Positions 1 through 64,000 of a DNA stretch of 64,000 nucleotides are shown here, one piece after another. Origin of the DNA: Fimbriimonas ginsengisoli Gsoil 348 (GTDB lineage: Bacteria > Armatimonadota > Fimbriimonadia > Fimbriimonadales > Fimbriimonadaceae). The translations under genes were made by a program, and so were the position numbers. The stretch is taken from assembly GCF_000724625.1 (NCBI RefSeq), contig NZ_CP007139.1:2046001-2110000 (forward strand), given 5' to 3'. A model generated the notes under the pieces. It worked only from the letters and a program-made list of their open reading frames with translations. It searched no databases and had not been told where the DNA came from. How positions within the stretch are numbered: position 1 is the first letter of the stretch; the number at the start of each line of letters is the position of its first letter.

Positions 1-4
1 CGGG

Positions 5-1162
5 TTGGGCTCGTTCGCGTCGGTCTTCGGCGGCTGGTTGAAGTTCAAGAAGCTTGATTTGCGCGAGGAGCGAATGTCGCGGCAGGACCTCTTGGAGCGA
101 TATTTCGAGCTCCAGGCCAGGCTCCGGGACGGCGGAATCGCGGCCTACCGCGTGTCTCGGTGGGAACTTTCCCCCTTCGTCGTGGCTTTTCGGCGCCGGC
201 CCTACCTTTGGGCGTTCGTGGGGGGAGTCCAGATGGCGCTCACCTTGGTGCTCATCACCGGGCCCGAAAACTTTCGCCCGGGTGAGACGCAGCCGCAGAA
301 GCATCTATTCGTTTTTCTGGCGATGTCGGTGATCGACGCGCTGATGTGGCTGTCCTATGTCGTTGTCGGTTTTCTTGCCCGCGATCTTCGGCGGGCTACG
401 ATTGGATCGCTTCTCTATTCGCTAGGGACGGTGATCCCGACTCTGCTACCGGTAGGCCCTTACGGTCTTTCGTTTTACTCCGACGCCGGCAGTGTCATCG
501 GCGCGGTGCGTAACGCGCTCCTCATGGTGATCGTGTCGTCCGTGGCCGCCCTTGGCGCCGAAGTTCGTCGACGCGCAGGTCGAGAGCTGAGTCTTCAACA
601 AAACGACCCGGCGGTGTTGGCGGCGGAGATGCTCCGGATTCATTGGCGGCTCTCAGATGGCGCCACCTACGTGTGCGTGATGGTCGTGGACGCCGCCCGC
701 AGCAGCGAGATGAAGGCCGAGGCGGACCCGCTCGCAGTCGAGTATTCGTTCCGGGAGTATCAGGAATGGATCGAGCGGCATAGCGAAGCTCACGGGGGCC
801 GCGTGCACTCGACTGCGGGCGATGGAGCCGTCGTCTCGTTCGAAAACAGTGGCGACGCTTTCGCGACGGCCCGAAGGCTGCAGTCGGACGTTGCCCGCTT
901 CAACCGCGAAAACAGCCGCCTCCGCCTCCCGTTCCGGTTGCGCATCGGTCTTCACCGAGGGCATGTAGCGGGGGAAATCGAGGAGGTTGAATTCACCGAA
1001 GTTATCGATATCGCGGCCCATGTCCAGTCGGTGGCTCCGGTATCGGGAATCGCGCTCAGCGACAGCGTGGTGGCCGAGCTGCCTGGCGAAGAAGTAGTTC
1101 CACTGGCGCGCGAGGTCGATGGTCACCTCGTCTATCTGGCGCTCAATCCGGTGGAGGATTAG
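5..1162 (+). CDS. Membrane protein with degenerate class III nucleotidyl cyclase domain
   Basis: The C-terminal half (about residues 215-370) has the fold signature of class III adenylate/guanylate cyclases: a metal-binding Asp near 229 (MVVDAARSS) and the AGDGAVVSF segment with Asp 273. The N-terminal half has about four hydrophobic segments (roughly 66-86, 100-125, 132-152 and 160-185), so the domain is membrane-tethered and probably cytoplasmic. Residues that define activity in the family differ: the base-specifying Lys position is Ser 269, and the transition-state Asn-x3-Arg pair reads Asp 335 and His 339 (VIDIAAHV). It may therefore be a non-canonical cyclase or a nucleotide sensor. The start is a TTG at the window edge; a more upstream start cannot be excluded. 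It overlaps lipB by one base. Confidence 0.72.
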   Translation: MGSFASVFGGWLKFKKLDLREERMSRQDLLERYFELQARLRDGGIAAYRVSRWELSPFVVAFRRRPYLWAFVGGVQMALTLVLITGPENFRPGETQPQKHLFVFLAMSVIDALMWLSYVVVGFLARDLRRATIGSLLYSLGTVIPTLLPVGPYGLSFYSDAGSVIGAVRNALLMVIVSSVAALGAEVRRRAGRELSLQQNDPAVLAAEMLRIHWRLSDGATYVCVMVVDAARSSEMKAEADPLAVEYSFREYQEWIERHSEAHGGRVHSTAGDGAVVSFENSGDAFATARRLQSDVARFNRENSRLRLPFRLRIGLHRGHVAGEIEEVEFTEVIDIAAHVQSVAPVSGIALSDSVVAELPGEEVVPLAREVDGHLVYLALNPVED

Positions 1163-1788
1163 TGGAAGTTCTCGAACTTGGACGTATGGCGTATCAGCCG
1201 TGCGTGGAGTTGCAGAGGTCGATCTTGGAGGAGGTCGTCGAGCGAGAACGCGCTTCGACGCTGATCTTAGTCGAACACGATCCAGTGCTTACGCTTGGGG
1301 CGAATTTTCATGAGGAAAACCTTCTTTTGCCGATTGGCGAATACGAGCGGAAAGGGATCGAGGTCGTCAGAACCGATCGAGGCGGGGACGTCACTTTTCA
1401 CGGGCCGGGTCAGCTTGTCGCCTACCCGATATTCGATCTGCAGCCGCTCGGGAAAGACCTCCACCGGTGGCTTCGGGAGCTGGAGGAGACGGTAATTACG
1501 GCCTTAGCGACCTGGGAGCTCGAAGGAACCCGGAACCCGATCAATACGGGAGTCTGGATCGGCAATCGGAAGATCTGCGCGATGGGGATCAAGGTGCGTC
1601 GCTGGGTGTCGATGCATGGGCTCGCGCTGAATTGCGACGCCGACCTTTCCCCGTTTAATCTCGTGGTGCCATGCGGCATCCGCGGGGCGTACGGCGTAAC
1701 CTCGATTTCGAGGGAATGTGGTCGAACCGTGCCCGTCGACGAGGCCAAGCCGGTGTTGATCGAGGCTTTTCGGTCGAGGTACGGATAG
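1162..1788 (+). CDS. lipB: Octanoyltransferase LipB
   Basis: Transfers octanoyl from acyl carrier protein to lipoyl domains of 2-oxoacid dehydrogenases, the first step of de novo lipoate attachment. The LipB signature is clear: RGGDVTFHGPGQLVAYP at about residues 72-88, the catalytic Lys in GIKVRRW and the catalytic Cys in VVPCGI. At 208 residues it has the usual family length. It starts with GTG, and TAGTG joins the stop of the upstream membrane protein to this start, so translation is probably coupled. No lipA is seen next to it. Confidence 0.95.
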   Translation: MEVLELGRMAYQPCVELQRSILEEVVERERASTLILVEHDPVLTLGANFHEENLLLPIGEYERKGIEVVRTDRGGDVTFHGPGQLVAYPIFDLQPLGKDLHRWLRELEETVITALATWELEGTRNPINTGVWIGNRKICAMGIKVRRWVSMHGLALNCDADLSPFNLVVPCGIRGAYGVTSISRECGRTVPVDEAKPVLIEAFRSRYG

Positions 1789-1818
1789 CAATCGCAGACA
1801 GACAACATTCAATCTGTT

Positions 1819-1941
1819 GATGCCCAGAGGGATCTGCGACCGCCTCCGGGGTCGGTTCAGACGGGCCTCTGTTCCCCGGGTAGGAAACCCGGGGCTAATT
1901 TCTGGCACCCCTTCGGGGTGGATGCCCAGAGGGAAGAATTT
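1819..1941. repeat. Intergenic palindromic repeat, family R1, copy 1
   Basis: The core CCCCGGGTAGGAAACCCGGGG is a hairpin, followed by CACCCCTTCGGGGTG, another hairpin. The element is bounded by a 14-bp direct repeat GATGCCCAGAGGGA at about 1819 and 1921. A second copy with the same order of hairpins lies at about 8045-8135. It sits between the convergent lipB and GNAT genes, so it may also end transcription. Confidence 0.75.
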
Positions 1942-1968
1942 CAATGTGCCGTGCCGATCTAACGCCCG

Positions 1969-2736
1969 TTAGGGAACGGAGATATGGAGGACTTCGCCTA
2001 CCGCTTGGTAGCCGGCGCGAGCGTAGACGCGAGCCCCGTCGTCGTGTCCGGCCATGAGGAAGGCCAGACTTACGCCGGCGTCGAATGCTTCCTGCGTCAT
2101 CCGCTCGGTAATTGCGCCGGCGATTCCTCGCCGGCGGAAGTTTGCCCGCACCCCGATGCCGGCGATTTCCGAGATTCCGCCGCTGGGAGCGGTGCAGACG
2201 CCGCCCCCGACGATCTCATCCGTCGATACGTCGCGGGCGGCGACCATGATCGCTCCCCTCCCGATGCTCTTCCTCGCGCGCTCCACTTCTTGGGTATCCG
2301 GGGCGCGGCCCACGCCGAAGGCCTCCATTTGTGCCGCGGCCAAGCCGATGAGCTCATCGTCGGTGTTCGGTAAAAACAGTTCGATCCCCTCCGGCAGCGG
2401 CATCCGTTGAGCTTCTCCCAAGGAGCAGATCATCAGCGGCGTTCGCATCTCAGCCTCAAAACCGTGCGAGAGCAGGACCGATTCCACGCCCGGCGCCAGG
2501 TCGGGAATGTACTCGAGCCGCGGCTTGCGTCCCCGTTCTCGACAGACCCGGATCAACTCGTCTACTTCAGAGGCCGTAGGGATGGCCCCTTCTTGAGGAA
2601 TGGCGTAGTTGACGAATGGGTTGTCGTTGTCAGGGCTGAAGGAGGCTAGGAACGGCCCGATCTGGACGATATCACGCCCATTTGCGGCGGCGGTGCGAAG
2701 GTAATCCTGGATTCGAGCAGCTACGTCGGCGGGCAT
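1969..2736 (-). CDS. GNAT-family N-acetyltransferase
   Basis: A 255-residue acetyl-CoA-dependent acyltransferase of unknown substrate. The C-terminal half carries the acetyl-CoA-binding motif A as GVRANFRRRGIAGAIT (about residues 200-215) and the late ARAGYQAVGE segment typical of GNAT proteins. The N-terminal 120 residues are an extra domain that may set substrate choice. A TAGGAT hexamer lies exactly 6 nt before the ATG with no Shine-Dalgarno sequence, suggesting a leaderless mRNA. It is followed by the hydrolase gene on the same strand, divergence aside no operon is evident. Confidence 0.85.
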   Translation of the reverse strand: MPADVAARIQDYLRTAAANGRDIVQIGPFLASFSPDNDNPFVNYAIPQEGAIPTASEVDELIRVCRERGRKPRLEYIPDLAPGVESVLLSHGFEAEMRTPLMICSLGEAQRMPLPEGIELFLPNTDDELIGLAAAQMEAFGVGRAPDTQEVERARKSIGRGAIMVAARDVSTDEIVGGGVCTAPSGGISEIAGIGVRANFRRRGIAGAITERMTQEAFDAGVSLAFLMAGHDDGARVYARAGYQAVGEVLHISVP

Positions 2737-2742
2737 CCGCCC

Positions 2743-2748
2743 ATCCTA
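2743..2748 (-). promoter_or_regulatory. -10 hexamer of a leaderless transcript (GNAT gene)
   Basis: TAGGAT with a 6-nt gap to the ATG at 2736. This matches the TANNNT-6-start pattern repeated at several genes of this window. Confidence 0.45.
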
Positions 2749-2758
2749 ACACGCTTCG

Positions 2759-3643
2759 CTAACTAAGGAAGAATCGAAACTCTTCGAGAGTCCGAACCGG
2801 CATGTCGTCCATCGCGTACCTTGCGGCTCGCTGTAGACGGCCCACTCGAGCCTCCGGGAGAGCCTCGCGCCAACGGTCGAGCGACTCCTCGTTTAGCGAA
2901 ATATCTTCCATCCCCCAAAGGAGTAGTGATGGAAATCGGCGAAGCTCATCGACTCGCTCCCAGAGCGACTGGTACCACGGCGAAAACCGGAGTAGATCCT
3001 CGGCGGCGGTATAGGCTCCCAAGCGCTCGCGTTGGCGGATGAACGGCATGAGATATTGCTGCCGCGTGAAACGCGGAACCCGGTACCGGTCGGCAAAGAG
3101 CACCGGCAGAAAGAAGCCGGGCGACGCGGGGAGGACCCGGTAGTAGAAACGATTGATGCTGCTCCCGAACATCCGGGACAACTGGCGGGCGACCTTGTCC
3201 TCCTTGAGCGACCACATCCAGGTGTTGAAAATGACGATCTCGCGGACTCGCCCCGGGTGCTCCATCGCCCAGTTAAGGCCGATCGGCCCTCCATAGTCGT
3301 GGACGACCAAGGTGACGTCTCTCACATCAAGTTTATCGAGCAGCCCCTCCAATCGCCGGTAGTGCGCGGGCGGGGAGTAGTCGATGTTTTCCGACTTGTC
3401 GGAGAGACCGAAGCCGAGATGGTCGGGCGCAATGCAGCGGTACTCGCCGCGAAGGCTGCGGATCAGCTTGCGCCAACAAAAAGACCACGTGGGAGCGCCG
3501 TGCACAAAAACGATAGGACGTCCGCGACCTTCGTCTACGTAGCTCATCCACCCTTCGCCGGTGTCGTGAGCGTGGGTGAGGAACGGGTATTCCACCACGT
3601 TCAACCAAGGGTGGGGATCCGGGGGCCGCACGAGCGTGGCCAT
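2759..3643 (-). CDS. Haloalkane dehalogenase-like alpha/beta hydrolase lacking the catalytic His
   Basis: A 294-residue alpha/beta hydrolase closest in pattern to haloalkane dehalogenases: oxyanion segment HGAPTW (about 49-54) and an Asp nucleophile in VVHDYGG (Asp 116), where esterases would have Ser. The acid Asp 247 is present in WGMEDISL. The position of the catalytic base, normally GHF/GHY before a DxP segment, reads AARYAMDDMP with Arg 275, and I see no replacement His next to it. In dehalogenases loss of this His traps the covalent intermediate. The protein may be inactive, may catalyse something else, or may act as a binder. The dehalogenase assignment is by family only. Confidence 0.8.
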   Translation of the reverse strand: MATLVRPPDPHPWLNVVEYPFLTHAHDTGEGWMSYVDEGRGRPIVFVHGAPTWSFCWRKLIRSLRGEYRCIAPDHLGFGLSDKSENIDYSPPAHYRRLEGLLDKLDVRDVTLVVHDYGGPIGLNWAMEHPGRVREIVIFNTWMWSLKEDKVARQLSRMFGSSINRFYYRVLPASPGFFLPVLFADRYRVPRFTRQQYLMPFIRQRERLGAYTAAEDLLRFSPWYQSLWERVDELRRFPSLLLWGMEDISLNEESLDRWREALPEARVGRLQRAARYAMDDMPVRTLEEFRFFLS

Positions 3644-3692
3644 AGCTTCATCTTTAGGATACGCAATTTGCTTCTCAAGCCTTGCACCCCGT

Positions 3693-4418
3693 CTAAAACT
3701 TCCACGACTGAGCGAGGTTGTAGAGGGTGTGAGCCACGATCAGGGGCGCCACCCGGCCCTGGAAGGCGTAAACGGTCCCGAGAAGCAAGCCCATGGCGAA
3801 GACTCCGCAGGCGGGAGCCAACCCCTGGTACACGTGGTAAGAGGCAAACAACAGGCTCGACAGCAGGACCGCTTTGACGGGCGACCGAAGGAGTTGCGTG
3901 AATCTCAGGATGAGGAAGGCGCGAACCACCACTTCTTCGGCGAACGAGTTCGCGACGAGAGCGGCGACCATCAATGCAGACGTCCAGCCATCCACATGAA
4001 ACGCTTGCCGGAATTCATTTTGGATAACCGGGTTGTATGCGGCGTCCGCGCCGAGCAATGAGCGTCCGACCATGACGCCAAGCCTCGCGCACCAGAGACC
4101 GACCAACGCGAGAACGAAACCGAGGATAAGATCGTCGCTAAGTCTCCAGCGCCGCCAGCCAAAAGCGGACCAACCTTCTCGAGAGCGCCAGATGACGTAC
4201 ATCGTGGGGGCGAGGACCTGAAACGATCGGACCAGCAGGGCTAGCCACTGATGCTGCGCACTTGGCATCGTCTCCTCGGTCGGGTGAGAAACGAGAGCGG
4301 AAAGGAGCGGCGGAAAGACGCCGACGCAAAGAATGACCGCAACCTCGACCCCCCACCGGGACCGAACTGCCCGGGTGGGCTCCGCTTCACTTTGTTCGAC
4401 GGGAGAAAGGTCGCTCAT
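3693..4418 (-). CDS. CPBP-family intramembrane metalloprotease
   Basis: A 241-residue multi-pass membrane protein of the CPBP (Rce1/CAAX-protease-like) family. All core motifs are visible: the EEVVVR signature in SFAEEVVVRAFL (about 158-169), the His in FASYHVYQG, and the C-terminal His in VAHTLYN. About seven hydrophobic segments are present. It overlaps the upstream paralogue by 4 bp (ATGA), so the two form a coupled pair. In other bacteria such proteins process prenylated or bacteriocin-like substrates; the substrate here is unknown. Confidence 0.85.
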   Translation of the reverse strand: MSDLSPVEQSEAEPTRAVRSRWGVEVAVILCVGVFPPLLSALVSHPTEETMPSAQHQWLALLVRSFQVLAPTMYVIWRSREGWSAFGWRRWRLSDDLILGFVLALVGLWCARLGVMVGRSLLGADAAYNPVIQNEFRQAFHVDGWTSALMVAALVANSFAEEVVVRAFLILRFTQLLRSPVKAVLLSSLLFASYHVYQGLAPACGVFAMGLLLGTVYAFQGRVAPLIVAHTLYNLAQSWKF

Positions 4419-5077
4419 CTAAGGAAGCCCTGCCAGAGAACGTATACGCCGACGCCGATAAAGTTCGGCATGAGCCGACGGGTTTTGCCGAAGAAAGCCG
4501 CGCTGAGAAGAGGGGCCGCAAAGGCGGCGAAGTAAGCGTTTCCAGTCGGTCTCAAACTCGCGGAGCCGACGAGCAGCGAGACCAAGATCACGGCTCCCAC
4601 AACCGACTTAAGGAGCCCCGCGAGTCGGACAACGAGCACGGCGGTTACGACCTGCAATGCCAGAACGAAGAACCCCTGGGCGAAAACAATGGGAAACTTC
4701 GCCGCACCAGGGTCGAGGGTCCATGTCGAAGCACCTGGAAGCCGCTGATCGCCAAAAAGCGTGAGCGCCGCCCGCGCGGCGGCGAAGAGACCGCCCAACG
4801 CAAGATCGGTTCGAAGTCGGAACGGAAAGAATCCAAACCCTCGCCAACCCTCCTCCGAGATCCCAACGATGAAGAGCGTCGCCGCTCCTATCTGAATTGC
4901 CTGAACCATCCCGCTTGCGGCGATCGTCCAGGGGTCGACCTCGGCGCTTCCCCGGAGGCTTGGCGAAAAGATGGAAGCCCAGCGAGGGAGAAATACCAGC
5001 AGGATGAGGACCGCCACCTCGACCGCCCATCGCCGGCGAATGGCCGGCGAGCGGGTCGAAGTGGCGGAATCAGACAC
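4415..5077 (-). CDS. Degenerate CPBP-like membrane protein, paralogue of the downstream protease
   Basis: A 220-residue multi-pass membrane protein that aligns by eye with the downstream CPBP protease. The segment LQVVTAVLVVRLAGLLKSVV matches the neighbour's EEVVVRAFL region, but the glutamate pair reads Leu-Gln and the signature Arg is lost. The later His residues are also missing. It starts with GTG and its stop overlaps the next start by 4 bp. It probably arose by duplication and lost catalysis; a scaffold or partner role for the active copy is inference. Confidence 0.7.
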   Translation of the reverse strand: MSDSATSTRSPAIRRRWAVEVAVLILLVFLPRWASIFSPSLRGSAEVDPWTIAASGMVQAIQIGAATLFIVGISEEGWRGFGFFPFRLRTDLALGGLFAAARAALTLFGDQRLPGASTWTLDPGAAKFPIVFAQGFFVLALQVVTAVLVVRLAGLLKSVVGAVILVSLLVGSASLRPTGNAYFAAFAAPLLSAAFFGKTRRLMPNFIGVGVYVLWQGFLR

Positions 5078-5105
5078 GCCCTATTGTGACCTCAGACCCA
5101 GGATC

Positions 5106-5151
5106 GCTTCAGACTCGGGTCACTTCAGACTCGGGTCACCTTAGACTCGGG
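5106..5151. repeat. Short tandem repeat, about 16-bp unit
   Basis: Two full units of CTTCAGACTCGGGTCA and a partial third. The third unit runs into the stop codon and last codons of the transsulfuration gene, so the tail LARV is partly repeat-derived. Confidence 0.7.
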
Positions 5152-6283
5152 CAAGCGCGGCTTCGAGATCTTCGATAAGGTCCTGCGCGTCTTCGACGCC
5201 CACGCTAAGGCGAAGCATCGTCGGCGGAATGTTTCGATCGAGCCGTTGAGCTTCCGTCATCGTGGCGTGGGACATGAGCGGCGGATAAGCGATGAGGCTT
5301 TCGACGCCTCCGAGAGATTCGGCGAGCAGGAAGACCTTCGTGCCCTCCGCGACCTTCCTCGCGGCTTCGACCGAGTGAAGCTCGAGCGCGAGCATTCCTC
5401 CGAAGCCGCCGACCATCTGGCGTTTGGCGACCTGGTGATCGGGATGCTCGATGAGACCCGGATAATGCACCCGGGCCACCTTAGGGTGGCCCGCCAAAAA
5501 TTCCGCAACCGCCTGGGCGTTGCGACAATGGGCGGCCATGCGACAACCGAGTGTTTTGACGCCCCTTAGCGAGAGCCAGCAATCGAAGGGTGAGGGAACC
5601 GCGCCAAACGCCTTGTTCCACTCGAAGAGGCCTTCGAACAGCTTGTCGTCGTTCGTCACCGCGGCTCCGCCGATAACGTCCGAGTGGCCCGAGATGTACT
5701 TGGTCGTCGAGTGGACGACGATGTCTACGCCGAGATCGAGCGGGTTCTGCAGTGCGGGCGAAGCGAACGTGTTGTCGAACACGACGATCAACCCTAGTTT
5801 CTTCGCCTCCTTCGTCAGGGCGGCGATATCGGAAACCCGAAGGTTCGGATTCGTCGGCGTCTCGAAGATCACCATCTTGGTCTCCGGCGTGACCGCGTCG
5901 GCCAGGGAGCCCGGATCGTGGGCGCAGAAGTAGGAGGTGGAGATCCCCTGTCTTGGAAGCCACTGTTCGGCGAGGCGGAAAGTTCCACCGTAAATGTCGT
6001 TCGCCATCAGGAGATGGTCACCCTGCTTGAGCAGGGCAAACGCCGCTCCGATCGAGGCCATTCCGCTGGCGTACAGAACGCAGTGCTTTCCGTTCTCCAG
6101 AGAGGCGATCACCTGCTCAAGGATCTTCCGGTTAGGGTTAGAGCACCGGGTGTAGTCGATCTCGGGAATGTGGTCCAGGTCCTCCCACGCGAAGGTGGCG
6201 GATTGATAGAGTGGCGGGATGACTGCCCGGAACTTAGGATCCGGATCCTGACCGACACGGAGAGCCCTGGTGGCGAAACGCAT
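5141..6283 (-). CDS. Cystathionine gamma-synthase/lyase family PLP enzyme
   Basis: A 380-residue Cys/Met-metabolism PLP enzyme. The Schiff-base Lys lies in HSTTKYISGHSD (about residue 195), with YASGMASI, the ETPTNP segment and SLGGVESL all at family positions. These enzymes interconvert cysteine, cystathionine and homocysteine, or release thiols; the sequence alone does not separate MetB from MetC or cystathionine gamma-lyase. TATCCT lies 6 nt before the ATG, fitting a leaderless transcript. No sulfur genes flank it. Confidence 0.9.
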   Translation of the reverse strand: MRFATRALRVGQDPDPKFRAVIPPLYQSATFAWEDLDHIPEIDYTRCSNPNRKILEQVIASLENGKHCVLYASGMASIGAAFALLKQGDHLLMANDIYGGTFRLAEQWLPRQGISTSYFCAHDPGSLADAVTPETKMVIFETPTNPNLRVSDIAALTKEAKKLGLIVVFDNTFASPALQNPLDLGVDIVVHSTTKYISGHSDVIGGAAVTNDDKLFEGLFEWNKAFGAVPSPFDCWLSLRGVKTLGCRMAAHCRNAQAVAEFLAGHPKVARVHYPGLIEHPDHQVAKRQMVGGFGGMLALELHSVEAARKVAEGTKVFLLAESLGGVESLIAYPPLMSHATMTEAQRLDRNIPPTMLRLSVGVEDAQDLIEDLEAALARV

Positions 6284-6289
6284 AGGCAG

Positions 6290-6295
6290 AGGATA
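6290..6295 (-). promoter_or_regulatory. -10 hexamer of a leaderless transcript (transsulfuration gene)
   Basis: TATCCT, 6 nt before the ATG at 6283, with no Shine-Dalgarno sequence between. Confidence 0.45.
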
Positions 6296-6499
6296 CAGGG
6301 GCGAAGAGTGCGTTTCCGCACCTAATTAGGGAGTCGCCTAACGACGTTCGGCGCAAAGGGCAATCGACCAAACGGGTGTCAAGCCTTGCGGGGGTTGGCC
6401 GGATGTACCGGCAGTGTGACTTCGAGGCCGCGAGAGGCGGTTTCAAGAAAGCGTTGTATCCTTTGGATAGTTCCTCGTGAAGGAACGCTAACAAAAACG

Positions 6500-6556
6500 G
6501 GTGCCGCTGATCAAGGGGAGAGTCGCTCGTTCTCGAGCTAGATCGCACGGCACCCT
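6500..6556 (-). terminator. Hairpin with T-tract downstream of ndk
   Basis: GGGTGCCG at 6500 pairs with CGGCACCC at 6549-6556, with an inner GCTCG/CGAGC stem. Read on the minus strand it is followed by GTTTTTG, as in intrinsic terminators. It lies about 170 bp past the ndk stop and about 215 bp before the transsulfuration gene start, so a leader element for that gene is the alternative. The rest of 6296-6610 shows no gene. Confidence 0.45.
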
Positions 6557-6610
6557 TGTTATCTACGATGCCCTTTTCGGGCCAATCGTTCACGCATTTA
6601 GGCCGTTCAG

Positions 6611-6724
6611 CCACCATTTTCGTGGCACTGGCATCTTTGCCAGTGGGTCCCAAGGGCATCTTGCCCTTGGTCCGAAGCACGACCTGGAAGGTCGTGATAC
6701 ACATGGGCTGGAAGCCCATGCCAC
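6611..6724. repeat. Cluster of five consecutive hairpins abutting the ndk stop
   Basis: Five palindromes follow one another: CCACCATTTTCGTGG, CACTGGCATCTTTGCCAGTG, a stem around CCAAGGGCATCTTGCCCTTGG, CACGACCTGGAAGGTCGTG and CATGGGCTGGAAGCCCATG. The loops are CATCTT or CTGGAAG-like, so the units look like variants of one theme. It ends 1 bp before the ndk stop codon. Confidence 0.7.
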
Positions 6725-6725
6725 T

Positions 6726-7142
6726 TTAGAGGGTGCCTTCGGGGAACCAGAGGGACAGTTCGCGGGCGGCGGCCTCGGGATCGCTCGAAGAGTGGGTCAG
6801 GTTGTCTTCGATGCTCAGGGCGAAGTCGCCTCGAATGGTTCCGGGAGCCGCGTCGACCGGGTTGGTCGCGCCCATCATCGTCCGGATCGCCTTGGTGGCG
6901 TTTTCGCCGGTAACCGCCATTGCCACGATCGGGCCGCTGGTTAGGTAATCGACGACGCTGCCGAAGAACGGCCGCTCGCGATGCTCGGCATAATGCTCCT
7001 CCGCCGTCGCCCGCTCCGCCTTGATCAGCTTGAGGCCGCTGAGAGTTAACCCACGCTGTTCGATTCGCTGCGCGATGGTTCCGATAAGATTGCGTTGCAC
7101 GCCGCCCGGCTTAATGAGGACGAGGGTGGTTTCGATTGGCAT
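6726..7142 (-). CDS. ndk: Nucleoside diphosphate kinase
   Basis: Moves the gamma-phosphate of ATP to other nucleoside diphosphates through a phospho-His. The 138 residues match the family length; LVLIKPGGVQRN opens the protein and the active-site His lies in NLTHSSSD (about residue 116-119). The Arg/Lys nucleotide-binding positions look conserved. TACCCT lies 6 nt before the ATG, consistent with a leaderless mRNA. It is transcribed away from the HAD phosphatase gene. Confidence 0.95.
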   Translation of the reverse strand: MPIETTLVLIKPGGVQRNLIGTIAQRIEQRGLTLSGLKLIKAERATAEEHYAEHRERPFFGSVVDYLTSGPIVAMAVTGENATKAIRTMMGATNPVDAAPGTIRGDFALSIEDNLTHSSSDPEAAARELSLWFPEGTL

Positions 7143-7148
7143 TTTATA

Positions 7149-7154
7149 AGGGTA
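7149..7154 (-). promoter_or_regulatory. -10 hexamer of a leaderless transcript (ndk)
   Basis: TACCCT, 6 nt before the ndk ATG at 7142. Confidence 0.4.
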
Positions 7155-7201
7155 CCGGAACCGCCCTCCGCGACGGCTGGACGCGCCACACTCTACATCC
7201 G

Positions 7202-7942
7202 ATGCGCGGCTACCTATTCGACCTCGACGGCACTCTCTTTCGTGGCAACACGCCGATCCCCTCGGCAGTGAAGAAGGTTCAAGAGTTGCACCGTGCCGGC
7301 GCCATCGTTCGATACGTCACGAATAACTCCACTCAAACGCGGGAGCATTTTGCCGCGAAACTTCAAGGGATGGGGTATCCGTGCGAGCCGGCGGAGGTCG
7401 TCTCGTCCGGTTACGGAACGGGGCTTTTTCTCGCTAACGAAGGGCTTAAGACGGCCTACGTCGTCGGGGAGCCGGGTCTCGTGGCGACGCTCGCCGAGCA
7501 CGGGATAGAGTCGACCGGCGATCAAAACCCAGATGCCGTCGTGGTCGGCCTTTGCCGTCAATTCACGTACGATCTGATGCGAGAGGCGATGTTCCGCATC
7601 CGCGCGGGCGCCCGCTTCGTAGCGACCAATCCCGATGCGACTTACCCGGTGGAAGGGGGCGGACTCATTCCCGGCGCGGGCAGCGTGGTCGCCGCGATCC
7701 AGACTTGCAGCGAGACAGAACCGTTTGTGGTCGGAAAGCCGAATCCATTCCTCATTCAAGCCGCTCTCCAGGAGGCGGGCTTGGCGCCGGAGGAGGCGCT
7801 CGTGGTCGGCGACCGGCTCGACACCGACATCGAATCCGGCCGAAGCGCCGGGTGCCCGACCTTTTTGGTCCTTACGGGGGTTGCGGCTTCCATTCCGCCC
7901 GGCCAGCAAGGCGGTGAGGACTTAAGCTCGCTACCGTGGTAA
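7202..7942 (+). CDS. HAD-superfamily phosphatase, NagD/PGP type
   Basis: A 246-residue HAD hydrolase of the NagD/phosphoglycolate phosphatase group. Motif I is YLFDLDGTLFRG at the very start, motif II the TNNST segment, motif III a Lys in VVGKPNPF, and motif IV GDRLDTDIESG. The ATG at 7202 was chosen because motif I normally sits within ten residues of the start; an upstream in-frame start at 7136 would overlap ndk. Substrate is probably a small phosphorylated sugar or nucleotide, not decidable here. Divergent from ndk. Confidence 0.9.
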   Translation: MRGYLFDLDGTLFRGNTPIPSAVKKVQELHRAGAIVRYVTNNSTQTREHFAAKLQGMGYPCEPAEVVSSGYGTGLFLANEGLKTAYVVGEPGLVATLAEHGIESTGDQNPDAVVVGLCRQFTYDLMREAMFRIRAGARFVATNPDATYPVEGGGLIPGAGSVVAAIQTCSETEPFVVGKPNPFLIQAALQEAGLAPEEALVVGDRLDTDIESGRSAGCPTFLVLTGVAASIPPGQQGGEDLSSLPW

Positions 7943-8044
7943 AGGTGCGAGGGAGAGGGTTCTCGTGAGCGGTACCTGGTTCTCGAATTCCCGGTAGGTG
8001 GTCATTGAGCCCAAGCACCCTTGACCCCGGTATCCGGATCGGTG

Positions 8045-8135
8045 GGTTCAGAGCCGCCTCTTTCCCCGGGTAGGAAACCCGGGGCTAGTTTCTGACACCC
8101 TTCCAGGGTGGATGCCCGGAGGGCAGAATCCCGAC
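8045..8135. repeat. Intergenic palindromic repeat, family R1, copy 2
   Basis: Same core as the copy at 1819-1941: CCCCGGGTAGGAAACCCGGGG, then GGCTAGTTTCTG and an imperfect CACCCTTCCAGGGTG hairpin, then GATGCCCGGAGGG. It lies between the convergent HAD and histidine kinase genes, as copy 1 lies between convergent genes. Confidence 0.75.
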
Positions 8136-8160
8136 GAGCAGCCATGTAGGTTAAGGCTTG

Positions 8161-10326
8161 CTAGAGGGGTCTCGCCGACCGGCTGCTTAGAGCGGCAATC
8201 AAGGTTTTCTTGACTTCTTCCGACCGGACGGGCTTCGTGAGGAAGCCGTCCATGCCGACTTCCATCGACCGCTGGCGCTCCTCTTCTAGCGCGTTTGCGG
8301 TGAGGGCGCATACGTAGATGTGGCGGTTGGGCCAGCGCTCGCGTAGGGTGCGGACCGCCTCGAGGCCGTCCATGCGCGGCATTTGGATGTCCATGAGCAC
8401 CAGGTCGAAGTCGGCTCGTTCCAGGGCTTCCAGCGCCTCGAGGCCGTCCAGAGCGTGCTCGACGACACACCCGAAATCCTCCAACACGCTCACAATCACG
8501 AGCGCGTTGACATCGTTATCCTCGGCGACGAGGACGCGCATTCCCTCGGTCGAAACCGCGGCTTCCGGTTCCGCGGACGCTATTGGCTGGGCGGCGACCA
8601 GGGGTAGCGAGACTCGTACCTCGGTTCCTTTGCCGACGGCGCTCTCCAGGTTAAGCGTTCCCCCCATCTCCCGCACCAGGCCGGCGGTGATCGGCAGCCC
8701 CAAACCGCTGCCGCCGTATTGGCGGGTGGTAGAGGCGTCCGCTTGTTGGAAGGCGCCGAATACCGCCTCCTGCATCTCTTGCGGAATCCCAATACCGGTG
8801 TCTCTCACGACGATCTCGTAGCGATCCTCTTCGTAAGGGTGGACCAGTACGGTCACTCGCCCTTTTTCGGTGAACTTCACGGCGTTACCGATAAGGTTGT
8901 TCAAGATCTGCCCGAGCCGGAGCGGATCGCCCATTACCGCGGGCGGGATCCCGGCCACCTCGTGCACCACCTCCAGCCCTTTCCTTTCGGCGAGGTTGCG
9001 ATGCACCGACGTGACGCGCCGGACGAGTTCACCCACGTCCACCGGCTCCTGAGCCATGGTCATGGCGTTCGCTTCGATCTTGCTGAGATCGAGGACGTTG
9101 TTGATGAGGCCCAGCAAAGCGTCCGAGCAGTGGAGGATTCCGGTCAGGTACTCGCGCTGATCGGTTCCGAGCGTCGTCTTGCCGAGCAATTCACCGAGGC
9201 CGATGACACCGTTGAGCGGTGTCCGAAGCTCGTGCGATACGTTCGCCACGAATCGCGACTTGGTCGCGCTCGCTTCCTCGGCCACTTCCTTGGCTTTGCG
9301 GAGAGCGTCCTCCACCCTTTGCTGGTCGGTAACGTCGGTTAGCTGCAGGATGGTTCCGAGGGGGTCGCGGTCGCTCCCGCTCACCGGGACGCACCGCAAG
9401 AAATAGGCCCTTTCGCCGAAGGGAACGATCGTGCCGCAGCATTCTGCGATGGTCCTTCCCCCTAGAAAAGGGTCCAAGTCGGCGACGATCAGCCGGGTCA
9501 TCGCATCGAGGGACATTCCGAAGAGTCGGGCGGCGGCGGGATTCACGTCGACGATGTGACCCTGGGCGTCGAGAACGATGACTCCGTCCGCGAGGTCATC
9601 CACCACCTTATCCCGGGCGATCGGCGCTACGGAGAACAGGGAGTAACGGAAGACTCCATAAGCGGCCGAAACCGCGCTCAACGCGAACAAAGCCGGGGTC
9701 GGATCCACGCCCGGAATCGGCTCGAACCCGAAGAGGCGCGATACGTTGCCGACGACCGGGAGCACCATCCCGATGAGGACGACCTGCGCGTGCTTCCTCG
9801 ATAGCCGGTTCCGGCTTCGCAGGACCCGGATCAGCACCGCTACCGAGGTTGCCAGGAACAGATACGAAACCGCTACGTTCGTGTAATAGGCCGGCCCGGG
9901 GGAGAAGTTGACCGCGTTGTAGCTCTCGTACTCGGAAAGAGTGATGTTTCGCCGAAGGAGATGGAGGGAGTTATCGGTCCACGCCGCGATCCAGATAAGA
10001 ATGGACGGCAAACTCAGGGCGATCCACAAGCTGCGGTTTTGGGATCGAACCCCGGACAAGAGAAGGACGAACGCCAAGGCGGAGGCGGGCGCCACCGGGA
10101 TGCCGATGTATTGAATACCGGCCCAAAAGAGGGCGGTGTCCAGATTAGTCGAACAAAGCTCCGCAACGTAACCGAAGGACCAAAGCGCCGTCGACGCGAG
10201 GAATACCAAGAAGGCAAAACCGACCGGGCGGTGGCGGTGCCGCCACACCAATCCTGAAAGCACCACGAGCAACGCCCCGGCGACTAACGGGAGCAGGGCA
10301 ACGGTGGTCCAATGCATTGAAGACAT
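8161..10326 (-). CDS. Hybrid sensor histidine kinase with 7TM-type sensor, PAS and receiver domains
   Basis: A 721-residue hybrid kinase. The first 220 residues hold about seven membrane helices like the 7TM sensor region of some histidine kinases. A PAS domain follows (about 235-335). The dimerisation domain has the phospho-His in NVSHELRTPLNG, and the ATPase domain has N box NLIGNAVKF, DTGIGIP and GSGLGLP. A C-terminal receiver (about 598-715) carries the phospho-acceptor Asp in LVLMDIQMPRMDG and the Lys in FLTKPV. No partner histidine phosphotransferase is adjacent; the single-domain regulator at 12.1 kb could be downstream but that is conjecture. Confidence 0.93.
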   Translation of the reverse strand: MSSMHWTTVALLPLVAGALLVVLSGLVWRHRHRPVGFAFLVFLASTALWSFGYVAELCSTNLDTALFWAGIQYIGIPVAPASALAFVLLLSGVRSQNRSLWIALSLPSILIWIAAWTDNSLHLLRRNITLSEYESYNAVNFSPGPAYYTNVAVSYLFLATSVAVLIRVLRSRNRLSRKHAQVVLIGMVLPVVGNVSRLFGFEPIPGVDPTPALFALSAVSAAYGVFRYSLFSVAPIARDKVVDDLADGVIVLDAQGHIVDVNPAAARLFGMSLDAMTRLIVADLDPFLGGRTIAECCGTIVPFGERAYFLRCVPVSGSDRDPLGTILQLTDVTDQQRVEDALRKAKEVAEEASATKSRFVANVSHELRTPLNGVIGLGELLGKTTLGTDQREYLTGILHCSDALLGLINNVLDLSKIEANAMTMAQEPVDVGELVRRVTSVHRNLAERKGLEVVHEVAGIPPAVMGDPLRLGQILNNLIGNAVKFTEKGRVTVLVHPYEEDRYEIVVRDTGIGIPQEMQEAVFGAFQQADASTTRQYGGSGLGLPITAGLVREMGGTLNLESAVGKGTEVRVSLPLVAAQPIASAEPEAAVSTEGMRVLVAEDNDVNALVIVSVLEDFGCVVEHALDGLEALEALERADFDLVLMDIQMPRMDGLEAVRTLRERWPNRHIYVCALTANALEEERQRSMEVGMDGFLTKPVRSEEVKKTLIAALSSRSARPL

Positions 10327-10568
10327 ACTGATCCAACTTTTATTTAGGTTGCTGAACGGTTTTCGCTAACCCTTGGCTCACGACAATGGCAAGAACCCGT
10401 AGATGCCAGGATGGTTACCCGTACAAACGTAGATGAGAGCTTGTCTGCTTTCCCAAGCTTAATACGTTCAGTTAACGCGGGCTGGCTGCCCTGGCACTTT
10501 ATTTAGGGATTTAGCCGACTCCCATGATCTACCGCTCGTAGTCCCGATTAAGCTCCCGAGGATAGATC
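10327..10568. other. Gene-free divergent intergenic region
   Basis: The spacer holds the divergent promoters of the histidine kinase and the isochorismatase-fold gene. I see no ORF or known riboswitch; GAGGATAG just before 10569 gives the isochorismatase-fold gene a Shine-Dalgarno sequence. Confidence 0.5.
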
Positions 10569-11144
10569 ATGACGGAACTCGATCCCAAAGCCACCGCCCT
10601 TGTCCTGATCGACCTTCAACAAGGGATCGTTGCGACCGCGACCGAGCCCCATCCGGCGGCTTTGGTGGTCGAAAACGCCGCCCGTTTGGCGCGCCGGTTC
10701 CGGGAGATCGGATCGCCGGTTGTCATCGTCCATGTCGGATTCCGTGACGATGGCGATCGCTTGAACCCACCGGTGGATCAGCCGGCCCCGGGCGGGCCTA
10801 CGCCGGAGAATTGGGCGGAGATCGTTCCCGAACTTGGCCCGGAGGCGACGGATCTGGTGATCATGAAGCGACAGTGGGGCGCGTTCTACGGCACCGATCT
10901 CGATCTCCAGTTACGCCGCCGGGGAATTCGCACGATCGTGCTCGGCGGAATCGCGACGAATTTCGGGGTGGAGTCGACGGCGCGCAACGCCTACGAGCAC
11001 GGTTATTCGCTGATCCTCGTCGAGGACGCTACGAGTAGCCGTAGCGCCGACGCTCATCGCTTTACCTTCGAAAACATCTTCCCCCGGATCGGGCGAGTGC
11101 GTTCGACCGAGCAAGTCCTCGACATGTTAGGCATAGACGGGTAG
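10569..11144 (+). CDS. Isochorismatase-fold protein of the YecD type (Gly in place of catalytic Cys)
   Basis: A 191-residue cysteine-hydrolase-fold protein. The Asp of LVLIDLQQGI (about 18) and the Lys of VIMKRQWGAFYGTDL (about 99) are present. The nucleophile segment, usually TNxCVxxTAR, reads GIATNFGVESTARNA with Gly where Cys is expected. From memory this substitution and the surrounding sequence match E. coli YecD-like proteins, so it seems to be a subfamily trait, not a fresh mutation. Biochemical role is unknown. GAGGA upstream serves as ribosome-binding site. Confidence 0.85.
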   Translation: MTELDPKATALVLIDLQQGIVATATEPHPAALVVENAARLARRFREIGSPVVIVHVGFRDDGDRLNPPVDQPAPGGPTPENWAEIVPELGPEATDLVIMKRQWGAFYGTDLDLQLRRRGIRTIVLGGIATNFGVESTARNAYEHGYSLILVEDATSSRSADAHRFTFENIFPRIGRVRSTEQVLDMLGIDG

Positions 11145-11188
11145 TCGTGCACAGGACCGATCGCCGAGGGTGCCAAACCGTCACCGAA

Positions 11189-11500
11189 TTACTCGGCCAA
11201 ACTCCGGAAGCTCTCCGGCGGATCGGGGAACTTAGAGCTGAGAAGCTCGGGGAGTTCGGGGAAGTCACGGAGGCACCGGGCGTAGGTAAGGAGCGTTTCC
11301 GCACGTTCCGCGATCTCCACCGCATCGACCTTTTCCTGGTCGATTTTTGCCTGCAGCATGTTCAACTGCTCTTTCATAAGCCGTTTGATCAACTCTCCTG
11401 TTTCCTCATCGTGACTACACCGAGCGGCTAGTGCCGCCCCCATTAACTTGTCGGCGCCTGACCGCAGTTCTTGAGCCGATTGACCGAAAGAAGCTGTCAT
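11189..11500 (-). CDS. Hypothetical protein, 103 residues, helical
   Basis: Not recognised. The sequence is rich in Glu, Leu, Ala and Lys and looks almost wholly alpha-helical (for example AKIDQEKVDAVEIAERAE), so a coiled coil or helical bundle is likely. No membrane segment or signal peptide. It has no obvious Shine-Dalgarno sequence. It lies between the isochorismatase-fold gene and another small hypothetical gene on the same strand. The open frame and codon use suggest a real gene, but there is no family support. Confidence 0.5.
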   Translation of the reverse strand: MTASFGQSAQELRSGADKLMGAALAARCSHDEETGELIKRLMKEQLNMLQAKIDQEKVDAVEIAERAETLLTYARCLRDFPELPELLSSKFPDPPESFRSLAE

Positions 11501-11588
11501 TTCTACTAAAAACCATTGGTACGTGTTAAGGCTACGAACCAGTTATCAATGCAAATCTATGCGCATTAGGTCCGTTATGCGAAAAAGA

Positions 11589-11616
11589 AGCCGCCTCGCT
11601 ATCAAGCGAGGCGGCT
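11589..11616 (-). terminator. Rho-independent terminator
   Basis: A 12-bp perfect stem (AGCCGCCTCGCT / AGCGAGGCGGCT, loop ATCA) followed on the minus strand by TCTTTTT. It lies 29 bp past the stop of the 71-residue gene and is the clearest intrinsic terminator in the window. Confidence 0.8.
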
Positions 11617-11644
11617 AAATGCGAGGGGAGCGGACTCGACGCGC

Positions 11645-11860
11645 TTAGCAGATGGCCTGGAACGACTCCGATGGATCGCGCCCGGTCACGTTTTTCTCTA
11701 ATCCTGCCGCGTATTGCAGCAGGGTACTGGCATGCACGAGGATGAACCGAGGGTCGATCGGCCCGCGCCCGCCGAGGTGAGCCAGGATGATCTCAGCCTG
11801 TTCCTGCACCCTCTTGGTCCCTTTGTCGCCGACTACTTGAAAATCTATCGGTATGCGCAC
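11645..11860 (-). CDS. Hypothetical protein, 71 residues
   Basis: Not recognised. Starts with GTG; GGAGAG lies about 8 nt upstream and a strong terminator follows 29 bp after the stop, so this is a well-delimited single-gene transcript. It has a mixed alpha/beta look (IPIDFQVVG, then a helical AEIILAHLGG stretch) and one C-terminal Cys. No signal peptide or membrane segment. Confidence 0.6.
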   Translation of the reverse strand: MRIPIDFQVVGDKGTKRVQEQAEIILAHLGGRGPIDPRFILVHASTLLQYAAGLEKNVTGRDPSESFQAIC

Positions 11861-12097
11861 TAGCTTCTCTCCGTAATAAAAAATTTCTAAAAATGCTTAG
11901 TCAATCGAAAGCCGCCAAACCTGTCGTCGGCTTATAAGAACACGTTTCTTACTATCGGCCTCGTTCCCTTCTTAGGCGAGAGCGTAGATGCCTAATCTTC
12001 ATAACAGGGGTACAAAGGCGCAATTTAGCGGTGTAGACAAGGCCAAGGTCCCAAAGAGGGAGGGTCCTTTTGCCCGGAGGAGAACGGCGTCTAAGCG

Positions 12098-12508
12098 CTA
12101 CGTCGTCCGGGAAGAGAGCCAGAAACGCATCGTGGCGTCGACGAGCGTCATATAGCTCTCAAAGTCGACCGGCTTGGTGAGGTAGGCGGTGCAGCCGCCC
12201 TCTTGAGCCGCTCGAACGTCCCCCGGCTCGTCGGAAGAAGTAAGGACGACGACCGGCACGCAAGAGAGCCGAGTGTGCCGGCGCATGAAATTGAGCACCT
12301 CGATGCCCCCCATCCGAGGCATTTTTAAGTCGAGTAAAGCCACAGCGGGAGGACTCTCCGCCCGCGAAGCCATGATCTCGATCGCCTCGATGCCATCGCG
12401 CGCGCGCACGAGCTCCGCCCGGTCGGAGAATCCGCGAAAGCCACGAGATACGAGGCTTGCGTCGTCGTCGTTATCCTCCGCAAGCAGGATCCAGCGTCGT
12501 TCGGGCAC
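12098..12508 (-). CDS. Single-domain response regulator (Rcp1/CheY-like)
   Basis: A 136-residue stand-alone receiver domain. The acidic pocket is AEDNDDD, the phospho-acceptor Asp lies in ALLDLKMPRMGG (about 60), the switch Thr/Ser in VLTSSDE and the Lys in LTKPVDF. The LLDLKMP variant resembles the Rcp1 regulators that pair with phytochrome-type kinases; no such kinase is in the window. It starts with GTG, with TACAAT 5 nt upstream and no Shine-Dalgarno sequence, fitting a leaderless mRNA. Confidence 0.9.
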   Translation of the reverse strand: MPERRWILLAEDNDDDASLVSRGFRGFSDRAELVRARDGIEAIEIMASRAESPPAVALLDLKMPRMGGIEVLNFMRRHTRLSCVPVVVLTSSDEPGDVRAAQEGGCTAYLTKPVDFESYMTLVDATMRFWLSSRTT

Positions 12509-12513
12509 GGCTA

Positions 12514-12519
12514 ATTGTA
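12514..12519 (-). promoter_or_regulatory. -10 hexamer of a leaderless transcript (response regulator)
   Basis: TACAAT, 5 nt before the GTG start at 12508; only one mismatch to the sigma-70 consensus. Confidence 0.5.
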
Positions 12520-12614
12520 ATGGAAACCATCAGCTTTACGCATCGCGCGCAGGCGCTGTAGCTGGAATGAAGGACACGTTTGAAGATAGCTCCGTCAAAA
12601 ATGTGGAATCGTAA

Positions 12615-13805
12615 CTATGACAGGCGTTTGAATTGGTGCTTGCCCACTTTCAGGACCTTTCCTCGAATCGCCTCCGCCGGCACTCGGAGATCGAGCAGCT
12701 TTTCACCGTCTACCGATACCGCTCCCGCCTTCACCAGATCCTTCGCCGCGCCATTGCTCTTGGCCATTCCGAGTGCGACAAGCATCGCGGGAACGGCGAC
12801 GTGGCCATCTTCGATCGCTTCGGGCGGAATGGCAGCTTCTTCGGCTTCGACGGGCTGTTGACGCTTCGAGAAGGTGTCGATGAAATATTGCTCCGCAGCT
12901 TCCGCGGCCTCGTCGCCGTGATAGGCGCGAACGATCTCTTTCGCGAGGTGGACCTTGGCGTCTCGAGGATTTTTCCCCGGCGCTAACATCTCATGCACCT
13001 CCAACATCGGGACGTCGGTGGCGAGCTCGAAATAGTTTGAGATGATGTCGTCCGGGATCGACATCGTTTTGCCGAACATGTCGTTCGGCGTATCGCGGAC
13101 GCCGATGAAGTTTCCGAGCGACTGGCTCATCTTCTCTTTGCCGTCCAGTCCGACCAGGAGGGGGCAGAGCACCACGACTTGGGCTTCTTGGCCGTACTGT
13201 TCCATCAGCGTACGCCCCACGAGGTTGTTGAATTTCTGGTCGTTCCCGCCGATCTCGACGTCGGCGACGATCTCCACTGAGTCCATTCCCTGACAGAGCG
13301 GGTAGAGAATCTCGTGCATGGCGATCGGGCGCTGCTCGGCCAACCGTTTCGTGAAGTCGTCTCGCTCGAGAATGCGCGCGACGGTGTAGCGGCTGCAAAG
13401 CTTGATGACGTCTTCGAAAGTCATCTTGCCCAGCCAATCTTTGTTGAATACGATCTCGGTTTTAGAACGATCCAGGATCATATCGATCTGATTCAAGACC
13501 GCGTCGACGTTCGCCTGCACGTCTTCCCGGGTCAGTTGGGGCCGGGTCTTGTTCTTACCGCTCGGGTCGCCGATTTGGGCGGTGAAGTCGCCGATCACGA
13601 GCACCGCCTGGTGCCCTAGGCGCTGGAAGTCGCGCAGCTTACGGAGCACTACCGCCCAACCTAGGGTGACGCTCTTCGCGGTGGGATCGACTCCGAGCTT
13701 TACCCGGAGCGGTACCCCCTTCTCGAGCTTCTTCCGTAGGTCGGCCTCCGAGATGATTTCGGTCGTTCCACGGCGGAGGATGGCAAGCTGTTCGTCGATC
13801 GTCAT
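12615..13805 (-). CDS. tyrS: Tyrosyl-tRNA synthetase with altered HIGH motif
   Basis: A 396-residue class I tyrosyl-tRNA synthetase: catalytic domain with KLGVDPTA, IGDFTAQIGDPSG, EIGGNDQKFN and the KMSKS loop as KMSQS (about 225-229), then a C-terminal S4-like RNA-binding domain with AVSVDGEKLLDL. The HIGH motif, usually HxGH after DPTA, reads TLGW (residues 47-50), so both His residues that hold ATP in the transition state are replaced. The rest of the active site looks intact and no other copy is seen here. It is probably functional as an unusual variant. Confidence 0.93.
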   Translation of the reverse strand: MTIDEQLAILRRGTTEIISEADLRKKLEKGVPLRVKLGVDPTAKSVTLGWAVVLRKLRDFQRLGHQAVLVIGDFTAQIGDPSGKNKTRPQLTREDVQANVDAVLNQIDMILDRSKTEIVFNKDWLGKMTFEDVIKLCSRYTVARILERDDFTKRLAEQRPIAMHEILYPLCQGMDSVEIVADVEIGGNDQKFNNLVGRTLMEQYGQEAQVVVLCPLLVGLDGKEKMSQSLGNFIGVRDTPNDMFGKTMSIPDDIISNYFELATDVPMLEVHEMLAPGKNPRDAKVHLAKEIVRAYHGDEAAEAAEQYFIDTFSKRQQPVEAEEAAIPPEAIEDGHVAVPAMLVALGMAKSNGAAKDLVKAGAVSVDGEKLLDLRVPAEAIRGKVLKVGKHQFKRLS

Positions 13806-13844
13806 GGGCGGTCCTAAAGGGTACCGCCCATGACGGTCCTCGAC

Positions 13845-14783
13845 CTACGGCCGGCGAGCGAGAGAGCCGTTCAGGACGAAGCTTCCGGTGGCAGAGCCTT
13901 GGTCGGGGGCGACGAACTTTACGTTGGTGAACTGCACTTTCGCCGTCGTCGCGGTTCGGCTGACGACTTTTACGGCGCCGCTCGATCCGACCCACACCTT
14001 AGCCTGAGCACTGGCTCCCTGGGAAAACGTAACGGCGATCTTGCCGTTTAAGGGGTCTCCGACATTGACGACGTCGCCCGCGGCGGCGTTCTGGCTTAGG
14101 ATAACGCTTAGCACCCGCAGGTTGTCGCCCGTGCCTACCGTCGCGGCCAAGGTGCCGTTCGATTGAACCTCGGCATATGCGATTACCGCGCCATCGAAGG
14201 GCGAAAGGTCGGCGTTCGTATTGGTCGGACTCGAAAAGCTGAGCGTGGCCTGCCCGCCGATTCCCCCGCCCCCGGAAATAGGAATCCCGTTGACGTGGCC
14301 ATTCAGAGTGAAGCTGCCGAGGGCGGGATTGACGTCGATGGTTCCATCGGCCTGGAAATTAACCCCGGAAACGTCGATCGTGGCCTGGGTGGCGCCGGTG
14401 ACGGCGTCGATGGTCACCCGCCCACCGGTTCCGACCCAGGTAAAGGTTTGGTCATCCCGGCTCTTGACCTCGGTGTAGACCGCGGTCGTGCCGTCGGCGC
14501 CGATATCGAAGGTGTCGCCGGCGTGAATCTCGGTTGCGACCATGTTCACGACCAAAGTTCTTCCGCCGGAAGACACGGTCGCAATGGTGTGGCCGTTTTG
14601 GCTGACGGTGGCGGCGTTGCCGGTTTCCAAAGGCGCCGTCGTCCCGTTGTAGCCAGCCGCTGGGGTTATGTTTAACCGGGAGGTAACCGCCGAAGCCGCG
14701 CCTCCGGCTCCGCCACAGCCGGCGGCAACTAGGGCGAGGACAATGGCCAAAGCAAATCGCGTGTCCTTGAGCAACCTTTTCAT
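13845..14783 (-). CDS. Secreted lipoprotein with two internal beta-rich repeats
   Basis: A 312-residue protein with a lipoprotein signal (hydrophobic stretch ending LVAAGC, lipidated Cys about 23). The rest is beta-rich, Gly/Thr/Val-heavy. Two halves align: GDTFDIGADG, FTWVGTGGRV and GSFTLNGHV in the first, and GDVVNVGDP, KVWVGSSGAV and GSFVLNGSL in the second, giving two units of about 100 residues. Function unknown; a surface or periplasmic binding role is inference. TAAGGT lies 6 nt before the ATG. Confidence 0.75.
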   Translation of the reverse strand: MKRLLKDTRFALAIVLALVAAGCGGAGGAASAVTSRLNITPAAGYNGTTAPLETGNAATVSQNGHTIATVSSGGRTLVVNMVATEIHAGDTFDIGADGTTAVYTEVKSRDDQTFTWVGTGGRVTIDAVTGATQATIDVSGVNFQADGTIDVNPALGSFTLNGHVNGIPISGGGGIGGQATLSFSSPTNTNADLSPFDGAVIAYAEVQSNGTLAATVGTGDNLRVLSVILSQNAAAGDVVNVGDPLNGKIAVTFSQGASAQAKVWVGSSGAVKVVSRTATTAKVQFTNVKFVAPDQGSATGSFVLNGSLARRP

Positions 14784-14789
14784 GGTTTC

Positions 14790-14795
14790 ACCTTA
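14790..14795 (-). promoter_or_regulatory. -10 hexamer of a leaderless transcript (lipoprotein)
   Basis: TAAGGT, 6 nt before the ATG at 14783. Confidence 0.4.
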
Positions 14796-14828
14796 ACACC
14801 CCCGACTGTCGAACGCCCAATGCCGGTC

Positions 14829-15647
14829 CTATTCCGTATTCACATGCGCTCGAACGTGCAGGCGTTGATAACGCAGCGGGGTCATTCCCTCGTGGCGCTT
14901 GAATATCCGGCGGAAGTAGCCGCAATCGACGAATCCGCAGGCGCGTGAGACTTCATCGATGTTTTGCTCACCGGCCATTAGGAGTAATCGAGCGTGGTGC
15001 ATGCGCCGACGGTGGATGGCGTCGACGATGCTTATTCCGTATACGCTTCGGAAGGCTCGTCCCAGGTAATCCGCGCTGCATCCCAGGCGGTCGGCCACGC
15101 TCGTGGTGCTGATCTCCTCGTGGAAGTGGGTGCGGATATACGCATCGGCCCGGTTCGCCAATACGGCGGCGGCCGTCTCGGGCAGATCCTCCGCGACCGG
15201 AGTCGCTACGACTTCCGTGAGCATTTGAAGGAGCATCAGATCGGCCGCCGTCTCTCCCAACGTCCCGGCCTCTTGCTCCTCTAGAAATCGATGGAAAAGA
15301 GTCACGAGATTGTCGGGGCGGGCGATCGAATGATGCTGGGGAATGTCGAGCGGATTTCCTCCAGATTGGCCGCTCACCACGGAAAAGTGGATCCAGTAGT
15401 ACGCCAACTCCGGGGGATAGGGCGCAGTGCCGCCGTGTTCCCGGTTTGGGAAGAGGATCAGCGTTTGCCCGGGCTCGACGCTAAACGGCCGTCCTAGTTC
15501 TTGCAAATGAAGCGTCCCCTCTCGCACAAAGATCAATTCGAACGATTCGATCACCCGCGTCGGGTGTTTACCTTGCCCACGCGACACGCATAGGCCCGCG
15601 TTTTGGCATCGGACCGGCAGTTGGAGAGAGAGGTTGAGCACTTGCAC
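14829..15647 (-). CDS. AraC-family transcriptional regulator
   Basis: A 272-residue regulator with an N-terminal cupin-like sensor domain (about 20-110, EPGQTLILFPNREHG) and a C-terminal double helix-turn-helix (about 170-265) with GFVDCGYFRRIFKRHEGMTP, the family signature. Such proteins usually sense sugars and activate nearby genes. It starts with GTG. No sugar gene is adjacent; its target is not visible. Confidence 0.9.
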   Translation of the reverse strand: MQVLNLSLQLPVRCQNAGLCVSRGQGKHPTRVIESFELIFVREGTLHLQELGRPFSVEPGQTLILFPNREHGGTAPYPPELAYYWIHFSVVSGQSGGNPLDIPQHHSIARPDNLVTLFHRFLEEQEAGTLGETAADLMLLQMLTEVVATPVAEDLPETAAAVLANRADAYIRTHFHEEISTTSVADRLGCSADYLGRAFRSVYGISIVDAIHRRRMHHARLLLMAGEQNIDEVSRACGFVDCGYFRRIFKRHEGMTPLRYQRLHVRAHVNTE

Positions 15648-16082
15648 GTGTGTTAATAGATGTCGGAATCGGATCGAGATGTTACGTCGGCGTCCTTAAT
15701 TCTCGCGATTAGTTTCTTTGGAGTTTGGGACACTAAATGTTCCGGCTCGGAGGCCCTGGGGCAGCTTCCGTGAGACTCTCTTTGCTTATACCTGGCAGGA
15801 CATTTGCGTCGCGGTCGGTCGCGCATAGTCGCAAATGGAAGTAGCACGCTTCTCCCTTTAAAAGGCCAAAAACCAGCTATTTATTGCCTAGATCTCAGCC
15901 CGCGGCCCTGGTGGCGCTTCGATCAGGCCGAACGGATACGGAATCGTCCCGGATTGTTACGACCCACTCCCTTGGTCTCGACGTGCTTCCCCTTTAAGAT
16001 GAAGGAGCCTATCCAGTCCGGCGAATTTTAATGCTATTCCCACTGTTCCGGTGGGTTTTTCAAAGCTTAAGGAAGGTCCATA
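15648..16082. other. Gene-free region upstream of the prepilin operon
   Basis: No convincing ORF. It must contain the AraC promoter and the prepilin promoter. Near its end, CCCAC at 16039 pairs with GTGGG at 16051 and is followed by TTTTT, a weak terminator or attenuator in the prepilin leader. GGAAGG at about 16071 is the prepilin ribosome-binding site. Confidence 0.5.
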
Positions 16083-16901
16083 ATGTACCGCAATCGTCCC
16101 GTTTCAAAGCAGAACATTCAGGGATTCACGCTCATCGAGCTTCTCGTCGTCATCGCGATCATCGCGATTTTAGCCGCCATCCTTTTCCCCGTCTTCGCGC
16201 AGGCGAAGAATGCCGCCAAAAAGACCGCCAGCCTCAGCAACATGAAGCAGATCGGCCTCGGCTTGCGCATGTACTGGGATGAGAGCGATGGAATGTCGAT
16301 CGTCGACGTGAACTGGGACCTCTATCTTCCGGGATCTCCCTCCAATGGAGGAACGCCCTACACCACAAGCGTCGGGCCGGTTACCTGGTCTGGCCTAATC
16401 CAGCCTTACATCAAGAGCGAAGGGCTGTTTCGCGCTCCCGGCCACACGCTGGCGCCCGAGGGGGGGTGGACCCGCCTTCCCCAGAACACCGACCTAGAGT
16501 ACGCGAACAAGAGCTACGGCATTTCCGTTTACGGCGTCGTTGTAAGCACCGCCCTGCAGACCGGCGGCCCGATCGTCCCTTGGCAGGTGGACTCGCACAA
16601 GAATCCATCAGAGCGGATCGTGGTTTACGAGGTTAAGAACAACACTGGCGGCCCCGGCGGCGACAATGCCTGGTGGGTGGCGGGCGCCAACCGCCAAGAC
16701 CCCGAGTATCAGCGCCTGGCGTTCCGATACAACGACGGCATGAATACGTTGCGCCTGGACTCCAGCGCGAAGTACCGAGCTCAGAACGACCTCGACGGAG
16801 TCTTCCGCGCAACCCGGGCGAGAGGACCCGGCGACTGCAAATACAAGTACTACAGAGAGATCTACTACCCGTGGTCGGCGGATATGTCTTGTCAAGACTA
16901 A
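16083..16901 (+). CDS. Prepilin-like secreted protein (type IV pilin signal)
   Basis: A 272-residue protein with a type III (prepilin) signal: a short basic leader, Gly-15, then [13 protein letters not shown] with the conserved Glu+5, to be cleaved before Phe and N-methylated. The [11 protein letters not shown] segment after the helix is typical of Armatimonadota and planctomycete pilin-like proteins. The C-terminal region normally holding H-X9-DG reads [14 protein letters not shown], that is Y-X9-DS, so the motif is degenerate. It has a good Shine-Dalgarno sequence. Two tiny membrane-anchored genes follow at once on the same strand. Confidence 0.88.
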
Positions 16902-16903
16902 CG

Positions 16904-17050
16904 ATGCGGAATGGAGTTCGACTAATCGCGGGGGTGGCGCTGGTGGCTGCCCTCGCAGGTTGCTCGGCCCCGCAAGCCGAGAATGGGGAGATCAAGGCTC
17001 CCAAGCCGGCGGGGACACGAACCGCGCCGCCTCCCCCACCTCAGGAGTAA
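16904..17050 (+). CDS. Tiny lipoprotein with EIKAPKPAG motif
   Basis: A 48-residue protein starting 2 bp after the prepilin stop. Residues 1-20 form a lipoprotein signal ending VAALAGC; the mature part is only about 29 residues, with EIKAPKPAG then a Pro-rich tail TAPPPPPQE. The motif recurs in the next gene, and the spacing indicates one operon with the prepilin. No known family. Likely exported and anchored by lipid. Confidence 0.65.
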   Translation: MRNGVRLIAGVALVAALAGCSAPQAENGEIKAPKPAGTRTAPPPPPQE

Positions 17051-17054
17051 TCAG

Positions 17055-17231
17055 ATGCGACGGGAAGTTTCTTGGAAGTTCGTTGGCCCGGTCCTCGCCG
17101 CCGTGCTCGCGGTGATCGTCATTATCGTCGTGCGCTCCGGTATGGATTCGACTGTCTCCGAAAAGGAGATCAAAGCCCCGAAGCCTCCCGGCGGATTCCC
17201 ATCCGCCGGCAAATCCGGCGTGCCGGAGTAG
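17055..17231 (+). CDS. Tiny single-pass membrane protein with EIKAPKPPG motif
   Basis: A 58-residue protein starting 4 bp after the previous stop. One membrane helix (about residues 9-27, VGPVLAAVLAVIVIIVV) with a basic N-terminus predicts a C-terminus outside. The exposed part holds EIKAPKPPGG, nearly identical to the motif in the preceding lipoprotein, so the two tiny proteins share an exposed peptide on different anchors. Function unknown; its operon position suggests a link to the pilin-like protein. Confidence 0.65.
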   Translation: MRREVSWKFVGPVLAAVLAVIVIIVVRSGMDSTVSEKEIKAPKPPGGFPSAGKSGVPE

Positions 17232-17249
17232 CAATCTTCCACTAGCGTC

Positions 17250-18665
17250 CTACGGCCCTTCGCGCCGAGGGCCGGCGCCCTTCAACCAGTCAACGAAGGC
17301 TCCCTCCCCCCTTTCGGGGTCGAAGTATTCCTTCATCACGCATTCCCAAAGGGCGTGCCGTTCGGAAGGGGTGAGGGTGTTGTTAGGGGGCATGAACCCC
17401 ATTTCGACGTAGCTCTGAACCAGACCCTTGCTTTGTCCCACGAAAGTCTTTACATCTCGGTCGCTACGAACGGCGAGAAGGTAATTGATCTTGGCGAAGC
17501 CGTCGTGGCAGGAGGCGCAATTCATGTTCGCCTTGATCTTCGCGTAAGAGGTGGCGGCGAAGGGACGATCTTTAGTCGCGTTGGCGATGAAGGCGTCGGA
17601 CCTGGACGTGTTACCCCCAAGGGAGGGACCGTACGCATCGGTGTCAAGGTGCCCAAGGTCGCTCTTTCCATACTTCAGGATGAGCCGATTGATGCGGTCG
17701 GGCACGGTCGCCAGCCGCTCCGGATCATCCACCAAGTTGCCGGCGGCATCGAACTTGTAAGCCATCTTGGGAAAGATGGGCAGGACCCCCGACTTGTGGC
17801 AGTCGTAACAGTTTTTGCTGGGATTCGGCTTCATCAGAGCGTTGCTGTTCAGCTCGATGTCGCCGGTGGATGGGTTTACCTGGCGGAGAAAATCGGAAAA
17901 ATAGATGCGGCTGGTCGGTGAATTCGCCTCTCTTACCACCGAGATCATGGAAACACTCATGATCTCGGTGGGGCGCATGTCGGGGGTGGCGATGGCGAAG
18001 AGGATCCAGCGATCCATGAGGCGGCCATCCGGCAGCTTTTCGTTCGGAACGAGGACGAGTAGCCGGCCGAACGTCGTCCGGTCGACCGACCGAATGAACT
18101 GCGCCTGAAACGGGAAGACGATCCACCGGTTCTCCGGGGTCAACGAGGCATTGTGGGCCTCGATCGCGTCGACCGCCTCCTTGTAGGTTGCCTGATTACT
18201 CATTCGCTTGAGTAACCACTGGCTTTTGAGGAGCTCGGGAAACGTCAAGAACCGGGAGGCGTCGGTCCAATACTCTTCATCCGGGACATCCATCCCGAGG
18301 GCGTTAGTCTGATGATCCGCGCCATCTCGGAGATCCATCCAATGCTGCGCGGTGACGAAACGGGCGAAGTTGCCAAGCGCCTGGGCTCGCGCCGGGTTCT
18401 TCAAAAACTCCGGATTTTTCAAAAAAGGGGCCAAGAATCGATACGACTCGGCGGAGCGAGAGATGACGTCGTCTTGGCGCAGCATCTTCTCGCCTCCGTA
18501 CTCGAACCCCGGTTTCAGGATCTTGCCGATCTCTCGGTCACGCCAGCGGCTCCACTGCGCGGCCTTCCAATTCGACGGGTTATCGGAGTGCGAGAAGCCG
18601 ACGAGGCCGAGCCAAGGGGCGAGGGCCAGCGCCGGCAATAGAGTTCGGATGGCTTTCGGCGGCAT
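17250..18665 (-). CDS. Secreted di-heme cytochrome c-like protein
   Basis: A 471-residue exported protein with an N-terminal signal helix and two heme c motifs, CYDCH (about residue 285) and CASCH (about residue 383). A segment MGFMPPNNTLTPSERHALWECV near the C-terminus is like the distal Met region of cytochrome c domains. The first 270 residues are not recognised. It is probably a periplasmic electron carrier or peroxidase-like enzyme. Convergent with the prepilin operon, 18 bp apart. Confidence 0.78.
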   Translation of the reverse strand: MPPKAIRTLLPALALAPWLGLVGFSHSDNPSNWKAAQWSRWRDREIGKILKPGFEYGGEKMLRQDDVISRSAESYRFLAPFLKNPEFLKNPARAQALGNFARFVTAQHWMDLRDGADHQTNALGMDVPDEEYWTDASRFLTFPELLKSQWLLKRMSNQATYKEAVDAIEAHNASLTPENRWIVFPFQAQFIRSVDRTTFGRLLVLVPNEKLPDGRLMDRWILFAIATPDMRPTEIMSVSMISVVREANSPTSRIYFSDFLRQVNPSTGDIELNSNALMKPNPSKNCYDCHKSGVLPIFPKMAYKFDAAGNLVDDPERLATVPDRINRLILKYGKSDLGHLDTDAYGPSLGGNTSRSDAFIANATKDRPFAATSYAKIKANMNCASCHDGFAKINYLLAVRSDRDVKTFVGQSKGLVQSYVEMGFMPPNNTLTPSERHALWECVMKEYFDPERGEGAFVDWLKGAGPRREGP

Positions 18666-18693
18666 CTCCTTACTAGTCTCATGTTACGGTCGA

Positions 18694-18999
18694 CTAGTTG
18701 GGTTCGGGTCCTGCTTTTGTGTGGGATGAGGAAAAATCCGCGACCGCTTCCAAGACCCATGGCTTGAGCCGGTTCGCATGGTACGAGAGCCAAGATCGTC
18801 CAGTCGATGGGTCTATCGTGTACTCCAGAGTGCCCGCCTTCTCTCCGGGCTTTCTTAGGTGGAGATGGACGCTTCCGCGGATGGATGCCAGGGTGCCTTC
18901 GAGGGTTATTTCGAGTCCTAATTTTTCGGCGCGGGCCCGGAAAGTGGCGGAGCAGCCGGCCGGGTCGTCACATCCGGGGCACAGGGGAATGACTTCCAT
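18694..18999 (-). CDS. Hypothetical protein, 101 residues, with N-terminal Cys cluster
   Basis: Not recognised. The ATG at 18999 was chosen; it lies 5 bp past the TetR stop, so the pair is likely one transcript. The N-terminus has CPGCDDPAGC, four Cys in about 12 residues when counted with spacing, which could bind metal. The rest is beta-rich (LEGTLASIRGSVHLHL). A longer version starting inside the TetR gene is possible but would overlap it by about 175 bp. Confidence 0.55.
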   Translation of the reverse strand: MEVIPLCPGCDDPAGCSATFRARAEKLGLEITLEGTLASIRGSVHLHLRKPGEKAGTLEYTIDPSTGRSWLSYHANRLKPWVLEAVADFSSSHTKAGPEPN

Positions 19000-19004
19000 C
19001 TGAA

Positions 19005-19598
19005 TCAGGCGAGGGCTTCGAACGCGGCCATGATGGTCTCGTCCGTCATCAGCTCCGGCGTTAACGAACGAATCGAGAGAATCCCTTCGGTCAGCGCATG
19101 AACGATTTTGACGAAGTGGCTTGGCGACGTCGGCAACTCGCTCGCCGGGACGAACTGTAGTAGCTGCTCCTCCGCCCACCGGTAAATCTCAGCGTTTCCC
19201 TTTGCCATGCGGGCCTGCATCTCGGGATGGGTCAACGCGTAGATTTGAAAAGACGCCGCGCCCACGGCGCGAGCGCGGCGGCGATCGGCGGCGGCGATGA
19301 CGGCTTCCGCGAACCGCCGCATGTTCTCCCGAAGTGGCGCCCCTCGGACAAGCTGCGGCACGATCGGCTCCCACTGGGCTTCGGCCACCGCGAGAAAGAT
19401 TTCCTCGCGGTTCTTGAAGTTGCCGTAGATGGCGCCGCGCGTCATGCCGGCACGCTGGGCGATCTCTTCCAAAGTCGTTCGGTCGAAACCCTTCTCCCCC
19501 ACGACCTCGGAGGCAACCTCGATCAGCCGAGCCCGCGTCCGCTCACGCTTATCGCCTCGGCGTTCTTTCGCGAAGGAATTTGCAACCATAATATGCAC
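19005..19598 (-). CDS. TetR-family transcriptional repressor
   Basis: A 197-residue repressor. The N-terminal helix-turn-helix is clear: TTLEEIAQRAGMTRGAIYGNFKNREEIF (shown in two parts: TTLEEIAQRAGMTRG at about 41-55, AIYGNFKNREEI after). The C-terminal ligand domain is unassigned. The GTG start at 19598 is preferred because TAATAT lies exactly 6 nt upstream; an ATG at 19589 is the alternative. The perfect operator-like palindrome at 19600-19616 covers that -10 box, so autorepression is likely. The divergent hydrolase is the probable target. Confidence 0.9.
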   Translation of the reverse strand: MHIMVANSFAKERRGDKRERTRARLIEVASEVVGEKGFDRTTLEEIAQRAGMTRGAIYGNFKNREEIFLAVAEAQWEPIVPQLVRGAPLRENMRRFAEAVIAAADRRRARAVGAASFQIYALTHPEMQARMAKGNAEIYRWAEEQLLQFVPASELPTSPSHFVKIVHALTEGILSIRSLTPELMTDETIMAAFEALA

Positions 19599-19599
19599 T

Positions 19600-19616
19600 C
19601 ACGTATATTATACGTG
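19600..19616. promoter_or_regulatory. Perfect 17-bp palindrome, probable TetR operator
   Basis: CACGTATATTATACGTG is a perfect inverted repeat of CACGTATA around one base. It sits between the TetR and hydrolase genes and contains TAATAT, the -10 hexamer for TetR on the minus strand (19605-19610). Confidence 0.75.
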
Positions 19617-19701
19617 GCTGTTTTTTTACGTTTCTATCTTACTCTTCGTTCTTGTCGCAGCGATTGGGCTGTTTACCTACCGGGCGGGGAAGCGAAGCCA
19701 A

Positions 19702-20691
19702 ATGGCTCGGGTGCTGGAGATCCGCTCAGATGCCGGGATCGACGAAGGTCGCTTTGTCAGAATCGGCGGGATCGATCAGTGGATTCAAGTCCGGGGTGAA
19801 GACCGCGGGAATCCGGTTCTACTCGTGCTTCACGGCGGCCCCGGCGTCTCCTACGTTCCGTTCGCGAGCGCCTTTCGAAGTTGGGAGAAAGACTTCACCG
19901 TGGTCCACTGGGATCAGCGAGGGGCGGGAAAGACGTTCGGTCGCAATGGCAAATCGGGGAGCGGCGAGATGTCGATCGACCGAATGGTGGAGGACGGCGT
20001 CGAGGTGGCCGAATGGGTTTGTCGGCATCTGAAACAGTCTAAAGTGGTCCTCTTCTGCCACTCGTGGGGCACCATTCTCGGGCTGCCCATGGTTCAGCGC
20101 CGTCCCGATCTCTTCCACGCCTATGTGGGAACCGGGCAGGTTGTTGCCATGGCCAAGAGCGAGCCGATTTCCTACGACCTCCTCCTCGAGCAGGCCCGCG
20201 AGGGATGCAACGACAAGGCCGTTCGAGCCCTCGAGCAACTTGGTCGCCCACCTTATCCGAACATGAGGACTTGGATGATGAAACAGCGCTTGATCATGCT
20301 CACCTCGCCCCCGCCCAAGTCCGGGAAACTGCCCGATATCTTCACCTCGGCCGTTTTCACTCCGGGCTACCCGTTACGGGACGCGTACCACTGGATGGTT
20401 GCTTTCAACTTCTCGTTGTCCCACCTGTACGAATCGTTTATGTCGTACGACGCGGCCGAGCTACCGCCTACTTTTCAAACACCAATTCTCATCTTCCAAG
20501 GCGCCGACGATATCCAGGCTCCCACGGCGACGGTAGAGGAGTACTTCGCCACGATTGAAGCACCACAAAAGCTCCTGGTCAAATTTCCTGAGGAGGGGCA
20601 CACGGCCGTGCTGTCCAACCCCGACCTCTTTCTTCAGGAGCTCCGGCGGCACGTGTGCCCGCTTATCTCAGCCTCGGTTTCATTTTCCTAG
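19702..20691 (+). CDS. Alpha/beta hydrolase, proline iminopeptidase-like
   Basis: An alpha/beta hydrolase with oxyanion motif HGGPG (about residue 45), WDQRGAGKT, nucleophile elbow CHSWGT, acid in QGADDIQAP and His in EEGHTAV, so all catalytic positions are present. The ATG at 19702 gives 329 residues. In the same frame just upstream is a strong membrane helix (FYVSILLFVLVAAIGLF) with no usual start codon. An ATG at 19593 in another frame would join that helix if the T7 run at 19621-19627 were T6, so a slippage or a sequence error may hide a longer, membrane-anchored form. Its 3' end overlaps the convergent gene by 12 bp. Confidence 0.85.
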   Translation: MARVLEIRSDAGIDEGRFVRIGGIDQWIQVRGEDRGNPVLLVLHGGPGVSYVPFASAFRSWEKDFTVVHWDQRGAGKTFGRNGKSGSGEMSIDRMVEDGVEVAEWVCRHLKQSKVVLFCHSWGTILGLPMVQRRPDLFHAYVGTGQVVAMAKSEPISYDLLLEQAREGCNDKAVRALEQLGRPPYPNMRTWMMKQRLIMLTSPPPKSGKLPDIFTSAVFTPGYPLRDAYHWMVAFNFSLSHLYESFMSYDAAELPPTFQTPILIFQGADDIQAPTATVEEYFATIEAPQKLLVKFPEEGHTAVLSNPDLFLQELRRHVCPLISASVSFS

Positions 20692-21516
20692 GTGGGTTTT
20701 GTAAAAGCTGATCGTCGCCTGCCAAGCCTTGTCGCCGGAAACCTTGTCGTATTTGGGATTGCTAGGGTTTGCGAAACCGTGGTCGGCGTCGAACGGGAGG
20801 ACGGTGAGCGGTTTTTTGGCGTTGGCCATCGCGGTTTTGAAGCCGTCGACCACTCCCTTGTTGATCCACCCGTCTCGAGTTGCCCAGACCAGCAGAACAG
20901 GCGCCTTCAGGCGTTTCAGGTCGGCCGGGTCGGTGTCGGGCATGCCGTAGTACATCACGCACGCCTTAACGGCGGGGCCGCCTTGGATGGCGGCTTGCAG
21001 AGACCAGCCGCCGCCGAAGCACCAGCCGATCGAGCCGACCTTAGCGAACCGGTTCCCAAGCTCGCCGTCCTTGAGTGCGTTTACCGCACCGTGGACGATC
21101 GCCTTGGCCCGGTCTGGCCGCACGGCTTGCATCAGCTTTCCGGCCTCTTGCGGCGTGGTCGCGACCTTTCCTTCGTAAAGGTCCACGGCGAGGACGCCGT
21201 AGCCCAATTCGTCGTGGAGCCGCTCGGCTTCACGTCGGATGTAATCGTTCAGCCCCCACCATTCGTGGACCATGACGATTCCCGGCGCTCCCTTGCGCGC
21301 GGGCGGAACATAGAAGCCGAGGGCGGTTTTGCCGTCGGAGGTTCGGAACGAGACGTTCTTCCCGGCCCGAGCGGCGAACCGCATCGGCAGCGGCGCCAAG
21401 TGGGCGGCGACGAATGCCGGATCGGCGGCAAAGGAAGACATTGGATCGCAGCAGGAAGCCCCCGACTGGGGAGAGATCGCAATTGCGAGAAGCAGTGTGG
21501 TCAGCATTGAAATCAC
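20680..21516 (-). CDS. Exported dienelactone hydrolase-family protein
   Basis: A 278-residue dienelactone hydrolase-like enzyme with an N-terminal signal peptide. The catalytic triad is visible: Cys in GSIGWCFGGGW, Asp in VWATRDGWI and His in DADHGFANP. VMVHEWWGLNDYI matches the family segment that positions the substrate. These hydrolases open lactones or cleave esters; substrate unknown. It converges with and overlaps the neighbouring hydrolase by 12 bp. Confidence 0.88.
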   Translation of the reverse strand: MISMLTTLLLAIAISPQSGASCCDPMSSFAADPAFVAAHLAPLPMRFAARAGKNVSFRTSDGKTALGFYVPPARKGAPGIVMVHEWWGLNDYIRREAERLHDELGYGVLAVDLYEGKVATTPQEAGKLMQAVRPDRAKAIVHGAVNALKDGELGNRFAKVGSIGWCFGGGWSLQAAIQGGPAVKACVMYYGMPDTDPADLKRLKAPVLLVWATRDGWINKGVVDGFKTAMANAKKPLTVLPFDADHGFANPSNPKYDKVSGDKAWQATISFYKTHLGK

Positions 21517-21573
21517 TCCGTAGCTCGTGAAAAATCTACGTGGCGGACGGCGCGGTCGTTGGCACGTTGGGGT

Positions 21574-21738
21574 GGGTTAGCGGTTGGCGGTTAGCGGTTA
21601 GCAGTTCGATCCGGACACCGCTACGGTTCGCAGAGTGTCACAGCCTGCTCACCTACGAGGGGTAATCTTGGCCATCGTGGTTGCGTTAGCGGTTCGGAAT
21701 GAATTAACCGCTAACCGCTGACCGCCAACCGCTAACCC
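21574..21738. repeat. MITE-like element with TTAGCGG-type terminal inverted repeats, copy 1
   Basis: The left end starts GGGTTAGCGGTTGGCGGTTA and the right end reads, reversed, GGGTTAGCGGTTGGCGGTCA; the match continues to about 33 bp. Each terminal repeat is itself made of GGTTAGC-type units. The 100-bp middle shows no ORF. Its right edge is 5 bp from the aroF ATG. A shorter relative lies at 37494-37565. Confidence 0.75.
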
Positions 21739-21743
21739 ATCCC

Positions 21744-22775
21744 ATGATCATCGTAATGCAATTAGGCGCGCCTCAAGAGCAGATTGAGGCGGTGGCGGAG
21801 ACGCTCCGGGCGCGTGGAATCGAGCCGCTCATCCTCCCCGGCGAAGACCGGTGCGCGATCGGTATTCCGGCATCGCTGAGCAGCGACCAGCGCTACGACC
21901 TCGAGGCGATGCTCGGCGCGATGGAAGGGGTGAGCAAGGTCACCCAGACGAGCCATCCTTACAAATTGGCTTCTCGAGAGTTCAATCGAGAGGACACCGT
22001 CGTGCGGGTTCGCGACGTCCAGATCGGCGGGGGAACGTTCGTGGTCATGGGCGGCCCGTGCTCGGTGGAATCCATGGAGCAGTTCCGCGCTTCGGCGGAG
22101 ATCGTGAAAAATTCCGGCGCGACGATTTTGCGCGGCGGCGCATTCAAGCCCCGCACCTCTCCTTATTCGTTCCAGGGCCTCGCCGAAGAAGGGCTGAAGA
22201 TCATGAAGCAGGTCAGCGACGAAACTGGCCTCGTGACGATCTCCGAGGTGATGAGCGGAGACATGGTGCCGCTGGTGGCGAAGTACATCGACATCCTCCA
22301 GATCGGGGCGCGATCGATGCAGAACTTCCCTTTGCTGATCGAAGCCGGACGAAGCGGCAAGCCGGTATTCCTCAAGCGCGGCCCGTCGGCCCCGATCGAC
22401 GAGTTTCTACTGGCGGCGGAATATGTGCTGAGCCAAGGCAACCCGAACGTGATCCTCTGCGAGCGCGGCATCGTCCCGCTCGATCGCACCTACACGCGCA
22501 ACACGCTTGACCTCGCGGCGGTGCCGGTGCTGAAGGAATACACCCACCTCCCGGTGATCGTCGATCCATCACACGGAACCGGCGTGGCCCGATACGTGGC
22601 CCCGATGGCGAAGGCCGCCATGGTAGCCGGCGCCGACGGACTCATGATCGAGACGCATCCCAATCCCAAGGAAGCGCTTAGCGACGGCTCGCAGGCGCTC
22701 ACCACCGACAAATTTACGAAGCTGATGGATGAGCTCCGTTCGCTCGCCGGTTTCTTGGGCAAGAAAATGTCTTAG
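21744..22775 (+). CDS. aroF: 3-deoxy-7-phosphoheptulonate (DAHP) synthase, single-domain beta type
   Basis: Condenses phosphoenolpyruvate and erythrose 4-phosphate, the entry to the shikimate pathway. 343 residues: a ferredoxin-like N-terminal regulatory domain (1-70, as in the Thermotoga-type enzyme) and the TIM barrel with GPCSVES, LRGGAFKPRTSPYSFQG, QIGARSMQNF, LKRG and DPSHGTG, covering metal and substrate sites. There is no Shine-Dalgarno sequence: a mobile-looking repeat ends 5 bp before the ATG, so expression signals may come from it. Confidence 0.95.
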   Translation: MIIVMQLGAPQEQIEAVAETLRARGIEPLILPGEDRCAIGIPASLSSDQRYDLEAMLGAMEGVSKVTQTSHPYKLASREFNREDTVVRVRDVQIGGGTFVVMGGPCSVESMEQFRASAEIVKNSGATILRGGAFKPRTSPYSFQGLAEEGLKIMKQVSDETGLVTISEVMSGDMVPLVAKYIDILQIGARSMQNFPLLIEAGRSGKPVFLKRGPSAPIDEFLLAAEYVLSQGNPNVILCERGIVPLDRTYTRNTLDLAAVPVLKEYTHLPVIVDPSHGTGVARYVAPMAKAAMVAGADGLMIETHPNPKEALSDGSQALTTDKFTKLMDELRSLAGFLGKKMS

Positions 22776-22793
22776 CGTCGACGTGCGCAGGTT

Positions 22794-23804
22794 CTACTCG
22801 TCGTCTTGGCCGCGGCTCGCCGCAGTCAGCTCGGACATGTAGAGCATGAAAGTTTTCTGCACCAGAAAATCCGCGTAGAAGCTCTCGCTCCCGCGCGCCC
22901 GTAAATCGTCCGCGGCTGCGAGCAACTCCCCAACTCCGGGCTTCTTTACCAAGTGGAACAGGTAAGCCAGGTCCAGGAGCCGGGTCGCGTGGTCTTCAAT
23001 CACCGCCCGATCGACGACTAGGGCTTTTGCCTTGGCCTTGGCTTCGGAATATCGCTCCGCGTTCCGATCGGCGCCGGCCGAACCTTCTTCGGTTTCCATC
23101 CGCCCCAGCTCGTCGACCAAGATTGCCATCGAGCCAAATTCCAGCCGCCATGTCATTGTTTCGTCGAATGCCCACAGAAGGTCTTTGCTTGGGTCCGCTT
23201 CGGCGTCTCGAGGAAGCGAATCGGCGGGATGGGGGATCGGCTCGACTCCGTCCAAGGTGGATCGCCAGTAGGCGATCGTCGAAGGAAGTCCCTTCGACTT
23301 GCGAACGACCTCGGCAATTCTGGCTCGGGCAAAATCGGCCGGGACCACCGCTCCGGTCATCCCCGCGGCTTCCAGGGTTCGGAATGCCGCCGTCCGCTCC
23401 TCCACTTGGTCGACCGGAACCTCGCGCTCCGAGGCGTCGACAACCGCTCCACGGTTATCGAGCTCCGTAATGAGCCACCGGAACACGCTCCCGGACTCCC
23501 GTCCGTAGCACACCATCGTCTCACCCATTCCGTTCGTGCTGGCGAGGTAGCCCATCTCGGCCGGTAGATTCGCCGGCACGGGGGCGGCGGGGGTTTCGCC
23601 CTCTTCGATCGGCTGCGGCTTGTAGCCTGCTTGGCCCAGTAGAAAAAGAACCTTGCGTAAGGCCCGGCGATCCGGTTTGTCGGGAAAACCTCGCTCAAGC
23701 TCCGCCACCGTGTCTGCCAGGGGCTGGCTGGGGTCGGTCTTGGCCAGCTTCTCGAACTCATTCCACTGCCGGGATTTGATCCAGGCGCTCCACTCGCGGC
23801 GCAT
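22794..23804 (-). CDS. Hypothetical protein, 336 residues, cytoplasmic
   Basis: Not recognised. Opens with MRREWSAWIKSRQWNEFEKLA and a Pro-rich linker near residue 70; the rest looks mixed alpha/beta with a helical, Ala/Glu-rich C-terminal third. No signal peptide or membrane helix. TAACCT lies 7 nt before the ATG, fitting a leaderless mRNA. It converges with aroF and diverges from pstS. Confidence 0.7.
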   Translation of the reverse strand: MRREWSAWIKSRQWNEFEKLAKTDPSQPLADTVAELERGFPDKPDRRALRKVLFLLGQAGYKPQPIEEGETPAAPVPANLPAEMGYLASTNGMGETMVCYGRESGSVFRWLITELDNRGAVVDASEREVPVDQVEERTAAFRTLEAAGMTGAVVPADFARARIAEVVRKSKGLPSTIAYWRSTLDGVEPIPHPADSLPRDAEADPSKDLLWAFDETMTWRLEFGSMAILVDELGRMETEEGSAGADRNAERYSEAKAKAKALVVDRAVIEDHATRLLDLAYLFHLVKKPGVGELLAAADDLRARGSESFYADFLVQKTFMLYMSELTAASRGQDDE

Positions 23805-23811
23805 GCCCTAA

Positions 23812-23817
23812 AGGTTA
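23812..23817 (-). promoter_or_regulatory. -10 hexamer of a leaderless transcript (336-residue protein)
   Basis: TAACCT, 7 nt before the ATG at 23804. Confidence 0.35.
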
Positions 23818-23833
23818 CTGGGTTCTGAGGTTC

Positions 23834-23859
23834 TTAACATTCTTAACAATCGGTTAATT
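23834..23859 (+). promoter_or_regulatory. Direct repeats resembling PhoP boxes before pstS
   Basis: TTAACA at 23834 and 23843 and TTAATT at 23854 are spaced 9 and 11 bp, close to the 11-bp spacing of Gram-positive PhoP sites (TT(A/C/T)ACA). They lie 45-70 bp before the pstS ATG. Phosphate control is inferred from the site pattern and the gene. Confidence 0.45.
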
Positions 23860-23903
23860 AGGCGGCGGTAGCTTCTACTGCGTAAGAAATCAGGAAACTT
23901 CGA

Positions 23904-24971
23904 ATGTCGAACCAATCCAACCTTAACATGAAGTGGGTCGCCGGCCTTGCTGGCCTAACGCTCGCGGGAGCCCTCCTTGCCGGTTGCGGCAGCGGCGGCG
24001 ACTCCACCGCCACAGGCGCAACGACGGGAGCGGAGACCAAGGGTCCTGCTCCTAAGGCCGGTGATAAGAGTGCTCTCAACATCGACGGCAGTACCACCGT
24101 CTATCCGATCGCCAGCGCCATGGGAGAAGAGTTCGGCGCGGCCAACAGCGACGTCTCCGTCGTCGTCAACAAAGCCGGCACCGGCAGCGGATTCCAAAAG
24201 TTCGAGCGAGGCGAGATCGATATCGCCACCGCTTCCCGCCCGATCAAAGCGGAAGAGGACAAGGCGCTCAAGGATAAGGGGATCGACTACATCGAACTTC
24301 CGGTCGCCTTTGACGGCGTCTCGATCGTGGTGAACCCGGCCAACAAGTGGATCACCAACGTCACCCTCGACGAGATGAAGAAGGCATGGGCTCCGGGCAG
24401 CCCGATTAAGATGTGGAGCGACATCAACCCCGCTTATCCCAAGGAGAAGATCAACTTCTACGGGCCGACGGAGAACCACGGCACCTACGAGTACTTCACC
24501 GAAGCGGTAGTGGGCAAAAAGAACACGATCCGCGAGGATTATCAGCCGAACCAGGAGTACACCGCCATCATTCAGTCGGTCTCTGGCGACAAAGACGGCA
24601 TCGCGTACGTCGGCTTCAACTACTACGACACGAACCGGGACAAGGTGAAGGCACTCACCGTCAACGGAGTCGCCCCCGAAGCCGACACGATCCTCGGTGG
24701 AACCTACACCCCGCTTTCCCGGCCTCTCTTCCTGTACGTTTCCAAGAAAGCGCTTGCCGATAAGCCTTCGGTCAAGAAGTTCGTGGACTACGCCCTCAGC
24801 GACGCCGGGCTCAAAGCGGTCACCGAGGCCAAGTACGTGCTGCTTCCCAAGGAAGCTTACGACCTCGTAAGAAAGCGATTCGAAGCGGGTACCGCCGGTT
24901 CCGTCTTCATGAGCGCCAAGCCTGGAATGAAGATCCAGGACGTTCTGGCGAAAGAATCCGCCGGCAAGTAA
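23904..24971 (+). CDS. pstS: Phosphate-binding lipoprotein PstS
   Basis: A 355-residue high-affinity phosphate-binding protein of the Pst ABC transporter. A lipoprotein signal ends LAGCGSGG (Cys about 28). The binding fold shows DGSTTVYPI, the phosphate loop GTGSGFQKF and DIATASRPI. pstC follows 4 bp later and pstA overlaps it, so this is the first gene of an operon. Shine-Dalgarno AGGAAA lies about 10 nt upstream. Confidence 0.92.
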   Translation: MSNQSNLNMKWVAGLAGLTLAGALLAGCGSGGDSTATGATTGAETKGPAPKAGDKSALNIDGSTTVYPIASAMGEEFGAANSDVSVVVNKAGTGSGFQKFERGEIDIATASRPIKAEEDKALKDKGIDYIELPVAFDGVSIVVNPANKWITNVTLDEMKKAWAPGSPIKMWSDINPAYPKEKINFYGPTENHGTYEYFTEAVVGKKNTIREDYQPNQEYTAIIQSVSGDKDGIAYVGFNYYDTNRDKVKALTVNGVAPEADTILGGTYTPLSRPLFLYVSKKALADKPSVKKFVDYALSDAGLKAVTEAKYVLLPKEAYDLVRKRFEAGTAGSVFMSAKPGMKIQDVLAKESAGK

Positions 24972-24975
24972 GAAC

Positions 24976-25929
24976 ATGGCAGGAGTGCCAACCACTGCTC
25001 AGCAGACGATCGTCGCCGTGGCCGAAAAGCCGTGGCGGCGGTCGCTCGGCGCGAGGGGAATCCGGCAGGGGATCGTTCGGTGGTTCTGCTTTGCAGCCGC
25101 GCTTGTAAGCGTGGCCACGACGTTTGGAATCGTCACCGTGCTGCTCACGCAGTCGTGGCCCTTCTTTCAGCACGTTTCCCTGGCCAGCTTTTTTGGCGGG
25201 ACGGTGTGGAAGCCCACGACGTCTCCCCCGAGCTTCGGCATCTTGCCGCTTATCACCGGCACCCTCATGATTACCGTCGGCGCGGGCTTGGTGGCGCTGC
25301 CGCTCGGCCTCCTGAGCGCGATTTTCATGAGCGAGTACGCCCCCAAGCGGGTTCGAGGAATCCTGAAGCCGGCCCTGGAGCTTCTCGCGGGAATTCCGAC
25401 GGTCGTCTATGGCTACTTCGGCCTCTTCTTCGTGACCCCTCTGTTGCGGCACGTGCTCCCCAGCATCCAGAGCTCCAACGCCCTCTCCGGCGCGGTCGTC
25501 GTCGGCATCATGATTCTGCCTCTCGTCTCCTCGCTCTGCGAGGACGCTCTCGCCGCCGTTCCCCGAGCCCTGCGAGAGGGGGCGTACGGCTTGGGCTCCA
25601 CCAAGATGGAGGTCACCACGCGCATCGTCGTCCCGGCTGCCCTCTCGGGCATCATGGCTTCGTTCATCCTCGCTCTCTCTCGGGCACTGGGGGAGACGAT
25701 GGCGGTCACTCTTGCCGCCGGCGCGAACCCTCAGCTCACCCTGAATCCGGCGAAGAGCATCGAGACGATGACCGCGTACATCGTTAACACGAGCAAGGGG
25801 GACATCTCTACCACCGGGCTTGTTTTCCCCTCGCTTTTCGCGGTCGGCGCGACTCTCTTCGCCATCACGATGGTGATGAACCTGATCGCGCAACGGCTGG
25901 TGAAGCGATTCCGACAGGTGTACGCATGA
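24976..25929 (+). CDS. pstC: Phosphate ABC transporter permease PstC
   Basis: A 317-residue permease with about six membrane helices, the typical long periplasmic loop after the first, and the cytoplasmic EAA loop as AVPRALREGAYGLGSTKME (about 195-213) that docks the ATPase. ALSRALGETMAV is a PstC/PstA family segment. Its stop overlaps the pstA start by 4 bp (ATGA). Confidence 0.93.
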   Translation: MAGVPTTAQQTIVAVAEKPWRRSLGARGIRQGIVRWFCFAAALVSVATTFGIVTVLLTQSWPFFQHVSLASFFGGTVWKPTTSPPSFGILPLITGTLMITVGAGLVALPLGLLSAIFMSEYAPKRVRGILKPALELLAGIPTVVYGYFGLFFVTPLLRHVLPSIQSSNALSGAVVVGIMILPLVSSLCEDALAAVPRALREGAYGLGSTKMEVTTRIVVPAALSGIMASFILALSRALGETMAVTLAAGANPQLTLNPAKSIETMTAYIVNTSKGDISTTGLVFPSLFAVGATLFAITMVMNLIAQRLVKRFRQVYA

Positions 25930-26804
25930 GCTTGGTTGCCGCCAACCCGCGGCACCGCGCCCGCCGGCGTCGTGCGGACGCCATTTTCCGCTATCTCTGC
26001 TTCGGCGCCGCCGCCCTTGGGGCCGCGATCCTGGTTGTCTTCCTTGCCAAGATTTTCCTGGACGGACGGGCTCGCCTGAGCCCCGAGTTCCTCACATCTC
26101 GCCTCTCGCAGCGTCCGCTCAAGACCGGAATCTGGCCGGCGGTGGTGGGCAGCTTTTACGTGATGATCCTAACCGGACTCATTGCCGTCCCGATCGGCGT
26201 GGCCGCCGCCGTCTATCTCGAGGAGTTCAACACCCATCGCAACCGCTTCACGGCCTTCGTTCAATTGAACATCGCCAATCTGGCCGGCGTCCCTTCGATC
26301 GTATACGGCCTGCTCGGGCTCGCGGTGTTTGTGCGCTGGATGGCCCTCAAGCAGAGTGTGTTGGCGGGCGCCTTCACGATGGCGCTCCTGATCCTTCCGA
26401 TGGTCATCATCGTTACCCAAGAAGCGCTCCGGGCGGTCCCGAAGAGTTACCGTGAAGGTTCGATGGCGCTCGGGTCCACGCAATGGCAGGCGATCCGGTA
26501 CCAGGTCTTGCCGACGGCGCTACCGGGCATCCTCACCGGCGTCATCCTGGCTCTCTCGCGAGCGATCGGTGAGACGGCGCCCCTTATCGTCGTCGGGGCG
26601 GCGAGCTACGTTTCGGCTTTGCCGAAGAAGTGGGACGACCACTACACCGTCCTGCCGATCAAGATCTTCGACTGGTCGCTCGAAGCTCGCCACGAGTTCA
26701 TCGACGACGCGGCCGCCGCCATTCTGGTCCTTATCGTCGCGCTTCTGGCGCTGAACTCCGTCGCGATCTACCTGCGCTCCCGGGCGCGCGCGAGAATCGG
26801 CTGA
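25926..26804 (+). CDS. pstA: Phosphate ABC transporter permease PstA
   Basis: A 292-residue second permease subunit, about six helices, EAA loop as AVPKSYREGSMALGSTQWQ and the ALSRAIGETAPLI segment. Translation is coupled to pstC. The expected pstB (ATPase) and phoU do not follow; a toxin-antitoxin pair starts 36 bp later, so the ATPase must be elsewhere in the genome. Confidence 0.93.
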   Translation: MSLVAANPRHRARRRRADAIFRYLCFGAAALGAAILVVFLAKIFLDGRARLSPEFLTSRLSQRPLKTGIWPAVVGSFYVMILTGLIAVPIGVAAAVYLEEFNTHRNRFTAFVQLNIANLAGVPSIVYGLLGLAVFVRWMALKQSVLAGAFTMALLILPMVIIVTQEALRAVPKSYREGSMALGSTQWQAIRYQVLPTALPGILTGVILALSRAIGETAPLIVVGAASYVSALPKKWDDHYTVLPIKIFDWSLEARHEFIDDAAAAILVLIVALLALNSVAIYLRSRARARIG

Positions 26805-26827
26805 CTTCGAGTTCGCGGACTCCACGT

Positions 26828-26833
26828 TACAAT
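26828..26833 (+). promoter_or_regulatory. -10 hexamer of a leaderless transcript (antitoxin gene)
   Basis: TACAAT, 6 nt before the ATG at 26840. Confidence 0.5.
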
Positions 26834-26839
26834 AGAGAC

Positions 26840-27100
26840 ATGTCGCTCGTCGTTCGTGAAGAGGGCTCCGTACCCATACCGGAGGAATTGGCCGAGGAAT
26901 TTGGAATCCACAAGGGGAGCCAAATCGAATGGGAGCGAACGGCTGATGGCTCCCTAACTCTCCGTGCCACGATGTCCCGTGAAGAGACGATTCGAGCCAT
27001 CCGAGGCGCCGGTCGTAAGTTCTTGAAGCCGGGTGAGAGCGGCGTCGAGAGCTTTCTCCGGTGGCGTCAGGAAGAACGAGAACTGGATGACACCTATTGA
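26840..27100 (+). CDS. vapB: AbrB/MazE-type antitoxin (VapB-like)
   Basis: An 86-residue DNA-binding antitoxin. Residues 1-45 form a SpoVT/AbrB swapped-hairpin domain (VREEGSVPIPEELAEEFGI, then a DGSLTLRA strand). The C-terminal half, rich in Arg/Glu and aromatic residues (SFLRWRQEERE), would wrap the toxin. Its stop overlaps the TTG start of the PIN gene by 4 bp, the usual antitoxin-toxin layout. It likely represses its own promoter. Confidence 0.82.
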   Translation: MSLVVREEGSVPIPEELAEEFGIHKGSQIEWERTADGSLTLRATMSREETIRAIRGAGRKFLKPGESGVESFLRWRQEERELDDTY

Positions 27101-27504
27101 CCCATCTCCTCGACACCTCGGCGGCCCTTGCCCATTATTGGGGAGAAGCGGGGGCAGACCGCGTCGATGAGCTTCTCCGGGAGGCGGGAGTTTCAATAGG
27201 AATTTCCGTCCTTTCCGTCTTCGAAATCGCCCAGGCTGTTGCCCACCGTACAGGTGACGATAAGGAGGGAGGAACCGTGGCGAACGTATATGCGGGTCTC
27301 GCCCATGAGATCGCTCCCGTTTCGATGGAGACCGTTCGAGAAGGGCTCGATCTCCGCCGCAGCGCGACGGCGCGGATTGCTCTGGCGGACTGTCTAATCG
27401 CGGCGACTGCCGCTCAGAATGGCGCGGTCCTCGTCCACCGCGACCCTCACTTCTCAACCCTCCCGGCGGAGAGGCCGAGGCAAGAAGTGTTGCCGCCGAA
27501 GTAG
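27097..27504 (+). CDS. vapC: PIN-domain toxin (VapC-like ribonuclease)
   Basis: A 135-residue PIN domain. The metal-binding acidic residues are in order: Asp in LLDTSAALA (about 6), Glu in SVFEIAQ (about 43), Asp in IALADCLIAATA (about 95) and Asp in VHRDPHF (about 114). VapC toxins cut tRNA or rRNA at defined sites; the target here cannot be told. It starts with TTG inside the antitoxin stop (TTGA), giving coupled, lower-level translation. Confidence 0.85.
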   Translation: MTHLLDTSAALAHYWGEAGADRVDELLREAGVSIGISVLSVFEIAQAVAHRTGDDKEGGTVANVYAGLAHEIAPVSMETVREGLDLRRSATARIALADCLIAATAAQNGAVLVHRDPHFSTLPAERPRQEVLPPK

Positions 27505-27521
27505 TACTCGTTAGATCGAGT

Positions 27522-27917
27522 TCAAGACTGCGGACCCAAGATGCGGCCGGCGAGCAATAGGCCGAGCCATGCGCCGATAATCGACAGGATGACCGAGCCG
27601 AGTACGTAGCCGAGCGCTTGCCCATACAGCTTCCCCGTCATCAGCGCCAGTGCCTCCCAGGAGAAGCTGGAAAAGGTCGTGTAACCCCCTAGGATTCCGA
27701 TCGCCAGAAAGAGACGCCAGTTGGGATGCCAGTTAAGGGCGGTCGACAGCCCGAGAAAAAGGGATATCACGAACGAGCCCGTCACATTGATAAAGAACGT
27801 GTGCCACGGAAACCCTTCGTCTAGCCGGCCTTGAATCCAGCCTCCGAGCCAATACCGAAGGTTTGCCCCCAAGAATCCGCCGGTTCCCACCAGTAGGGTT
27901 TGCAGAAGCACTTTCAT
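27522..27917 (-). CDS. crcB: Fluoride channel CrcB/Fluc
   Basis: A 131-residue protein with four membrane helices that expels fluoride as a dual-topology dimer. GGFLGANLRYWLGG, NVTGSF and GGYTTFSSFSWE match the family's pore and phenylalanine-track segments. I looked for a fluoride riboswitch in the 150 bp upstream and did not find the conserved core. It converges with vapC, 18 bp apart. Confidence 0.9.
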   Translation of the reverse strand: MKVLLQTLLVGTGGFLGANLRYWLGGWIQGRLDEGFPWHTFFINVTGSFVISLFLGLSTALNWHPNWRLFLAIGILGGYTTFSSFSWEALALMTGKLYGQALGYVLGSVILSIIGAWLGLLLAGRILGPQS

Positions 27918-28073
27918 CCGAGGTCACCGAGCCGCCGAGGGAGGGAGTAGAGGAGGCAATATTACTCTTTGTGGCATTTTCGTGAACATCAGGCTACCGC
28001 GCCGGGTCAGAAGTGGATGCCCTTTCTATCGTGAAGGGGTTTGAACACTTTGAAAAACCTAAGGAGAGAACCG

Positions 28074-28706
28074 ATGTCGATGTTCCAAGTAGAAAGGCGG
28101 CAAAAAGATGGCGGGCGGCCGAAGCAGTTGCGAAAGCGAGGGGTGCTGCCGATGGCGCTTGTCGAGCGTACGCACGAAACGATGCTGATCCAAGCTCCGG
28201 TGGACGCTTTGCGGCACGCGATGGCCCACGTGGATAGCCACGGCCGCATGCAGATCCAGATCGGGGGAGAGGGCGGCTCCCGCCAAGCCATCGTAAAGCA
28301 CGTCGAACAAGACGCGCTCCGGCACGAGCTTATTCACGTTACTCTGCAAGAAGTGGCCGACGAAGATACGATCAAGATGGACATCCCAGTCGTCGCGACG
28401 GGCCACTCCGCCGCTACCGACGAGTCCGGCGTGGCGCTCAACACCATCACCGATCACATCAAGATTCGCGGCCGAATCATGGACATGCCCGAGCATATCG
28501 AGGTCGATATCTCGAACATGGGCGTGGGCGACCACATCACCGCCGGCGATCTCAAGCTCGCCGACGGAGTCGAGTTGCTTTCCAATCCGGACACGATCCT
28601 GTTCAGCGTAAGCCAGCTCAGAATCGCCCAAGAAGAGCCGGAGACGACCGCCTCCGCGGAAGAGGAACCAACCGAAACCGCTTCAGATTCCACCGAGGAA
28701 TCCTAA
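28074..28706 (+). CDS. rplY: Ribosomal protein L25 (Ctc form)
   Basis: A 210-residue bL25 with the 5S rRNA-binding N-terminal domain (1-95) and the longer C-terminal TL5/Ctc domain (from about 95, DIPVVATGHSA). The last 25 residues are an acidic Thr/Glu/Ser tail. The ATG at 28074 has a strong Shine-Dalgarno AAGGAGAG 6 nt upstream, which decides against the TTG at 28041. Usually paired with pth; not here. Confidence 0.88.
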   Translation: MSMFQVERRQKDGGRPKQLRKRGVLPMALVERTHETMLIQAPVDALRHAMAHVDSHGRMQIQIGGEGGSRQAIVKHVEQDALRHELIHVTLQEVADEDTIKMDIPVVATGHSAATDESGVALNTITDHIKIRGRIMDMPEHIEVDISNMGVGDHITAGDLKLADGVELLSNPDTILFSVSQLRIAQEEPETTASAEEEPTETASDSTEES

Positions 28707-28772
28707 TCCCGGAGCCCCCTCCTCGTCGATGTTTGTGCGATGAGGAGGGGGTTGGGGGTGGAGAATTCCGGT
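28706..28772. repeat. Palindromic repeat family R5, copy 1
   Basis: GGAGCCCCCTCCTCGTCG pairs with CGATGAGGAGGGGGTT, then GGGGGTGGAGAATTCCGG. It directly follows the L25 stop. The same element follows the helicase stop at 63871-63965, and a relative lies inside the gene at 59078. The next 180 bp up to 28949 hold no clear gene. Confidence 0.75.
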
Positions 28773-28949
28773 CCTCAATTGCCTCGCCGCTTCCTTTGCG
28801 GTTTTCAACGTGTGCGTCGCGCCGAACCTCTTGGTGGCGAGAACCCCCGCGAGGAGCCGCGCCCAGTCATCCCGTGCGCTGACCTGCGACCATCGCGGTA
28901 ATGTGTTTATTGCAGGGATGGTCCGAAAGTTTCTGGGATGTAGAGGGCG

Positions 28950-29249
28950 ATGAGGGAGGTTTGCGGCTGGCTGTTGAATCTCGAGTTTGCTTTGTTCGGC
29001 CTCTATGGGGTCGTTGCGATTGCGGTTTGCTCCAAGGTGAAGTTAACCGGCCCTCTCGATTTCGCCTGCGCGATCGGCGTTGTCGTGAGCCCCAGCGAAT
29101 CGAAGCACCACGATAAGCTTTCCCTCATTCTTCTAGGATTCGTCTGCCTGCTTTTAGTGCTTAGAATCTTAGGGATGCTTAGGGAGATCCGTGAGAAGTC
29201 CGAGGTCGCAGGTTGCCGCCTAGGTTCCGACACTTCCGACGCGGTGTAA
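28950..29249 (+). CDS. Small two-helix membrane protein
   Basis: A 99-residue hypothetical protein with two hydrophobic helices (about 12-28, FALFGLYGVVAIAV, and about 58-76, LSLILLGFVCLLLVL). AGAGGG upstream could be a ribosome-binding site. No family recognised. It ends 10 bp before the GH2 start. The hydrophobic pattern supports translation but evidence is modest. Confidence 0.4.
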   Translation: MREVCGWLLNLEFALFGLYGVVAIAVCSKVKLTGPLDFACAIGVVVSPSESKHHDKLSLILLGFVCLLLVLRILGMLREIREKSEVAGCRLGSDTSDAV

Positions 29250-29252
29250 GCT
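29247..29252 (+). promoter_or_regulatory. -10 hexamer of a leaderless transcript (GH2 gene)
   Basis: TAAGCT, 7 nt before the ATG at 29260. Confidence 0.35.
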
Positions 29253-29259
29253 CGTGGGG

Positions 29260-31467
29260 ATGAGGGCAGTCGCGGTTGGGTTGTTGATTTCCGGGTTGTT
29301 GGTCTGTGCGGGAGCCCAGACGGGTGGGCTCAAGACTCGGTGGGCGGCGAAGGTGGGAGAGATCCCCTTGCCGGAATATCCGCGGCCGACAATGGTGAGG
29401 CCCAATTGGACGAATCTCAATGGAAGGTGGGAGTTCGCCATGACGAAGGGCGGGGCGGCTCCAAGGGTATTCCCGGAGAAGATCCGGGTGCCGTTTCCCG
29501 TCGAGTCGCAACTCTCGGGAATCAACCGCATGGTGCCCGCCGGGAGCATGGTCTGGTACCGTCGGTCCTTTGCCGCTCCCAAAGGGGGCGGGCGCACGCT
29601 GATCCACTTTGGCGCCGTTGATTGGTCCAGCGAGGTTCGAGTAAATGGCGTCAGCCTGGCCACCCATCAGGGTGGCTACGACGCGTTCACCGTCGACGCC
29701 ACCGACGCGTTGAAGGGGAGTGGTCCGCAGGAGCTGTTGGTGGGCGTGAGCGACCCAACCGACGCCGGAACCCAGCCCCGAGGCAAGCAGGTCCGCCGCC
29801 CCGGCGGCATTTTCTACACCCCTACCACCGGAATCTGGCAGACGGTTTGGCTGGAACAGGTGCCGCCGCGCTCGTTCGATCATCTTAAGATCGACACGTG
29901 GCCCCGCGCCGGTCAGGTGGAGATCTCGCAATCGATCCGCGGCGACGAACACGGTTGCCGCGTCCGCGCCGAAGTTTTGAGTCACGGACGAGTGGTCGCC
30001 CGATCCGAGGCCGGCGCCAGTGGCACGAACACCCTCAAGGTGGCGAGCGCCAAATGGTGGAGTCCCGATGCTCCCAATCTTTACGACGTGAGGCTCACCC
30101 TTCTCGATGAGAAAGGGCGGCGGATCGACCAGGTCAAGAGCTATTTCGGCTTTCGCGAGGTCTCCGTAGGCCCCGGTCCGGACGGCAAAACCCGCATCCT
30201 GCTCAATGGCAAGCCGACTTTCATGGTCGGCCCGCTCGATCAAGGTTTCTGGCCCGACGGTCTCTACACCGCCCCCACGGACGACGCCCTCAAATACGAT
30301 CTCGATGTCACCAAGCGGCTCGGCTTCAACATGATACGTAAGCACGTCAAGGTCGAACCGGAGCGGTGGTACACGTGGTGCGACCGCATGGGGATCTTGG
30401 TGTGGCAGGACATGCCGAGCGGGGACGGCTCCATCGGTCCGAACGACCCCGACCTGCAGCGTTCGCTCTTCTCTGCGAGCATTTTCGAGCGCGAGCTCGA
30501 CGCCATGCTCCGTGGCCTTCATAACCACCCCTCCATCGTCACCTGGGTTGTCTTCAACGAGGGCTGGGGCCAGTACGACACGGCTCGGATGGCACAAAAG
30601 GTCAAAGACGCCGATCCGAGCCGCATCGTCGACTCGGTCACCGGCTGGGCGGATCGCGGCGTAGGCGACATGAACGACTGGCACGTCTACCCTGGTCCCG
30701 GCTCACCTAAGCCGGAGGCGAAACGAGCGGCGGTGCTGGGAGAGTTCGGCGGGCTCGGCCTACCCACTCCCGGCCACATGTGGCAAGCGACCGGCTGGGG
30801 TTACCGCTCCTTTAAGACGCCAGGCGAGCTGACGGCGGCGTTCGAGGGGATTTTCTCCAATCTGCACTTGTTGATCGGGGACCCCGGCCTATCGGCGGCG
30901 GTCTACACCCAAACCACCGATGTGGAGACCGAGCTCAACGGCTTAATGACGTACGACCGGGCCGTTATCAAGATGGACCCGGCCCGAGTCCGCCGGGCGG
31001 TGACGTCGCTCTTCGGACCCGTGCCGGCGGTTACAACCGTGCTGCCCACCAGCGAGAGCACCGCCTACAGGTGGCGTTACACGGAGTCGGCACCCCCCTC
31101 GGGATGGCAGGGTTCGACCTTCGACGAGTCGCATTGGCTAGAAGGGCTCGGGGGATTCGGGACGAAAGAGACGCCGGGCGCGATCGTGGGCACCGAGTGG
31201 CGCGGAAAGGATATCTGGCTGCGTCGGTGGTTCGACGTTTCGGGCCGCATCCAAGACGGTCTAGCGCTACGAATTCATCACGACGACCAAGCTGAGGTGT
31301 ACCTCGACGGCGAATTGATCTCGACCTTGCCGGGTTGGACGTCGGCTTATTCGCTCGTCACCCTGCCCAAGGTGAAATTGAATCCTGGTCACCACATCTT
31401 GGCGATCCATTGCCACCAAGACGCCGGCGGCCAGTTCATCGACGCCGGTTTGGTGAGGATCAAGTAG
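29260..31467 (+). CDS. Secreted glycoside hydrolase family 2 (beta-galactosidase/glucuronidase type)
   Basis: A 735-residue exported GH2 enzyme: signal peptide (1-20), sugar-binding jelly-roll domain opening RPNWTNLNGRWEFAM, immunoglobulin-like domain, TIM barrel, and a C-terminal galactose-binding-like domain (about 605-735, DIWLRRWFDVSG). The acid/base Glu is in VVFNEGWGQYD and the nucleophile Glu in AVLGEFGGLG. It acts on a beta-linked glycoside outside the cytoplasm. ATG 29260 is preferred over GTG 29254 because a -10-like hexamer lies 7 nt upstream. It opens the glycan locus. Its TAG stop lies in a palindromic repeat. Confidence 0.88.
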   Translation: MRAVAVGLLISGLLVCAGAQTGGLKTRWAAKVGEIPLPEYPRPTMVRPNWTNLNGRWEFAMTKGGAAPRVFPEKIRVPFPVESQLSGINRMVPAGSMVWYRRSFAAPKGGGRTLIHFGAVDWSSEVRVNGVSLATHQGGYDAFTVDATDALKGSGPQELLVGVSDPTDAGTQPRGKQVRRPGGIFYTPTTGIWQTVWLEQVPPRSFDHLKIDTWPRAGQVEISQSIRGDEHGCRVRAEVLSHGRVVARSEAGASGTNTLKVASAKWWSPDAPNLYDVRLTLLDEKGRRIDQVKSYFGFREVSVGPGPDGKTRILLNGKPTFMVGPLDQGFWPDGLYTAPTDDALKYDLDVTKRLGFNMIRKHVKVEPERWYTWCDRMGILVWQDMPSGDGSIGPNDPDLQRSLFSASIFERELDAMLRGLHNHPSIVTWVVFNEGWGQYDTARMAQKVKDADPSRIVDSVTGWADRGVGDMNDWHVYPGPGSPKPEAKRAAVLGEFGGLGLPTPGHMWQATGWGYRSFKTPGELTAAFEGIFSNLHLLIGDPGLSAAVYTQTTDVETELNGLMTYDRAVIKMDPARVRRAVTSLFGPVPAVTTVLPTSESTAYRWRYTESAPPSGWQGSTFDESHWLEGLGGFGTKETPGAIVGTEWRGKDIWLRRWFDVSGRIQDGLALRIHHDDQAEVYLDGELISTLPGWTSAYSLVTLPKVKLNPGHHILAIHCHQDAGGQFIDAGLVRIK

Positions 31468-31578
31468 CGTCGGCGCCCTTGCCGAGGATCCCGGCGTACG
31501 AAGTACGCCGGAAACGGGCGAGACGCCCTTGGGCCGGGGTGCGGACGGGACGTCCGCGCTCCTTGGATCCGACGCTAC
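31464..31578. repeat. Composite hairpin element, family R6, copy 1; supplies both convergent stops
   Basis: Ends GTAGCGTCGG (31464) and CCGACGCTAC (31569) are perfect inverted repeats. Inside are CGGCGTACGAAGTACGCCG, GGGCGAGACGCCC and GCGGACGGGACGTCCGC. The TAG in each terminal repeat is the stop codon of the neighbouring gene: GH2 on the plus strand, TatD on the minus. Confidence 0.75.
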
Positions 31579-32336
31579 GTTAGGTTGAAGAAGCGGCGGG
31601 TGTTCGAAGTAGTCAATGCGGCGCACTCGTCGGCGGAGATGCCGAGCGCGTCGGCTAACCCCTGGTTGACGTAGGCCACGTAAGCCGACCGGTTGGGTTT
31701 GCCCCGGAACGGGACTGGAGACATATAAGGGGCGTCGGTTTCCACCACGATGCGGTCGGGCGGAATGGAGCGCATCACCTCGCGGAGCTCGTCGGCTTTC
31801 TTGTAGGTGATCGGACCATCCACTCCGAAGTAGCCGCCGAGCGCCACCGCCCGGGCGGCTTCCTCCTTTGTTCCCGCAAAGCAGTGGAAAAGATAGCGGT
31901 AGGAAGCGTCCTCCTCCAGCACGTCGAGGAGGTCCGAGTACGCCTCTCGGGCATGAAAGACGATCGGCTTGCCGAGCCGTTTGCCGAGGGCGAGCTGATC
32001 CCGGAGGGCTTGGAACTGAATCTCGTGGGGCGCGTAATCCCAGTGGTAATCGAGCCCGATCTCACCCAAGGCGACGACCTTCGGGTGGCCAAGAAGCTGT
32101 TCTAAGGCGGGCAAAGTGGAGGGGTCGTAATTCGCCGTGTAGTTCGGGTGCCAGCCGACGATGGCGTAGACCGGCTCGAAGCGATCCGCAAGCGCGATCG
32201 CACGGTTCCAATCTTCTGGTTCGGTGCCTACGACCAGCACCTTCTCCACTCCAGCCTCGGCGCAGGCGGCGAGCTCGGCCGCCGGATCGGGGAACGCTTT
32301 TTCGTCGTTCAGGTGGCAGTGGGTGTCGATAAGCAT
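31575..32336 (-). CDS. tatD: TatD-family metal-dependent hydrolase/DNase
   Basis: A 253-residue TIM-barrel metal hydrolase. Metal ligands: the HCHL motif in LIDTHCHLND, Glu in ALGEIGLDYH, His in PIVFHARE, His in YLFHCFAG and Asp in VVETDAPYM. Members are 3'-5' exonucleases or D-aminoacyl-tRNA deacylases. The ATG at 32336 is chosen because the metal motif follows at once. Convergent with GH2. Confidence 0.92.
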   Translation of the reverse strand: MLIDTHCHLNDEKAFPDPAAELAACAEAGVEKVLVVGTEPEDWNRAIALADRFEPVYAIVGWHPNYTANYDPSTLPALEQLLGHPKVVALGEIGLDYHWDYAPHEIQFQALRDQLALGKRLGKPIVFHAREAYSDLLDVLEEDASYRYLFHCFAGTKEEAARAVALGGYFGVDGPITYKKADELREVMRSIPPDRIVVETDAPYMSPVPFRGKPNRSAYVAYVNQGLADALGISADECAALTTSNTRRFFNLT

Positions 32337-32354
32337 GGATCGCTGCTCTCCAGA

Positions 32355-32443
32355 GCGGCACTCCCGGTGCACTTCTGTACACCGGGAGCGGGCGAGACGC
32401 CCGGGGTCCGGGGAGCGGCCGGGACGGCCGCGCTCCGGCGAGC
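32355..32443. repeat. Composite hairpin element, family R6, copy 2
   Basis: CTCCCGGTGCA with TGTACACCGGGAG, then CGGGCGAGACGCCCG, then GCGGCCGGGACGGCCGC and GCTCC. The order and the GAGACG and GGAC loops are those of copy 1; stem bases differ but stay paired. It fills the space between tatD and the sugar-binding protein gene. Confidence 0.7.
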
Positions 32444-32449
32444 CCGTCC

Positions 32450-33841
32450 CTACTCGATCTTGCGCTTGGGAATCGAGTCGTCCTTGCGCGTCTTCTCCGC
32501 CGCCGCTTCCGCTCGGTCGCAGAATTGCTCGGGGGTGATTTGCTTGTTCAGCATGGATGTAAGGGCGTCTTGGATCTCCTTGTCCATCACTTTGTAGTAG
32601 TGACGCGCCTGGTAGCAGTAGACCGCCTTGCTATCGTGGAACGCCTTCGCCGGAACCTGCAGGGTTTCCGGAAGCTTGGTGTCGTCGCTCCCCTTGATCG
32701 CCATTAGGGTCCCCTTCTCCTCCACGAACCGCTTGGCTACCGGCAGCGAAGTCATGTACTTGTACAGGGCGACCGCCGCCTTCGGATTCTTGGCCGCGCT
32801 CGGGATCATCCACGGCTCGATGTCGATCATGAGGGCGCTCGGGTCACCCTTGCCGTCCTTGAAGACGGGCGGGAGCATGAACTGCATCTTGGCTCCGGGC
32901 GGGGTCACGTTCTTCATCTCGCTCTCGAGCCAGGTTCCGCAAGGGATCATCGCGGCGTGGCCGTTGAGGAACTCGGTTTGCGACTCGGTGTGGCTGAGCC
33001 CGACGGCTCCTTCTTGGTAGAACCCTTTATCGCCAAGCTCGCGAATCATCTTCGCCGCCTGCAGCATCGCAGGTGATTTCCAGGCCCCAGGGACGAGGTT
33101 CTGAGCGTCGTTGATCGCTTGCAGCCCGCCCACGCTCTGGCACCAAGGCAGCAGCATTCCGAACATCATGTAGTACGGGTATTTGCCCTGGAAGGTGATC
33201 GGCGCGATCCCCTTCGCCTTGATCTTGGGGCAAAGCTCCAGCAGCTCTTCGTACGTCTTCGGCACCGTCCAGCCGTTCTTGGCGAACACGCCGGGGTCGT
33301 ACCACCACCCCATTACGATCATGTAGTAGGGCAGCACATACTGCTTCCCGTTCAACTGCCCCAGCTTCAACAGCGCCGGCTCGAAGGTATCGCGCCACTT
33401 GCCGGTCCCCTCGTACGGCTCGGAATCGAGCGCCGCATCCAAGCTGTAGAGCTGTCCCTCCTGCACCAGACCCCAGTGGTCCATGTCCCATCCGGGAAAC
33501 ATGAGGTCGGGCGTGTCGCCGGAGACCAGCCGGGGGCGCAGCTTTTCCCACACGCGGGGGTCGCCTTCGACCTTAACTTTGACGTCCGGGTTCTTGGCCA
33601 TGAACTCGTCGGCCGCCTTTTGGTAGAAGTCGATTCCGAAGCCGCCCTTGAACGCCTGCACCTCGACGTTGCCGGTCAGCTTTTCGCCCGGCTTCGCCAC
33701 CGGAACCGGCTTAGCGGCCACCATGGCATCGTCGCTCGGGCTGCTTCCCGTGCCACTGGCCGATTTCCCTTCGCCCGAACATCCCGCAAGTAATAACGCG
33801 AGCGACGTCGCTCCCGCCCAGATCCAACCGTTCTTTGTCAT
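32450..33841 (-). CDS. Sugar ABC transporter solute-binding lipoprotein (family 1)
   Basis: A 463-residue extracellular solute-binding protein. A lipoprotein signal ends LLLAGCSGE. The fold signature includes GDTPDLMFPGWD (about 110), a GWWYDPGVFAKNGWTVPKT segment and EFLNGHAAMIPCGTW. Family 1 proteins bind oligosaccharides. No permease or ATPase gene is nearby, so it is an orphan binder within the glycan locus. GAGGGA upstream is its ribosome-binding site; it diverges from the oxidoreductase gene by 35 bp. Confidence 0.88.
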   Translation of the reverse strand: MTKNGWIWAGATSLALLLAGCSGEGKSASGTGSSPSDDAMVAAKPVPVAKPGEKLTGNVEVQAFKGGFGIDFYQKAADEFMAKNPDVKVKVEGDPRVWEKLRPRLVSGDTPDLMFPGWDMDHWGLVQEGQLYSLDAALDSEPYEGTGKWRDTFEPALLKLGQLNGKQYVLPYYMIVMGWWYDPGVFAKNGWTVPKTYEELLELCPKIKAKGIAPITFQGKYPYYMMFGMLLPWCQSVGGLQAINDAQNLVPGAWKSPAMLQAAKMIRELGDKGFYQEGAVGLSHTESQTEFLNGHAAMIPCGTWLESEMKNVTPPGAKMQFMLPPVFKDGKGDPSALMIDIEPWMIPSAAKNPKAAVALYKYMTSLPVAKRFVEEKGTLMAIKGSDDTKLPETLQVPAKAFHDSKAVYCYQARHYYKVMDKEIQDALTSMLNKQITPEQFCDRAEAAAEKTRKDDSIPKRKIE

Positions 33842-33876
33842 GTTTCTTCCCTCGTGTGCGCTATCGTATTGGCATT

Positions 33877-34863
33877 ATGCTGAAGGTTGCCCTCGTTGGC
33901 ATCGGCTTCATGGGCCGCATGCACGCCAGCGTCTACGAAACTCTCTCCAACGCGCAGATCGTCGCCATCGTCGACAAAGACCCCAAGCGTCTCGAGCCGT
34001 TCGGCGTCAAGGGTTTTGCAACGGTAGAGGAGGCGCTCACCGCCGTGGAGATCGACGCCGTCGACATCTGCCTTCCGACCGACCTCCACCGAGAGTTTAC
34101 GGTGAAGGCGGCCAACGCGGGGAAACATGTTTTGTGCGAAAAGCCGATGGCGCTATCGGTCGGTGAGGCCGACGAGATGATCGCCGCCGCCGAACGGAAC
34201 GGGGTGCGGCTGATGATCGCCCACTGCATCCGCTTCTGGCCCGAGTATGCGTACGTCACCCGCCTTCAGCGAGAGGGGACGCTCGGACGGCTACTGTCGA
34301 TCAACCTGACCCGATACGGAGAGTTTCCAAGCTGGTCGAGCGATAATTGGCTGGCGGATGCCAAGCGTGCCGGCGGCGGCGCGCTGGACATGCACATCCA
34401 CGACACCGACTACGCCCTCGGCCTGCTCGGCGAACCGGAGGAGATGGCGGCGTTCGGCACCGAAGACGCCCGCGGCATGAGCCAAATGTTCACCACGATG
34501 CGATTCGCCGACGGATCGGTGGCGCACCTGGAAGGAGGGTGGAATCTGCCGCCGAAAACGCCTTTCAAGATGGCGTTTCGAGCCATCTTCGAGCGGGGCG
34601 CCGCGATTATGGATGGCGGACCGCTGACGATTTACGCGGAAGGGGCCGAGCCGCAGACGCCTGAATTCGAGAAGATGTCGACCGCCGGAGGTGGCAACAT
34701 CAGCGACCTTGGCGGCTACTACCACGAGATCAAATACTTCGTGGACCGAGTGTTGTCAAGTGAGCCGTTCGAAGTTACCGATGCCCAGTCGTCTCGGCGT
34801 TCGCTCGAAGTGACGTTGGAAGAGATCCACCAGGCCCATGGCCGCCAGGCGGCCTGCGCGTGA
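33877..34863 (+). CDS. Gfo/Idh/MocA-family NAD(P)-dependent oxidoreductase
   Basis: A 328-residue sugar or inositol dehydrogenase-like protein. The Rossmann motif VALVGIGFMGRMHA opens it, LCEKPMAL carries the conserved Lys near 94, and the C-terminal half is the usual beta-sheet substrate domain with DMHIHDTDYA holding the catalytic His. Substrate unknown, probably a sugar released by the neighbouring glycosidases. Stop and next GTG start overlap by 4 bp (GTGA), coupling it to GH35. Confidence 0.92.
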   Translation: MLKVALVGIGFMGRMHASVYETLSNAQIVAIVDKDPKRLEPFGVKGFATVEEALTAVEIDAVDICLPTDLHREFTVKAANAGKHVLCEKPMALSVGEADEMIAAAERNGVRLMIAHCIRFWPEYAYVTRLQREGTLGRLLSINLTRYGEFPSWSSDNWLADAKRAGGGALDMHIHDTDYALGLLGEPEEMAAFGTEDARGMSQMFTTMRFADGSVAHLEGGWNLPPKTPFKMAFRAIFERGAAIMDGGPLTIYAEGAEPQTPEFEKMSTAGGGNISDLGGYYHEIKYFVDRVLSSEPFEVTDAQSSRRSLEVTLEEIHQAHGRQAACA

Positions 34864-37514
34864 TCCTAGCGACCCTCGCGGCAGTGGCGTTAACCCGCGT
34901 CGGCATTCCGACGGCGGAGTCGCATCAACGCGTGATGCCCCCCAAACGGGCGTTGGGCGTCCACGGGGCTCCAGCTTCTTTCCCGTATCCCGAAGGGATT
35001 CCGTCCCCCAGCGAAGGGTTGCGAGGCACGAGCTACCCTGGTACCGACGCCGACAACCTCATCTACCCCAACGGGGTTGCGTCCGGAAAAGGCCGCAACC
35101 CCGTTGGGGTAGAAACCTTAGCGGCGGTCAGCACCAGGGTAGGACGCCGCTACGCGGCTTACCAACCCTTCGCTAGGGGACGCTATCCCTTCGGGATAGG
35201 AGACGGCGCGATCGCTTTCACCACTCCGAAGGCTCCCGCGCTTGGCGGGGCTCCGTCTGCTCCGAGAGCTTCCTTCGTCGCCTCGGGCGACAGGTTCCTC
35301 CTGAACGGGAAGCCGTTCGTCATCCGTTCGGGCGAGATGCACTACCCCCGGGTGCCGCGGGCGTATTGGCGCGACCGGATGCGGAAGGCGAAGGCGATGG
35401 GGCTGAACACGATCTGCACCTACGTCTTCTGGAGCCTCCACGAGCCGAAGCCCGGGAAGTTCGACTTTAGCGGCAACCTAGACCTGGCGGCGTACATCCG
35501 CACCGCTCAGCAAGAAGGGCTCTACGTTATCGTCCGGCCGGGGCCCTACATTTGCACCGAATTCGATTTCGGCGGCCTGCCCGCCTGGCTTCAAAAGGAC
35601 CGGTCGATGGTGGTCCGGAGCAAGGATCCGAAGTTCCTCCGGTATACGCAACGCTACTTCGACAAGGTGGGCAAGCTGCTCAAGCCGCTTCTCATTCAGA
35701 ACGGCGGCCCGATCATCCTTACTCAGGTCGAGAACGAGTACGGTTCGTACGGCGCCGACCACGTCTACATGGGCGCGGTGCGCGACGCCTTGATTCACGC
35801 CGGTTTCAGCGGCCAGCTTTTCACCTCCGACGGACCCGGCCAGGGAATGCTGAGCGGAGGAACGTTGCCGGGGATCCCGGCCGCGGTCAATTTTGGCGGC
35901 GGGGGTGAGAGCGCGATCGCGGAGCTGAAGAGATTCCGCCCCGACGCTCCGAAGATGGTGGGCGAGTACTGGTGCGGCTGGTTCGACCACTGGGGCGAGC
36001 GGCATCACCGGACCGCTGCCGCCCCACACGCGAAAGACATCGAGTGGTTCATCAAGAACGACGTCTCGTTCAACCTCTACATGTTCCACGGCGGCACCAG
36101 CTTCGGCTTCATGGCGGGAGCCAACGGCGACAAGAACTCGTACCAGCCGGACGTCACGAGTTACGACTACGACTCGCCTCTGGACGAGTCGGGCCGCGTA
36201 ACGGAGAAGTACCGGGTGTTCCGCGACACGATCGCTCGCGGGAGCGGAGAGACCCTGCCGCCGGTGCCGGCTTCGCCGGCGCCGATCGCCTTGCCGACGT
36301 TCAAGCTTCGATACGACTTCAACCTCGACAATCGCCCTGCTTCCCGGGTGGTGGAATCCACGGCTCCCAAAACGTTTGAGGAACTTGGCCAGTCGGGCGG
36401 GATGGTGATCTATTCCGCGCAGACAAAGCTGTCGGGCCCCCAAGTGCTCGAGGTCCAGGGGCTCCACGATTTCGCGGTGGTGTCCGTGAACGGAAAGGTC
36501 GCCGGCACCCTCGATCGACGGACTTCTAGCCCTCGGCTCTCCCTGGTGCTTCCTTCAAATGGAAGCACGATAGAGCTCGCCGTAGAAATGCACGCCCGAA
36601 TCAACTTTGGGCATGAGCTGGCAAACGAGCGAGAGGGGATCGTGGGCAAGGTGCTTCTTGGCGAACAAGAGCTACAAAATTGGAGCCAAGCCGCCTACCC
36701 GCTAACCGAGGCGCCAAAAACGTTTTCCTGGGGGGGCGCCGGCACTCCGCGTTCGCCTCTCATTTACCGGGGGGAGTTCAGCGTCTCCCACCCCGGCGAT
36801 ACGTTCCTCGATCTCGGGAACTGGACCAAGGGATATGTATGGGTCAACGGACATAACCTTGGCCGATACTGGACCGCGGCCGGGCCGCAACGGACGCTCT
36901 ATCTTCCGGGATGCTGGATGAAACCGGGCTCGAACGAGGTGGTGATCATCGATGAGGGACCTCTGCAAAAGGTTCCCACCCTGGTAGGTCTCGACCATGC
37001 GATCCTCGACGCCCGTCCGACAGCGGGACTTAGACCGATCCGGAAGCCCGGTCAAACCGTGGACCTCACCCGCCAAACCGTCGCCGCCCAAGGCGAATTC
37101 ACACCGAAAGTCATGTGGCAATCGGTGAAGTTGCCGGAGGACGACGTTCGGTACGTGGCGTTCGAGGTGCTGAGCGAGCACGGGCAGGGCCCGTTCGCCT
37201 CCGCCGCCGAAATCGAGCTGATCGGTCTCGACGATAAGCCGATCAAGGGGGTCCATGTCGTCTACGCCGACAGCGAAGAGCTCGACAACGAGAACGGCTC
37301 CGCCGCCAACGTCGTCGACGGCCAGCCCACCACGATGTGGCACACCCAGTGGGGCGACGCCCAGCCCAAACCGCCCCACCTCCTGGTCCTCGACCTCGGC
37401 ACGATCACCCAAATCAAAGCCCTCCGCTACCTCCCAAGAGCCGACGCGCCGAACGGCCGAGTAAAGGCGTATCGGATCTATATGAGCACGATGGGGTTAG
37501 CTGTTGGCGGTTAG
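34860..37514 (+). CDS. Secreted GH35 beta-galactosidase with in-frame palindrome insertion and clipped C-terminus
   Basis: An 884-residue enzyme: signal peptide, GH35 TIM barrel from about residue 140 with acid/base Glu in ILTQVENEYGSYG and nucleophile Glu in MVGEYWCGWFDHWG, jelly-roll domains, and a C-terminal F5/8 (discoidin)-like domain. Between signal and barrel, residues of about 41-114 are encoded by a nested palindromic repeat. The discoidin-like domain stops abruptly after AYRIYMST: the last codons and the TAG come from a terminal-inverted-repeat element at 37494. Starts with GTG coupled to the upstream oxidoreductase gene. Probably still active because the catalytic barrel is intact. 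Confidence 0.9.
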   Translation: MILATLAAVALTRVGIPTAESHQRVMPPKRALGVHGAPASFPYPEGIPSPSEGLRGTSYPGTDADNLIYPNGVASGKGRNPVGVETLAAVSTRVGRRYAAYQPFARGRYPFGIGDGAIAFTTPKAPALGGAPSAPRASFVASGDRFLLNGKPFVIRSGEMHYPRVPRAYWRDRMRKAKAMGLNTICTYVFWSLHEPKPGKFDFSGNLDLAAYIRTAQQEGLYVIVRPGPYICTEFDFGGLPAWLQKDRSMVVRSKDPKFLRYTQRYFDKVGKLLKPLLIQNGGPIILTQVENEYGSYGADHVYMGAVRDALIHAGFSGQLFTSDGPGQGMLSGGTLPGIPAAVNFGGGGESAIAELKRFRPDAPKMVGEYWCGWFDHWGERHHRTAAAPHAKDIEWFIKNDVSFNLYMFHGGTSFGFMAGANGDKNSYQPDVTSYDYDSPLDESGRVTEKYRVFRDTIARGSGETLPPVPASPAPIALPTFKLRYDFNLDNRPASRVVESTAPKTFEELGQSGGMVIYSAQTKLSGPQVLEVQGLHDFAVVSVNGKVAGTLDRRTSSPRLSLVLPSNGSTIELAVEMHARINFGHELANEREGIVGKVLLGEQELQNWSQAAYPLTEAPKTFSWGGAGTPRSPLIYRGEFSVSHPGDTFLDLGNWTKGYVWVNGHNLGRYWTAAGPQRTLYLPGCWMKPGSNEVVIIDEGPLQKVPTLVGLDHAILDARPTAGLRPIRKPGQTVDLTRQTVAAQGEFTPKVMWQSVKLPEDDVRYVAFEVLSEHGQGPFASAAEIELIGLDDKPIKGVHVVYADSEELDNENGSAANVVDGQPTTMWHTQWGDAQPKPPHLLVLDLGTITQIKALRYLPRADAPNGRVKAYRIYMSTMGLAVGG
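34982..35200. repeat. Nested palindromic element inserted in frame in the GH35 gene
   Basis: Four blocks pair in nested order: TATCCCGAAGGGAT (34986) with 35184; TCCCCCAGCGAAGGGTTG (35004) with 35163-35180, 17 of 18; CTACCCTGGT (35033) with 35133; and a perfect 19-bp block at 35063-35081 with 35094-35112. About 219 bp, or 73 codons, and open in the GH35 frame. Edges are approximate. Confidence 0.85.
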
Positions 37515-37565
37515 CGGTGAGCAATCCGGAAACCAGAGTCAAACCGCTAACTGCTAACCGCTAAT
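37494..37565. repeat. TTAGCGG-type inverted-repeat element, copy 2, at the end of GH35
   Basis: Left arm GGGTTAGCTGTTGGCGGTTA and right arm (reversed) ATTAGCGGTTAGCAGTTAGC are made of the same GGTTAGC units as the element at 21574. The GH35 stop TAG (37512-37514) lies in the left arm and the GH20 ATG is 10 bp past the right arm. Confidence 0.75.
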
Positions 37566-37575
37566 CTGAATCACC

Positions 37576-39159
37576 ATGCTACTTCTCGCTGCAATTGCCC
37601 TCGCCCAGACTCCGGCATCTATTTCCATCGTTCCGCGGCCCGGGTTGCTTCGAATGTCGGTCGGACACTTTGACTTGCGAGCCGACACTCGCGTAGCGGT
37701 AACGCCGGAGACGCGGGGGTTGGGGGATATGCTGCAGGGCTACCTGCGGCCGGGGACCGGGTTGCCGCTCGACCTTACGGACCGGGCGGGACGAAATACG
37801 ATCGTGCTTCGCTTGGACCGAAAGCTCGCGAACCTGGGCGCCGAGGGGTACCAGTTGGACGCCTCGCGGGACCGGATCACCATCCAAGCGTTCGCCCCCG
37901 CCGGCGTCTTCTACGGCATTCAGACGCTGCGACAGATGCTCCCGAGCGACACGCTGCGCAAGGCGAGCGTCGGGAGACCGCGGTGGCAAGTCCCGTGCGC
38001 GTGGATCGAAGATAAGCCGAGATTCGTCTGGCGTGGCGCGCTCGTCGACGTCAGCCGCCACTTCATGCCGAAGGAGGCGGTTCTTCGCTTTATCGACGGA
38101 CTGGCGTTCCACAAGCTGAATACCTTCCACATCCACCTCACCGACGATCAAGGCTGGCGGGTCGAGATCAAGAAGTATCCAAAGCTGACGACGGTCGGCG
38201 CGTGGCACAAAGCGAACGAGCTCACCGGCGACCCCACCACCTGGAAGACGATGCCGGACGGCGGCTTCTATAGCCAAGACGACATCCGCGAGATCGTCGC
38301 TTACGCCCAGGCGAGGTTCATCAACGTGGTGCCTGAGATCGAGATGCCGGGGCACTCGATGGCGATCATCGCCTCGTATCCGGAGTACGGTAACACCGGC
38401 AAGCAGTTCGAGGTGCCGCCCGTGAACGGCTACTCGCCGGACGTGGTCAACGCGAGCGAGCATACGGTGAAGTTCTACCAAGACGTCCTCACCGAAGTGA
38501 TGGAGCTGTTCCCATCGAAGTTCATCCACGTGGGCGGCGACGAAGTGGGCAAAGACCCATGGAAGAAGAACCCGGAAATGCAGGCCCAGATCAAGCGGCT
38601 CGGGCTGAAAAACGAGGACGAGCTTCAGAGCTGGTTCATCCGGCAGATGGACACCTTCCTCACGCAGCACGGCCGGCGGCTGATCGGTTGGGACGAGATT
38701 CTGGAAGGAGGACTTGCTCCCGGGGCAACCGTCATGAGCTGGCGAGGCATCGAGGGCGGCATCGCGGCCGCCAAGGCGGGTCACGACGTGGTGATGGCAC
38801 CCACTTCCAATACCTACCTCGACTATTACCAATCGACCAATCACGACCACGAGCCCCGCGCCATCGGCGGCTACGTGCCTTTGGAGAAGGTGTACGCCTA
38901 CGAGCCGATCCCCAAGGATCTCACCTCCGCTGAGGCCGTGCACGTGTTGGGAGCCCAGGGCCAGCTCTGGACGGAGTACATTCCCGACCCCCGCCACCTC
39001 GAATATATGGCCTACCCGCGCCTCTGCGCTTTGGCGGAGCTGACTTGGTCACCCGCCGAAGGGAAGAGCTATCCCGACTTCTTAAACCGGCTGGCCCCGC
39101 ACTTGGAGCGGCTGGCCAAGATGGACATCAACTTCCGCCCGCTAGACCCAGGCCGCTAG
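37576..39159 (+). CDS. Secreted GH20 beta-N-acetylhexosaminidase
   Basis: A 527-residue enzyme: short signal peptide, N-terminal alpha/beta GH20b domain (to about 145), then the TIM barrel. The catalytic Asp-Glu pair is in FIHVGGDEVGKDPW (about 320), with the GH20 segments RGALVDVSRHF and HLTDDQGWR. It removes terminal GlcNAc or GalNAc by substrate-assisted catalysis. Translation start lies 10 bp after a repeat element. Completes the glycan locus. Confidence 0.93.
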   Translation: MLLLAAIALAQTPASISIVPRPGLLRMSVGHFDLRADTRVAVTPETRGLGDMLQGYLRPGTGLPLDLTDRAGRNTIVLRLDRKLANLGAEGYQLDASRDRITIQAFAPAGVFYGIQTLRQMLPSDTLRKASVGRPRWQVPCAWIEDKPRFVWRGALVDVSRHFMPKEAVLRFIDGLAFHKLNTFHIHLTDDQGWRVEIKKYPKLTTVGAWHKANELTGDPTTWKTMPDGGFYSQDDIREIVAYAQARFINVVPEIEMPGHSMAIIASYPEYGNTGKQFEVPPVNGYSPDVVNASEHTVKFYQDVLTEVMELFPSKFIHVGGDEVGKDPWKKNPEMQAQIKRLGLKNEDELQSWFIRQMDTFLTQHGRRLIGWDEILEGGLAPGATVMSWRGIEGGIAAAKAGHDVVMAPTSNTYLDYYQSTNHDHEPRAIGGYVPLEKVYAYEPIPKDLTSAEAVHVLGAQGQLWTEYIPDPRHLEYMAYPRLCALAELTWSPAEGKSYPDFLNRLAPHLERLAKMDINFRPLDPGR

Positions 39160-39315
39160 ATCTTGTCGTCATACACATCGTTGGGTTCAAGGTCCAAGTG
39201 CACCGCTTTCATCCGACTGACCCACTCCTATGTTTGGTGACGCACATCGCACGAGTTAGGAGACCCTCGACTGCAAACCACGCAAATGCCGCAGTAGAAC
39301 TGGAGAATCTACAGC

Positions 39316-39349
39316 ACCAAACTCCCATCGCTGAGTAGGGGAGTTTGGT
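39316..39349. terminator. Strong hairpin between convergent genes
   Basis: ACCAAACTCCC pairs perfectly with GGGAGTTTGGT over 11 bp with a 12-nt loop. There is no T-tract, so termination is only likely from position. The rest of 39160-39372 shows no gene. Confidence 0.45.
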
Positions 39350-39372
39350 ACTGCAGGCGCACCGATGAACTT

Positions 39373-39654
39373 TCAGCTCGCGAGAGGTGTATAAGGACAA
39401 GCCGCTAGATCCTGGGCGGAGGGAGAGCATGCTTCCGCCGCATCGTCTTGATCGTGGATAACCGCTTCTTGGAGGAGAAACGCGTAGATCGTCTTCTCGT
39501 CGGCGCCCATGTGGAGCAGTTCGACGATCTCCTGGGCAATGGGTCCATACCCGCTACTTACCGACGCCGGTTTGTAGTGCTCCCACTGACGGTACAGGAT
39601 GAAATGAACGCGGCGTCGAAGTCGCGATTCCTCAAGCGGGTCGCGCCAGGTCAG
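39373..39654 (-). CDS. Small hypothetical protein coupled to the CocE hydrolase by a CTG start
   Basis: A 93-residue open frame with no ATG, GTG or TTG near its 5' end. Its first codon is probably CTG, which overlaps the stop of the upstream hydrolase as CTGA, the same geometry as ATGA overlaps. The product has RVHFILYRQWEHY, then a helical GPIAQEIVELLHMGADEKTIYAFL segment, reminiscent of small bacterial proteins with LYREWDPI and a GAD-containing helix; that resemblance is from memory. The frame is open for all 94 codons. No signal or membrane helix. Confidence 0.6.
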   Translation of the reverse strand: MTWRDPLEESRLRRRVHFILYRQWEHYKPASVSSGYGPIAQEIVELLHMGADEKTIYAFLLQEAVIHDQDDAAEACSPSAQDLAACPYTPLAS

Positions 39655-41510
39655 TGCGACTTACCTCCGCCCGGTTGGGAGGACGGCAGCCGGAAAACTT
39701 CCAACTTGCACGTATCCGGCCCCGCAACGGCGAGGCTTTGGACGGCAGGTTGGAAGTCGGCATCTGTGGCGGCGAAGATGTTCGGGACGAACTTCTGAGG
39801 GTTCCGGTCGATGAGCGGGAACATCGAGGATTGAATCTGTACCATCAGCCGGTGCCCTTTCTTCCAGGTGTGAAACAGGTCGTTCAGCTCGATCGGAACC
39901 CGCGTGAGGTGGCCGGGCACCATCGGCTCCGGGTGCTCAAGTGAATTTCGGAATCGGCCCCGCATTACCTCCCACCGCACCAGCATCTGGTACCCCGCCA
40001 TTCGAACGGTGGGGGTGACCAGTGTGTTCGCCGGTTCATCCTCCGGGTACACGTCGATCACCTTGACCACGTAGTCGGCGTCGGTGCCGGTGTTTTTCAC
40101 ATTCAAAGTCGCGTGAATCGGACCGGCCAGCGTTAGGTCTTCTTTCAACGGCTCGGTTTGGTACGACAGCACGTCCGGGCGAACCCAGGCGAACCGTTGG
40201 TTCTCCACCATGAATGGCCGGCTCACGCCGCCTGCGGCATCCCCTGTGTGGGGCACCGGCCGCCGCGGATCGCTGGTGTACGCGTCGAACGCCGAGGTTT
40301 CCGAGTGCGTTGGAGCCTCCGTCGAAACCGCGCCCTTGGGACGGAGATAGAAGGTGAGAGGCTTTGCTTCTTTAGGCGGCCACACGTCGAACTTGTGCCA
40401 CTTATTGCCCCCGCTCTCGAAGACGTACGCTTCCGGCAAGCCCGGATCTTTGGCGTCGCGCAGGTAATGCTCGAAGAATGGAAATTGGATCTCCTCTCGG
40501 AATAACTTGCCGGTCTTGTTTTCGAACTCGATCGGCCCCAGCCGCTCTCCGTCGTCGGAAGCCCATTGGCCGTGCGACCACGGTCCCATCACAAGGGTGT
40601 TCGTGAGACCAGGGCTCCCATGCTCTAGCGCCTTGTATGTGTGAAGAGCGCCCCACATATCTTCGGCGTCGTACCATCCCCCAACGGTGAGCACGGCGGG
40701 ACCGGCTATTCCCCGGTAATACTGCTCCATCCCCCGGACCTTCCAGAACGAGTCGTAGTTCGGATGCTCGTTCTCGGAGTTCCAAAACTGGTTGTTCCAC
40801 CGGAAGATTTTTTGATAGTGGGAGAGCGGTCCGAGGTCGAGAAAGTAGCGGTACGCATCCGGGTACGGCATACGAAACCCGGGCAATCCGTGGTCCGTCG
40901 GAATGGGTCGCGGCGCGCCGAAGGAGGAGAGGAGCGAGACTCTTTGGGCCAAGAAGAACGCTCCGTTATGGTGGTCGTCGTCCCCCTTGAACCGGTCGGT
41001 CACCGGGGCTTGCGGCGAGACCGCTCGAACGGCCGGGTGGGCTCCCAGCAGCGCGTTTCCCGCGTAGAAGCCGGGCTGGGAGATCCCCCATAGTCCAACT
41101 TTGCCGTTATTGTTTTGTACATTTTTGAGCAGCCAGTCGATCGAATCGTAAGCGTCGGTGCTTTCGTCGTGCTCGACTCCCCGCTTGTTCAGCTTGGGTG
41201 GCGACGAGTACAGGTGCTTCCCTTCGCTCATCCACCGGCCGCGGACGTCCTGAACCACGAAGATGTATCCAGCCCGCTGGAACTCCATGCTAGGCCCTAG
41301 CCGCCCGATCCGCTTAATTCCGTAAGGTCCCGCCCCATACGGCGTCCGCTCCATCAGGATCGGCCATTTTTGATTGGTCTGTTTGGGGGCGTAGATGGCG
41401 GTGTAGAGCCGCACCCCGTCCCGCATCGGGATCATCGCCTCGGTCTTCGTATAGGTGAGTTTCGGCGCCTCTTGGAATGGGTTTTGGAGGAACGGGGGAA
41501 ACAGGGGCAT
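39651..41510 (-). CDS. CocE/NonD-family hydrolase (X-Pro dipeptidyl-peptidase fold)
   Basis: A 619-residue alpha/beta hydrolase with a C-terminal jelly-roll domain, as in cocaine esterase and glutaryl-7-ACA acylase. The catalytic Ser is in LWGISQPGFYAG (about 175), Asp in GGWYDAEDMWG and His in GPWSHGQW. MIPMRDGVRLYTAIYAP is the usual entry strand. The ATG at 41510 is chosen over an upstream in-frame start at 41654 that adds a non-homologous basic leader. It may be cytoplasmic; no clear signal peptide. A small gene is coupled downstream. Confidence 0.9.
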   Translation of the reverse strand: MPLFPPFLQNPFQEAPKLTYTKTEAMIPMRDGVRLYTAIYAPKQTNQKWPILMERTPYGAGPYGIKRIGRLGPSMEFQRAGYIFVVQDVRGRWMSEGKHLYSSPPKLNKRGVEHDESTDAYDSIDWLLKNVQNNNGKVGLWGISQPGFYAGNALLGAHPAVRAVSPQAPVTDRFKGDDDHHNGAFFLAQRVSLLSSFGAPRPIPTDHGLPGFRMPYPDAYRYFLDLGPLSHYQKIFRWNNQFWNSENEHPNYDSFWKVRGMEQYYRGIAGPAVLTVGGWYDAEDMWGALHTYKALEHGSPGLTNTLVMGPWSHGQWASDDGERLGPIEFENKTGKLFREEIQFPFFEHYLRDAKDPGLPEAYVFESGGNKWHKFDVWPPKEAKPLTFYLRPKGAVSTEAPTHSETSAFDAYTSDPRRPVPHTGDAAGGVSRPFMVENQRFAWVRPDVLSYQTEPLKEDLTLAGPIHATLNVKNTGTDADYVVKVIDVYPEDEPANTLVTPTVRMAGYQMLVRWEVMRGRFRNSLEHPEPMVPGHLTRVPIELNDLFHTWKKGHRLMVQIQSSMFPLIDRNPQKFVPNIFAATDADFQPAVQSLAVAGPDTCKLEVFRLPSSQPGGGKSH

Positions 41511-41592
41511 CGCTAGCGTAAACCGTAGCAGATTAGGTCCTGAATGGCCAAACCTATTGGGATCGAAAAAGCTGCCAAGAATCAACCACGGT

Positions 41593-41751
41593 ATGCGCGC
41601 CGGACTCGTTGCTCTCTTGATCGCTCTCCCCCTCCTCGCCCTCGGCGCATCCATGGCGAGCCATCCAGCCTCGGGACATGGGACCGCCCCGGGAGCATTG
41701 GCGGCGATGGCCTTTGGAGCCGTTTCGATGTTTGGCCGGCGACGAACTTGA
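41593..41751 (+). CDS. Mini-protein: signal peptide joined to a PEP-CTERM-like tail
   Basis: A 52-residue frame. Residues 1-20 look like a signal peptide (LVALLIALPLLALGAS), then about ten polar residues, then a second hydrophobic stretch ending in arginines (GALAAMAFGAVSMFGRRRT), the shape of a PEP-CTERM or similar sorting tail, although VPEP is lacking. So it has both export and sorting parts and almost nothing between. No clear ribosome-binding site. Could be a remnant of a larger surface protein. Confidence 0.35.
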   Translation: MRAGLVALLIALPLLALGASMASHPASGHGTAPGALAAMAFGAVSMFGRRRT

Positions 41752-41801
41752 TGTGGCTAGTCGGAAGTTTCGTAATCCCTTGGAAAAGGTCTGGCCTACG
41801 T

Positions 41802-41914
41802 GAACCCTCCCCCTCGGGAGAGGGAGAGGGTTCCACCGGGCAAAGCCTTGGTTCCTATCCCGTGCTCTGCACCTCCCAAGTACATGTAATGGCATCCTTT
41901 CTCTGGGAGAAAGG
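41802..41914. repeat. Two intergenic hairpins
   Basis: GAACCCTCCCCCTC pairs with GAGGGAGAGGGTTC (41802-41833, one mismatch), and CCTTTCTCTGGGAGAAAGG (41896-41914) is a perfect 8-bp stem. The first belongs to the same CCCTC/GAGGG-rich type as family R5. Confidence 0.55.
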
Positions 41915-41990
41915 CTAGTCAGGCGGAACTCTCTCCCACGAAGGCGGACCGAGTCGGTCTGTTATTGATAGTTCCCTGCAGGCAGGCTGG

Positions 41991-42452
41991 CTAGAAGCGC
42001 AGCTTTTTTAGGTCGAGCGGTTTTTTCGACTCTTCTTCCATCTCGGTCGCGAACCGGTGGAGCAGCTTCCAGTAGGTACCTTCCCGGTCGAGGCCGCTCC
42101 AGAAGTGGTGGCTTCGATCCGTGAGGAGCACGTAGTGGCCGAACATGTAGTGGGCGACTTCTCGCGAGATGAGGCGGGAGTTGACCATGAGGGCCACTTC
42201 CTCCAGGAAGCCGCCGAAGTTTCTCCGGTCCTGCACGGGTACTTCGCACAGCGCGGGATCGTCGGTGGTGATCATCCGGAGGATCTGCTGGAAGACCGGG
42301 GTCTCTAGGAAGCGGCGGCGCATCTGGATGAAATGCTCGACTCTCCGTAGGTGGCTCTGGCGAGCGAACTCGAACGCTCCGGTTAGGAACGTGGTCAGCG
42401 CCAAGATGGTGCCGCCGATGATCGCCAGGTCCTTCGAAATCTCCAGAGTCAC
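41991..42452 (-). CDS. Hypothetical membrane-anchored protein, 153 residues
   Basis: One N-terminal membrane helix (about 8-28, LAIIGGTILALTTFLTGAF), then a helical cytoplasmic domain rich in Arg and Phe with EEVALMVNSRLISREVAHYMFGHYVLL. The 'mutually spaced' helical pattern resembles small DUF4760-like proteins, a weak resemblance from memory. It diverges from the MarR-GNAT gene with 53 bp between. Confidence 0.6.
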   Translation of the reverse strand: MTLEISKDLAIIGGTILALTTFLTGAFEFARQSHLRRVEHFIQMRRRFLETPVFQQILRMITTDDPALCEVPVQDRRNFGGFLEEVALMVNSRLISREVAHYMFGHYVLLTDRSHHFWSGLDREGTYWKLLHRFATEMEEESKKPLDLKKLRF

Positions 42453-42479
42453 GGCGAGAGATTACTTCTTTGCTCCATG

Positions 42480-42503
42480 CAACTGATTAGTTGTATGATA
42501 CAA
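42480..42503. promoter_or_regulatory. Overlapping palindromes before the MarR-GNAT gene, probable operator
   Basis: CAACTGATTAGTTG (42480-42493) and TTGTATGATACAA (42491-42503) are both perfect inverted repeats and share the TTG. The second contains TATGAT (42494-42499), a -10 hexamer 6 nt before the ATG at 42506, so binding here would block transcription. Confidence 0.65.
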
Positions 42504-42505
42504 GT

Positions 42506-43411
42506 ATGTCGATCGCCGCGATCCGGGCCGCTTCGCGTCAGATGGTTCGGGAACTTGGAATGCTGGATAGTCGCATCGGCTGTCTCGACATGAGTGGGGC
42601 TCAGGCGCATGCACTTATGGAGATCGAAGCCAGCGGCAGCCTGACCTCCGGAGAGCTTTCCCAGCGACTCAACCTCGACCCGTCGACGATCAGCCGCACC
42701 GTCGCGCGGGTGATCGAAAGGGGGTGGGTCACCGCCGACGAAGGGGACGACCGCCGTAGCAAGCCATTGATGCTGTCTCCGGCCGGGCGAGACAAGTTGG
42801 AACAGCTCCATCGGTTTGCCGACGGGCAAGTCTCGGAGGCGCTCGCCCTTCTCACTCCTTCCGACCAGCAGTTGGTGGTGCAAGGGCTGGAAACTTATTC
42901 CCGAGCCCTTAGCCTGGCTCGTCGTCAGCGGGAGTTCACCATTCGCCCCATCGAGGCCCGAGACGATGCGGCGGTGGCCCGGATCATTCGGACCGTGCTG
43001 GTCGCCTTCGGAGTTACCGGGCCCGGCTCGGCGTTGTACGATCCCGAGGTCGACTCGATGACCGCGGCCTACTCGGAACCGGGTTCCGAATACTTCGTGC
43101 TGGAGCGGGGCGGAAAGGTGGTCGGCGGCGCCGGTTACGGCCCGCTTGCGAATGGAGACGGAACGGTCGCCGAGGTGCGCAAGATGTACTTCCTGCCGGA
43201 AGTGCGAGGGTTCGGCATGGGTCGCCGGATGTTGGCGAGGGTGCTCGACGGCGCTCGCGGGGCGGGATACCGCGAGATGTATTTGGAAACGGTTGCGCGT
43301 ATGACCGCGGCTCGAAGCTTGTACGAATCGATGGGCTTTCGTCAACTTGATTCGGCGCAGGGGTGCACCGGTCACACCGCTTGCGAGATCTGGTACGGCC
43401 TCACCTTCTGA
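42506..43411 (+). CDS. MarR-type regulator fused to GNAT acetyltransferase
   Basis: A 301-residue two-domain protein. Residues 1-140 form a MarR winged helix (LTSGELSQRLNLDPSTISRTV recognition region, then the wing DEGDDRRSKPLML). Residues 150-300 are a GNAT domain with the acetyl-CoA loop EVRGFGMGRRMLARVL and the YESMGFRQL end. The fusion is a known arrangement. -10 TATGAT lies 6 nt before the ATG within a palindrome, so a leaderless, autoregulated transcript is likely. Confidence 0.92.
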   Translation: MSIAAIRAASRQMVRELGMLDSRIGCLDMSGAQAHALMEIEASGSLTSGELSQRLNLDPSTISRTVARVIERGWVTADEGDDRRSKPLMLSPAGRDKLEQLHRFADGQVSEALALLTPSDQQLVVQGLETYSRALSLARRQREFTIRPIEARDDAAVARIIRTVLVAFGVTGPGSALYDPEVDSMTAAYSEPGSEYFVLERGGKVVGGAGYGPLANGDGTVAEVRKMYFLPEVRGFGMGRRMLARVLDGARGAGYREMYLETVARMTAARSLYESMGFRQLDSAQGCTGHTACEIWYGLTF

Positions 43412-43465
43412 CCGGCTCGACTGAACTTCTCGTTATGCCGTTGCGTCAGTGGCCTTTCGAACAGC

Positions 43466-44398
43466 ATGGTCGGAACCGCTCTCACGCTCTTTGCCACCCT
43501 CGCCCTTTCTCCTGTATGCGGCACGAAGCCTCCTCTCACGAGGTTGGCTACGGCCGCCGCCCCGGGGATCGAGGCGATCGTTCCGACGGCCGGCGGTTAC
43601 TACGCCCTTCGGCGCGCCGAGGAGCAGCGGAGCCTGTGGCTTGGCGACGCGCGGGGGAACCTCGTGTTTTGGGATAAGAGCCCCGACAACTCCACCTTGC
43701 TTGGGGCGGATCGAGACGGCCAGCCGGTGCTTGCCTCCGCAAAGTCGGTCCTTTCGCCGCGCCAGCGGAAACAGCCGATTCTGGTTCCGTGGGTGGAAGG
43801 CAAAACGCGTGGGGTCCAGCACGGCGTCTTCGTATCCGGAGGCGTTGGATCGATAACTCTGCAATGGAGCGAGGTGCGTGGGCCGGCTTGGACGCGTGAC
43901 CGGCCGAGGCAATTGATCTTGGACGCTCCGTACGACCGGAGGATTTCCTCGGTGGGGGTTTCCCCATCGCTGAAGCGAGTGGCGGTATCGGCTAGCGGGT
44001 CGGCGGCAAGCCTCTTACTGTTCGACCTCCAAGTAGGCTCACCGCCCACGGCGGAAGTGCCTCTTCACTGGTCGGACGGAGGCATGCTGCCGAAGGACGC
44101 TCAGATTAATGGCCTGACGCTTATGGACGACCGGTTCGCGCTCGCCTTGATCGGCACCTCAGACAGCAGTACGGCCGGTGAACTCTCTCGCTTGTCTTTG
44201 AGCCGTATCTCGCTCTACACGGGAGAGGTGGAGCCGCTTGGCGAGTTCCTAGTTTCGAATCCCTCTCACGCCATTGCGCCGCTAGCGGATGGGACGTTCG
44301 CCTTGTTAGCAGTCGAGCAACGAGAACTCTCTCCGAAGCCTTTCGTGACGGTCGATACTCGCCGGGTCGTTTACGTGATGCAGTTGGCGAAGCCGTAG
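43466..44398 (+). CDS. Secreted protein of unknown function, probable beta-propeller
   Basis: A 310-residue protein with a signal-like N-terminus (MVGTALTLFATLALSPVCG). The body is beta-rich with repeated strand patterns such as GYYALRRAEEQRSLWLGD and ASLLLFDLQVG, as in propeller or surface-sensor proteins. No catalytic motif seen. It follows the MarR-GNAT gene by 54 bp on the same strand. A similar style of protein lies on the opposite strand at 44583. Confidence 0.6.
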   Translation: MVGTALTLFATLALSPVCGTKPPLTRLATAAAPGIEAIVPTAGGYYALRRAEEQRSLWLGDARGNLVFWDKSPDNSTLLGADRDGQPVLASAKSVLSPRQRKQPILVPWVEGKTRGVQHGVFVSGGVGSITLQWSEVRGPAWTRDRPRQLILDAPYDRRISSVGVSPSLKRVAVSASGSAASLLLFDLQVGSPPTAEVPLHWSDGGMLPKDAQINGLTLMDDRFALALIGTSDSSTAGELSRLSLSRISLYTGEVEPLGEFLVSNPSHAIAPLADGTFALLAVEQRELSPKPFVTVDTRRVVYVMQLAKP

Positions 44399-44409
44399 GA
44401 CCGGTTTCG

Positions 44410-44544
44410 CTAGGGCTCCATGAACTTCCGCCCATAAAAGATCGCGCAAAACGTGAAGAACACAAATGGGAGCAGGAAGCACGGCCGGCGATCCGTGTAC
44501 AGATGGACGAGTTGGAGGATGGCCAAGAGGCTCCACATCGCCAC
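44410..44544 (-). CDS. Very small two-helix membrane protein
   Basis: A 44-residue frame starting with GTG, whose frame is open back into the 3' end of the gene before it. Two hydrophobic helices, MWSLLAILQLVHLY and CFLLPFVFFTFCAIFYG, are separated by a basic TDRRP turn, and it ends GRKFMEP. The charge pattern is that of a real hairpin membrane protein. It lies 38 bp past the stop of the 331-residue secreted protein gene and is probably co-transcribed. Confidence 0.45.
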   Translation of the reverse strand: MAMWSLLAILQLVHLYTDRRPCFLLPFVFFTFCAIFYGRKFMEP

Positions 44545-44582
44545 GATCCCGACATATACCCAGTGAGCTTCCCGACGCCGCC

Positions 44583-45578
44583 TTAGCTTTTCCGCGCCTT
44601 GGGAAGCGGCAGCGTTTGAACGAGACGGCCGGACTTCAGGCTATATACAAGTACCCGGTCGGTTTGCTCTTCGATCCCGTAATCTCCGAGCGGCCAGAGC
44701 ACTTTGGCGATCGGCCGGCGGGCCCCGTCGGGTAGGTGAAGCGCAAAGTAGCGACCGACGGCCGGGTCTTCCTCTTTGCGGCTGAAGATCAGATAGGGGC
44801 TATCGCCGATGTACGAGTCGGCGAAGTAGAGGGGCGGCGGCTTGCCACCTTCGTAAGAGGGGATGCGGATCACTTTGAACGACTTTCCGCGGGCCAAGTC
44901 GAGGGCATGGACCCACTGATCGTTGCCGCCTTGCATTTCGTCGGCGACGAAGACGATGTACCGGCCGTCCGCTAACCCCGCCGGAACGCTCTTGTCCGGG
45001 ATGTCGGCGAAGAGTTTGCCCGCGGTCCCATCCGGATTGAGTCCGTACACGCCGTCGCCCTCGAGCACGTAGCGGCGTCTCTTGAACTCGTAAATTCGTT
45101 TGGGCGGCGACCGGTACAGCATCGACGGGAGTTCCGAAAGCCGCCGGACCCACTCCACTACGTCCTTCCCGGGGCGCTGACGCACTAGAATCTGCGGACC
45201 GGTCGGCTCGCCGGAAGGTCCCATGTAGCGCAAGTTCATCACCGCGAATGTGCCGACGTGTTTCACCTCGTAGAAGTCGGCGTACTCGGCGCCCACTCCC
45301 CCGCCGTTTCGGTCCATGTATCGAAGCTCGTTCGCCTCCTTATGCCCGCCCCACCGCTCATCGTCCTTGAGCCAATCGTGGAACGTCTTGGCTGGGTCCA
45401 CGCTTTTCGGGAAGGTCCGCGCCGGCGTCGAGATGGGTCGCCCGTGCAGCAGAAGGGTCCGCGTCTTGATCCGCACGGCAAGGTTTCCGTCCACGCGAAT
45501 CAATCTGGCAACGCGGGCGTCGGACGCGGACGACATCGCCGCGAGCATTGCGCAAGGAACCCATAGAACCGTTTTCAT
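44583..45578 (-). CDS. Secreted protein of unknown function, 331 residues
   Basis: ATG 45578 gives a signal peptide (MKTVLWVPCAMLAAMSSASDA); an upstream in-frame start would add a polar leader and is less likely. The body has WD/propeller-like strands (YIVFVADEMQGGNDQWVHAL, YLIFSRKEEDP). No family recognised. It seems to be a periplasmic sensor or surface-associated protein. Upstream lies a long repeat-filled region. Confidence 0.6.
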   Translation of the reverse strand: MKTVLWVPCAMLAAMSSASDARVARLIRVDGNLAVRIKTRTLLLHGRPISTPARTFPKSVDPAKTFHDWLKDDERWGGHKEANELRYMDRNGGGVGAEYADFYEVKHVGTFAVMNLRYMGPSGEPTGPQILVRQRPGKDVVEWVRRLSELPSMLYRSPPKRIYEFKRRRYVLEGDGVYGLNPDGTAGKLFADIPDKSVPAGLADGRYIVFVADEMQGGNDQWVHALDLARGKSFKVIRIPSYEGGKPPPLYFADSYIGDSPYLIFSRKEEDPAVGRYFALHLPDGARRPIAKVLWPLGDYGIEEQTDRVLVYSLKSGRLVQTLPLPKARKS

Positions 45579-46226
45579 GCTCTTGGTATCTGACGCGGCA
45601 GTTCGCCGAGGGGAACAAACTTTTCGGAGCGATTCGGCGATGGGCGGCATTGGCAGACCTTATAGACTGCGGTGGCCTGCCACCGCTTTTGTAAGCGAGC
45701 CCGCGAGCGTGCGGATAGACCCCCTACGTCCGAGGGGCGTGTAGACGCAGGTTGGCTCATACCTGCGCCCGGTGTACCTTCGGTGCACCGGGATCATCGG
45801 TGAGGGCGCCGACGCTACGTCCAGAGCCTTGTCGTCGGAGGCCAAACCGATTGCCCCGCCGTCGGGCAGGGTCCGGCCACCGGCCGGGCAATCTCTACGG
45901 ACTCTTTGGAAGGACATGTGCTCGCGCCTGCGGGCAGCGCCCCGACGATCCGCATGTTTGGTCAAAGGGCGAAACTTCCCGCGCAGGTACGAACCAACCT
46001 GCGGCTCCTGGTCGGTGCCATCGAACCCGAGCCCGCGAGGGTCTTCAGAAATTAGCCCGGTGGTCGCTCCCGCGACCCCGGGTTAAATGGGGCCGATGCA
46101 GATCGACCCGGGACGGGTCGAAGAAGCCTGATACCGGGGCGGGCCGCCCCGGATACCCACGGGCGAGCCGCCCGTGCCACCGAATAGGTCTCCCCTCCTC
46201 ACGGTTTGAGGAGGGAGACACACGAA
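45579..46226. repeat. 648-bp gene-free region packed with palindromic repeats
   Basis: In order: an R4 unit (45663-45710, ACTGCGGTGGCCTGCCACCGC) that also occurs inside the gene at 59078; CCCGGTGTACCTTCGGTGCACCGGG (about 45769); an R6 terminus CCGACGCTAC (about 45810); several further stems including GGGGCGGGCCGCCCC and CGGGCGAGCCGCCCG (about 46138-46175); and TCTCCCTCCTCAAACCGTGAGGAGGGGAGA read on the minus strand (as two arms) just after the M3 peptidase stop, a likely terminator. Open frames here are products of the repeats. Confidence 0.65.
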
Positions 46227-48257
46227 CTAAGCCTTAGGATCTAGGCCGAGGTGTTTGAGGTAGGCGTCCATCTTCGGCTCGCGGCCCAGGTAGTCGCGGA
46301 GCATGTCGCTGGCGTCCATGGTGCCGCCGCGGGAGAGGATTTTTCGGCGGTAGTACATGCCGGCTTCGGGATTCAGGAGACCTTTCTCCTCGAAGCGGGT
46401 GAACATATCCTGGGCGTAGACCAGGGACCACTGGTAGCCGTAGTACGCCGCGTCATAGCCAACGAGGTGGCCGAAACTCGCTTGGAACATCGTTCCCGGC
46501 TGACCCTTGTACAACTCGATCTCGCCGAGCATGTCGATGCCGGTCTTCGTGGTGTCGATGTCGCCGTTCGGCGCGGTGTGGTACCGCTGATCCACCATGC
46601 CGTAGTAGATCTGGTGCTCGGTCTCCAAACCGGAACCGAGCGTTCGCGCCTTCACCATTCCGGCGAGAAGGCTCTTGGGGAGCGGCTCGTTCGTTTTGTA
46701 GTGGCGAGCGAAGGTAGAGAGCACGCCCGGATCCCAAACCCAGTTTTCGAACATCTGGCTCGGCGCCTCGACGAAGTCGCGCTCGACGGCGGTTCCGGCA
46801 AAGTAGCCGTAGTGCGTCTCGCTCAGCAAGTTGTGCAGGCCGTGGCCGAACTCGTGGAAGAGCGTCTCAACCTCGTCGTGCGGCAACAGGCTCGGTTGGG
46901 TCGCGGTCGGCTTGGTGAAGTTGCACACCAGCGCCGCCAGCGGAAGCTGCACCGTGCCGTCGGAGTAGATCTTGTGGCCGCGCAGGCTCCAGCACGCGGC
47001 GTGGGTGTACTTGCCATCGCGAGGAAACAGGTCCATGTAGATGTTGCCGAGCTTCTGGTGCGTGGCGTTGTCGCTCACTTCGTACAGCTTCACATCCGGG
47101 TGCCAAATCGGGAGATCCAGCTTGGCCGCATCGGAAGTCACGTCCTTAAACGAGATGCCGTAGAGGGTGCTGGCTACGTTGAACAGCCCCGCGACCGTCT
47201 TCTCCGTCGGGAAGTATTCGGCCACCTTCTGCCCATCGACGGTGTACTTTTGCTTGGCCAGCAGGTTCTTGTAATAGCTCTGATCCCACGGGTTTAATGT
47301 AGCCTTCTTGTCGTGGGTGTCGGCACGTTTGATGGCGGTGAACTCTTCCCAATCCTTCAGCGCCTTCTTCCGCACGATCGGTCGCAGATCGGCATAGAAC
47401 TTGGCGACGTTGGCCGCGCTCTTCGCCATTCGAGGCTCCGTCTCATAGTCGGCGATGTTCTTGTATCCGAGGAGGGTTGCGTCCTGGTACCGGAGCTTCA
47501 ACATCTTCTGCAGAACGTCGACGTTCCGCTGGCCGCCGCGCCGCTTGTAGGCGAGCCAAAAACGGTGCCGGGTGTCGGGATTTGTCGCGTAGCCAAGAAT
47601 GGCCGACGCCGCCGATTCGCCCAGCGGAACTAAATAGAGGCCGTTGCTCTGCTGGAATCGGGACATGACGTTGTCCGAGACTCCCTTGAGCTCGTTCTTG
47701 TAGAACGGAACCTTAGTGTCGTCGTCCGCGATGTTCTGTCCGAAGTCGATTCCGAGCTTGTTGATCTGCTCTTCGATCCCTTGGATCTGCTTCCGCTTCT
47801 CGGCTGGAAGGTCCATGCCGGCGCGGTGATAATCGCGGAGAAGGCGTTGCAGGAGCCGTGCTTGCTCACCTTGGAGTTGCGGGTGGGTGTCCGCATAAGC
47901 CTTGATCGCCCGGAAAAGGTCTTCGCGCTTTCCGAGGTTGATCCCCCAATTGCTGACCGCTTCGTCGGCCGCGCGGGCGTTGTCGCGCTCCTTGGCGTCG
48001 GTGGAGACGTTTTCCATGAAGATGAACAAACTGGTGTCTCGATCCAGTTGTGTGCTCATGTCGTCGTAGGCGCCGAGGGTGTTTTCGAAGTTGCGTTGCG
48101 CGTCCGGAACCGCTACGATCTTTGCGACGGCGTCGTCGGCGCGCTTGAGGGCGTCGGAAATGGGAGCCGGCACCTCTTGCGCCGAAGCGGCGAGCGCAAG
48201 CGCTCCCAGCCCCAACGCAGTGAAGGCACGCATGGCAAGGCGAATTCGATAGCTCAT
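46227..48257 (-). CDS. Exported M3-family zinc oligopeptidase
   Basis: A 676-residue metallopeptidase with a signal peptide (to about residue 26, ending ASAQ). The zinc site is LFHEFGHGLHNLL (HEFGH, about 460) with the downstream Glu in VERDFVEAPSQMFENW. This is the thimet oligopeptidase/Dcp group, which cleaves short peptides; the exported form is like dipeptidyl carboxypeptidases. No Shine-Dalgarno sequence stands out. A hairpin follows the stop. Confidence 0.92.
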   Translation of the reverse strand: MSYRIRLAMRAFTALGLGALALAASAQEVPAPISDALKRADDAVAKIVAVPDAQRNFENTLGAYDDMSTQLDRDTSLFIFMENVSTDAKERDNARAADEAVSNWGINLGKREDLFRAIKAYADTHPQLQGEQARLLQRLLRDYHRAGMDLPAEKRKQIQGIEEQINKLGIDFGQNIADDDTKVPFYKNELKGVSDNVMSRFQQSNGLYLVPLGESAASAILGYATNPDTRHRFWLAYKRRGGQRNVDVLQKMLKLRYQDATLLGYKNIADYETEPRMAKSAANVAKFYADLRPIVRKKALKDWEEFTAIKRADTHDKKATLNPWDQSYYKNLLAKQKYTVDGQKVAEYFPTEKTVAGLFNVASTLYGISFKDVTSDAAKLDLPIWHPDVKLYEVSDNATHQKLGNIYMDLFPRDGKYTHAACWSLRGHKIYSDGTVQLPLAALVCNFTKPTATQPSLLPHDEVETLFHEFGHGLHNLLSETHYGYFAGTAVERDFVEAPSQMFENWVWDPGVLSTFARHYKTNEPLPKSLLAGMVKARTLGSGLETEHQIYYGMVDQRYHTAPNGDIDTTKTGIDMLGEIELYKGQPGTMFQASFGHLVGYDAAYYGYQWSLVYAQDMFTRFEEKGLLNPEAGMYYRRKILSRGGTMDASDMLRDYLGREPKMDAYLKHLGLDPKA

Positions 48258-48321
48258 GAGTGTAACTTTTCCTACGTGCGACGTTTACCTGATCGTGCCG
48301 TAATTAGAGGCGTTGCCAGGG

Positions 48322-49167
48322 ATGACAAAAGAGAAGGACGGTCGACCAGTAAGCGAAGGGGAAAAGCTGGCCCTGCGGCGGAAGCGCCGAAATCGGCGAC
48401 TGTGGGTGTATGGGGGGCTCCTCGCCGGGCTTTTCGGGGCTTATTCGTTCCAACCGTACGAATTCGACTTTATCCCTCGGAAGATCCCGAACCCTAACCC
48501 GCCGGTGGATCCCGACAAGAACCGGCTGTTCGCGCCCGGAACGAAGATCCTGGTGATCACCGCACACCCGGACGACTCCGAGTTTTACATTGCGGGTTCG
48601 CTCTCTCAGCTGGGAAAGACCGCGGAGATTCAGCAGGTGATCTGCACCGACGGAGACAAGGGATATTACGGTCCGTTTACAGATTCGGCCGAGAACCGCC
48701 GCGTGCGGCGGATGGAGGCGACGCAGGCCCACGAGGCTTGGCACGGCAAGGGGATTACGTTTCTCGGACATCCGGACGGCCGGCTGCGGGCCAACGACGA
48801 GCTGGTCACCCAACTCGTCGACGCGATCGAGAAGTTCAAGCCCGAATATGTGCTCGCCTTCGACGGAGAGTATCCGCCCCGGTTCAGCCACCAAGACCAC
48901 CGCCGGTCCGGCGACGCGGCGTTAGCCGCATGCAAGAGGTGCGGCGTGCCGAAATGGTGCCTTCTCTTCTCCACGATCGCCCCGAACTTCGCGATCGACA
49001 TTACCGATATCTGGGATCAGAAGGTGGCCTTGCTGTCGATCCACAAGAGCCAGTGGGCTCAAAAGATGGAGGGGATCTCCGGCATGGTCGGCGCCCTCGC
49101 CGAGGAAGACGGGACAAAGTTCGGCCTCTCGCTGGCGGAAGGGTATCGCTGCGTCAAGATCCGATAA
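48322..49167 (+). CDS. PIG-L family deacetylase with N-terminal membrane anchor
   Basis: A 281-residue zinc deacetylase. The metal motif is ITAHPDDSEF (AHPDD, about 77), with HPDGRL and the His pair in SHQDHRRSG. Near the N-terminus one hydrophobic helix (about 29-42, LWVYGGLLAGLFGAY) follows a strongly basic stretch, so the enzyme is anchored to the membrane, catalytic domain probably outside. Members deacetylate GlcNAc-type groups in glycolipids or small thiols. ATG 48322 is used; TTG 48313 is possible. Confidence 0.88.
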   Translation: MTKEKDGRPVSEGEKLALRRKRRNRRLWVYGGLLAGLFGAYSFQPYEFDFIPRKIPNPNPPVDPDKNRLFAPGTKILVITAHPDDSEFYIAGSLSQLGKTAEIQQVICTDGDKGYYGPFTDSAENRRVRRMEATQAHEAWHGKGITFLGHPDGRLRANDELVTQLVDAIEKFKPEYVLAFDGEYPPRFSHQDHRRSGDAALAACKRCGVPKWCLLFSTIAPNFAIDITDIWDQKVALLSIHKSQWAQKMEGISGMVGALAEEDGTKFGLSLAEGYRCVKIR

Positions 49168-49182
49168 TCGCTCGGACCGACA

Positions 49183-49212
49183 GCGACAATTCTCGCATGG
49201 ATGTTGTATATT
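49183..49212 (+). promoter_or_regulatory. Sigma-70-like promoter of the leader RNA
   Basis: GCGACA (49183-49188) and TATATT (49207-49212) are separated by 18 bp and match the -35 and -10 consensus at 4 and 5 of 6 positions. It predicts a start near 49219. Confidence 0.5.
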
Positions 49213-49222
49213 CTCAATCCGG

Positions 49223-49249
49223 CCGTCGTGGAGACGGTTATGACGGAGG
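49223..49249 (+). promoter_or_regulatory. Possible Shine-Dalgarno switch in the leader RNA
   Basis: CCGTC (49223-49227) can pair either with GACGG at 49233-49237 or with GACGG at 49242-49246. The second pairing covers the GGAGG (49245-49249) that serves the mini-ORF. The direct repeat GACGGTTATGACGG makes the two states mutually exclusive. Confidence 0.45.
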
Positions 49250-49257
49250 AAAAACCC

Positions 49258-49305
49258 ATGCTGATCAACCCGATTAACTCAACCTCCGCCTCGCAGGCAC
49301 TCTAA
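49258..49305 (+). CDS. 15-residue leader peptide
   Basis: An ORF of 15 codons and a TAA: MLINPINSTSASQAL. GGAGG lies 8 nt before the ATG, one of the best ribosome-binding sites in the window. The promoter upstream and the terminator-like hairpin downstream frame it as a leader peptide or a microprotein. It is not enriched for a single amino acid, so classic amino-acid attenuation is not obvious. Confidence 0.5.
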   Translation: MLINPINSTSASQAL

Positions 49306-49340
49306 GCCCTCGACTGGGCCCTGCAGGCGCTGGTTACAAC

Positions 49341-49391
49341 GCGCCACCCATTCCGACCCATTTGTGGGCGTCCCGTTGTGGGCGCCTTTTT
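49341..49391 (+). terminator. Terminator or attenuator after the leader peptide
   Basis: GCGCCAC (49341) pairs with GTGGGCGC (49379-49385, one bulge) and is followed by CTTTTTCC. An inner CCCA/TGGG stem shares the TTGTGGGCG direct repeat (49363 and 49376), so two alternative foldings exist. The next gene starts 100 bp later. Confidence 0.55.
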
Positions 49392-49492
49392 CCTTGCTCC
49401 GATCCAGCCGTTTGCGCATGGCGCGTACGGCGCGAACATGAAACTATCGTGTTCATGGGTCCCTGACTCTAAGGAGAAAAGGAGTTTCTCTC

Positions 49493-49789
49493 TTGCAGAA
49501 CAGAACCCAAAATCGTCCGCGTCCGGCAGAAGCCGCACGCCTTGCCCTGAGGCGGCTTGTCCGCCGAAACAATCACGAGTCGATCCGGCCCGGCCGTTCG
49601 ACCGTCGCTCTGCCCGAAGATCGAACGCGCCGCGACTCCCTCCATGGGTACGTCGTCTGCTTCGAGCTCGGCGAAGCAACGATCGTGGCCGAAGGCGGAC
49701 TGTTCGCCTTTCAGGTCCCGATGCGCGAACTTCAAATCGGCCAGCGAGTCCGCTTCATCCGCGAAGGCGGAGAGTTCGAGCTGGTTTGA
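49493..49789 (+). CDS. Small basic protein with a beta-barrel-like C-terminal half
   Basis: A 98-residue protein starting with TTG, supported by a strong AAGGAGAAAAGGAG sequence 8 nt upstream. Residues 1-45 are Arg/Asn-rich and basic, suggesting nucleic-acid binding. Residues 48-98 (GYVVCFELGEATIVAEGGLF, then IGQRVRFIREGGEFELV) resemble a small five-strand barrel such as S1 or cold-shock type, a weak resemblance. It lies downstream of the leader RNA and could be the regulated gene. Followed by a perfect hairpin. Confidence 0.6.
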   Translation: MQNRTQNRPRPAEAARLALRRLVRRNNHESIRPGRSTVALPEDRTRRDSLHGYVVCFELGEATIVAEGGLFAFQVPMRELQIGQRVRFIREGGEFELV

Positions 49790-49792
49790 GGC

Positions 49793-49815
49793 AGGTAGGC
49801 GCTTAGCGCCTACCT
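49793..49815. terminator. Perfect 10-bp hairpin
   Basis: AGGTAGGCGC-TTA-GCGCCTACCT lies 3 bp past the stop of the small basic protein. No T-tract, so a repeat or RNA-stability element is equally possible. Confidence 0.5.
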
Positions 49816-49844
49816 CGCTTCCCCCTCTCCGTTCACAATGCGAT

Positions 49845-51296
49845 GTGCCCGAACGAAAGCGTTGGCCCGTGGTCTGGCTGTTCGCCCTGCTTCCGTTGCT
49901 CGGATGGTGGGCGTATGGGCTATTGGACTTGGACGAAGGGTTTTACGGCGCGATCACCGCCGAGATGAACCGGCGAGGCGAGTGGATCACGCCGTTTTAC
50001 AACGGAAAGCCTTGGTTCGAAAAGCCGATCCTTCTCTATTGGCTGGCTAAGCCAAGCCTGGCGCTTTTCGGGGATCTAATCGGCCCCCGGCTTCCTTCGG
50101 TTTTATGCACTTTTGGCACCTACCTCGTGGTCGCTTGGTTTGCTCGCAAGCGTTTCGGGGTGGCGGCGGCGCAGCTCGCGGTGCTTATTCTTGCCGGCTC
50201 GCTCCTTGTGGTCGGCGCGGGACGGATGATGCTGACGGACCCGCCGCTCGTTCTCTGCCTTACGGCGGCGATGTTGACGTTCTGGGAGTCGCTCGTCGAG
50301 AACCCCCGATGGCGAATCGCCACCGCTGCGCTCATTGGGTTGGCGATCTTGGCCAAGGGGCCGGTTGCCGCGATCCTTTTTCTCTTAATCGCCGGGTGGA
50401 CTTACTGGCGCGAGCCGACGCTTCGACCCCGCTTCCGCGGCTACTGGTTGGCGGGGGGTGCGTGCATGCTCCTGATTATCGCGAGCTGGTACGTGCCCGC
50501 TTACCTCGCGAACGGAAAGCTGTTCGTCGATAAATTCCTGATCGAGCAAAACATCGGCCGGTTTACCGGTGGCGACGCCGCCCATACACTGGGAATCGCC
50601 AGCTTGCCGCTCTATGTTCCGATCCTGTTTTTGGGGATGATCCCGTGGTCGATCTGGATCTGGGGCGCTTGGCCTCGATGGCCGCAGACGCCCGCGCCCG
50701 ATTCGCCGGTCGCTCAGGAGGATCTTGGGGACGCCTCTCGCCGATATTTGGCCGCCTGGGGAGCGATCGTTTTTGTCTTCTTCAGCATCAGCGGGGCCAA
50801 GCTTCCTCACTACATCCTGCCCGTCTTTCCTCCGTTCGCAATTCTCGTAGGCATCTATCTCCAAGATCGGGCTTGGGCGTACCGGCTGGGGCTCGCGATG
50901 TGCGCGGCGATGTGTCTTATCGCAAATGGCGTCTTCATCGCCTGGTACCGGATTAGCGGGCAAGCCGAAGCGCATGCCCTCATCCGGTACGTGCGGCAAG
51001 CGGGCGGCGATGTCGCGCTCTACCAGCTCGGCCGACGGAATAAAGAGCTCGGCACCGGGAAGCCGAAGCTCCAGGAAACCAGCCTTCCATCTTTGCTGCT
51101 CTACTTGGACAAAAACGCTTTGGACACCGACAACTTCGGCGAAATTCTGTCTCATCGGGGGCCGATTCTGGTCTTCACCCGGGCGAATCGAGTCCGAATC
51201 GAGGACTTCGCCACCGCCGCCAAGGCTGGGCGTCGTTTGGAAGAGCTTTTCCCGACGGTTAAGTTGGAAAACTTCAAGCTGTATCGGGTCAGATAG
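49845..51296 (+). CDS. PMT/ArnT-family membrane glycosyltransferase
   Basis: A 483-residue polytopic membrane protein with about 11-12 helices. The catalytic acidic pair is in LLDLDEGFYGAITAEM near the start, and ITPFYNGKPWFEKPILLYW is the next family signature. Such enzymes use polyprenyl-phosphate sugars to modify lipid A or proteins in the periplasm. GTG 49845 was chosen because it starts just before the first helix; earlier in-frame starts run through the preceding gene. A soluble C-terminal tail of about 110 residues follows. Confidence 0.88.
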   Translation: MPERKRWPVVWLFALLPLLGWWAYGLLDLDEGFYGAITAEMNRRGEWITPFYNGKPWFEKPILLYWLAKPSLALFGDLIGPRLPSVLCTFGTYLVVAWFARKRFGVAAAQLAVLILAGSLLVVGAGRMMLTDPPLVLCLTAAMLTFWESLVENPRWRIATAALIGLAILAKGPVAAILFLLIAGWTYWREPTLRPRFRGYWLAGGACMLLIIASWYVPAYLANGKLFVDKFLIEQNIGRFTGGDAAHTLGIASLPLYVPILFLGMIPWSIWIWGAWPRWPQTPAPDSPVAQEDLGDASRRYLAAWGAIVFVFFSISGAKLPHYILPVFPPFAILVGIYLQDRAWAYRLGLAMCAAMCLIANGVFIAWYRISGQAEAHALIRYVRQAGGDVALYQLGRRNKELGTGKPKLQETSLPSLLLYLDKNALDTDNFGEILSHRGPILVFTRANRVRIEDFATAAKAGRRLEELFPTVKLENFKLYRVR

Positions 51297-51371
51297 GAAC
51301 TTAAAGGTCGTCGCTGGTTTGGTCTTCTTCGCCGCGAGCGATAGCTGGCTCCGGAGCATTCTGATGCCGCG

Positions 51372-51377
51372 TACACT
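51372..51377 (+). promoter_or_regulatory. -10 hexamer of a leaderless transcript (PhyH gene)
   Basis: TACACT, 6 nt before the ATG at 51384. Confidence 0.45.
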
Positions 51378-51383
51378 AAGACC

Positions 51384-52214
51384 ATGTCGACCGTGGACGT
51401 TCGCCAGCTTCCCGACCTCAGCTCCGATTACCCGCTCAGCCCGGCCCAGATCGCGCAGTATCGCGAAACGGGGCACATCCTGCTTCGGGGCGTATGCACT
51501 CCCGAGGAGGCGAGGGTCTATCGCGAGGTCATTCTCGACGCCACTATGCGCAACAACCGGGAGACCCGGCCGCTGGAGGAGCGCGATACGTACGGCAAGG
51601 CGTTTCTGCAGGTAATGAACCTGTGGTCCGGCGACGAAGGGGTTAAAAAGTTCACCCTCGCCCGGCGGTTCGGGCACATCGCGGCGCAACTAATGGAAGT
51701 CGACCGGGTTCGGCTTTACCACGACCAGGCGCTCTTTAAGGAGCCCGGCGGCGGGCACACGCCCTGGCACCAAGATCAGTTCTACTGGCCGCTCGACACT
51801 CCATCTACCGTGACGATGTGGATGCCGTTGGTGGACATCGACGCGACGATGGGTTCGATGAGCTTCGCCGACGCGAGCAACGCCAACGGCTTCATTCCGA
51901 CCCCGAACGAGATCTCCGACGAGAGCGAACAGTTCTTCGGCGATTACGTAGCGGAGAAGGGGTTCAAAGTCTCGGGCGGCGGGGCGATGGCGGCCGGCGA
52001 CGCCACTTTCCACTCCGGCTGGTGCCTCCACCGGGCGCCGGGAAACACAACGCAGCGGGTGCGCGAGGTGATGACGGTGATTTATTACCCGGACGGAACC
52101 CGGATTGCCGAGCCGAAGAACGAGTTTCAAAAGGCGGATCACCAGGTATGGCTGAACTCCATCGCCGCCGGACAGGTGGCCGACGGTCCGCTAAATCCTG
52201 TTGTGTATCTGTAG
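51384..52214 (+). CDS. Phytanoyl-CoA dioxygenase (PhyH) family oxygenase
   Basis: A 276-residue Fe(II)/2-oxoglutarate oxygenase. The facial triad is visible: HQD in TPWHQDQFYW (about 131-133) and the distal His in FHSGWCLHRAPGN, with an Arg further on to bind 2-oxoglutarate. Substrate unknown; relatives hydroxylate small metabolites or halogenate. The adjacent 52234 gene is not related. A TACACT hexamer before the ATG suggests a leaderless mRNA. Confidence 0.9.
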   Translation: MSTVDVRQLPDLSSDYPLSPAQIAQYRETGHILLRGVCTPEEARVYREVILDATMRNNRETRPLEERDTYGKAFLQVMNLWSGDEGVKKFTLARRFGHIAAQLMEVDRVRLYHDQALFKEPGGGHTPWHQDQFYWPLDTPSTVTMWMPLVDIDATMGSMSFADASNANGFIPTPNEISDESEQFFGDYVAEKGFKVSGGGAMAAGDATFHSGWCLHRAPGNTTQRVREVMTVIYYPDGTRIAEPKNEFQKADHQVWLNSIAAGQVADGPLNPVVYL

Positions 52215-52233
52215 CTTGGAACGTATAAACAGC

Positions 52234-52836
52234 ATGACCCCGGTTTTTGTCGCCCTTCTACTCGCCCAGGGAACCAAGAAGCCGCCCCCTGTGGACGTCT
52301 GGTCCCCGCCCACTCCGCGGGTTTTCGCAGCTTGGAACGGCCAGTTCGCCTTCAAAGTGTTGCCGACGGAGCAAGGGACGAAGGCGATTGGCTACCTCTT
52401 CTCCGTGGACGGCGATGGTAGCGAGCACGAGATTTGGAAGCGGGCGCTGGAGTGCGTTCCGGTCGAGGTGTACGTGTCCGACGCGGGACAGGTCGCGACG
52501 ATCGACGAGTGGGGCGGCCGCGGGAAGAAGCATTCGCTGGTGACATACGACGCCAAGGGGAAGACCACATCGGACCGGTCGCTCCGCGACCTTTTCCCGC
52601 GGATGGATCCCAAGCGGGAGGCGTTCATCCTTCAGACACCGTCCTCGTTCCAATGGATGATTCAGGCCCAGGCCGGCTTTTACATCCCCGGCAATACCCG
52701 GTTTTCGCCGGTTGGCCTTTTCGATCAGGATCTGAAGACGGGGGGTAGGCAGGTGTTCTGGATCAAAACGTTCTGGGGCGACCTGCTACGCTTCGACCCC
52801 GACACCGGCAAAGAGCTGGACCGGAAGCAGGTGTAG
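52234..52836 (+). CDS. Exported protein of unknown function, 200 residues
   Basis: Begins with a short signal-like stretch (MTPVFVALLLAQG) followed by a Lys/Pro linker. The body is beta-rich (FAFKVLPTEQGTKAIGYLFSVDG, VEVYVSDAGQVATIDEWGG), like the two propeller-type secreted proteins near 44 kb. No family named. It ends 24 bp before the convergent ATPase gene. Confidence 0.6.
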   Translation: MTPVFVALLLAQGTKKPPPVDVWSPPTPRVFAAWNGQFAFKVLPTEQGTKAIGYLFSVDGDGSEHEIWKRALECVPVEVYVSDAGQVATIDEWGGRGKKHSLVTYDAKGKTTSDRSLRDLFPRMDPKREAFILQTPSSFQWMIQAQAGFYIPGNTRFSPVGLFDQDLKTGGRQVFWIKTFWGDLLRFDPDTGKELDRKQV

Positions 52837-52860
52837 GGGCACGGCTGGGCGTCCGTGCCG

Positions 52861-53616
52861 CTATTCGATCAGGTGGCGGAGGAACGACTCGGGGCGGTCT
52901 AAGAAAGACTTGGTTATCTGGTAATGCTCGGTCTCTTTGTAGGTCGTTTCGCGGATCCCGAACTCTCCCATTTCGTAGATAAGCGCGTCCGGGTAGGACA
53001 TCAGGATCGGGGAGTGAGTGGCGATCAGGAATTGGCAGCCGCTGCGGACGAGCCAGTCGACCTCCTTCAACAGCGTAAGTTGGCGAGTAGGGGAGAGCGC
53101 GGCCTCGGGCTCATCGAGGAGGAAGATGCTCTCGCTCCGCATTCGGTTCTGAACGATCGCGAGGAACGCCTCGCCATGGGACCGGGTGTGGAGCGATGCC
53201 TCGCCGTACCAGTCGCGGGCGGATGGGTCGGCTTTTTCGCGCCGGTCGAGGTCGCTGGCGAGATCGAACACCGTCTCCGCGCGGAGGAAGAACCGGTCGG
53301 CCGCGCGACGATTCCGGCTGGAGTTGATTCGCAGCGCGTCGTGCAATCCCCCGTCCGGAGGACGGTGATTCAGGCCGGGGCCCGCCTCGCCGCCTCCCTC
53401 GTCGAATCCCAATCGCACGGCGATTCCTTCGATCAGGGTCGATTTTCCGGCTCCGTTTTCCCCAATGAAAAACGTTACGGCGGGGTGGAGCTTAAGCCGG
53501 GTCAAGCCCTGAACTGCGGGGAGCGAGAACGGGTAACGGTCGAAGGAGGGGACCCGCTCGCGGGCCAGCTCGATGGAGTGGATAAACGGTTCGCGGTCGG
53601 TAGGCCTCGGTCGCAC
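52861..53616 (-). CDS. AAA/ABC-type ATPase (predicted DNA-metabolism or transport ATPase)
   Basis: A 251-residue ATPase: Walker A is FIGENGAGKSTLIE (about 50), Walker B is SIFLLDEPEAAL (about 170) and the switch His is LIATHSPILM. Instead of a membrane domain it has an insert between them rich in Asp and Arg. This layout is that of small ABC/AAA ATPases often annotated as AAA_21/SbcC-like; function unknown. GTG start. The cupin gene lies upstream on the same strand, 6 bp away. Confidence 0.85.
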   Translation of the reverse strand: MRPRPTDREPFIHSIELARERVPSFDRYPFSLPAVQGLTRLKLHPAVTFFIGENGAGKSTLIEGIAVRLGFDEGGGEAGPGLNHRPPDGGLHDALRINSSRNRRAADRFFLRAETVFDLASDLDRREKADPSARDWYGEASLHTRSHGEAFLAIVQNRMRSESIFLLDEPEAALSPTRQLTLLKEVDWLVRSGCQFLIATHSPILMSYPDALIYEMGEFGIRETTYKETEHYQITKSFLDRPESFLRHLIE

Positions 53617-53622
53617 GGTGGG

Positions 53623-54045
53623 TTAACCTACCACGGTCATGCCGAAAGATTGAGCGAGTCGCCGGAGCGCTTCGGCGTCTTTCGACGGATCGAGGTGGAC
53701 CCGCTGGCGGAAGTACCCTTCGAAGCCGGCGGGAGTCACCCAGGCAACGAACGATGCGTCGGTTTCGCCTACGTTGACGAACCGGTGGTGAACGCCGCGC
53801 GGGATCGATAGGAACCCACCCGCGCTCAACCGCCGAACTTCGCCGGCGAGGGTCCACTCGAATTCGCCGCTTAGCACCAGCGCCGCCTCGTCGGCATCCT
53901 CGTGGAGATGGAGAGGAGGCCCCGATCCCGGCGGGACGGTTTGAATCCAAACCCCGACCGGATCCCCTTCGAGAAGGAGGCGGACGGAGCCGCCAACCCC
54001 GGAGACGACCTCCCCTTCTTGGGAGGAAAGGATCTTAGCTGTCAT
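53623..54045 (-). CDS. Cupin-domain protein
   Basis: A 140-residue single cupin. Metal ligands are in the HLHEDADE segment (His-x-His then Glu) and the second-motif His in RGVHHRFVN. Cupins of this kind bind metal and small ligands; function unknown. TAGCAT lies 6 nt before the ATG. Its stop is 6 bp from the ATPase start, so the two may be co-transcribed. Confidence 0.88.
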   Translation of the reverse strand: MTAKILSSQEGEVVSGVGGSVRLLLEGDPVGVWIQTVPPGSGPPLHLHEDADEAALVLSGEFEWTLAGEVRRLSAGGFLSIPRGVHHRFVNVGETDASFVAWVTPAGFEGYFRQRVHLDPSKDAEALRRLAQSFGMTVVG

Positions 54046-54051
54046 GGCTAT

Positions 54052-54057
54052 ATGCTA
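54052..54057 (-). promoter_or_regulatory. -10 hexamer of a leaderless transcript (cupin gene)
   Basis: TAGCAT, 6 nt before the ATG at 54045. Confidence 0.4.
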
Positions 54058-54081
54058 GCGGATCAACTCAAGCCTCGATAT

Positions 54082-55728
54082 CTATTCCGATGCGGCGGCC
54101 GAACCTCGGTAGCGGCGGTCGGCGACGCCGGTTCGTTGGCCGGTCTTCGGGTCGACGAAGACGCAGTTGGCGATCCCCTGGCTTCTCGTCGGCGCGAGTC
54201 TGTGGCCGAATCTTCTTAGATCGTCGAGCACGTCATTCGGCAGGAGCTCAGTCGTGAGTTCGTCGGGCATCCATTGGTGGTGAAACCGGGGGGCGCGGAC
54301 CGCTTCGACTGGGCTCATGCCGAGGTCGGCCCGGTTCAGGAAGACTTCCAGCACGGTGTTGATGATCGTCGGTCCGCCGGGGCTGCCGAGGACCATCTCC
54401 AACTTGCCGCGGCTGAGGACGATCGTGGGGGTCATCGAGGAGAGCGGCCGTTTGTTGGGCGCGATCGCGTTCCGCTCCCCTTGGATCAGGCCGAACATGT
54501 TGGGGCTTCCCGGCTTGGCGGCGAAATCGTCCATCTCGTTGTTCAGCAGGAACCCCGCCCCTTCCACCGTGTCGGCGCAGCCGAAGGAGCCGTTTAGCGT
54601 GTAGGTGTTGGCGACGGCGTTTCCGGCCGCGTCGACCACGCTGAAGTGGGTCGTCTCCCGGTGCTCTCCCGGCAGCCAGCGACCCGGCTTGATATCGACG
54701 CTCCGGCTGGCCTTCTGAGGGTCGATTTCATTCCGGAATTTCGCCGCGTAGTTCTTGGCGATCAACTTGGACACCGGAACCCGAACGAAATCGGGATCGC
54801 CCATCAGCTCCGACCGATCCGCGAACGCGCGGCGCATCGCCTCCGTCGTGACATGGATCCGGTTTGCCGGGCTCATCTTGCGCGGATAACCTTCGAGGAT
54901 GTTCAGCATCTCGATGACCGCCACCCCACCGGAGCTGGGCGGTGGCGAGGTCATGACCTCACGCCCTCGGTAAGTTCCGACCAGGGGCTTTCGAATCCGG
55001 ACGTGGTAGGCCGCCAGATCGGTGCGGTCGATGATCCCACCGTGCGATCGCATGTGGATGGCGATGAGGTCGGCGGTATGCCCCTGGTAGAACTCGCGGG
55101 CGCCCTCCTTCTGTATTCGGCGTAACGTCTCCGCTAGCTGCGGCAGCCGGAGGGTTTCGCCGGCGACGTATGACTTGCCGTCTTTGAAGTACTCCTGGCG
55201 AGTTGCGTCGAATTTCGTGAGTCGATCGGCGTCGTGTTCGAGCGCCGAGGCCTGGGACCGGCTCAACGGGAACCCGCGCTCGGCAAGCTCGACGGCCGGC
55301 TCGACGAGGTCTCGCCACGGAAGCTTGCCGAAGCGGTGGCTTGCCTCTCCCATTCCGGCCACCGTTCCCGGCACGCCCGCCGCGAGCGGGCCGAGCGTGG
55401 AGGCGCCATTGCGCAACGAGCCATCGGGCGCAAGATACATGTTCCTCGATGCCTTCCGGGGGGCTTCCTCACGGTAATCGAGGAATACCTTGCGGCCATC
55501 GGTCATGCGGACGAGCATGAATCCACCACCACCGATGTTGCCCGCGGTCGGCTCCACGACCGCCAGTGCGAGCGCGGTCGCCACCGCCGCGTCCACGGCA
55601 TTCCCGCCCTTACGCAGGATGCTCGCCCCCGCCTGGGCGGCCAGCGGCTCGTCGCATACGACGACCCCATTGCGGGTGGTCACGGTTTCCGAGTCGGCGA
55701 TGGCGAGGATCGCAAGTACGGCAAGCAT
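54082..55728 (-). CDS. ggt: Gamma-glutamyltransferase
   Basis: A 548-residue gamma-glutamyltranspeptidase, which hydrolyses or transfers the gamma-glutamyl group of glutathione in the periplasm and self-cleaves to give two chains. The nucleophilic Thr lies in HRETTHFSVVDAAGN (about 362) where autoprocessing occurs; GNIGGGGFMLV and SPGGPTIINTVL are substrate-site signatures. ATG 55728 gives a signal-like start (MLAVLAILAIADS); a longer in-frame start adds a basic leader. TAAGAT lies 7 nt upstream. Confidence 0.94.
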   Translation of the reverse strand: MLAVLAILAIADSETVTTRNGVVVCDEPLAAQAGASILRKGGNAVDAAVATALALAVVEPTAGNIGGGGFMLVRMTDGRKVFLDYREEAPRKASRNMYLAPDGSLRNGASTLGPLAAGVPGTVAGMGEASHRFGKLPWRDLVEPAVELAERGFPLSRSQASALEHDADRLTKFDATRQEYFKDGKSYVAGETLRLPQLAETLRRIQKEGAREFYQGHTADLIAIHMRSHGGIIDRTDLAAYHVRIRKPLVGTYRGREVMTSPPPSSGGVAVIEMLNILEGYPRKMSPANRIHVTTEAMRRAFADRSELMGDPDFVRVPVSKLIAKNYAAKFRNEIDPQKASRSVDIKPGRWLPGEHRETTHFSVVDAAGNAVANTYTLNGSFGCADTVEGAGFLLNNEMDDFAAKPGSPNMFGLIQGERNAIAPNKRPLSSMTPTIVLSRGKLEMVLGSPGGPTIINTVLEVFLNRADLGMSPVEAVRAPRFHHQWMPDELTTELLPNDVLDDLRRFGHRLAPTRSQGIANCVFVDPKTGQRTGVADRRYRGSAAASE

Positions 55729-55735
55729 CCCTACG

Positions 55736-55741
55736 ATCTTA
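55736..55741 (-). promoter_or_regulatory. -10 hexamer of a leaderless transcript (ggt)
   Basis: TAAGAT, 7 nt before the ATG at 55728. Confidence 0.4.
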
Positions 55742-55767
55742 CAGCGGCCCGAGCTACTCGCGGCGGG

Positions 55768-55876
55768 CGGCACACGTAGGTGCCGGCTACACGCGCTGCG
55801 CGCGTAAAAAAACGGGTCCATGCATTGGCGCCGCCCTCTACGGCGGAGCCGTGTAGACGGCACCTACGTGTGCCGC
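55768..55876. repeat. REP-like inverted repeat upstream of the transposase
   Basis: GCGGCACACGTAGGTGCCGG (55768) pairs with its reverse at 55849-55876; the arms match over about 27 bp with one mismatch. Between them are a short A-run and a further CGCCGCC/GGCGG stem. The right arm ends 24 bp before the transposase start. Confidence 0.8.
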
Positions 55877-55900
55877 GACTGTGTCTCGTATGATTGCAAC

Positions 55901-56396
55901 GTGCAGCAACCGATCCGTGCGAAGAAACACCGTTTGCCGGAGGCTGCCTATATTGGCGAGAAAACCGTCCACATCACGGCGAACGTGGAGCATCGCCGAC
56001 CGCTGTTCACCGATCCCGCGGTCGTCCAGGCATTCCTCGAAATACTGCGAGCCTGTTCTGCGGCGGAACGATGTTTGGTGCCTATCTGCTGCTTCATGCC
56101 CGACCATCTGCACCTATTGATGCAAGGCACAAGTGCGAACAGCCGGCCGAAGGCGGCGACGGACGCCTTTAAAGGCCGCTCTGGACATTGGCTGCTGCAG
56201 AACCGGCCGAACTGGAATTGGCAGGAAAGCTATTACGACACGAATCGTTCGGCGAGGCGAAGATTGGAAGCGGAAGGCGTTTTACATTTTTCAAAACCCC
56301 ATGAGGCGGGGAATCGTGGTCGATCCGTACGAATATCCTTTCACCGGGAGCATAGGATACGACCTTGTCGAGATGTTGCACGAGATTTCGTGGTGA
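55901..56396 (+). pseudogene. REP-associated tyrosine transposase (RAYT), frameshifted
   Basis: A Y1 transposase of the RAYT type. GTG 55901 starts an N-terminal part with the HUH pair in FMPDHLHLLM and the catalytic Tyr in WQESYYD. The frame then fails: the family's C-terminal segment continues one base later, as RIVRRGEDWKRKAFYIFQNP then MRRGIVVDPYEYPF, to a stop at 56396. The shift lies between about 56230 and 56255, with no homopolymer there. Expected length about 165 residues. RAYTs mobilise the REP repeats that flank them, and matching repeats flank this one on both sides. It looks recently disabled. Confidence 0.8.
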
Positions 56397-56404
56397 CAGA
56401 TATG

Positions 56405-56526
56405 GCTTCGCCGGGCGGCACACGTAGGCGACGGCTACACGGCTTCGCCGTGCGGCACACGTAGGTGCCGGTTACACGGCTTCGCCGTAGCCGAAGTAAT
56501 CTACATTCCCGGCTTCGCCGTAGCCG
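56405..56526. repeat. Direct copies of the REP-like unit downstream of the transposase
   Basis: GCGGCACACGTAGG occurs at 56416 and 56452 in the same orientation as the left arm at 55768, each followed by a CTACACGGCTTCGCCG-type hairpin. CGGCTTCGCCGTAGCCG occurs twice more, up to 13 bp before the HD gene. Confidence 0.75.
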
Positions 56527-56540
56527 GAGTCAAGAAACCT

Positions 56541-57230
56541 ATGGAACCCGTTACCGTCGTTGGACCGAAGATCATCACGCTTAAGGATGTTAAGAACAAT
56601 CCCAAGATCAGAAAGCTGATCGATGGGGCGAACGAGGTGATGAAGGCGATGGGTTATACCGAGCATGGCCACCGCCATGTGGGGGTCGTCTCCGGAATCA
56701 CCGGCTACATTTTGGAGCGGATCTCGGTCCCTGAGCGCACCGTCGAGCTGGGGCAAATCGCGGCGTATCTGCACGACATCGGCAACGTCATCAACCGAGT
56801 CAACCACCCGTTGCACGGGGCCAACATCGCTTTTACGTTGCTCAACGAGATGGGGATGGACATCACCGAGATCGCGCCCGTTCTCGGCGCGATCGGCAAC
56901 CACGAGGAGCTGACCGGAATCCCGATCTCCTCGATGTCGGCCGCACTGATCATCGCGGACAAGAGCGACGTGCACTTCAGCCGGGTTCAGAACCCGCTGA
57001 TCGAGACGTTCGATATTCACGACCGGGTGAACTACGCGGTTCAGCGGAGCCGGGTCGAACTGAAAGACGAGCAGCGCTGCATTGAGTTAATGTTGGAAAT
57101 TGACACGAAGCAGGCTACTCTGATGGAGTATTTCGAGATCTTCCTCAGCCGGATGGTGATGTGCCGGAAATCCGCGGAAGTGCTCGGCTACCGGTTCGCT
57201 CTCAGCATCAACGGCACCTATTTGGAGTGA
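56541..57230 (+). CDS. HD-domain metal-dependent phosphohydrolase
   Basis: A 229-residue HD-domain protein. The metal site is H...HD...D: GHRHVGVV (about 42-45), AYLHDIGNV (HD about 81-82) and GNHEELTG plus IIADKSD further on. HD enzymes usually act on nucleotides or cyclic dinucleotides; specificity unknown. GGAG about 12 nt before the ATG is a weak ribosome-binding site. Its last 23 codons have been duplicated downstream (58408-58476) as the leader of a pilin-like gene. Confidence 0.85.
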   Translation: MEPVTVVGPKIITLKDVKNNPKIRKLIDGANEVMKAMGYTEHGHRHVGVVSGITGYILERISVPERTVELGQIAAYLHDIGNVINRVNHPLHGANIAFTLLNEMGMDITEIAPVLGAIGNHEELTGIPISSMSAALIIADKSDVHFSRVQNPLIETFDIHDRVNYAVQRSRVELKDEQRCIELMLEIDTKQATLMEYFEIFLSRMVMCRKSAEVLGYRFALSINGTYLE

Positions 57231-57233
57231 GTA

Positions 57234-57761
57234 TTGGAAATAACCTACCCCCGGCCCGAAGTTACGCGATCCAAGCCGGCGATTCGGCGGGTGGTGCAGG
57301 TGGTGGTTCTCGGCCTTGTCTTGCTGCTCTTGGCCTCGATCCTTGTACCGGTTAGCGCGGGAGGTGGCGGTTCGCCTAAGACCGCCTGCCTTTCGAACCT
57401 CAAGCAGTTGAGCATGGCGGCTAGCATGTACGCCCAGGATTTCGACCGCTTGCCAAGATTCGGCACATGGATCGAGGATTTGAACCCGTACGACAAGTCC
57501 ACCCAGATCCTGACCTGTCCAGTTCTCAAGGAGCAGGGCAAGCGGTTCGGCTATGGCCTGAACGGTTTGCTTCCGCAGCAAGGCACGGATTTTGAGGACT
57601 GGAACGACACGCCTCTTTTCTTGGAAACGAGTTGGCTCGCGCCTAATGCCTTGGTCTATTCTCCGATTTCGACCACCCGACATGGCGGCGGAGGCTCTGC
57701 GTTTTTTGCGATGGTCACGCGAAGTGGAGGAACGCGGCTGACTTCGAAAGATTGCGCTTGA
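57234..57761 (+). CDS. Pilin-like H-X9-DG protein 1, frameshifted near its end
   Basis: A 175-residue frame starting with TTG, with an N-terminal basic stretch, one membrane helix (about 22-40, VVQVVVLGLVLLLLASILV) and then CLSNLKQLSMAASMYAQDFD, the post-helix signature of pilin-like H-X9-DG proteins. The prepilin GFTLIE leader is absent. At T6 (57702-57707) a -1 shift restores FFCDGHAKW, so H-X9-DG (RHGGGGSAFFCDG), then a tail like its paralogues, ending TGA at 57811. As written the protein ends in AMVTRSGG. GGAGTGAG upstream is also the HD gene's stop region. Confidence 0.7.
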   Translation: MEITYPRPEVTRSKPAIRRVVQVVVLGLVLLLLASILVPVSAGGGGSPKTACLSNLKQLSMAASMYAQDFDRLPRFGTWIEDLNPYDKSTQILTCPVLKEQGKRFGYGLNGLLPQQGTDFEDWNDTPLFLETSWLAPNALVYSPISTTRHGGGGSAFFAMVTRSGGTRLTSKDCA

Positions 57762-57819
57762 TTCCGCCGCAGGCAGGGGTTAAGAGCAAAGAAATTGTCG
57801 GGGCCAATTGAAAGAACCC

Positions 57820-58404
57820 TTGGAATCGCCCTATCCACGAATGAATGTATTGAGGGTAAAGCCGGTTCTGCGGCCTTGGTGGGCCTTGGCGCTTTTGGGC
57901 CTCACTGCCTCGATTCTTGGATTCTTTTTCAATCCGGCGAAGGGAGAACGCTATCAGTTTGAGATGGGTCCGTGGCGTTGCGAATCCAATGCGCACGAGT
58001 TTGTCAGTGCCGCTCTCATCTACCAGAGCGACAACGACGACGCCTTTCCCCCGTCTGCGACCTGGTTAGACGTCTTGCGACCCCTTACCAAGGGAAACGA
58101 TGTAGAGACGTGTCCGAAGGTTCTCGAGACTGGAGGGCGTTATGGCTACGCTATGAACAGGCGCCTGCCACCTCGCTTCGCCCAATTAGAAGCGCCACCA
58201 GAAACACCATTGATCTTGGAAACGGATCTCCTCGTGCCGAACGCAGTGGTCACTCGCGCGGTCCCGGTTGAGCGGCACCACGGCCAAACGTTGGTTTTTT
58301 TCTGCGATGGTCACCATACGTCGCCTAATCGCGCGAATTTCAAGATGCTGCACCTTGACCCCCGAATAACCAATGCCAAACCGATCAAAAAGGTGCCTCA
58401 ATAA
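57820..58404 (+). CDS. Pilin-like H-X9-DG protein 2
   Basis: A 194-residue paralogue starting with TTG, chosen because MESPYPR matches the starts of copies 1 and 3 (MEITYPRP, MDPPYPRL). One membrane helix (about 20-38, ALALLGLTASILGFFF), then the exposed domain with the Tyr/Asp helix ALIYQSDNDDAFPPSATW and H-X9-DG as HHGQTLVFFCDGH. It ends KKVPQ like copy 3. Copy 1, read with a shift, ends 8 bp before this start. Function unknown; single-pass, domain outside. Confidence 0.75.
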   Translation: MESPYPRMNVLRVKPVLRPWWALALLGLTASILGFFFNPAKGERYQFEMGPWRCESNAHEFVSAALIYQSDNDDAFPPSATWLDVLRPLTKGNDVETCPKVLETGGRYGYAMNRRLPPRFAQLEAPPETPLILETDLLVPNAVVTRAVPVERHHGQTLVFFCDGHHTSPNRANFKMLHLDPRITNAKPIKKVPQ

Positions 58405-58407
58405 AGT

Positions 58408-58476
58408 AGACGGAAATCTGCAATTGTGCCCGGTTACAGGTTCGCCCCCAGCATCAGTGGCACGTATCTGGAGTGA
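58408..58476 (+). pseudogene. Duplicated 3' tail of the HD gene, used as a leader
   Basis: Reads RKSAIVPGYRFAPSISGTYLE and stop, against RKSAEVLGYRFALSINGTYLE and stop at the real HD gene end. TCTGGAGTGAG with the following TTG keeps the HD gene's stop region as the ribosome-binding site of copy 3. The start of another copy, GTAGACGGAAATCT, lies at 59060 after copy 3. Confidence 0.8.
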
Positions 58477-58479
58477 GAC

Positions 58480-59055
58480 TTGGACCCGCCCTACCCCCGC
58501 CTCGTTGCTACGCTCGAAAAACCGGTGAACCGTCCGTGGCTGACGTGCCCGACGGCCGGGTTCTTGTTGGTGGCGGTGGCGGCCGTTCTTTTCCCGGTCC
58601 TAATGACCGACAAAGGTTCACGTAAGTCCCCCTGCCTGTCTAACATAAAGCAACTCGGTACTGCCGCGTTCCTTTACTCGGAGGATAACGATGGCCTGCC
58701 GCCATTTTCGAGTTGGCTCGAAGATCTGCGCCCGATTTACAAATGGGACGAGGTGGGATCTTGCCCGGTTGTTCTCAGGTCGGGTGGGCGATTCGGATAC
58801 GCACTGAACGGATTACTTCCCCAGCACGGGAATGTATTTTCCGGGTGGAGCGAAACGCCGATGATTGTGGAGACCGAGCATCTCATACCCAATGCGGTGG
58901 TCACTCGTCCCCTTCTCGTCACTCGCCATGATGGATTTGTAAGCGTCCTGTTTGGCGATCTCCACGTGCGCTCTGTGGCCACTGCGAAGTACGAAAAATT
59001 GCGCTTTATGCCACCCGTGAGCGATGCGAAACGAACAAAAAGTGTGCCTCAATAA
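58480..59055 (+). CDS. Pilin-like H-X9-DG protein 3
   Basis: A 191-residue paralogue starting with TTG, 3 bp after the HD-tail stop. Membrane helix at about 22-42 (TAGFLLVAVAAVLFPVLM-type), then CLSNIKQLGTAAFLYSEDNDG, an exposed domain similar to copies 1 and 2, and the motif as RHDGFVSVLFGDLH, where DG has become DL. Ends KSVPQ. It closes a unit of [HD tail + gene] that repeats. Predicted outer-facing, single-pass. Confidence 0.75.
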   Translation: MDPPYPRLVATLEKPVNRPWLTCPTAGFLLVAVAAVLFPVLMTDKGSRKSPCLSNIKQLGTAAFLYSEDNDGLPPFSSWLEDLRPIYKWDEVGSCPVVLRSGGRFGYALNGLLPQHGNVFSGWSETPMIVETEHLIPNAVVTRPLLVTRHDGFVSVLFGDLHVRSVATAKYEKLRFMPPVSDAKRTKSVPQ

Positions 59056-59077
59056 ATGTAGACGGAAATCTACATAA

Positions 59078-60451
59078 ATGAGTGCAGCGAAGAAAGGAGA
59101 CGTGGGATCGAAGGCGGGCCGGTCGGAAGTCAAGGGGCGGGAGCGAACCCCGTCGAAGAAGGTGAATGCGGCCAGAACAATCGGAAACGAGCCTATTCCA
59201 GACACAAATGAGGCTCGAACAAAGCGAGTTTTATCCGCTTTTGCGGCTGGCCCGGCCGGGAATGCAAAGGGTACGAAGCCGGCGAAGTCTTTAGACTGCG
59301 GTGGCCAGCCACCGCTTTTGACCAGCGAGCCTGCGAGCGCCAGGTCCACTCCAGCAGTGAAAAAGACAAAGAGCCCCTCGGAGCCGAAAGAGCCTCGTCC
59401 CCCGGCCCCGGCGACGGTTAAGCAGGAGGCCAAACAAACGAAGTCGAACGCAAAGAAGAGCGACGCTGTCGCGGCAACCCCCGATAAATCGCTGCTACAA
59501 GGCGCCAAGCCGGTAGGCACGAAGGCCGGGAAGGCAAGAGCAACCAGCACAGTAGGTCCGGTTTCCAACGCATCGGGGCCTGAGGCCGAGAAGGCTAAAA
59601 CGGTTGGGAGGCCGAGGCGAGTCGTCGACGGGATGTCGGCCGTGTCAACAACGGTGGGCGCCGTGTCCGCGCCGAAAAAACCCGCGTCCAAGAAGCCGGA
59701 AGGCGAGGTCAAGCCGGTTCCCGTGGTGAAGAAGGTCCGAGCCGTTGCCGAGCCAAACCCTGGTCTAACCGCCCGAGAAGCGGAAAAGAACACGAAGCCG
59801 AAAGTGTCGGCGCCCACGCCTGCCAGCGCCAAGGTTGGATCTAAGCCACCTACGCGTGGGCAGGGGCCGACGGTGAAGAGTTCGAGAAGGGTGGCGGACT
59901 CCCCGAAAGACAAAGTTCCAATCGCCGCTCCAAAGCAAGGCAAGGCCCGAAAGACTACGCCATCTTCGCTCCCTGAGCCGGCCCGGTCTAAGGCAGTCGA
60001 GGGTAAGCCCAAGCCGGTCGGAAAGGGTTCGAAGGCGGCCAAGTCTCCGGTGTCAAAGCGTCCGGCCGGACTCCCTCACCCCCAACCCCCTCTCCCTCGT
60101 CCGGCACAAGCATCCGGAGGAGGGAGAGGGGGCTCCGGGTCGAAGGCGGCGGCTCCAAAGCGAAAACCGCGAAAGAAGCCGGAACATGCCGTCCTCTATA
60201 TCGCTCGAGGAGGGAGCCCGCGGGGGGCGCCTGACTATGAAGTGCCATTTCCGACCCGTCCACAGGCGCTGGCGTTTCTCGCCAATCAGCATGGGTTGAC
60301 GACGGAAGAGGTGCGGAAGCTGGCGAAGGGATCTAGCCTCCGCCTTAAGCGCCAATGGCATGGTTCGGAAGCTTGCGCGGTGCGGGAGATACGAATGACG
60401 CCGGATGAGGCGCAAAGAGCGCTTTTTGGCGAACTTTCAAGGGGTTCCTAG
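59078..60451 (+). CDS. Lys/Ala/Pro-rich disordered protein with a small folded C-terminus
   Basis: A 457-residue very basic protein. Residues 1-375 are low-complexity Lys, Ala, Pro, Ser and Thr, like histone H1-type or ribosome-associated tails. Residues about 376-457 look folded (HAVLYIARGGSPRG, then FPTRPQALAFLANQHGLTTE and MTPDEAQRALFGEL). Two stretches are translated intergenic repeats: SLDCGGQPPLLTSEPASARS (residues 71-90, family R4) and a Pro/Gly-rich piece near 331-355 (family R5). A nucleic-acid-condensing role is inference. Confidence 0.65.
   Translation: MSAAKKGDVGSKAGRSEVKGRERTPSKKVNAARTIGNEPIPDTNEARTKRVLSAFAAGPAGNAKGTKPAKSLDCGGQPPLLTSEPASARSTPAVKKTKSPSEPKEPRPPAPATVKQEAKQTKSNAKKSDAVAATPDKSLLQGAKPVGTKAGKARATSTVGPVSNASGPEAEKAKTVGRPRRVVDGMSAVSTTVGAVSAPKKPASKKPEGEVKPVPVVKKVRAVAEPNPGLTAREAEKNTKPKVSAPTPASAKVGSKPPTRGQGPTVKSSRRVADSPKDKVPIAAPKQGKARKTTPSSLPEPARSKAVEGKPKPVGKGSKAAKSPVSKRPAGLPHPQPPLPRPAQASGGGRGGSGSKAAAPKRKPRKKPEHAVLYIARGGSPRGAPDYEVPFPTRPQALAFLANQHGLTTEEVRKLAKGSSLRLKRQWHGSEACAVREIRMTPDEAQRALFGELSRGS
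59292..59340. repeat. R4 palindromic repeat inside a coding sequence
   Basis: TAGACTGCGGTGGCCAGCCA and CCGCTTTTG then GCGAGCCTGCGAGCG match the intergenic copy at 45663-45710 with few differences. It stays open in the host gene's frame and codes for residues 72-88. Confidence 0.8.
60069..60139. repeat. R5 palindromic repeat inside a coding sequence
   Basis: CCCTCACCCCCAACCCCCTC at the left and GAGAGGGGGCTCCGGG at the right, joined by TCCGG...CCGGA; this is the R5 unit in reverse orientation. It adds about 24 Pro/Gly-rich residues. Confidence 0.7.
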
Positions 60452-60465
60452 CTCTACAATGTCAC

Positions 60466-60951
60466 ATGAAAGCAGCTTGGGGCATTGGCGTGGCGCTTGT
60501 GCTGGTCGTCCTTGGCTGTTGGATCTGGCCTTTGGCGACCGGCAGCCCACCCGGGGGGAGTCCAGACGCCTGTCTGTCCCGCCTCGCCAAGCTCTCGAAC
60601 GCTTTGCAGCTTTACTCGGCGGATTATAACGACCGCTTTCCACCCGCCGAGACTTGGCAAGAAGCGATCGACCGCTACGCCGGCACCAACGAGGCGCTTC
60701 GATGCCCCGGGGCCCCAAATTTCGGGTACGGATTCAGCCGCGCTCTCGGGGCCAAAGAAATGAAGAAGGTCGTTTCCCCGTCCACCTCGACCGTGATCTT
60801 CGATTCGAAAGTGTTGGCGAAGAATGCGATCGGGGATATGGCCGATCTACCTTCTCCGCCGCGGCATGGCCGCTATAACGCGGTGCTCTACGTCGATGGC
60901 CACAGCGGCGCCGTCGATGGCGCCGGTAAGCCGGCGAGACCCAACAAGTAG
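60466..60951 (+). CDS. Secreted H-X9-DG protein 4
   Basis: A 161-residue protein with an N-terminal membrane helix or signal (WGIGVALVLVVLGCWIWPL) and the pilin-like segment ACLSRLAKLSNALQLYSADYND. The motif is intact: RHGRYNAVLYVDGH, His then nine residues then DG. It is a member of the same group as the three upstream paralogues, but more divergent and with an ATG start. It lies 14 bp after the Lys-rich protein. Function unknown. Confidence 0.75.
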   Translation: MKAAWGIGVALVLVVLGCWIWPLATGSPPGGSPDACLSRLAKLSNALQLYSADYNDRFPPAETWQEAIDRYAGTNEALRCPGAPNFGYGFSRALGAKEMKKVVSPSTSTVIFDSKVLAKNAIGDMADLPSPPRHGRYNAVLYVDGHSGAVDGAGKPARPNK

Positions 60952-60970
60952 CATCGGCTCCCAGCCGATG

Positions 60971-61966
60971 TTACGAGAAGGCTCCGATCAACAGCTCGTA
61001 CGACCTCCTTCGAGCCGCGTGGGAATGGACCATCGTGGTCGCCATGATCTCTTCGACTCCGGCGGCCTCGGCTAATTTGGTCAATCGGTCTCGTACCGTG
61101 TCCGGACTGCCGACGGTGATCCGACTCCGGTTTTGGCGGACCTGCTCGCGCTCGGCTTCGCTATACGGGTAAGCGGCGGCTTCTTCGATGCTGGGGAACT
61201 TGCCGAATCGGCCTTGGTGCAATCGGAGGATCGCCAGATCGTACGACCGAGCCAACTCTTCCGCCTCTTCGTCAGTCTCGGCGCAGAGAACCGAAGTGGC
61301 GAGCATCGCTTGAGGCTCAGTGAAGAAGCCGGAAGGGCGAAACTCTTCCCGATAGGCTCGTAGGGAGGCCACCGCCGGGCCGGGACTGATGTGGTGGGCG
61401 AAGGCGAACCCTAAGCCCAGTCTCGCCGCCAGGTGCGCGCTGTAGTCGCTGGAGCCGAGCAGCCATACCTCCGGCGTGGGGGCGTCGAGCGGAATCGCCT
61501 TGACGCGTTGGAACGGATGGTCGGTCGGAAACTGGTTGATGAGGAAGGCGAGGGTCTCGCCAAGCTGCTCGGGAAAGTCTTCCGCCATCACCGCCTCTTT
61601 TGAGCGGCGCAAGGCGAAAGCCGTCAATTGATCGGTTCCGGGCGCACGGCCGATCCCCAGGTCGATGCGCCCGGGATGAAGGGTGGAGAGGACGTTGAAC
61701 GCCTCCGCCACCAGTAGAGGGTTTCGGTTCGGCAACATCACGCCGCCGGATCCCACGCGGATTCGCGACGTCACATCCGCCACTTTCGCGATCATGATTT
61801 CGGGGATGGGGCTGGCGGTGAAGGAACTGTTGTGGTGCTCGGCGAGCCAATAGCGGTGGTAGCCCAACTCGTCCGCTAAGCGGGCCAAGTCGAGCGTATT
61901 GCGTAATGCCTCCGCGCCGGTCGAGCCATCGGAAACCGGCGAAAGGTCCAACACAGAGAGGGTCAT
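60971..61966 (-). CDS. Luciferase-like monooxygenase (LLM class flavin-dependent oxidoreductase)
   Basis: A 331-residue TIM-barrel flavoenzyme of the MsnO8-like group: starts with LSVLDLSPVSDGSTGAEAL, then YWLAEHHNSSF, VGSGGVMLPNRNPL and LGIGRAPGTDQL as in family members. It uses reduced FMN and O2; substrate unknown. Convergent with the H-X9-DG gene, 19 bp apart. Confidence 0.9.
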   Translation of the reverse strand: MTLSVLDLSPVSDGSTGAEALRNTLDLARLADELGYHRYWLAEHHNSSFTASPIPEIMIAKVADVTSRIRVGSGGVMLPNRNPLLVAEAFNVLSTLHPGRIDLGIGRAPGTDQLTAFALRRSKEAVMAEDFPEQLGETLAFLINQFPTDHPFQRVKAIPLDAPTPEVWLLGSSDYSAHLAARLGLGFAFAHHISPGPAVASLRAYREEFRPSGFFTEPQAMLATSVLCAETDEEAEELARSYDLAILRLHQGRFGKFPSIEEAAAYPYSEAEREQVRQNRSRITVGSPDTVRDRLTKLAEAAGVEEIMATTMVHSHAARRRSYELLIGAFS

Positions 61967-62032
61967 TACCTATATCTACGTCGTTCGCGGGGAAGCCGAA
62001 CGGGCATGGGAAGGAGCCAAACAGCTACCCTG

Positions 62033-62038
62033 TAGGTT
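62033..62038 (+). promoter_or_regulatory. -10 hexamer of a leaderless transcript (helicase gene)
   Basis: TAGGTT, 6 nt before the ATG at 62045, with no Shine-Dalgarno sequence. Confidence 0.4.
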
Positions 62039-62044
62039 ATCAGC

Positions 62045-63871
62045 ATGCCCAAGCCAAACAAAGAAACGAAACGTAAGGGAGAGGCGCCGCCTAAGCGAAA
62101 GGCCGGAGCGAAGTCCGTCGTCCCTAAAAAAGCGAAGCGCGAAGACTTCCTTCTCGACCCGAAATTCAAGAAAGCGAAGCCCGCCGCCGCCGGTGGCCCG
62201 CCTAAGGAAAAGAAGGCGAGGGCCCCTCGCCCGGATGCCGTTCCAGAGTTCACTCCCGTGCCTCCGCTCGTTCGGGTTCCGGCCCCAGTCGAGCCGACGA
62301 CGTTCGCGGAACTTGGACTCGACGAGCCGATCGTCCGCGCGGTCGCGGAGATGGGTTTCGAGACGGCAACCCCGATTCAAGCCCAGGCGATCCCGGTTCT
62401 TATCGTCGGTGGCGACCTCATCGGTCAGGCCCAAACCGGCACCGGCAAGACGGCGGCGTTCGCCCTGCCCATCATTCAAAAGGTCGACGCAGATCTGAGG
62501 AAGACCCAGGCCCTCGTTCTCGCCCCCACGCGCGAGCTCGCGGTTCAGGTTGCGGGCGGCATCCACGACCTTGCCAAGCACACGACGCTTCGGGTCGTCC
62601 CGGTTTACGGCGGCCAGCCGATCGACCGCCAGTTCCGCGCCCTTGCCCAGGGGGCTCACATCGTCGTGGGAACTCCCGGACGCGTGCTCGACCACCTTCG
62701 CCGTGGCTCGCTTTCGCTCGCCGACGTCAAGATCTGCGTCCTCGACGAAGCTGACGAGATGATGGCGCTCGGATTTGCGGAAGACATGGAAGCGATCCTC
62801 AGCCAACTTCCGGACACGCGCCAGCTCGCTTGTTTCTCCGCTACGATGCCTCCGCGAGTAAAGACGCTTACCGAGCGGTTCCTGCGCGACGCCCGACATA
62901 TCGCGATCGACTCGCAACACCGCACGGTCGACAACACGAACCAGACTTACTACGAGGTTCCGAAAGGGAAGAAGCTCGAGGCGTTGGCCCGGGTGCTGGA
63001 TATGGAAACGCCGGGGTCGACCATCGTTTTCTGCCGTACACGGCAGGATACGAACGACCTGACTGAAGCGCTACGCCTGCGCGGCTATAACGCAGAGGCG
63101 CTGCACGGCGACATGGGGCAAACCGAGCGTGACCGCGTCATGCGCAGGTTCCGGGACGGGCAAGCCGACCTGTTGATCGCCACCGACGTAGCCGCCCGCG
63201 GCCTCGACGTCGACAGCGTCACCCACGTTATCAATTACGACATCCCGTGGGACGTCGAGCAGTACATCCACCGGATCGGCCGGACCGGCCGGGCGGGGCG
63301 TTCGGGCGACGCGATCACTTTGGTGACCGGCAAGGAACGTCGTCAGCTTCTGTTCATCGAACGGATGACCGGGGCGCCGATCAAGCCGGCGCGGATCCCG
63401 ACCGCCGCCGACATCTCGGCCCGCCGCCGTGAGCTCTTCGCAGGGTCCTTGCGAGATGCCTTGGAGGCACGAAACTTCGACGGCCATTTGGCGACGGTCG
63501 AGGAGTTGGCGGAAGAGTACGATCACTCCGAAATTGCGGCCGCCGCGCTTCAGCTTCTGTGGGAGAGCCGGCATGACGCGGTCGACTCGGTAGCCGAGGA
63601 GTTGGCGATCGATTTCGAGCAGCCGGAGCAGGGAATGAGCCGCCTCTTCATCGGGATGGGCCGCCAGGACGGTCTACGCCCCGGCGATCTGGTGGGAGCG
63701 ATCACGAACGAGGCAGGCTTGATCGGCAAAGCGATCGGCGTCATCGACATCCTGGACCGCACCGCCTTCGTCGAGGTCCCCGCGGGCGACGCGGAACGGG
63801 TGATTCAGGCGTTGGAGAACGCGAAGATCCGGAATCGCCGGGTGAAAGTGCAACTAGCCAGACCACGGTAA
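62045..63871 (+). CDS. DEAD-box RNA helicase with DbpA-type C-terminal domain
   Basis: A 608-residue ATP-dependent RNA helicase. A Lys/Pro-rich tail of about 75 residues precedes the Q motif (ETATPIQAQAIP). Then AQTGTGKT (Walker A), PTRELA, VLDEADEMM, SATMP, DVAARGLDV and HRIGRTGRAG follow in order. The last 75 residues (MSRLFIGMGRQDGLRPGDLV, then VIDILDRTAFVEVPAGDAERV) form the DbpA RNA-binding domain, which in E. coli targets 23S rRNA. It may work in ribosome assembly or cold response, probably a DeaD/CsdA-like role. Candidate leaderless mRNA. Confidence 0.95.
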   Translation: MPKPNKETKRKGEAPPKRKAGAKSVVPKKAKREDFLLDPKFKKAKPAAAGGPPKEKKARAPRPDAVPEFTPVPPLVRVPAPVEPTTFAELGLDEPIVRAVAEMGFETATPIQAQAIPVLIVGGDLIGQAQTGTGKTAAFALPIIQKVDADLRKTQALVLAPTRELAVQVAGGIHDLAKHTTLRVVPVYGGQPIDRQFRALAQGAHIVVGTPGRVLDHLRRGSLSLADVKICVLDEADEMMALGFAEDMEAILSQLPDTRQLACFSATMPPRVKTLTERFLRDARHIAIDSQHRTVDNTNQTYYEVPKGKKLEALARVLDMETPGSTIVFCRTRQDTNDLTEALRLRGYNAEALHGDMGQTERDRVMRRFRDGQADLLIATDVAARGLDVDSVTHVINYDIPWDVEQYIHRIGRTGRAGRSGDAITLVTGKERRQLLFIERMTGAPIKPARIPTAADISARRRELFAGSLRDALEARNFDGHLATVEELAEEYDHSEIAAAALQLLWESRHDAVDSVAEELAIDFEQPEQGMSRLFIGMGRQDGLRPGDLVGAITNEAGLIGKAIGVIDILDRTAFVEVPAGDAERVIQALENAKIRNRRVKVQLARPR

Positions 63872-63965
63872 TTCCGGAGCCCCCTCCTCGTCGCACGACA
63901 AACTGCCGGTAACTCCGAAACGGCTAATTTGCGATGAGGAGGGGGTTGGGGGTGGAGAATTCCGG
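63871..63965. repeat. Palindromic repeat family R5, copy 2
   Basis: GGAGCCCCCTCCTCGTCG at the left and CGATGAGGAGGGGGTTGGGG at the right, then GGTGGAGAATTCCGG. The loop is about 45 nt, longer than in copy 1. It starts at the helicase stop codon. Confidence 0.75.
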
Positions 63966-64000
63966 GTATTCAAAGCCACAAATGCGCGCAAATAGCCGCA

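Follow-up and report, generated by a model that had tools for sequence, protein, structure and literature searches.

One locus of Fimbriimonas ginsengisoli offers a clean single case in which to ask whether a secreted enzyme can incorporate a mobile palindrome and remain functional. The locus lies in a window of 64,000 nt (the whole stretch of DNA analysed here), in which a preliminary description had noted a set of nested inverted repeats inside the reading frame of a GH35 enzyme. We find the repeats where that description placed them, in a 223-nt palindrome of slightly larger extent (34981–35203 rather than 34982–35200), with the following arms and units:

34981–35021 / 35163–35203: outer arms, 41 nt, 88% complementary
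35033–35048 / 35127–35142: intermediate arm pair, 88% complementary
35062–35084 / 35091–35113: inner arm pair, 23 nt, 96% complementary, with a perfect 20-bp core
35062–35113, no strand assigned: central hairpin of the dimer, from the inverted repeat and the fold, with the perfect 20-bp stem core
34981–35086, plus strand: element unit 1, three hairpins, covariance-model match of 117.5 bits (best in the genome) and blastn family member
35089–35203, minus strand: element unit 2, inverted copy, covariance-model match of 98.7 bits, supported by alignment

The palindrome thus consists of two units arranged head to head, forming a dimer. Its RNA fold has a predicted energy of −157 kcal/mol, compared with −91.6 ± 4.8 kcal/mol for shuffled sequences (z = −13.6), which excludes a chance origin. 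A likeness between the flanks (GCTCC...AGCTTC), considered as a target-site duplication, did not rise above codon shuffles and was dropped.

A search of coding and intergenic sequence throughout the genome (5,231,762 bases, one contig), as the preliminary description had proposed, revealed a dispersed family. Blastn with the element identified 48 places, and a covariance model identified 33 units above 60 bits at about 26 loci. The merged and aligned matches define a family unit of roughly 105–115 nt with three hairpins: H1, a larger H2 that often follows (C/T)AG, and H3. The paired positions covary, with 33 cells changed on both sides, a value reached in none of 500 shuffles, and slid controls gave 0–5. 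Dimers of two units in inverted order, like the window copy, occur at seven sites, and the other sites carry single or partial units. The nearest sister of the window element is a copy at 4830903 that is 88% identical (blastn) across the whole dimer, and dimers therefore appear to spread as units.

The window copy is the only one of about 32 sites in this genome that lies within a gene; all the others that were checked are intergenic. ORFs called over these other copies are spurious: the copies lie in intervals next to genes that are clearly genuine, among them leuS-, citrate-synthase- and trmFO-like ones. Three congener genomes contain 59 units, a single one of which overlapped an ORF, that of ispE; the repeat is situated upstream of the true ispE start, and this candidate for a second coding copy was corrected to extragenic. 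Because the other copies are extragenic, the family is not a maker of protein segments, and the window copy is an exception.

These locations bear on the likeness to the RPE palindromes of Rickettsia that the preliminary description had drawn. Intragenic REPs, some of them in frame, are known in Rickettsia conorii and other bacteria (PMC3733652), and what the window copy shares with them and with RPE is the effect, an in-frame palindromic repeat that adds tens of residues; the likeness does not extend to the identity of the family or to the frequency of coding insertion. The element is not an RPE: it is built of a three-hairpin unit of about 110 nt, belongs to a family that surrounds a Y1 transposase gene of its own and is extragenic in its other checked copies. 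Compared by description rather than by sequence, the two differ in size, host and transposase link, and RPE lies in frame in many genes, whereas coding copies are exceptional here, with one only. That the palindrome was selected for making protein segments, as an equivalent of RPE, is accordingly very improbable, with one of about 32 sites in a gene in its own genome and, after the ispE correction, none of the 59 congener units, even though the window copy is in frame, stop-free and in a linker. Across the seven full-length dimers, about 11 of the 42 frames are open, which could be counted in favour of such an equivalence; it also makes an open frame by itself unremarkable.

Several Y1_Tnp genes are present in the genome, and one is embedded in the repeat family:

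4494039–4494482 (genome coordinates): Y1 HUH transposase gene, 148 aa, PF01797 (E 5.7e-21), with the motifs DHVH and YVENQEEHH; NCBIfam name transpos_IS200

This gene has two family units on each side, pointing inward, in the order H1-H3-gene-H3-H1. The window dimer reproduces this layout minus the gene, which suggests a miniature non-autonomous derivative without a gene of its own, and we infer that the 4494039–4494482 transposase mobilized it. The genome also holds a decayed transposase remnant at 1741796–1742422 (59 residues, 61% identical) that retains flanking units of the same family.

The explanation we consider likely is that the palindrome is a non-autonomous REP/MITE-like dimer of this Y1-transposase-associated family, which landed in frame in the gene for a secreted GH35 enzyme and is probably translated as a tolerated linker. 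The transposase would recognize single-stranded DNA folded into a hairpin with a foot of TAG type and would copy or move the dimer, mostly into intergenic DNA. The window copy would have entered the 5′ part of the GH35 gene, between signal peptide and catalytic barrel, where the frame used has no stop, so that about 74 residues of disordered linker would be added and tolerated by the enzyme. The features of the gene are as follows:

33835–34863, plus strand: upstream oxidoreductase-like ORF, from the ORF list
34860–37514, plus strand: GH35 beta-galactosidase-like ORF, 884 aa, Pfam PF01301 (E 1.6e-116) at residues 146–458
34860–34931, plus strand: signal-peptide-like N-terminus MILATLAAVALTRVGIPTAESHQR, judged by its hydrophobic core (2.66) and not by a dedicated signal-peptide program
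35204–35294, plus strand: linker from element to barrel, without in-frame ATG, GTG or TTG

The GTG start of the GH35 ORF (34860) overlaps the TGA stop of the upstream ORF. No stop interrupts the 884-aa frame through the element, which contributes residues from about 41 to 115 (74–75 aa; about 73 in the preliminary description), with GTSYPGTDADNLIYPNGVASGK and NPVGVETLAAVSTR among the insert-encoded peptides in conceptual translation. Since the frame at the insertion site is stop-free, the element is probably translated. A caution applies to any coding reading, as palindromes at the N-terminal ends of ORFs often prove to be extragenic (PMC3733652), and the congener ispE case is exactly of this kind. 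In the window, by contrast, no start codon separates element and barrel: in-frame ATG, GTG and TTG are absent from 35019 to the barrel, and only ATC and CTG follow the element, which places any normal start within the element or upstream of it.

The same codons weigh on another reading: the element would act in the GH35 mRNA as a regulatory RNA or attenuator on the 5′ side, with translation beginning from a non-standard start at or after it. Most copies of the family lie between genes, where they would be transcribed, and N-terminal REPs elsewhere are often non-coding (PMC3733652). Past the element, however, only the ATC and CTG codons could serve as starts, a protein begun there would have no signal peptide, unlike the orthologues, and no Rfam family matched anywhere in the 64-kb window. 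We regard this reading as improbable.

The comparison with orthologues, also proposed in the preliminary description, agrees with an insertion between a signal-peptide-like start and the catalytic barrel. The hydrophobic core of the N-terminus is like that in the signal peptides of orthologues, and fewer than 1% of 350 spurious ORFs attain its value, from which secretion of the enzyme may be inferred. The orthologues (the nearest about 53% identical) start 24–39 aa ahead of the FLLDGKP motif, compared with 145 aa here, and have no counterpart of the inserted segment. This absence, together with the lack of a start codon from element to barrel, makes it probable that the element is translated as a stretch of about 74 aa of the GH35 protein. 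Even minus the element, the N-terminus would be about 30–45 aa longer than in the orthologues.

These N-terminal features could also mean that the element broke the gene, its start and signal peptide being separated or lost, so that the ORF is a chance fusion yielding little or no enzyme. In keeping with this, the stable structure begins 120 nt downstream of the start, the pre-insert segment is conserved in no orthologue compared, and every other copy checked is extragenic. Yet the ORF runs for 884 codons without stop or frameshift, the signal-like N-terminus is present, and in the orthologue alignment the catalytic-type glutamates (in ENEYG and GE(Y/F)W) are conserved and more than 70 invariant columns are intact. 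Codon statistics, trained with the GH35 gene excluded, score frame 0 best of the forward frames throughout, though weakly; for the pre-insert segment they are compatible with coding, again weakly and not decisively. A broken gene is, in our view, unlikely, although less so than a regulatory RNA. For the reading of a translated linker, AlphaFold (27 aligned sequences) predicts residues 1–133 as disordered, with a pLDDT of about 25, and models the barrel confidently from residue 139. This is a faint hint that the insert is tolerated in a region of predicted disorder, as residues that lack homologues can be expected to score low.

In its mode of action the element resembles REP/REPIN or TIR dimers. 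With REP, REPIN and REPtron systems (RAYT or TnpA-REP), the family shares dispersed, mostly extragenic hairpins that often form inverted dimers. As in REPtrons, the repeats cluster around a Y1 HUH gene, the same repeats are dispersed, and every transposase is paired with a repeat family of its own. A foot lies 5′ of the hairpin in both, GTAG in REPs and N-TAG here, the latter degenerating to CCAG in some units. The units differ in size (20–40 nt in REPs; about 105–115 nt with three hairpins here) and in copy number (hundreds compared with tens), and the roughly 110-nt unit falls outside the canonical REP definition of a 20–65-nt hairpin with a GT[AG]G foot. Furthermore, unlike in REPtrons, the gene encodes a transposase of the subclass-1.2 type, and REPs have not been reported for that subclass (PMC6006769). 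Membership of CGTC-REP was also considered, as CGTCC follows hairpins 1 and 3 here; it is absent from most of the other transposases' families, and we regard it as a coincidence.

TIRtrons are Y1 genes bounded by inverted repeats (Di Nocera 2013, PMC3733652), and the locus described here likewise has self-complementary inverted repeats around a Y1 gene (TIRYT), with dispersed single and dimeric copies. Most TIRYTs belong to subclass 2.1, not 1.2 (Quentin 2018, PMC6006769), and the GGGGWSAS motif of TIRs had no match by eye in the unit consensus of the one family inspected. IS200/IS605 elements (subclass 1.1) and their MITEs share the transposase family; here, by contrast, the transposases are divergent and low-copy, with long multi-hairpin inverted repeats and a Y---Q--HH motif.

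The motifs DHVH, WQ and YVENQEEHH of the 148-aa transposase match, by motif comparison rather than by tree, those of TnpA-Y1 subclass 1.2 (DH[IV]H, WQ and Y---Q--HH, about 148 aa, low copy; PMC6006769, Table 1). When described in 2018, this subclass was recorded as having neither REPs nor IS200-type terminal structures (Quentin et al., PMC6006769). We sampled 49 relatives, mostly from Fimbriimonas genomes, with two other members of the order and three plasmids (Bacteroidota and Cyanobacteria). The motif, searched as Y--Q--HH, is present in 46. An inverted repeat pair flanks 37 of the 49 (within 500 nt, E < 1e-6), which contradicts the recorded trait, compared with none of 300 control positions; many of the genes counted are related to each other, and the control positions were not other transposase genes. 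TAG is by far the commonest foot 3-mer of the flanking hairpins (stems of at least 8), at 38 of 132 compared with 7 of 200 controls. On a Persicobacter plasmid (Bacteroidota), the gene has an inverted flank and a hairpin with a TAG foot, and the flanking repeat recurs in about ten dispersed copies. On a Bernardetia plasmid, the flank is also inverted, with no clear foot, and its repeat is present at three places; the cyanobacterial relative has neither an inverted flank nor the full motif.

In F. ginsengisoli, at least three further subclass-1.2-like Y1 genes (1573717 and the pair 2310823 / 18654) have distinct inverted repeats of their own, also dispersed, at 35 and 18 places. One Armatimonadota genome thus hosts several such transposases, with different repeat families. 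The link between repeats and a subclass-1.2-type transposase, in Armatimonadota, appears to be new relative to published work, in a search mostly of literature outside subscription journals and bioRxiv. We lean slightly towards a wider generalization, that TnpA-Y1 subclass 1.2 is a general REPtron-forming class. Inverted repeats with several hairpins and an N-TAG foot would bound its genes and propagate as miniature dimers, which would occasionally end up as exon-like linker peptides within secreted enzymes. For this orphan group of Y1 transposases, the repeats offer a probable substrate and a recognition signal that can be tested.

The window contains other repeats. A second Y1_Tnp gene at 55756–56490 (ORF 55820–56464; genome 2101964–2102236) is surrounded by inverted and direct GCGGCACACGTAGG repeats; its ORF may be frameshifted, since the tyrosine motif that would be expected was not seen in this frame. 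A 68-nt direct repeat (1872–1939 / 8062–8129, 90% identical) contains two hairpins (CCCGGGTAGGAAACCCGGG and CACCCCTTCGGGGTG) and is possibly another dispersed palindromic repeat. A 29-nt hairpin repeat, TAGACTGCGGTGGCC(T/A)GCCACCGCTTTTG, at 45663–45691 and 59292–59320, is REP-like and starts with TAG. Finally, GGTTAGCGGTTGGCGGTTAGCGG repeats occur in inverted orientation at 21568–21744 and 37494–37528, the latter at the 3′ end of the GH35 ORF.

Follow-up and report, generated by a model that had tools for sequence, protein, structure and literature searches.

Translational attenuators of the erm/cat type carry leader peptides, the trp/his type comprises amino-acid transcription attenuators, and the leader of cspA, which encodes a small OB-fold/cold-shock protein, is autoregulated and, to our knowledge, has no upstream ORF of the sort described here. 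Attenuators that depend on an upstream ORF are well known, as two articles illustrate (PMC11264731 and PMC9178857), and a third (PMC12121999) describes, for E. coli topAI-yjhQ, an upstream ORF in the 5′ region that controls the downstream gene via ribosome stalling. Our literature search (Armatimonadetes with riboswitch, Fimbriimonas with leader peptide) found no such work. In a stretch of 64,000 nucleotides from Fimbriimonas ginsengisoli Gsoil 348 (here called the window), we analyzed a region for which we put the chances at about even that it serves a gene for a small OB-fold protein as 5′ leader and is governed by a 15-codon upstream ORF, in the layout of a translational attenuator, with two members. 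If true, Armatimonadota, the phylum covered by that search, would have a gene controlled by an upstream ORF, and a short leader ORF would be linked with an OB-fold protein that is an orphan and possibly binds RNA. If wrong, the locus is ordinary intergenic DNA.

The genome of the window is a single contig of 5,231,762 bases, and the leader fills the gap between the genes for a PIG-L-type deacetylase (stop at 49167) and a PMT/ArnT-like glycosyltransferase. All window features given below are on the forward strand. The parts that the earlier note had listed here, namely a promoter-like site, a GGAGG, two GACGG copies, a mini-ORF, a T-tract hairpin, and a small ORF, were all found to be present. 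The hairpin, said to lie about 100 bp before the small gene, is 105 nt from its TTG start at 49493 by our measurement, and AAGGAG and AGGAG precede this TTG as the gene's own ribosome-binding site. As a side observation, GGTACCTT occurs near the predicted glycosyltransferase start in four relatives of the same genus (L042 to L045), with none seen there in the window; in the part of the window genome that was sampled, GGTACC showed no enrichment before genes (8 occurrences there, 7 in coding DNA).

The promoter-like site, GCGACA-18-TATATT (49183 to 49212), agrees with the consensus, the sole basis of its assignment, at 9 of 12 positions, with the −35-like GCGACA at 49183 to 49188 and the −10-like TATATT at 49207 to 49212 separated by a spacer of 18 nt. 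Sigma-70-like sites numbered 14 in 37.5 kb upstream of genes, compared with 4 in coding DNA and 7 on the opposite strand. Two other upstream signals were seen in the same genome. TANNNT was found 337 times upstream of genes versus 115 times in coding DNA, mostly no more than some 120 nt from the start, an excess that is mostly base composition since the opposite strand is nearly as rich (325). The 8-mers AACCGCTA and TAGCGGTT occurred 10 and 8 times in gene-upstream gaps versus 0 and 1 times in an equal amount of coding DNA, and are perhaps a small repeat.

Downstream of the promoter-like site, folding gave a 5′ hairpin of 7 bp, GGCCGTC/GACGGTT (49221 to 49239), and an alternative stem, CCGTCGTGG (49223 to 49231) with TTATGACGG (49238 to 49246), that covers the first bases of the mini-ORF's Shine-Dalgarno sequence, SD1 (GGAGG, 49245 to 49249, 8 nt before the ATG). 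Here CCGTC at 49223 to 49227 can choose between the GACGG copies that begin at 49233 and 49242. Pairing with the first gives 7 bp at −10.2 kcal/mol; pairing with the second gives 9 bp that cover SD1 at −12.8 kcal/mol and has a probability of 0.79 in a 39-nt transcript. The energies are close, and the first copy is preferred in longer transcripts (0.72 to 0.99 in five folds), so the earlier note drew the switch between the two partners correctly. Equally deep masking of SD1 was seen in 33 of 300 shuffles of the window sequence and 19 of 300 for the relative G009 described below. The exact CCGTC/GACGG pairs did not hold up as a conserved element, G009 masking its SD1 with CTCCG instead.

The mini-ORF, MLINPINSTSASQAL, has 15 codons from ATG to TAA (49258 to 49305) and contains ACCTCCGC (49282 to 49289), which is complementary to SD1 (CGGAGG). 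The ACCTCC segment was seen to pair with SD1 in a 92-nt fold of the window before G009 was found. A hairpin formed by GCCTCGCAGG and CCTGCAGGC (49288 to 49328, MFE) spans the mini-ORF stop codon, and G009 too has a hairpin over its stop codon. An in-frame ATG at 49240 would lengthen the window mini-ORF to 21 codons, MTEEKPMLINPINSTSASQAL; no such longer form was found in the G009 scan. There is no run of one amino acid or of regulatory codons in MLINPINSTSASQAL. The peptides of the two mini-ORFs agree in T-S-A and in the A of position 14 and nowhere else, and the idea of peptide sensing in the earlier note is not supported.

The small gene (49493 to 49789) starts with TTG and encodes 98 aa, as judged from its coding score and from the homologue's frame in G009. 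Its ribosome-binding sites, AAGGAG and AGGAG (together SD2, 49471 to 49484), have the second copy 8 nt before the TTG. The N-terminal half of the protein is basic (pI 12.0), as is the whole (pI 11.1). That the product is a basic protein is not supported as a trait of the family, since its counterpart in G009 has a pI of 4.6 and lacks the basic half. Pfam gave no match to the full protein at an E of 10 or lower, cold-shock families included, and NCBIfam gave only an exosortase-acyltransferase match below its cutoff (E 0.11). AlphaFold2 applied to the whole protein without relatives reached a pLDDT of 61.7, and the fold search with it was uninformative. With a two-row alignment, the last 51 residues were modeled as a five-strand barrel (mean pLDDT, 89.7), for which the best Foldseek E was 0.008. 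Solved folds nearest to the barrel included archaeal IF5A (Z 7.7, rmsd 2.0), EF-P (Z 7.4, rmsd 1.7), and CspA (Z 6.2, rmsd 2.2), each with 51 aligned residues, together with an RRP44 domain and IF-1, and were mostly RNA- or ribosome-binding OB domains. All matches had a Z below 8, which indicates a common barrel type; the C-terminal half is therefore predicted to be an OB/cold-shock-like barrel, and this modeled fold suggests RNA binding.

A lax search with the last 50 residues against 85 family genomes returned one notable match, in G009, a genome of the same genus. Its E of 0.047 by itself weighs little because it is the best of 85 genomes searched and chance would give as much. The match has 40% identity and reaches the last residue and stop, both frames ending in FELV-stop; the pairwise E of the two small proteins is 3e-6, and an independent script also called the G009 gene with a TTG start. 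The weight lies with the DNA just upstream of the G009 gene, which contains a mini-ORF of 15 codons ending in TGA, MNYPSNILVTSARAH (L110:1804-1851, reverse strand). The two loci have in common ACGGAGG-N8-ATG, a length of 15 codons, a TTG-started downstream gene, and ACCTCCGC, read as ACC TCC GC with identical phasing of the codons. The G009 mini-ORF stop is 45 nt from the TTG, with GGGAGG before the TTG and no terminator in these 45 nt; the window has about 140 nt more at this place, and the genes flanking the locus differ.

A GGAGG-led mini-ORF with CCTCC inside was found in 1 of 229 upstream regions of the window genome and 1 of 71 of G009, each time at the focal gene, and in 0 of the 298 sampled nonfocal regions of both genomes, as delimited by a simple gene caller whose threshold was not the same in each genome (60 aa and 50 aa). 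An in-phase 8-mer common to both mini-ORFs arose in 64 of 5,000 base shuffles and 281 of 5,000 codon shuffles. Plain local alignment of the two leaders was not significant (537 of 2,000 and 214 of 2,000 shuffles scored as high), and the likeness in layout was noticed after the fact. On balance, we hold true homology to be more probable than not. Conservation of the leader in relatives, the test set by the earlier note, is divided, the DNA not being conserved and the arrangement recurring in G009 before the probable homologue. From the earlier reading as a regulatory leader, this arrangement in G009 supports a leader with a mini-ORF; the terminator, the exact pairs, and peptide sensing were not supported. 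Since the relative carries the same layout, the mini-ORF leader is probably a real gene switch, not unusual in kind.

The sequence allows SD1 to be masked both from upstream and by the ACCTCC inside the mini-ORF. In the mechanism we propose for G009, ACCTCC would pair with the small gene's site GGGAGGT and close it as long as the mini-ORF carries no ribosome; once a ribosome stands at codon 10 or the stop, it would cover ACCTCC, and the site would open. Folding gave this G009 pairing a probability that ranged, according to where the 5′ end was set, from 0.35 to 0.99. When only the sequence beyond a ribosome placed at codon 10 or the stop was folded, the unpaired probability of the site rose from between 0.03 and 0.05 to about 0.6. 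This predicted opening was matched by 2 of 400 shuffles, and in this respect G009 is organized like a translational attenuator. For the window, no modeled opening of SD2 was obtained: SD2b was 0.96 unpaired when free and dropped to 0.14 once a ribosome was placed at codon 10, the change compared with shuffles (0.36 to 0.14) was equalled by 21 of 150, and folding did not tie the small gene's site to ACCTCC. We infer the same gate for the window, where the insert of about 140 nt would carry a terminator-like hairpin and a competing stem; with such a hairpin in the insert, the read-out may have shifted to the level of transcription. From the models, a working gate is plausible for either genome, and a read-out can be drawn on paper for G009 alone. 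As to the signal, a change in initiation fits best, for example by a slowed or stalled ribosome or by the OB-fold product binding to its own leader. A more specific version, a self-gated leader in which ACCTCC would be a shared lock (for the mini-ORF's site and, in one relative, for the downstream gene's site) and binding of the leader by the OB-fold product would decide which lock closes, seems to us a long shot.

We searched for further members in several ways. A blastn search with the leader against the other 84 family genomes gave no significant match (best E 0.003, a 28-nt piece), and the first seven mini-ORF codons, written as degenerate DNA, occurred in a single one of 291 phylum genomes, namely that of the window. 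Searched at 0.001, the whole small protein matched nothing in the 112 other genomes of the order, and the read-through mini-ORF gave nothing below an E of 0.19 in the same 112. Rfam had no match in the window, the best subthreshold E being 1.8 in the region and 1.6 in G009. Among the 113 order genomes, profile A2 found only the two known members below an E of 0.03. Scans of genome contigs and of plasmids gave no match and no third member, and inspection by eye of the flanking-gene synteny, downstream of PIG-L in the relatives inspected and at nine loci upstream of the glycosyltransferase, revealed no mini-ORF leader and no small protein. At 49 protein-match loci, Shine-Dalgarno-led mini-ORFs with CCTCC appeared in the two focal places alone. 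The pattern CGGAGG-N6..10-ATG-N15..36-ACCTCCGC was rejected as a marker; its 43 matches in 39 of 291 genomes take in both focal loci and compare with about 47 in reversed controls (hand count). A looser pattern gave 23 matches versus 11 in controls in 20 genus genomes (hand count), and the 11 of these 23 that were translated yielded no third clear member. In G011, a partly palindromic element around CGGAGGATCACAG.ATGTAGCCAGGGTGTCA was seen by pattern search in three near-copies (C16:113125, C32:84172, and C56:218196), one of them on the opposite strand; it is perhaps an intergenic repeat family. If our reading is right, the case also shows that a leader missed by DNA and RNA-family searches is recoverable via its downstream protein.

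The region might instead be ordinary intergenic DNA, with a chance mini-ORF, a promoter-like site, a weak hairpin, and a coincidental likeness to G009, an account we hold to be unlikely yet deserving of real weight. Taken alone, the window features are mostly at chance level. GGAGG mini-ORFs numbered 11 in 57.7 kb of intergenic DNA, sampled from 464 kb of the window genome, versus 10.6 in shuffles; the 11 include one artefact at a region edge (L108), a flaw that the shuffles share. The fold z of 49219 to 49393 was −1.7, and 34 of 100 other intergenic stretches had −1.5 or lower. The same account draws on the lack of a homologue of the leader DNA in 85 genomes, the uniqueness of the seven codons among 291, the nonsignificant leader alignment, and a protein match that is the best of 85. 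What it has to explain away is the equal length, the equal spacing, and the in-phase 8-mer before one candidate homologue, such a mini-ORF having no instance among the 298 regions elsewhere. What goes beyond chance is this layout in common with G009.

Two further explanations turn on the terminator-like hairpin, GGGCGTCC/GGGCGCCT followed by TTTTT (49366 to 49391 in the terminator scan), whose stem at 49366 to 49387 has the five T directly 3′. It competes with an ACAACG...CGTTGT stem (49336 to 49379, by folding), and a separate hairpin, GAACATGA/TCGTGTTC, was folded between it and the small gene (49434 to 49454). In a transcription attenuator, the ribosome's position on the mini-ORF would pick either the ACAACG/CGTTGT stem or the T-tract terminator, and the five T and the mutual exclusion of the stems agree with this; the hairpin is also mildly notable where intrinsic terminators are rare, only 19 of the 224 gene ends sampled being followed by a terminator-like hairpin. 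On the other hand, the 8-bp terminator stem had a probability of at most 0.08 at equilibrium in all seven modeled window states, although cotranscriptional folding could differ from equilibrium, the mini-ORF lacks a single-amino-acid run, and G009 has neither stem. The terminator scan found 2 versus 1.5 in shuffles, and terminator-like hairpins in tandem gaps numbered 10 of 138 on the sense strand versus 5 of 138 on the other. With the hairpin absent in G009 and rarely formed in the window at equilibrium, the terminator with alternate folds of the earlier note was not supported, and transcription attenuation strikes us as improbable. The promoter-like site, Shine-Dalgarno sequence, ORF, and terminator-like end could also make up a complete short unit, that is, a stand-alone small RNA or small-protein gene at 49219 to 49393 unrelated to the downstream gene. 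This is highly improbable in our estimate; in G009 the mini-ORF lies so near the small gene, with no terminator seen in the 45-nt gap, that the two would share one transcript.

For the translational attenuator that we favor, each of the known systems offers a partial parallel. As in the trp/his type, a hairpin and its T-tract come after a short ORF in the window; unlike in that type, the regulatory-codon run is missing, and the terminator is weak and confined to one of the two genomes. With its long 5′ leader and small OB-like product the gene recalls cspA, whereas the small protein here lacks a Pfam cold-shock match. With topAI-yjhQ, the locus shares an upstream ORF in the 5′ region and no visible relation in sequence or genes. 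It differs from the erm/cat type in showing no conserved stalling peptide, in having a downstream gene other than one for resistance, and in that opening is predicted in G009 and not in the window. What it has in common with the erm/cat type is a short ORF that has its own Shine-Dalgarno sequence and stands before a gene with a site that the leader may sequester, and, as predicted for G009, a ribosome position on that short ORF that would open the site.
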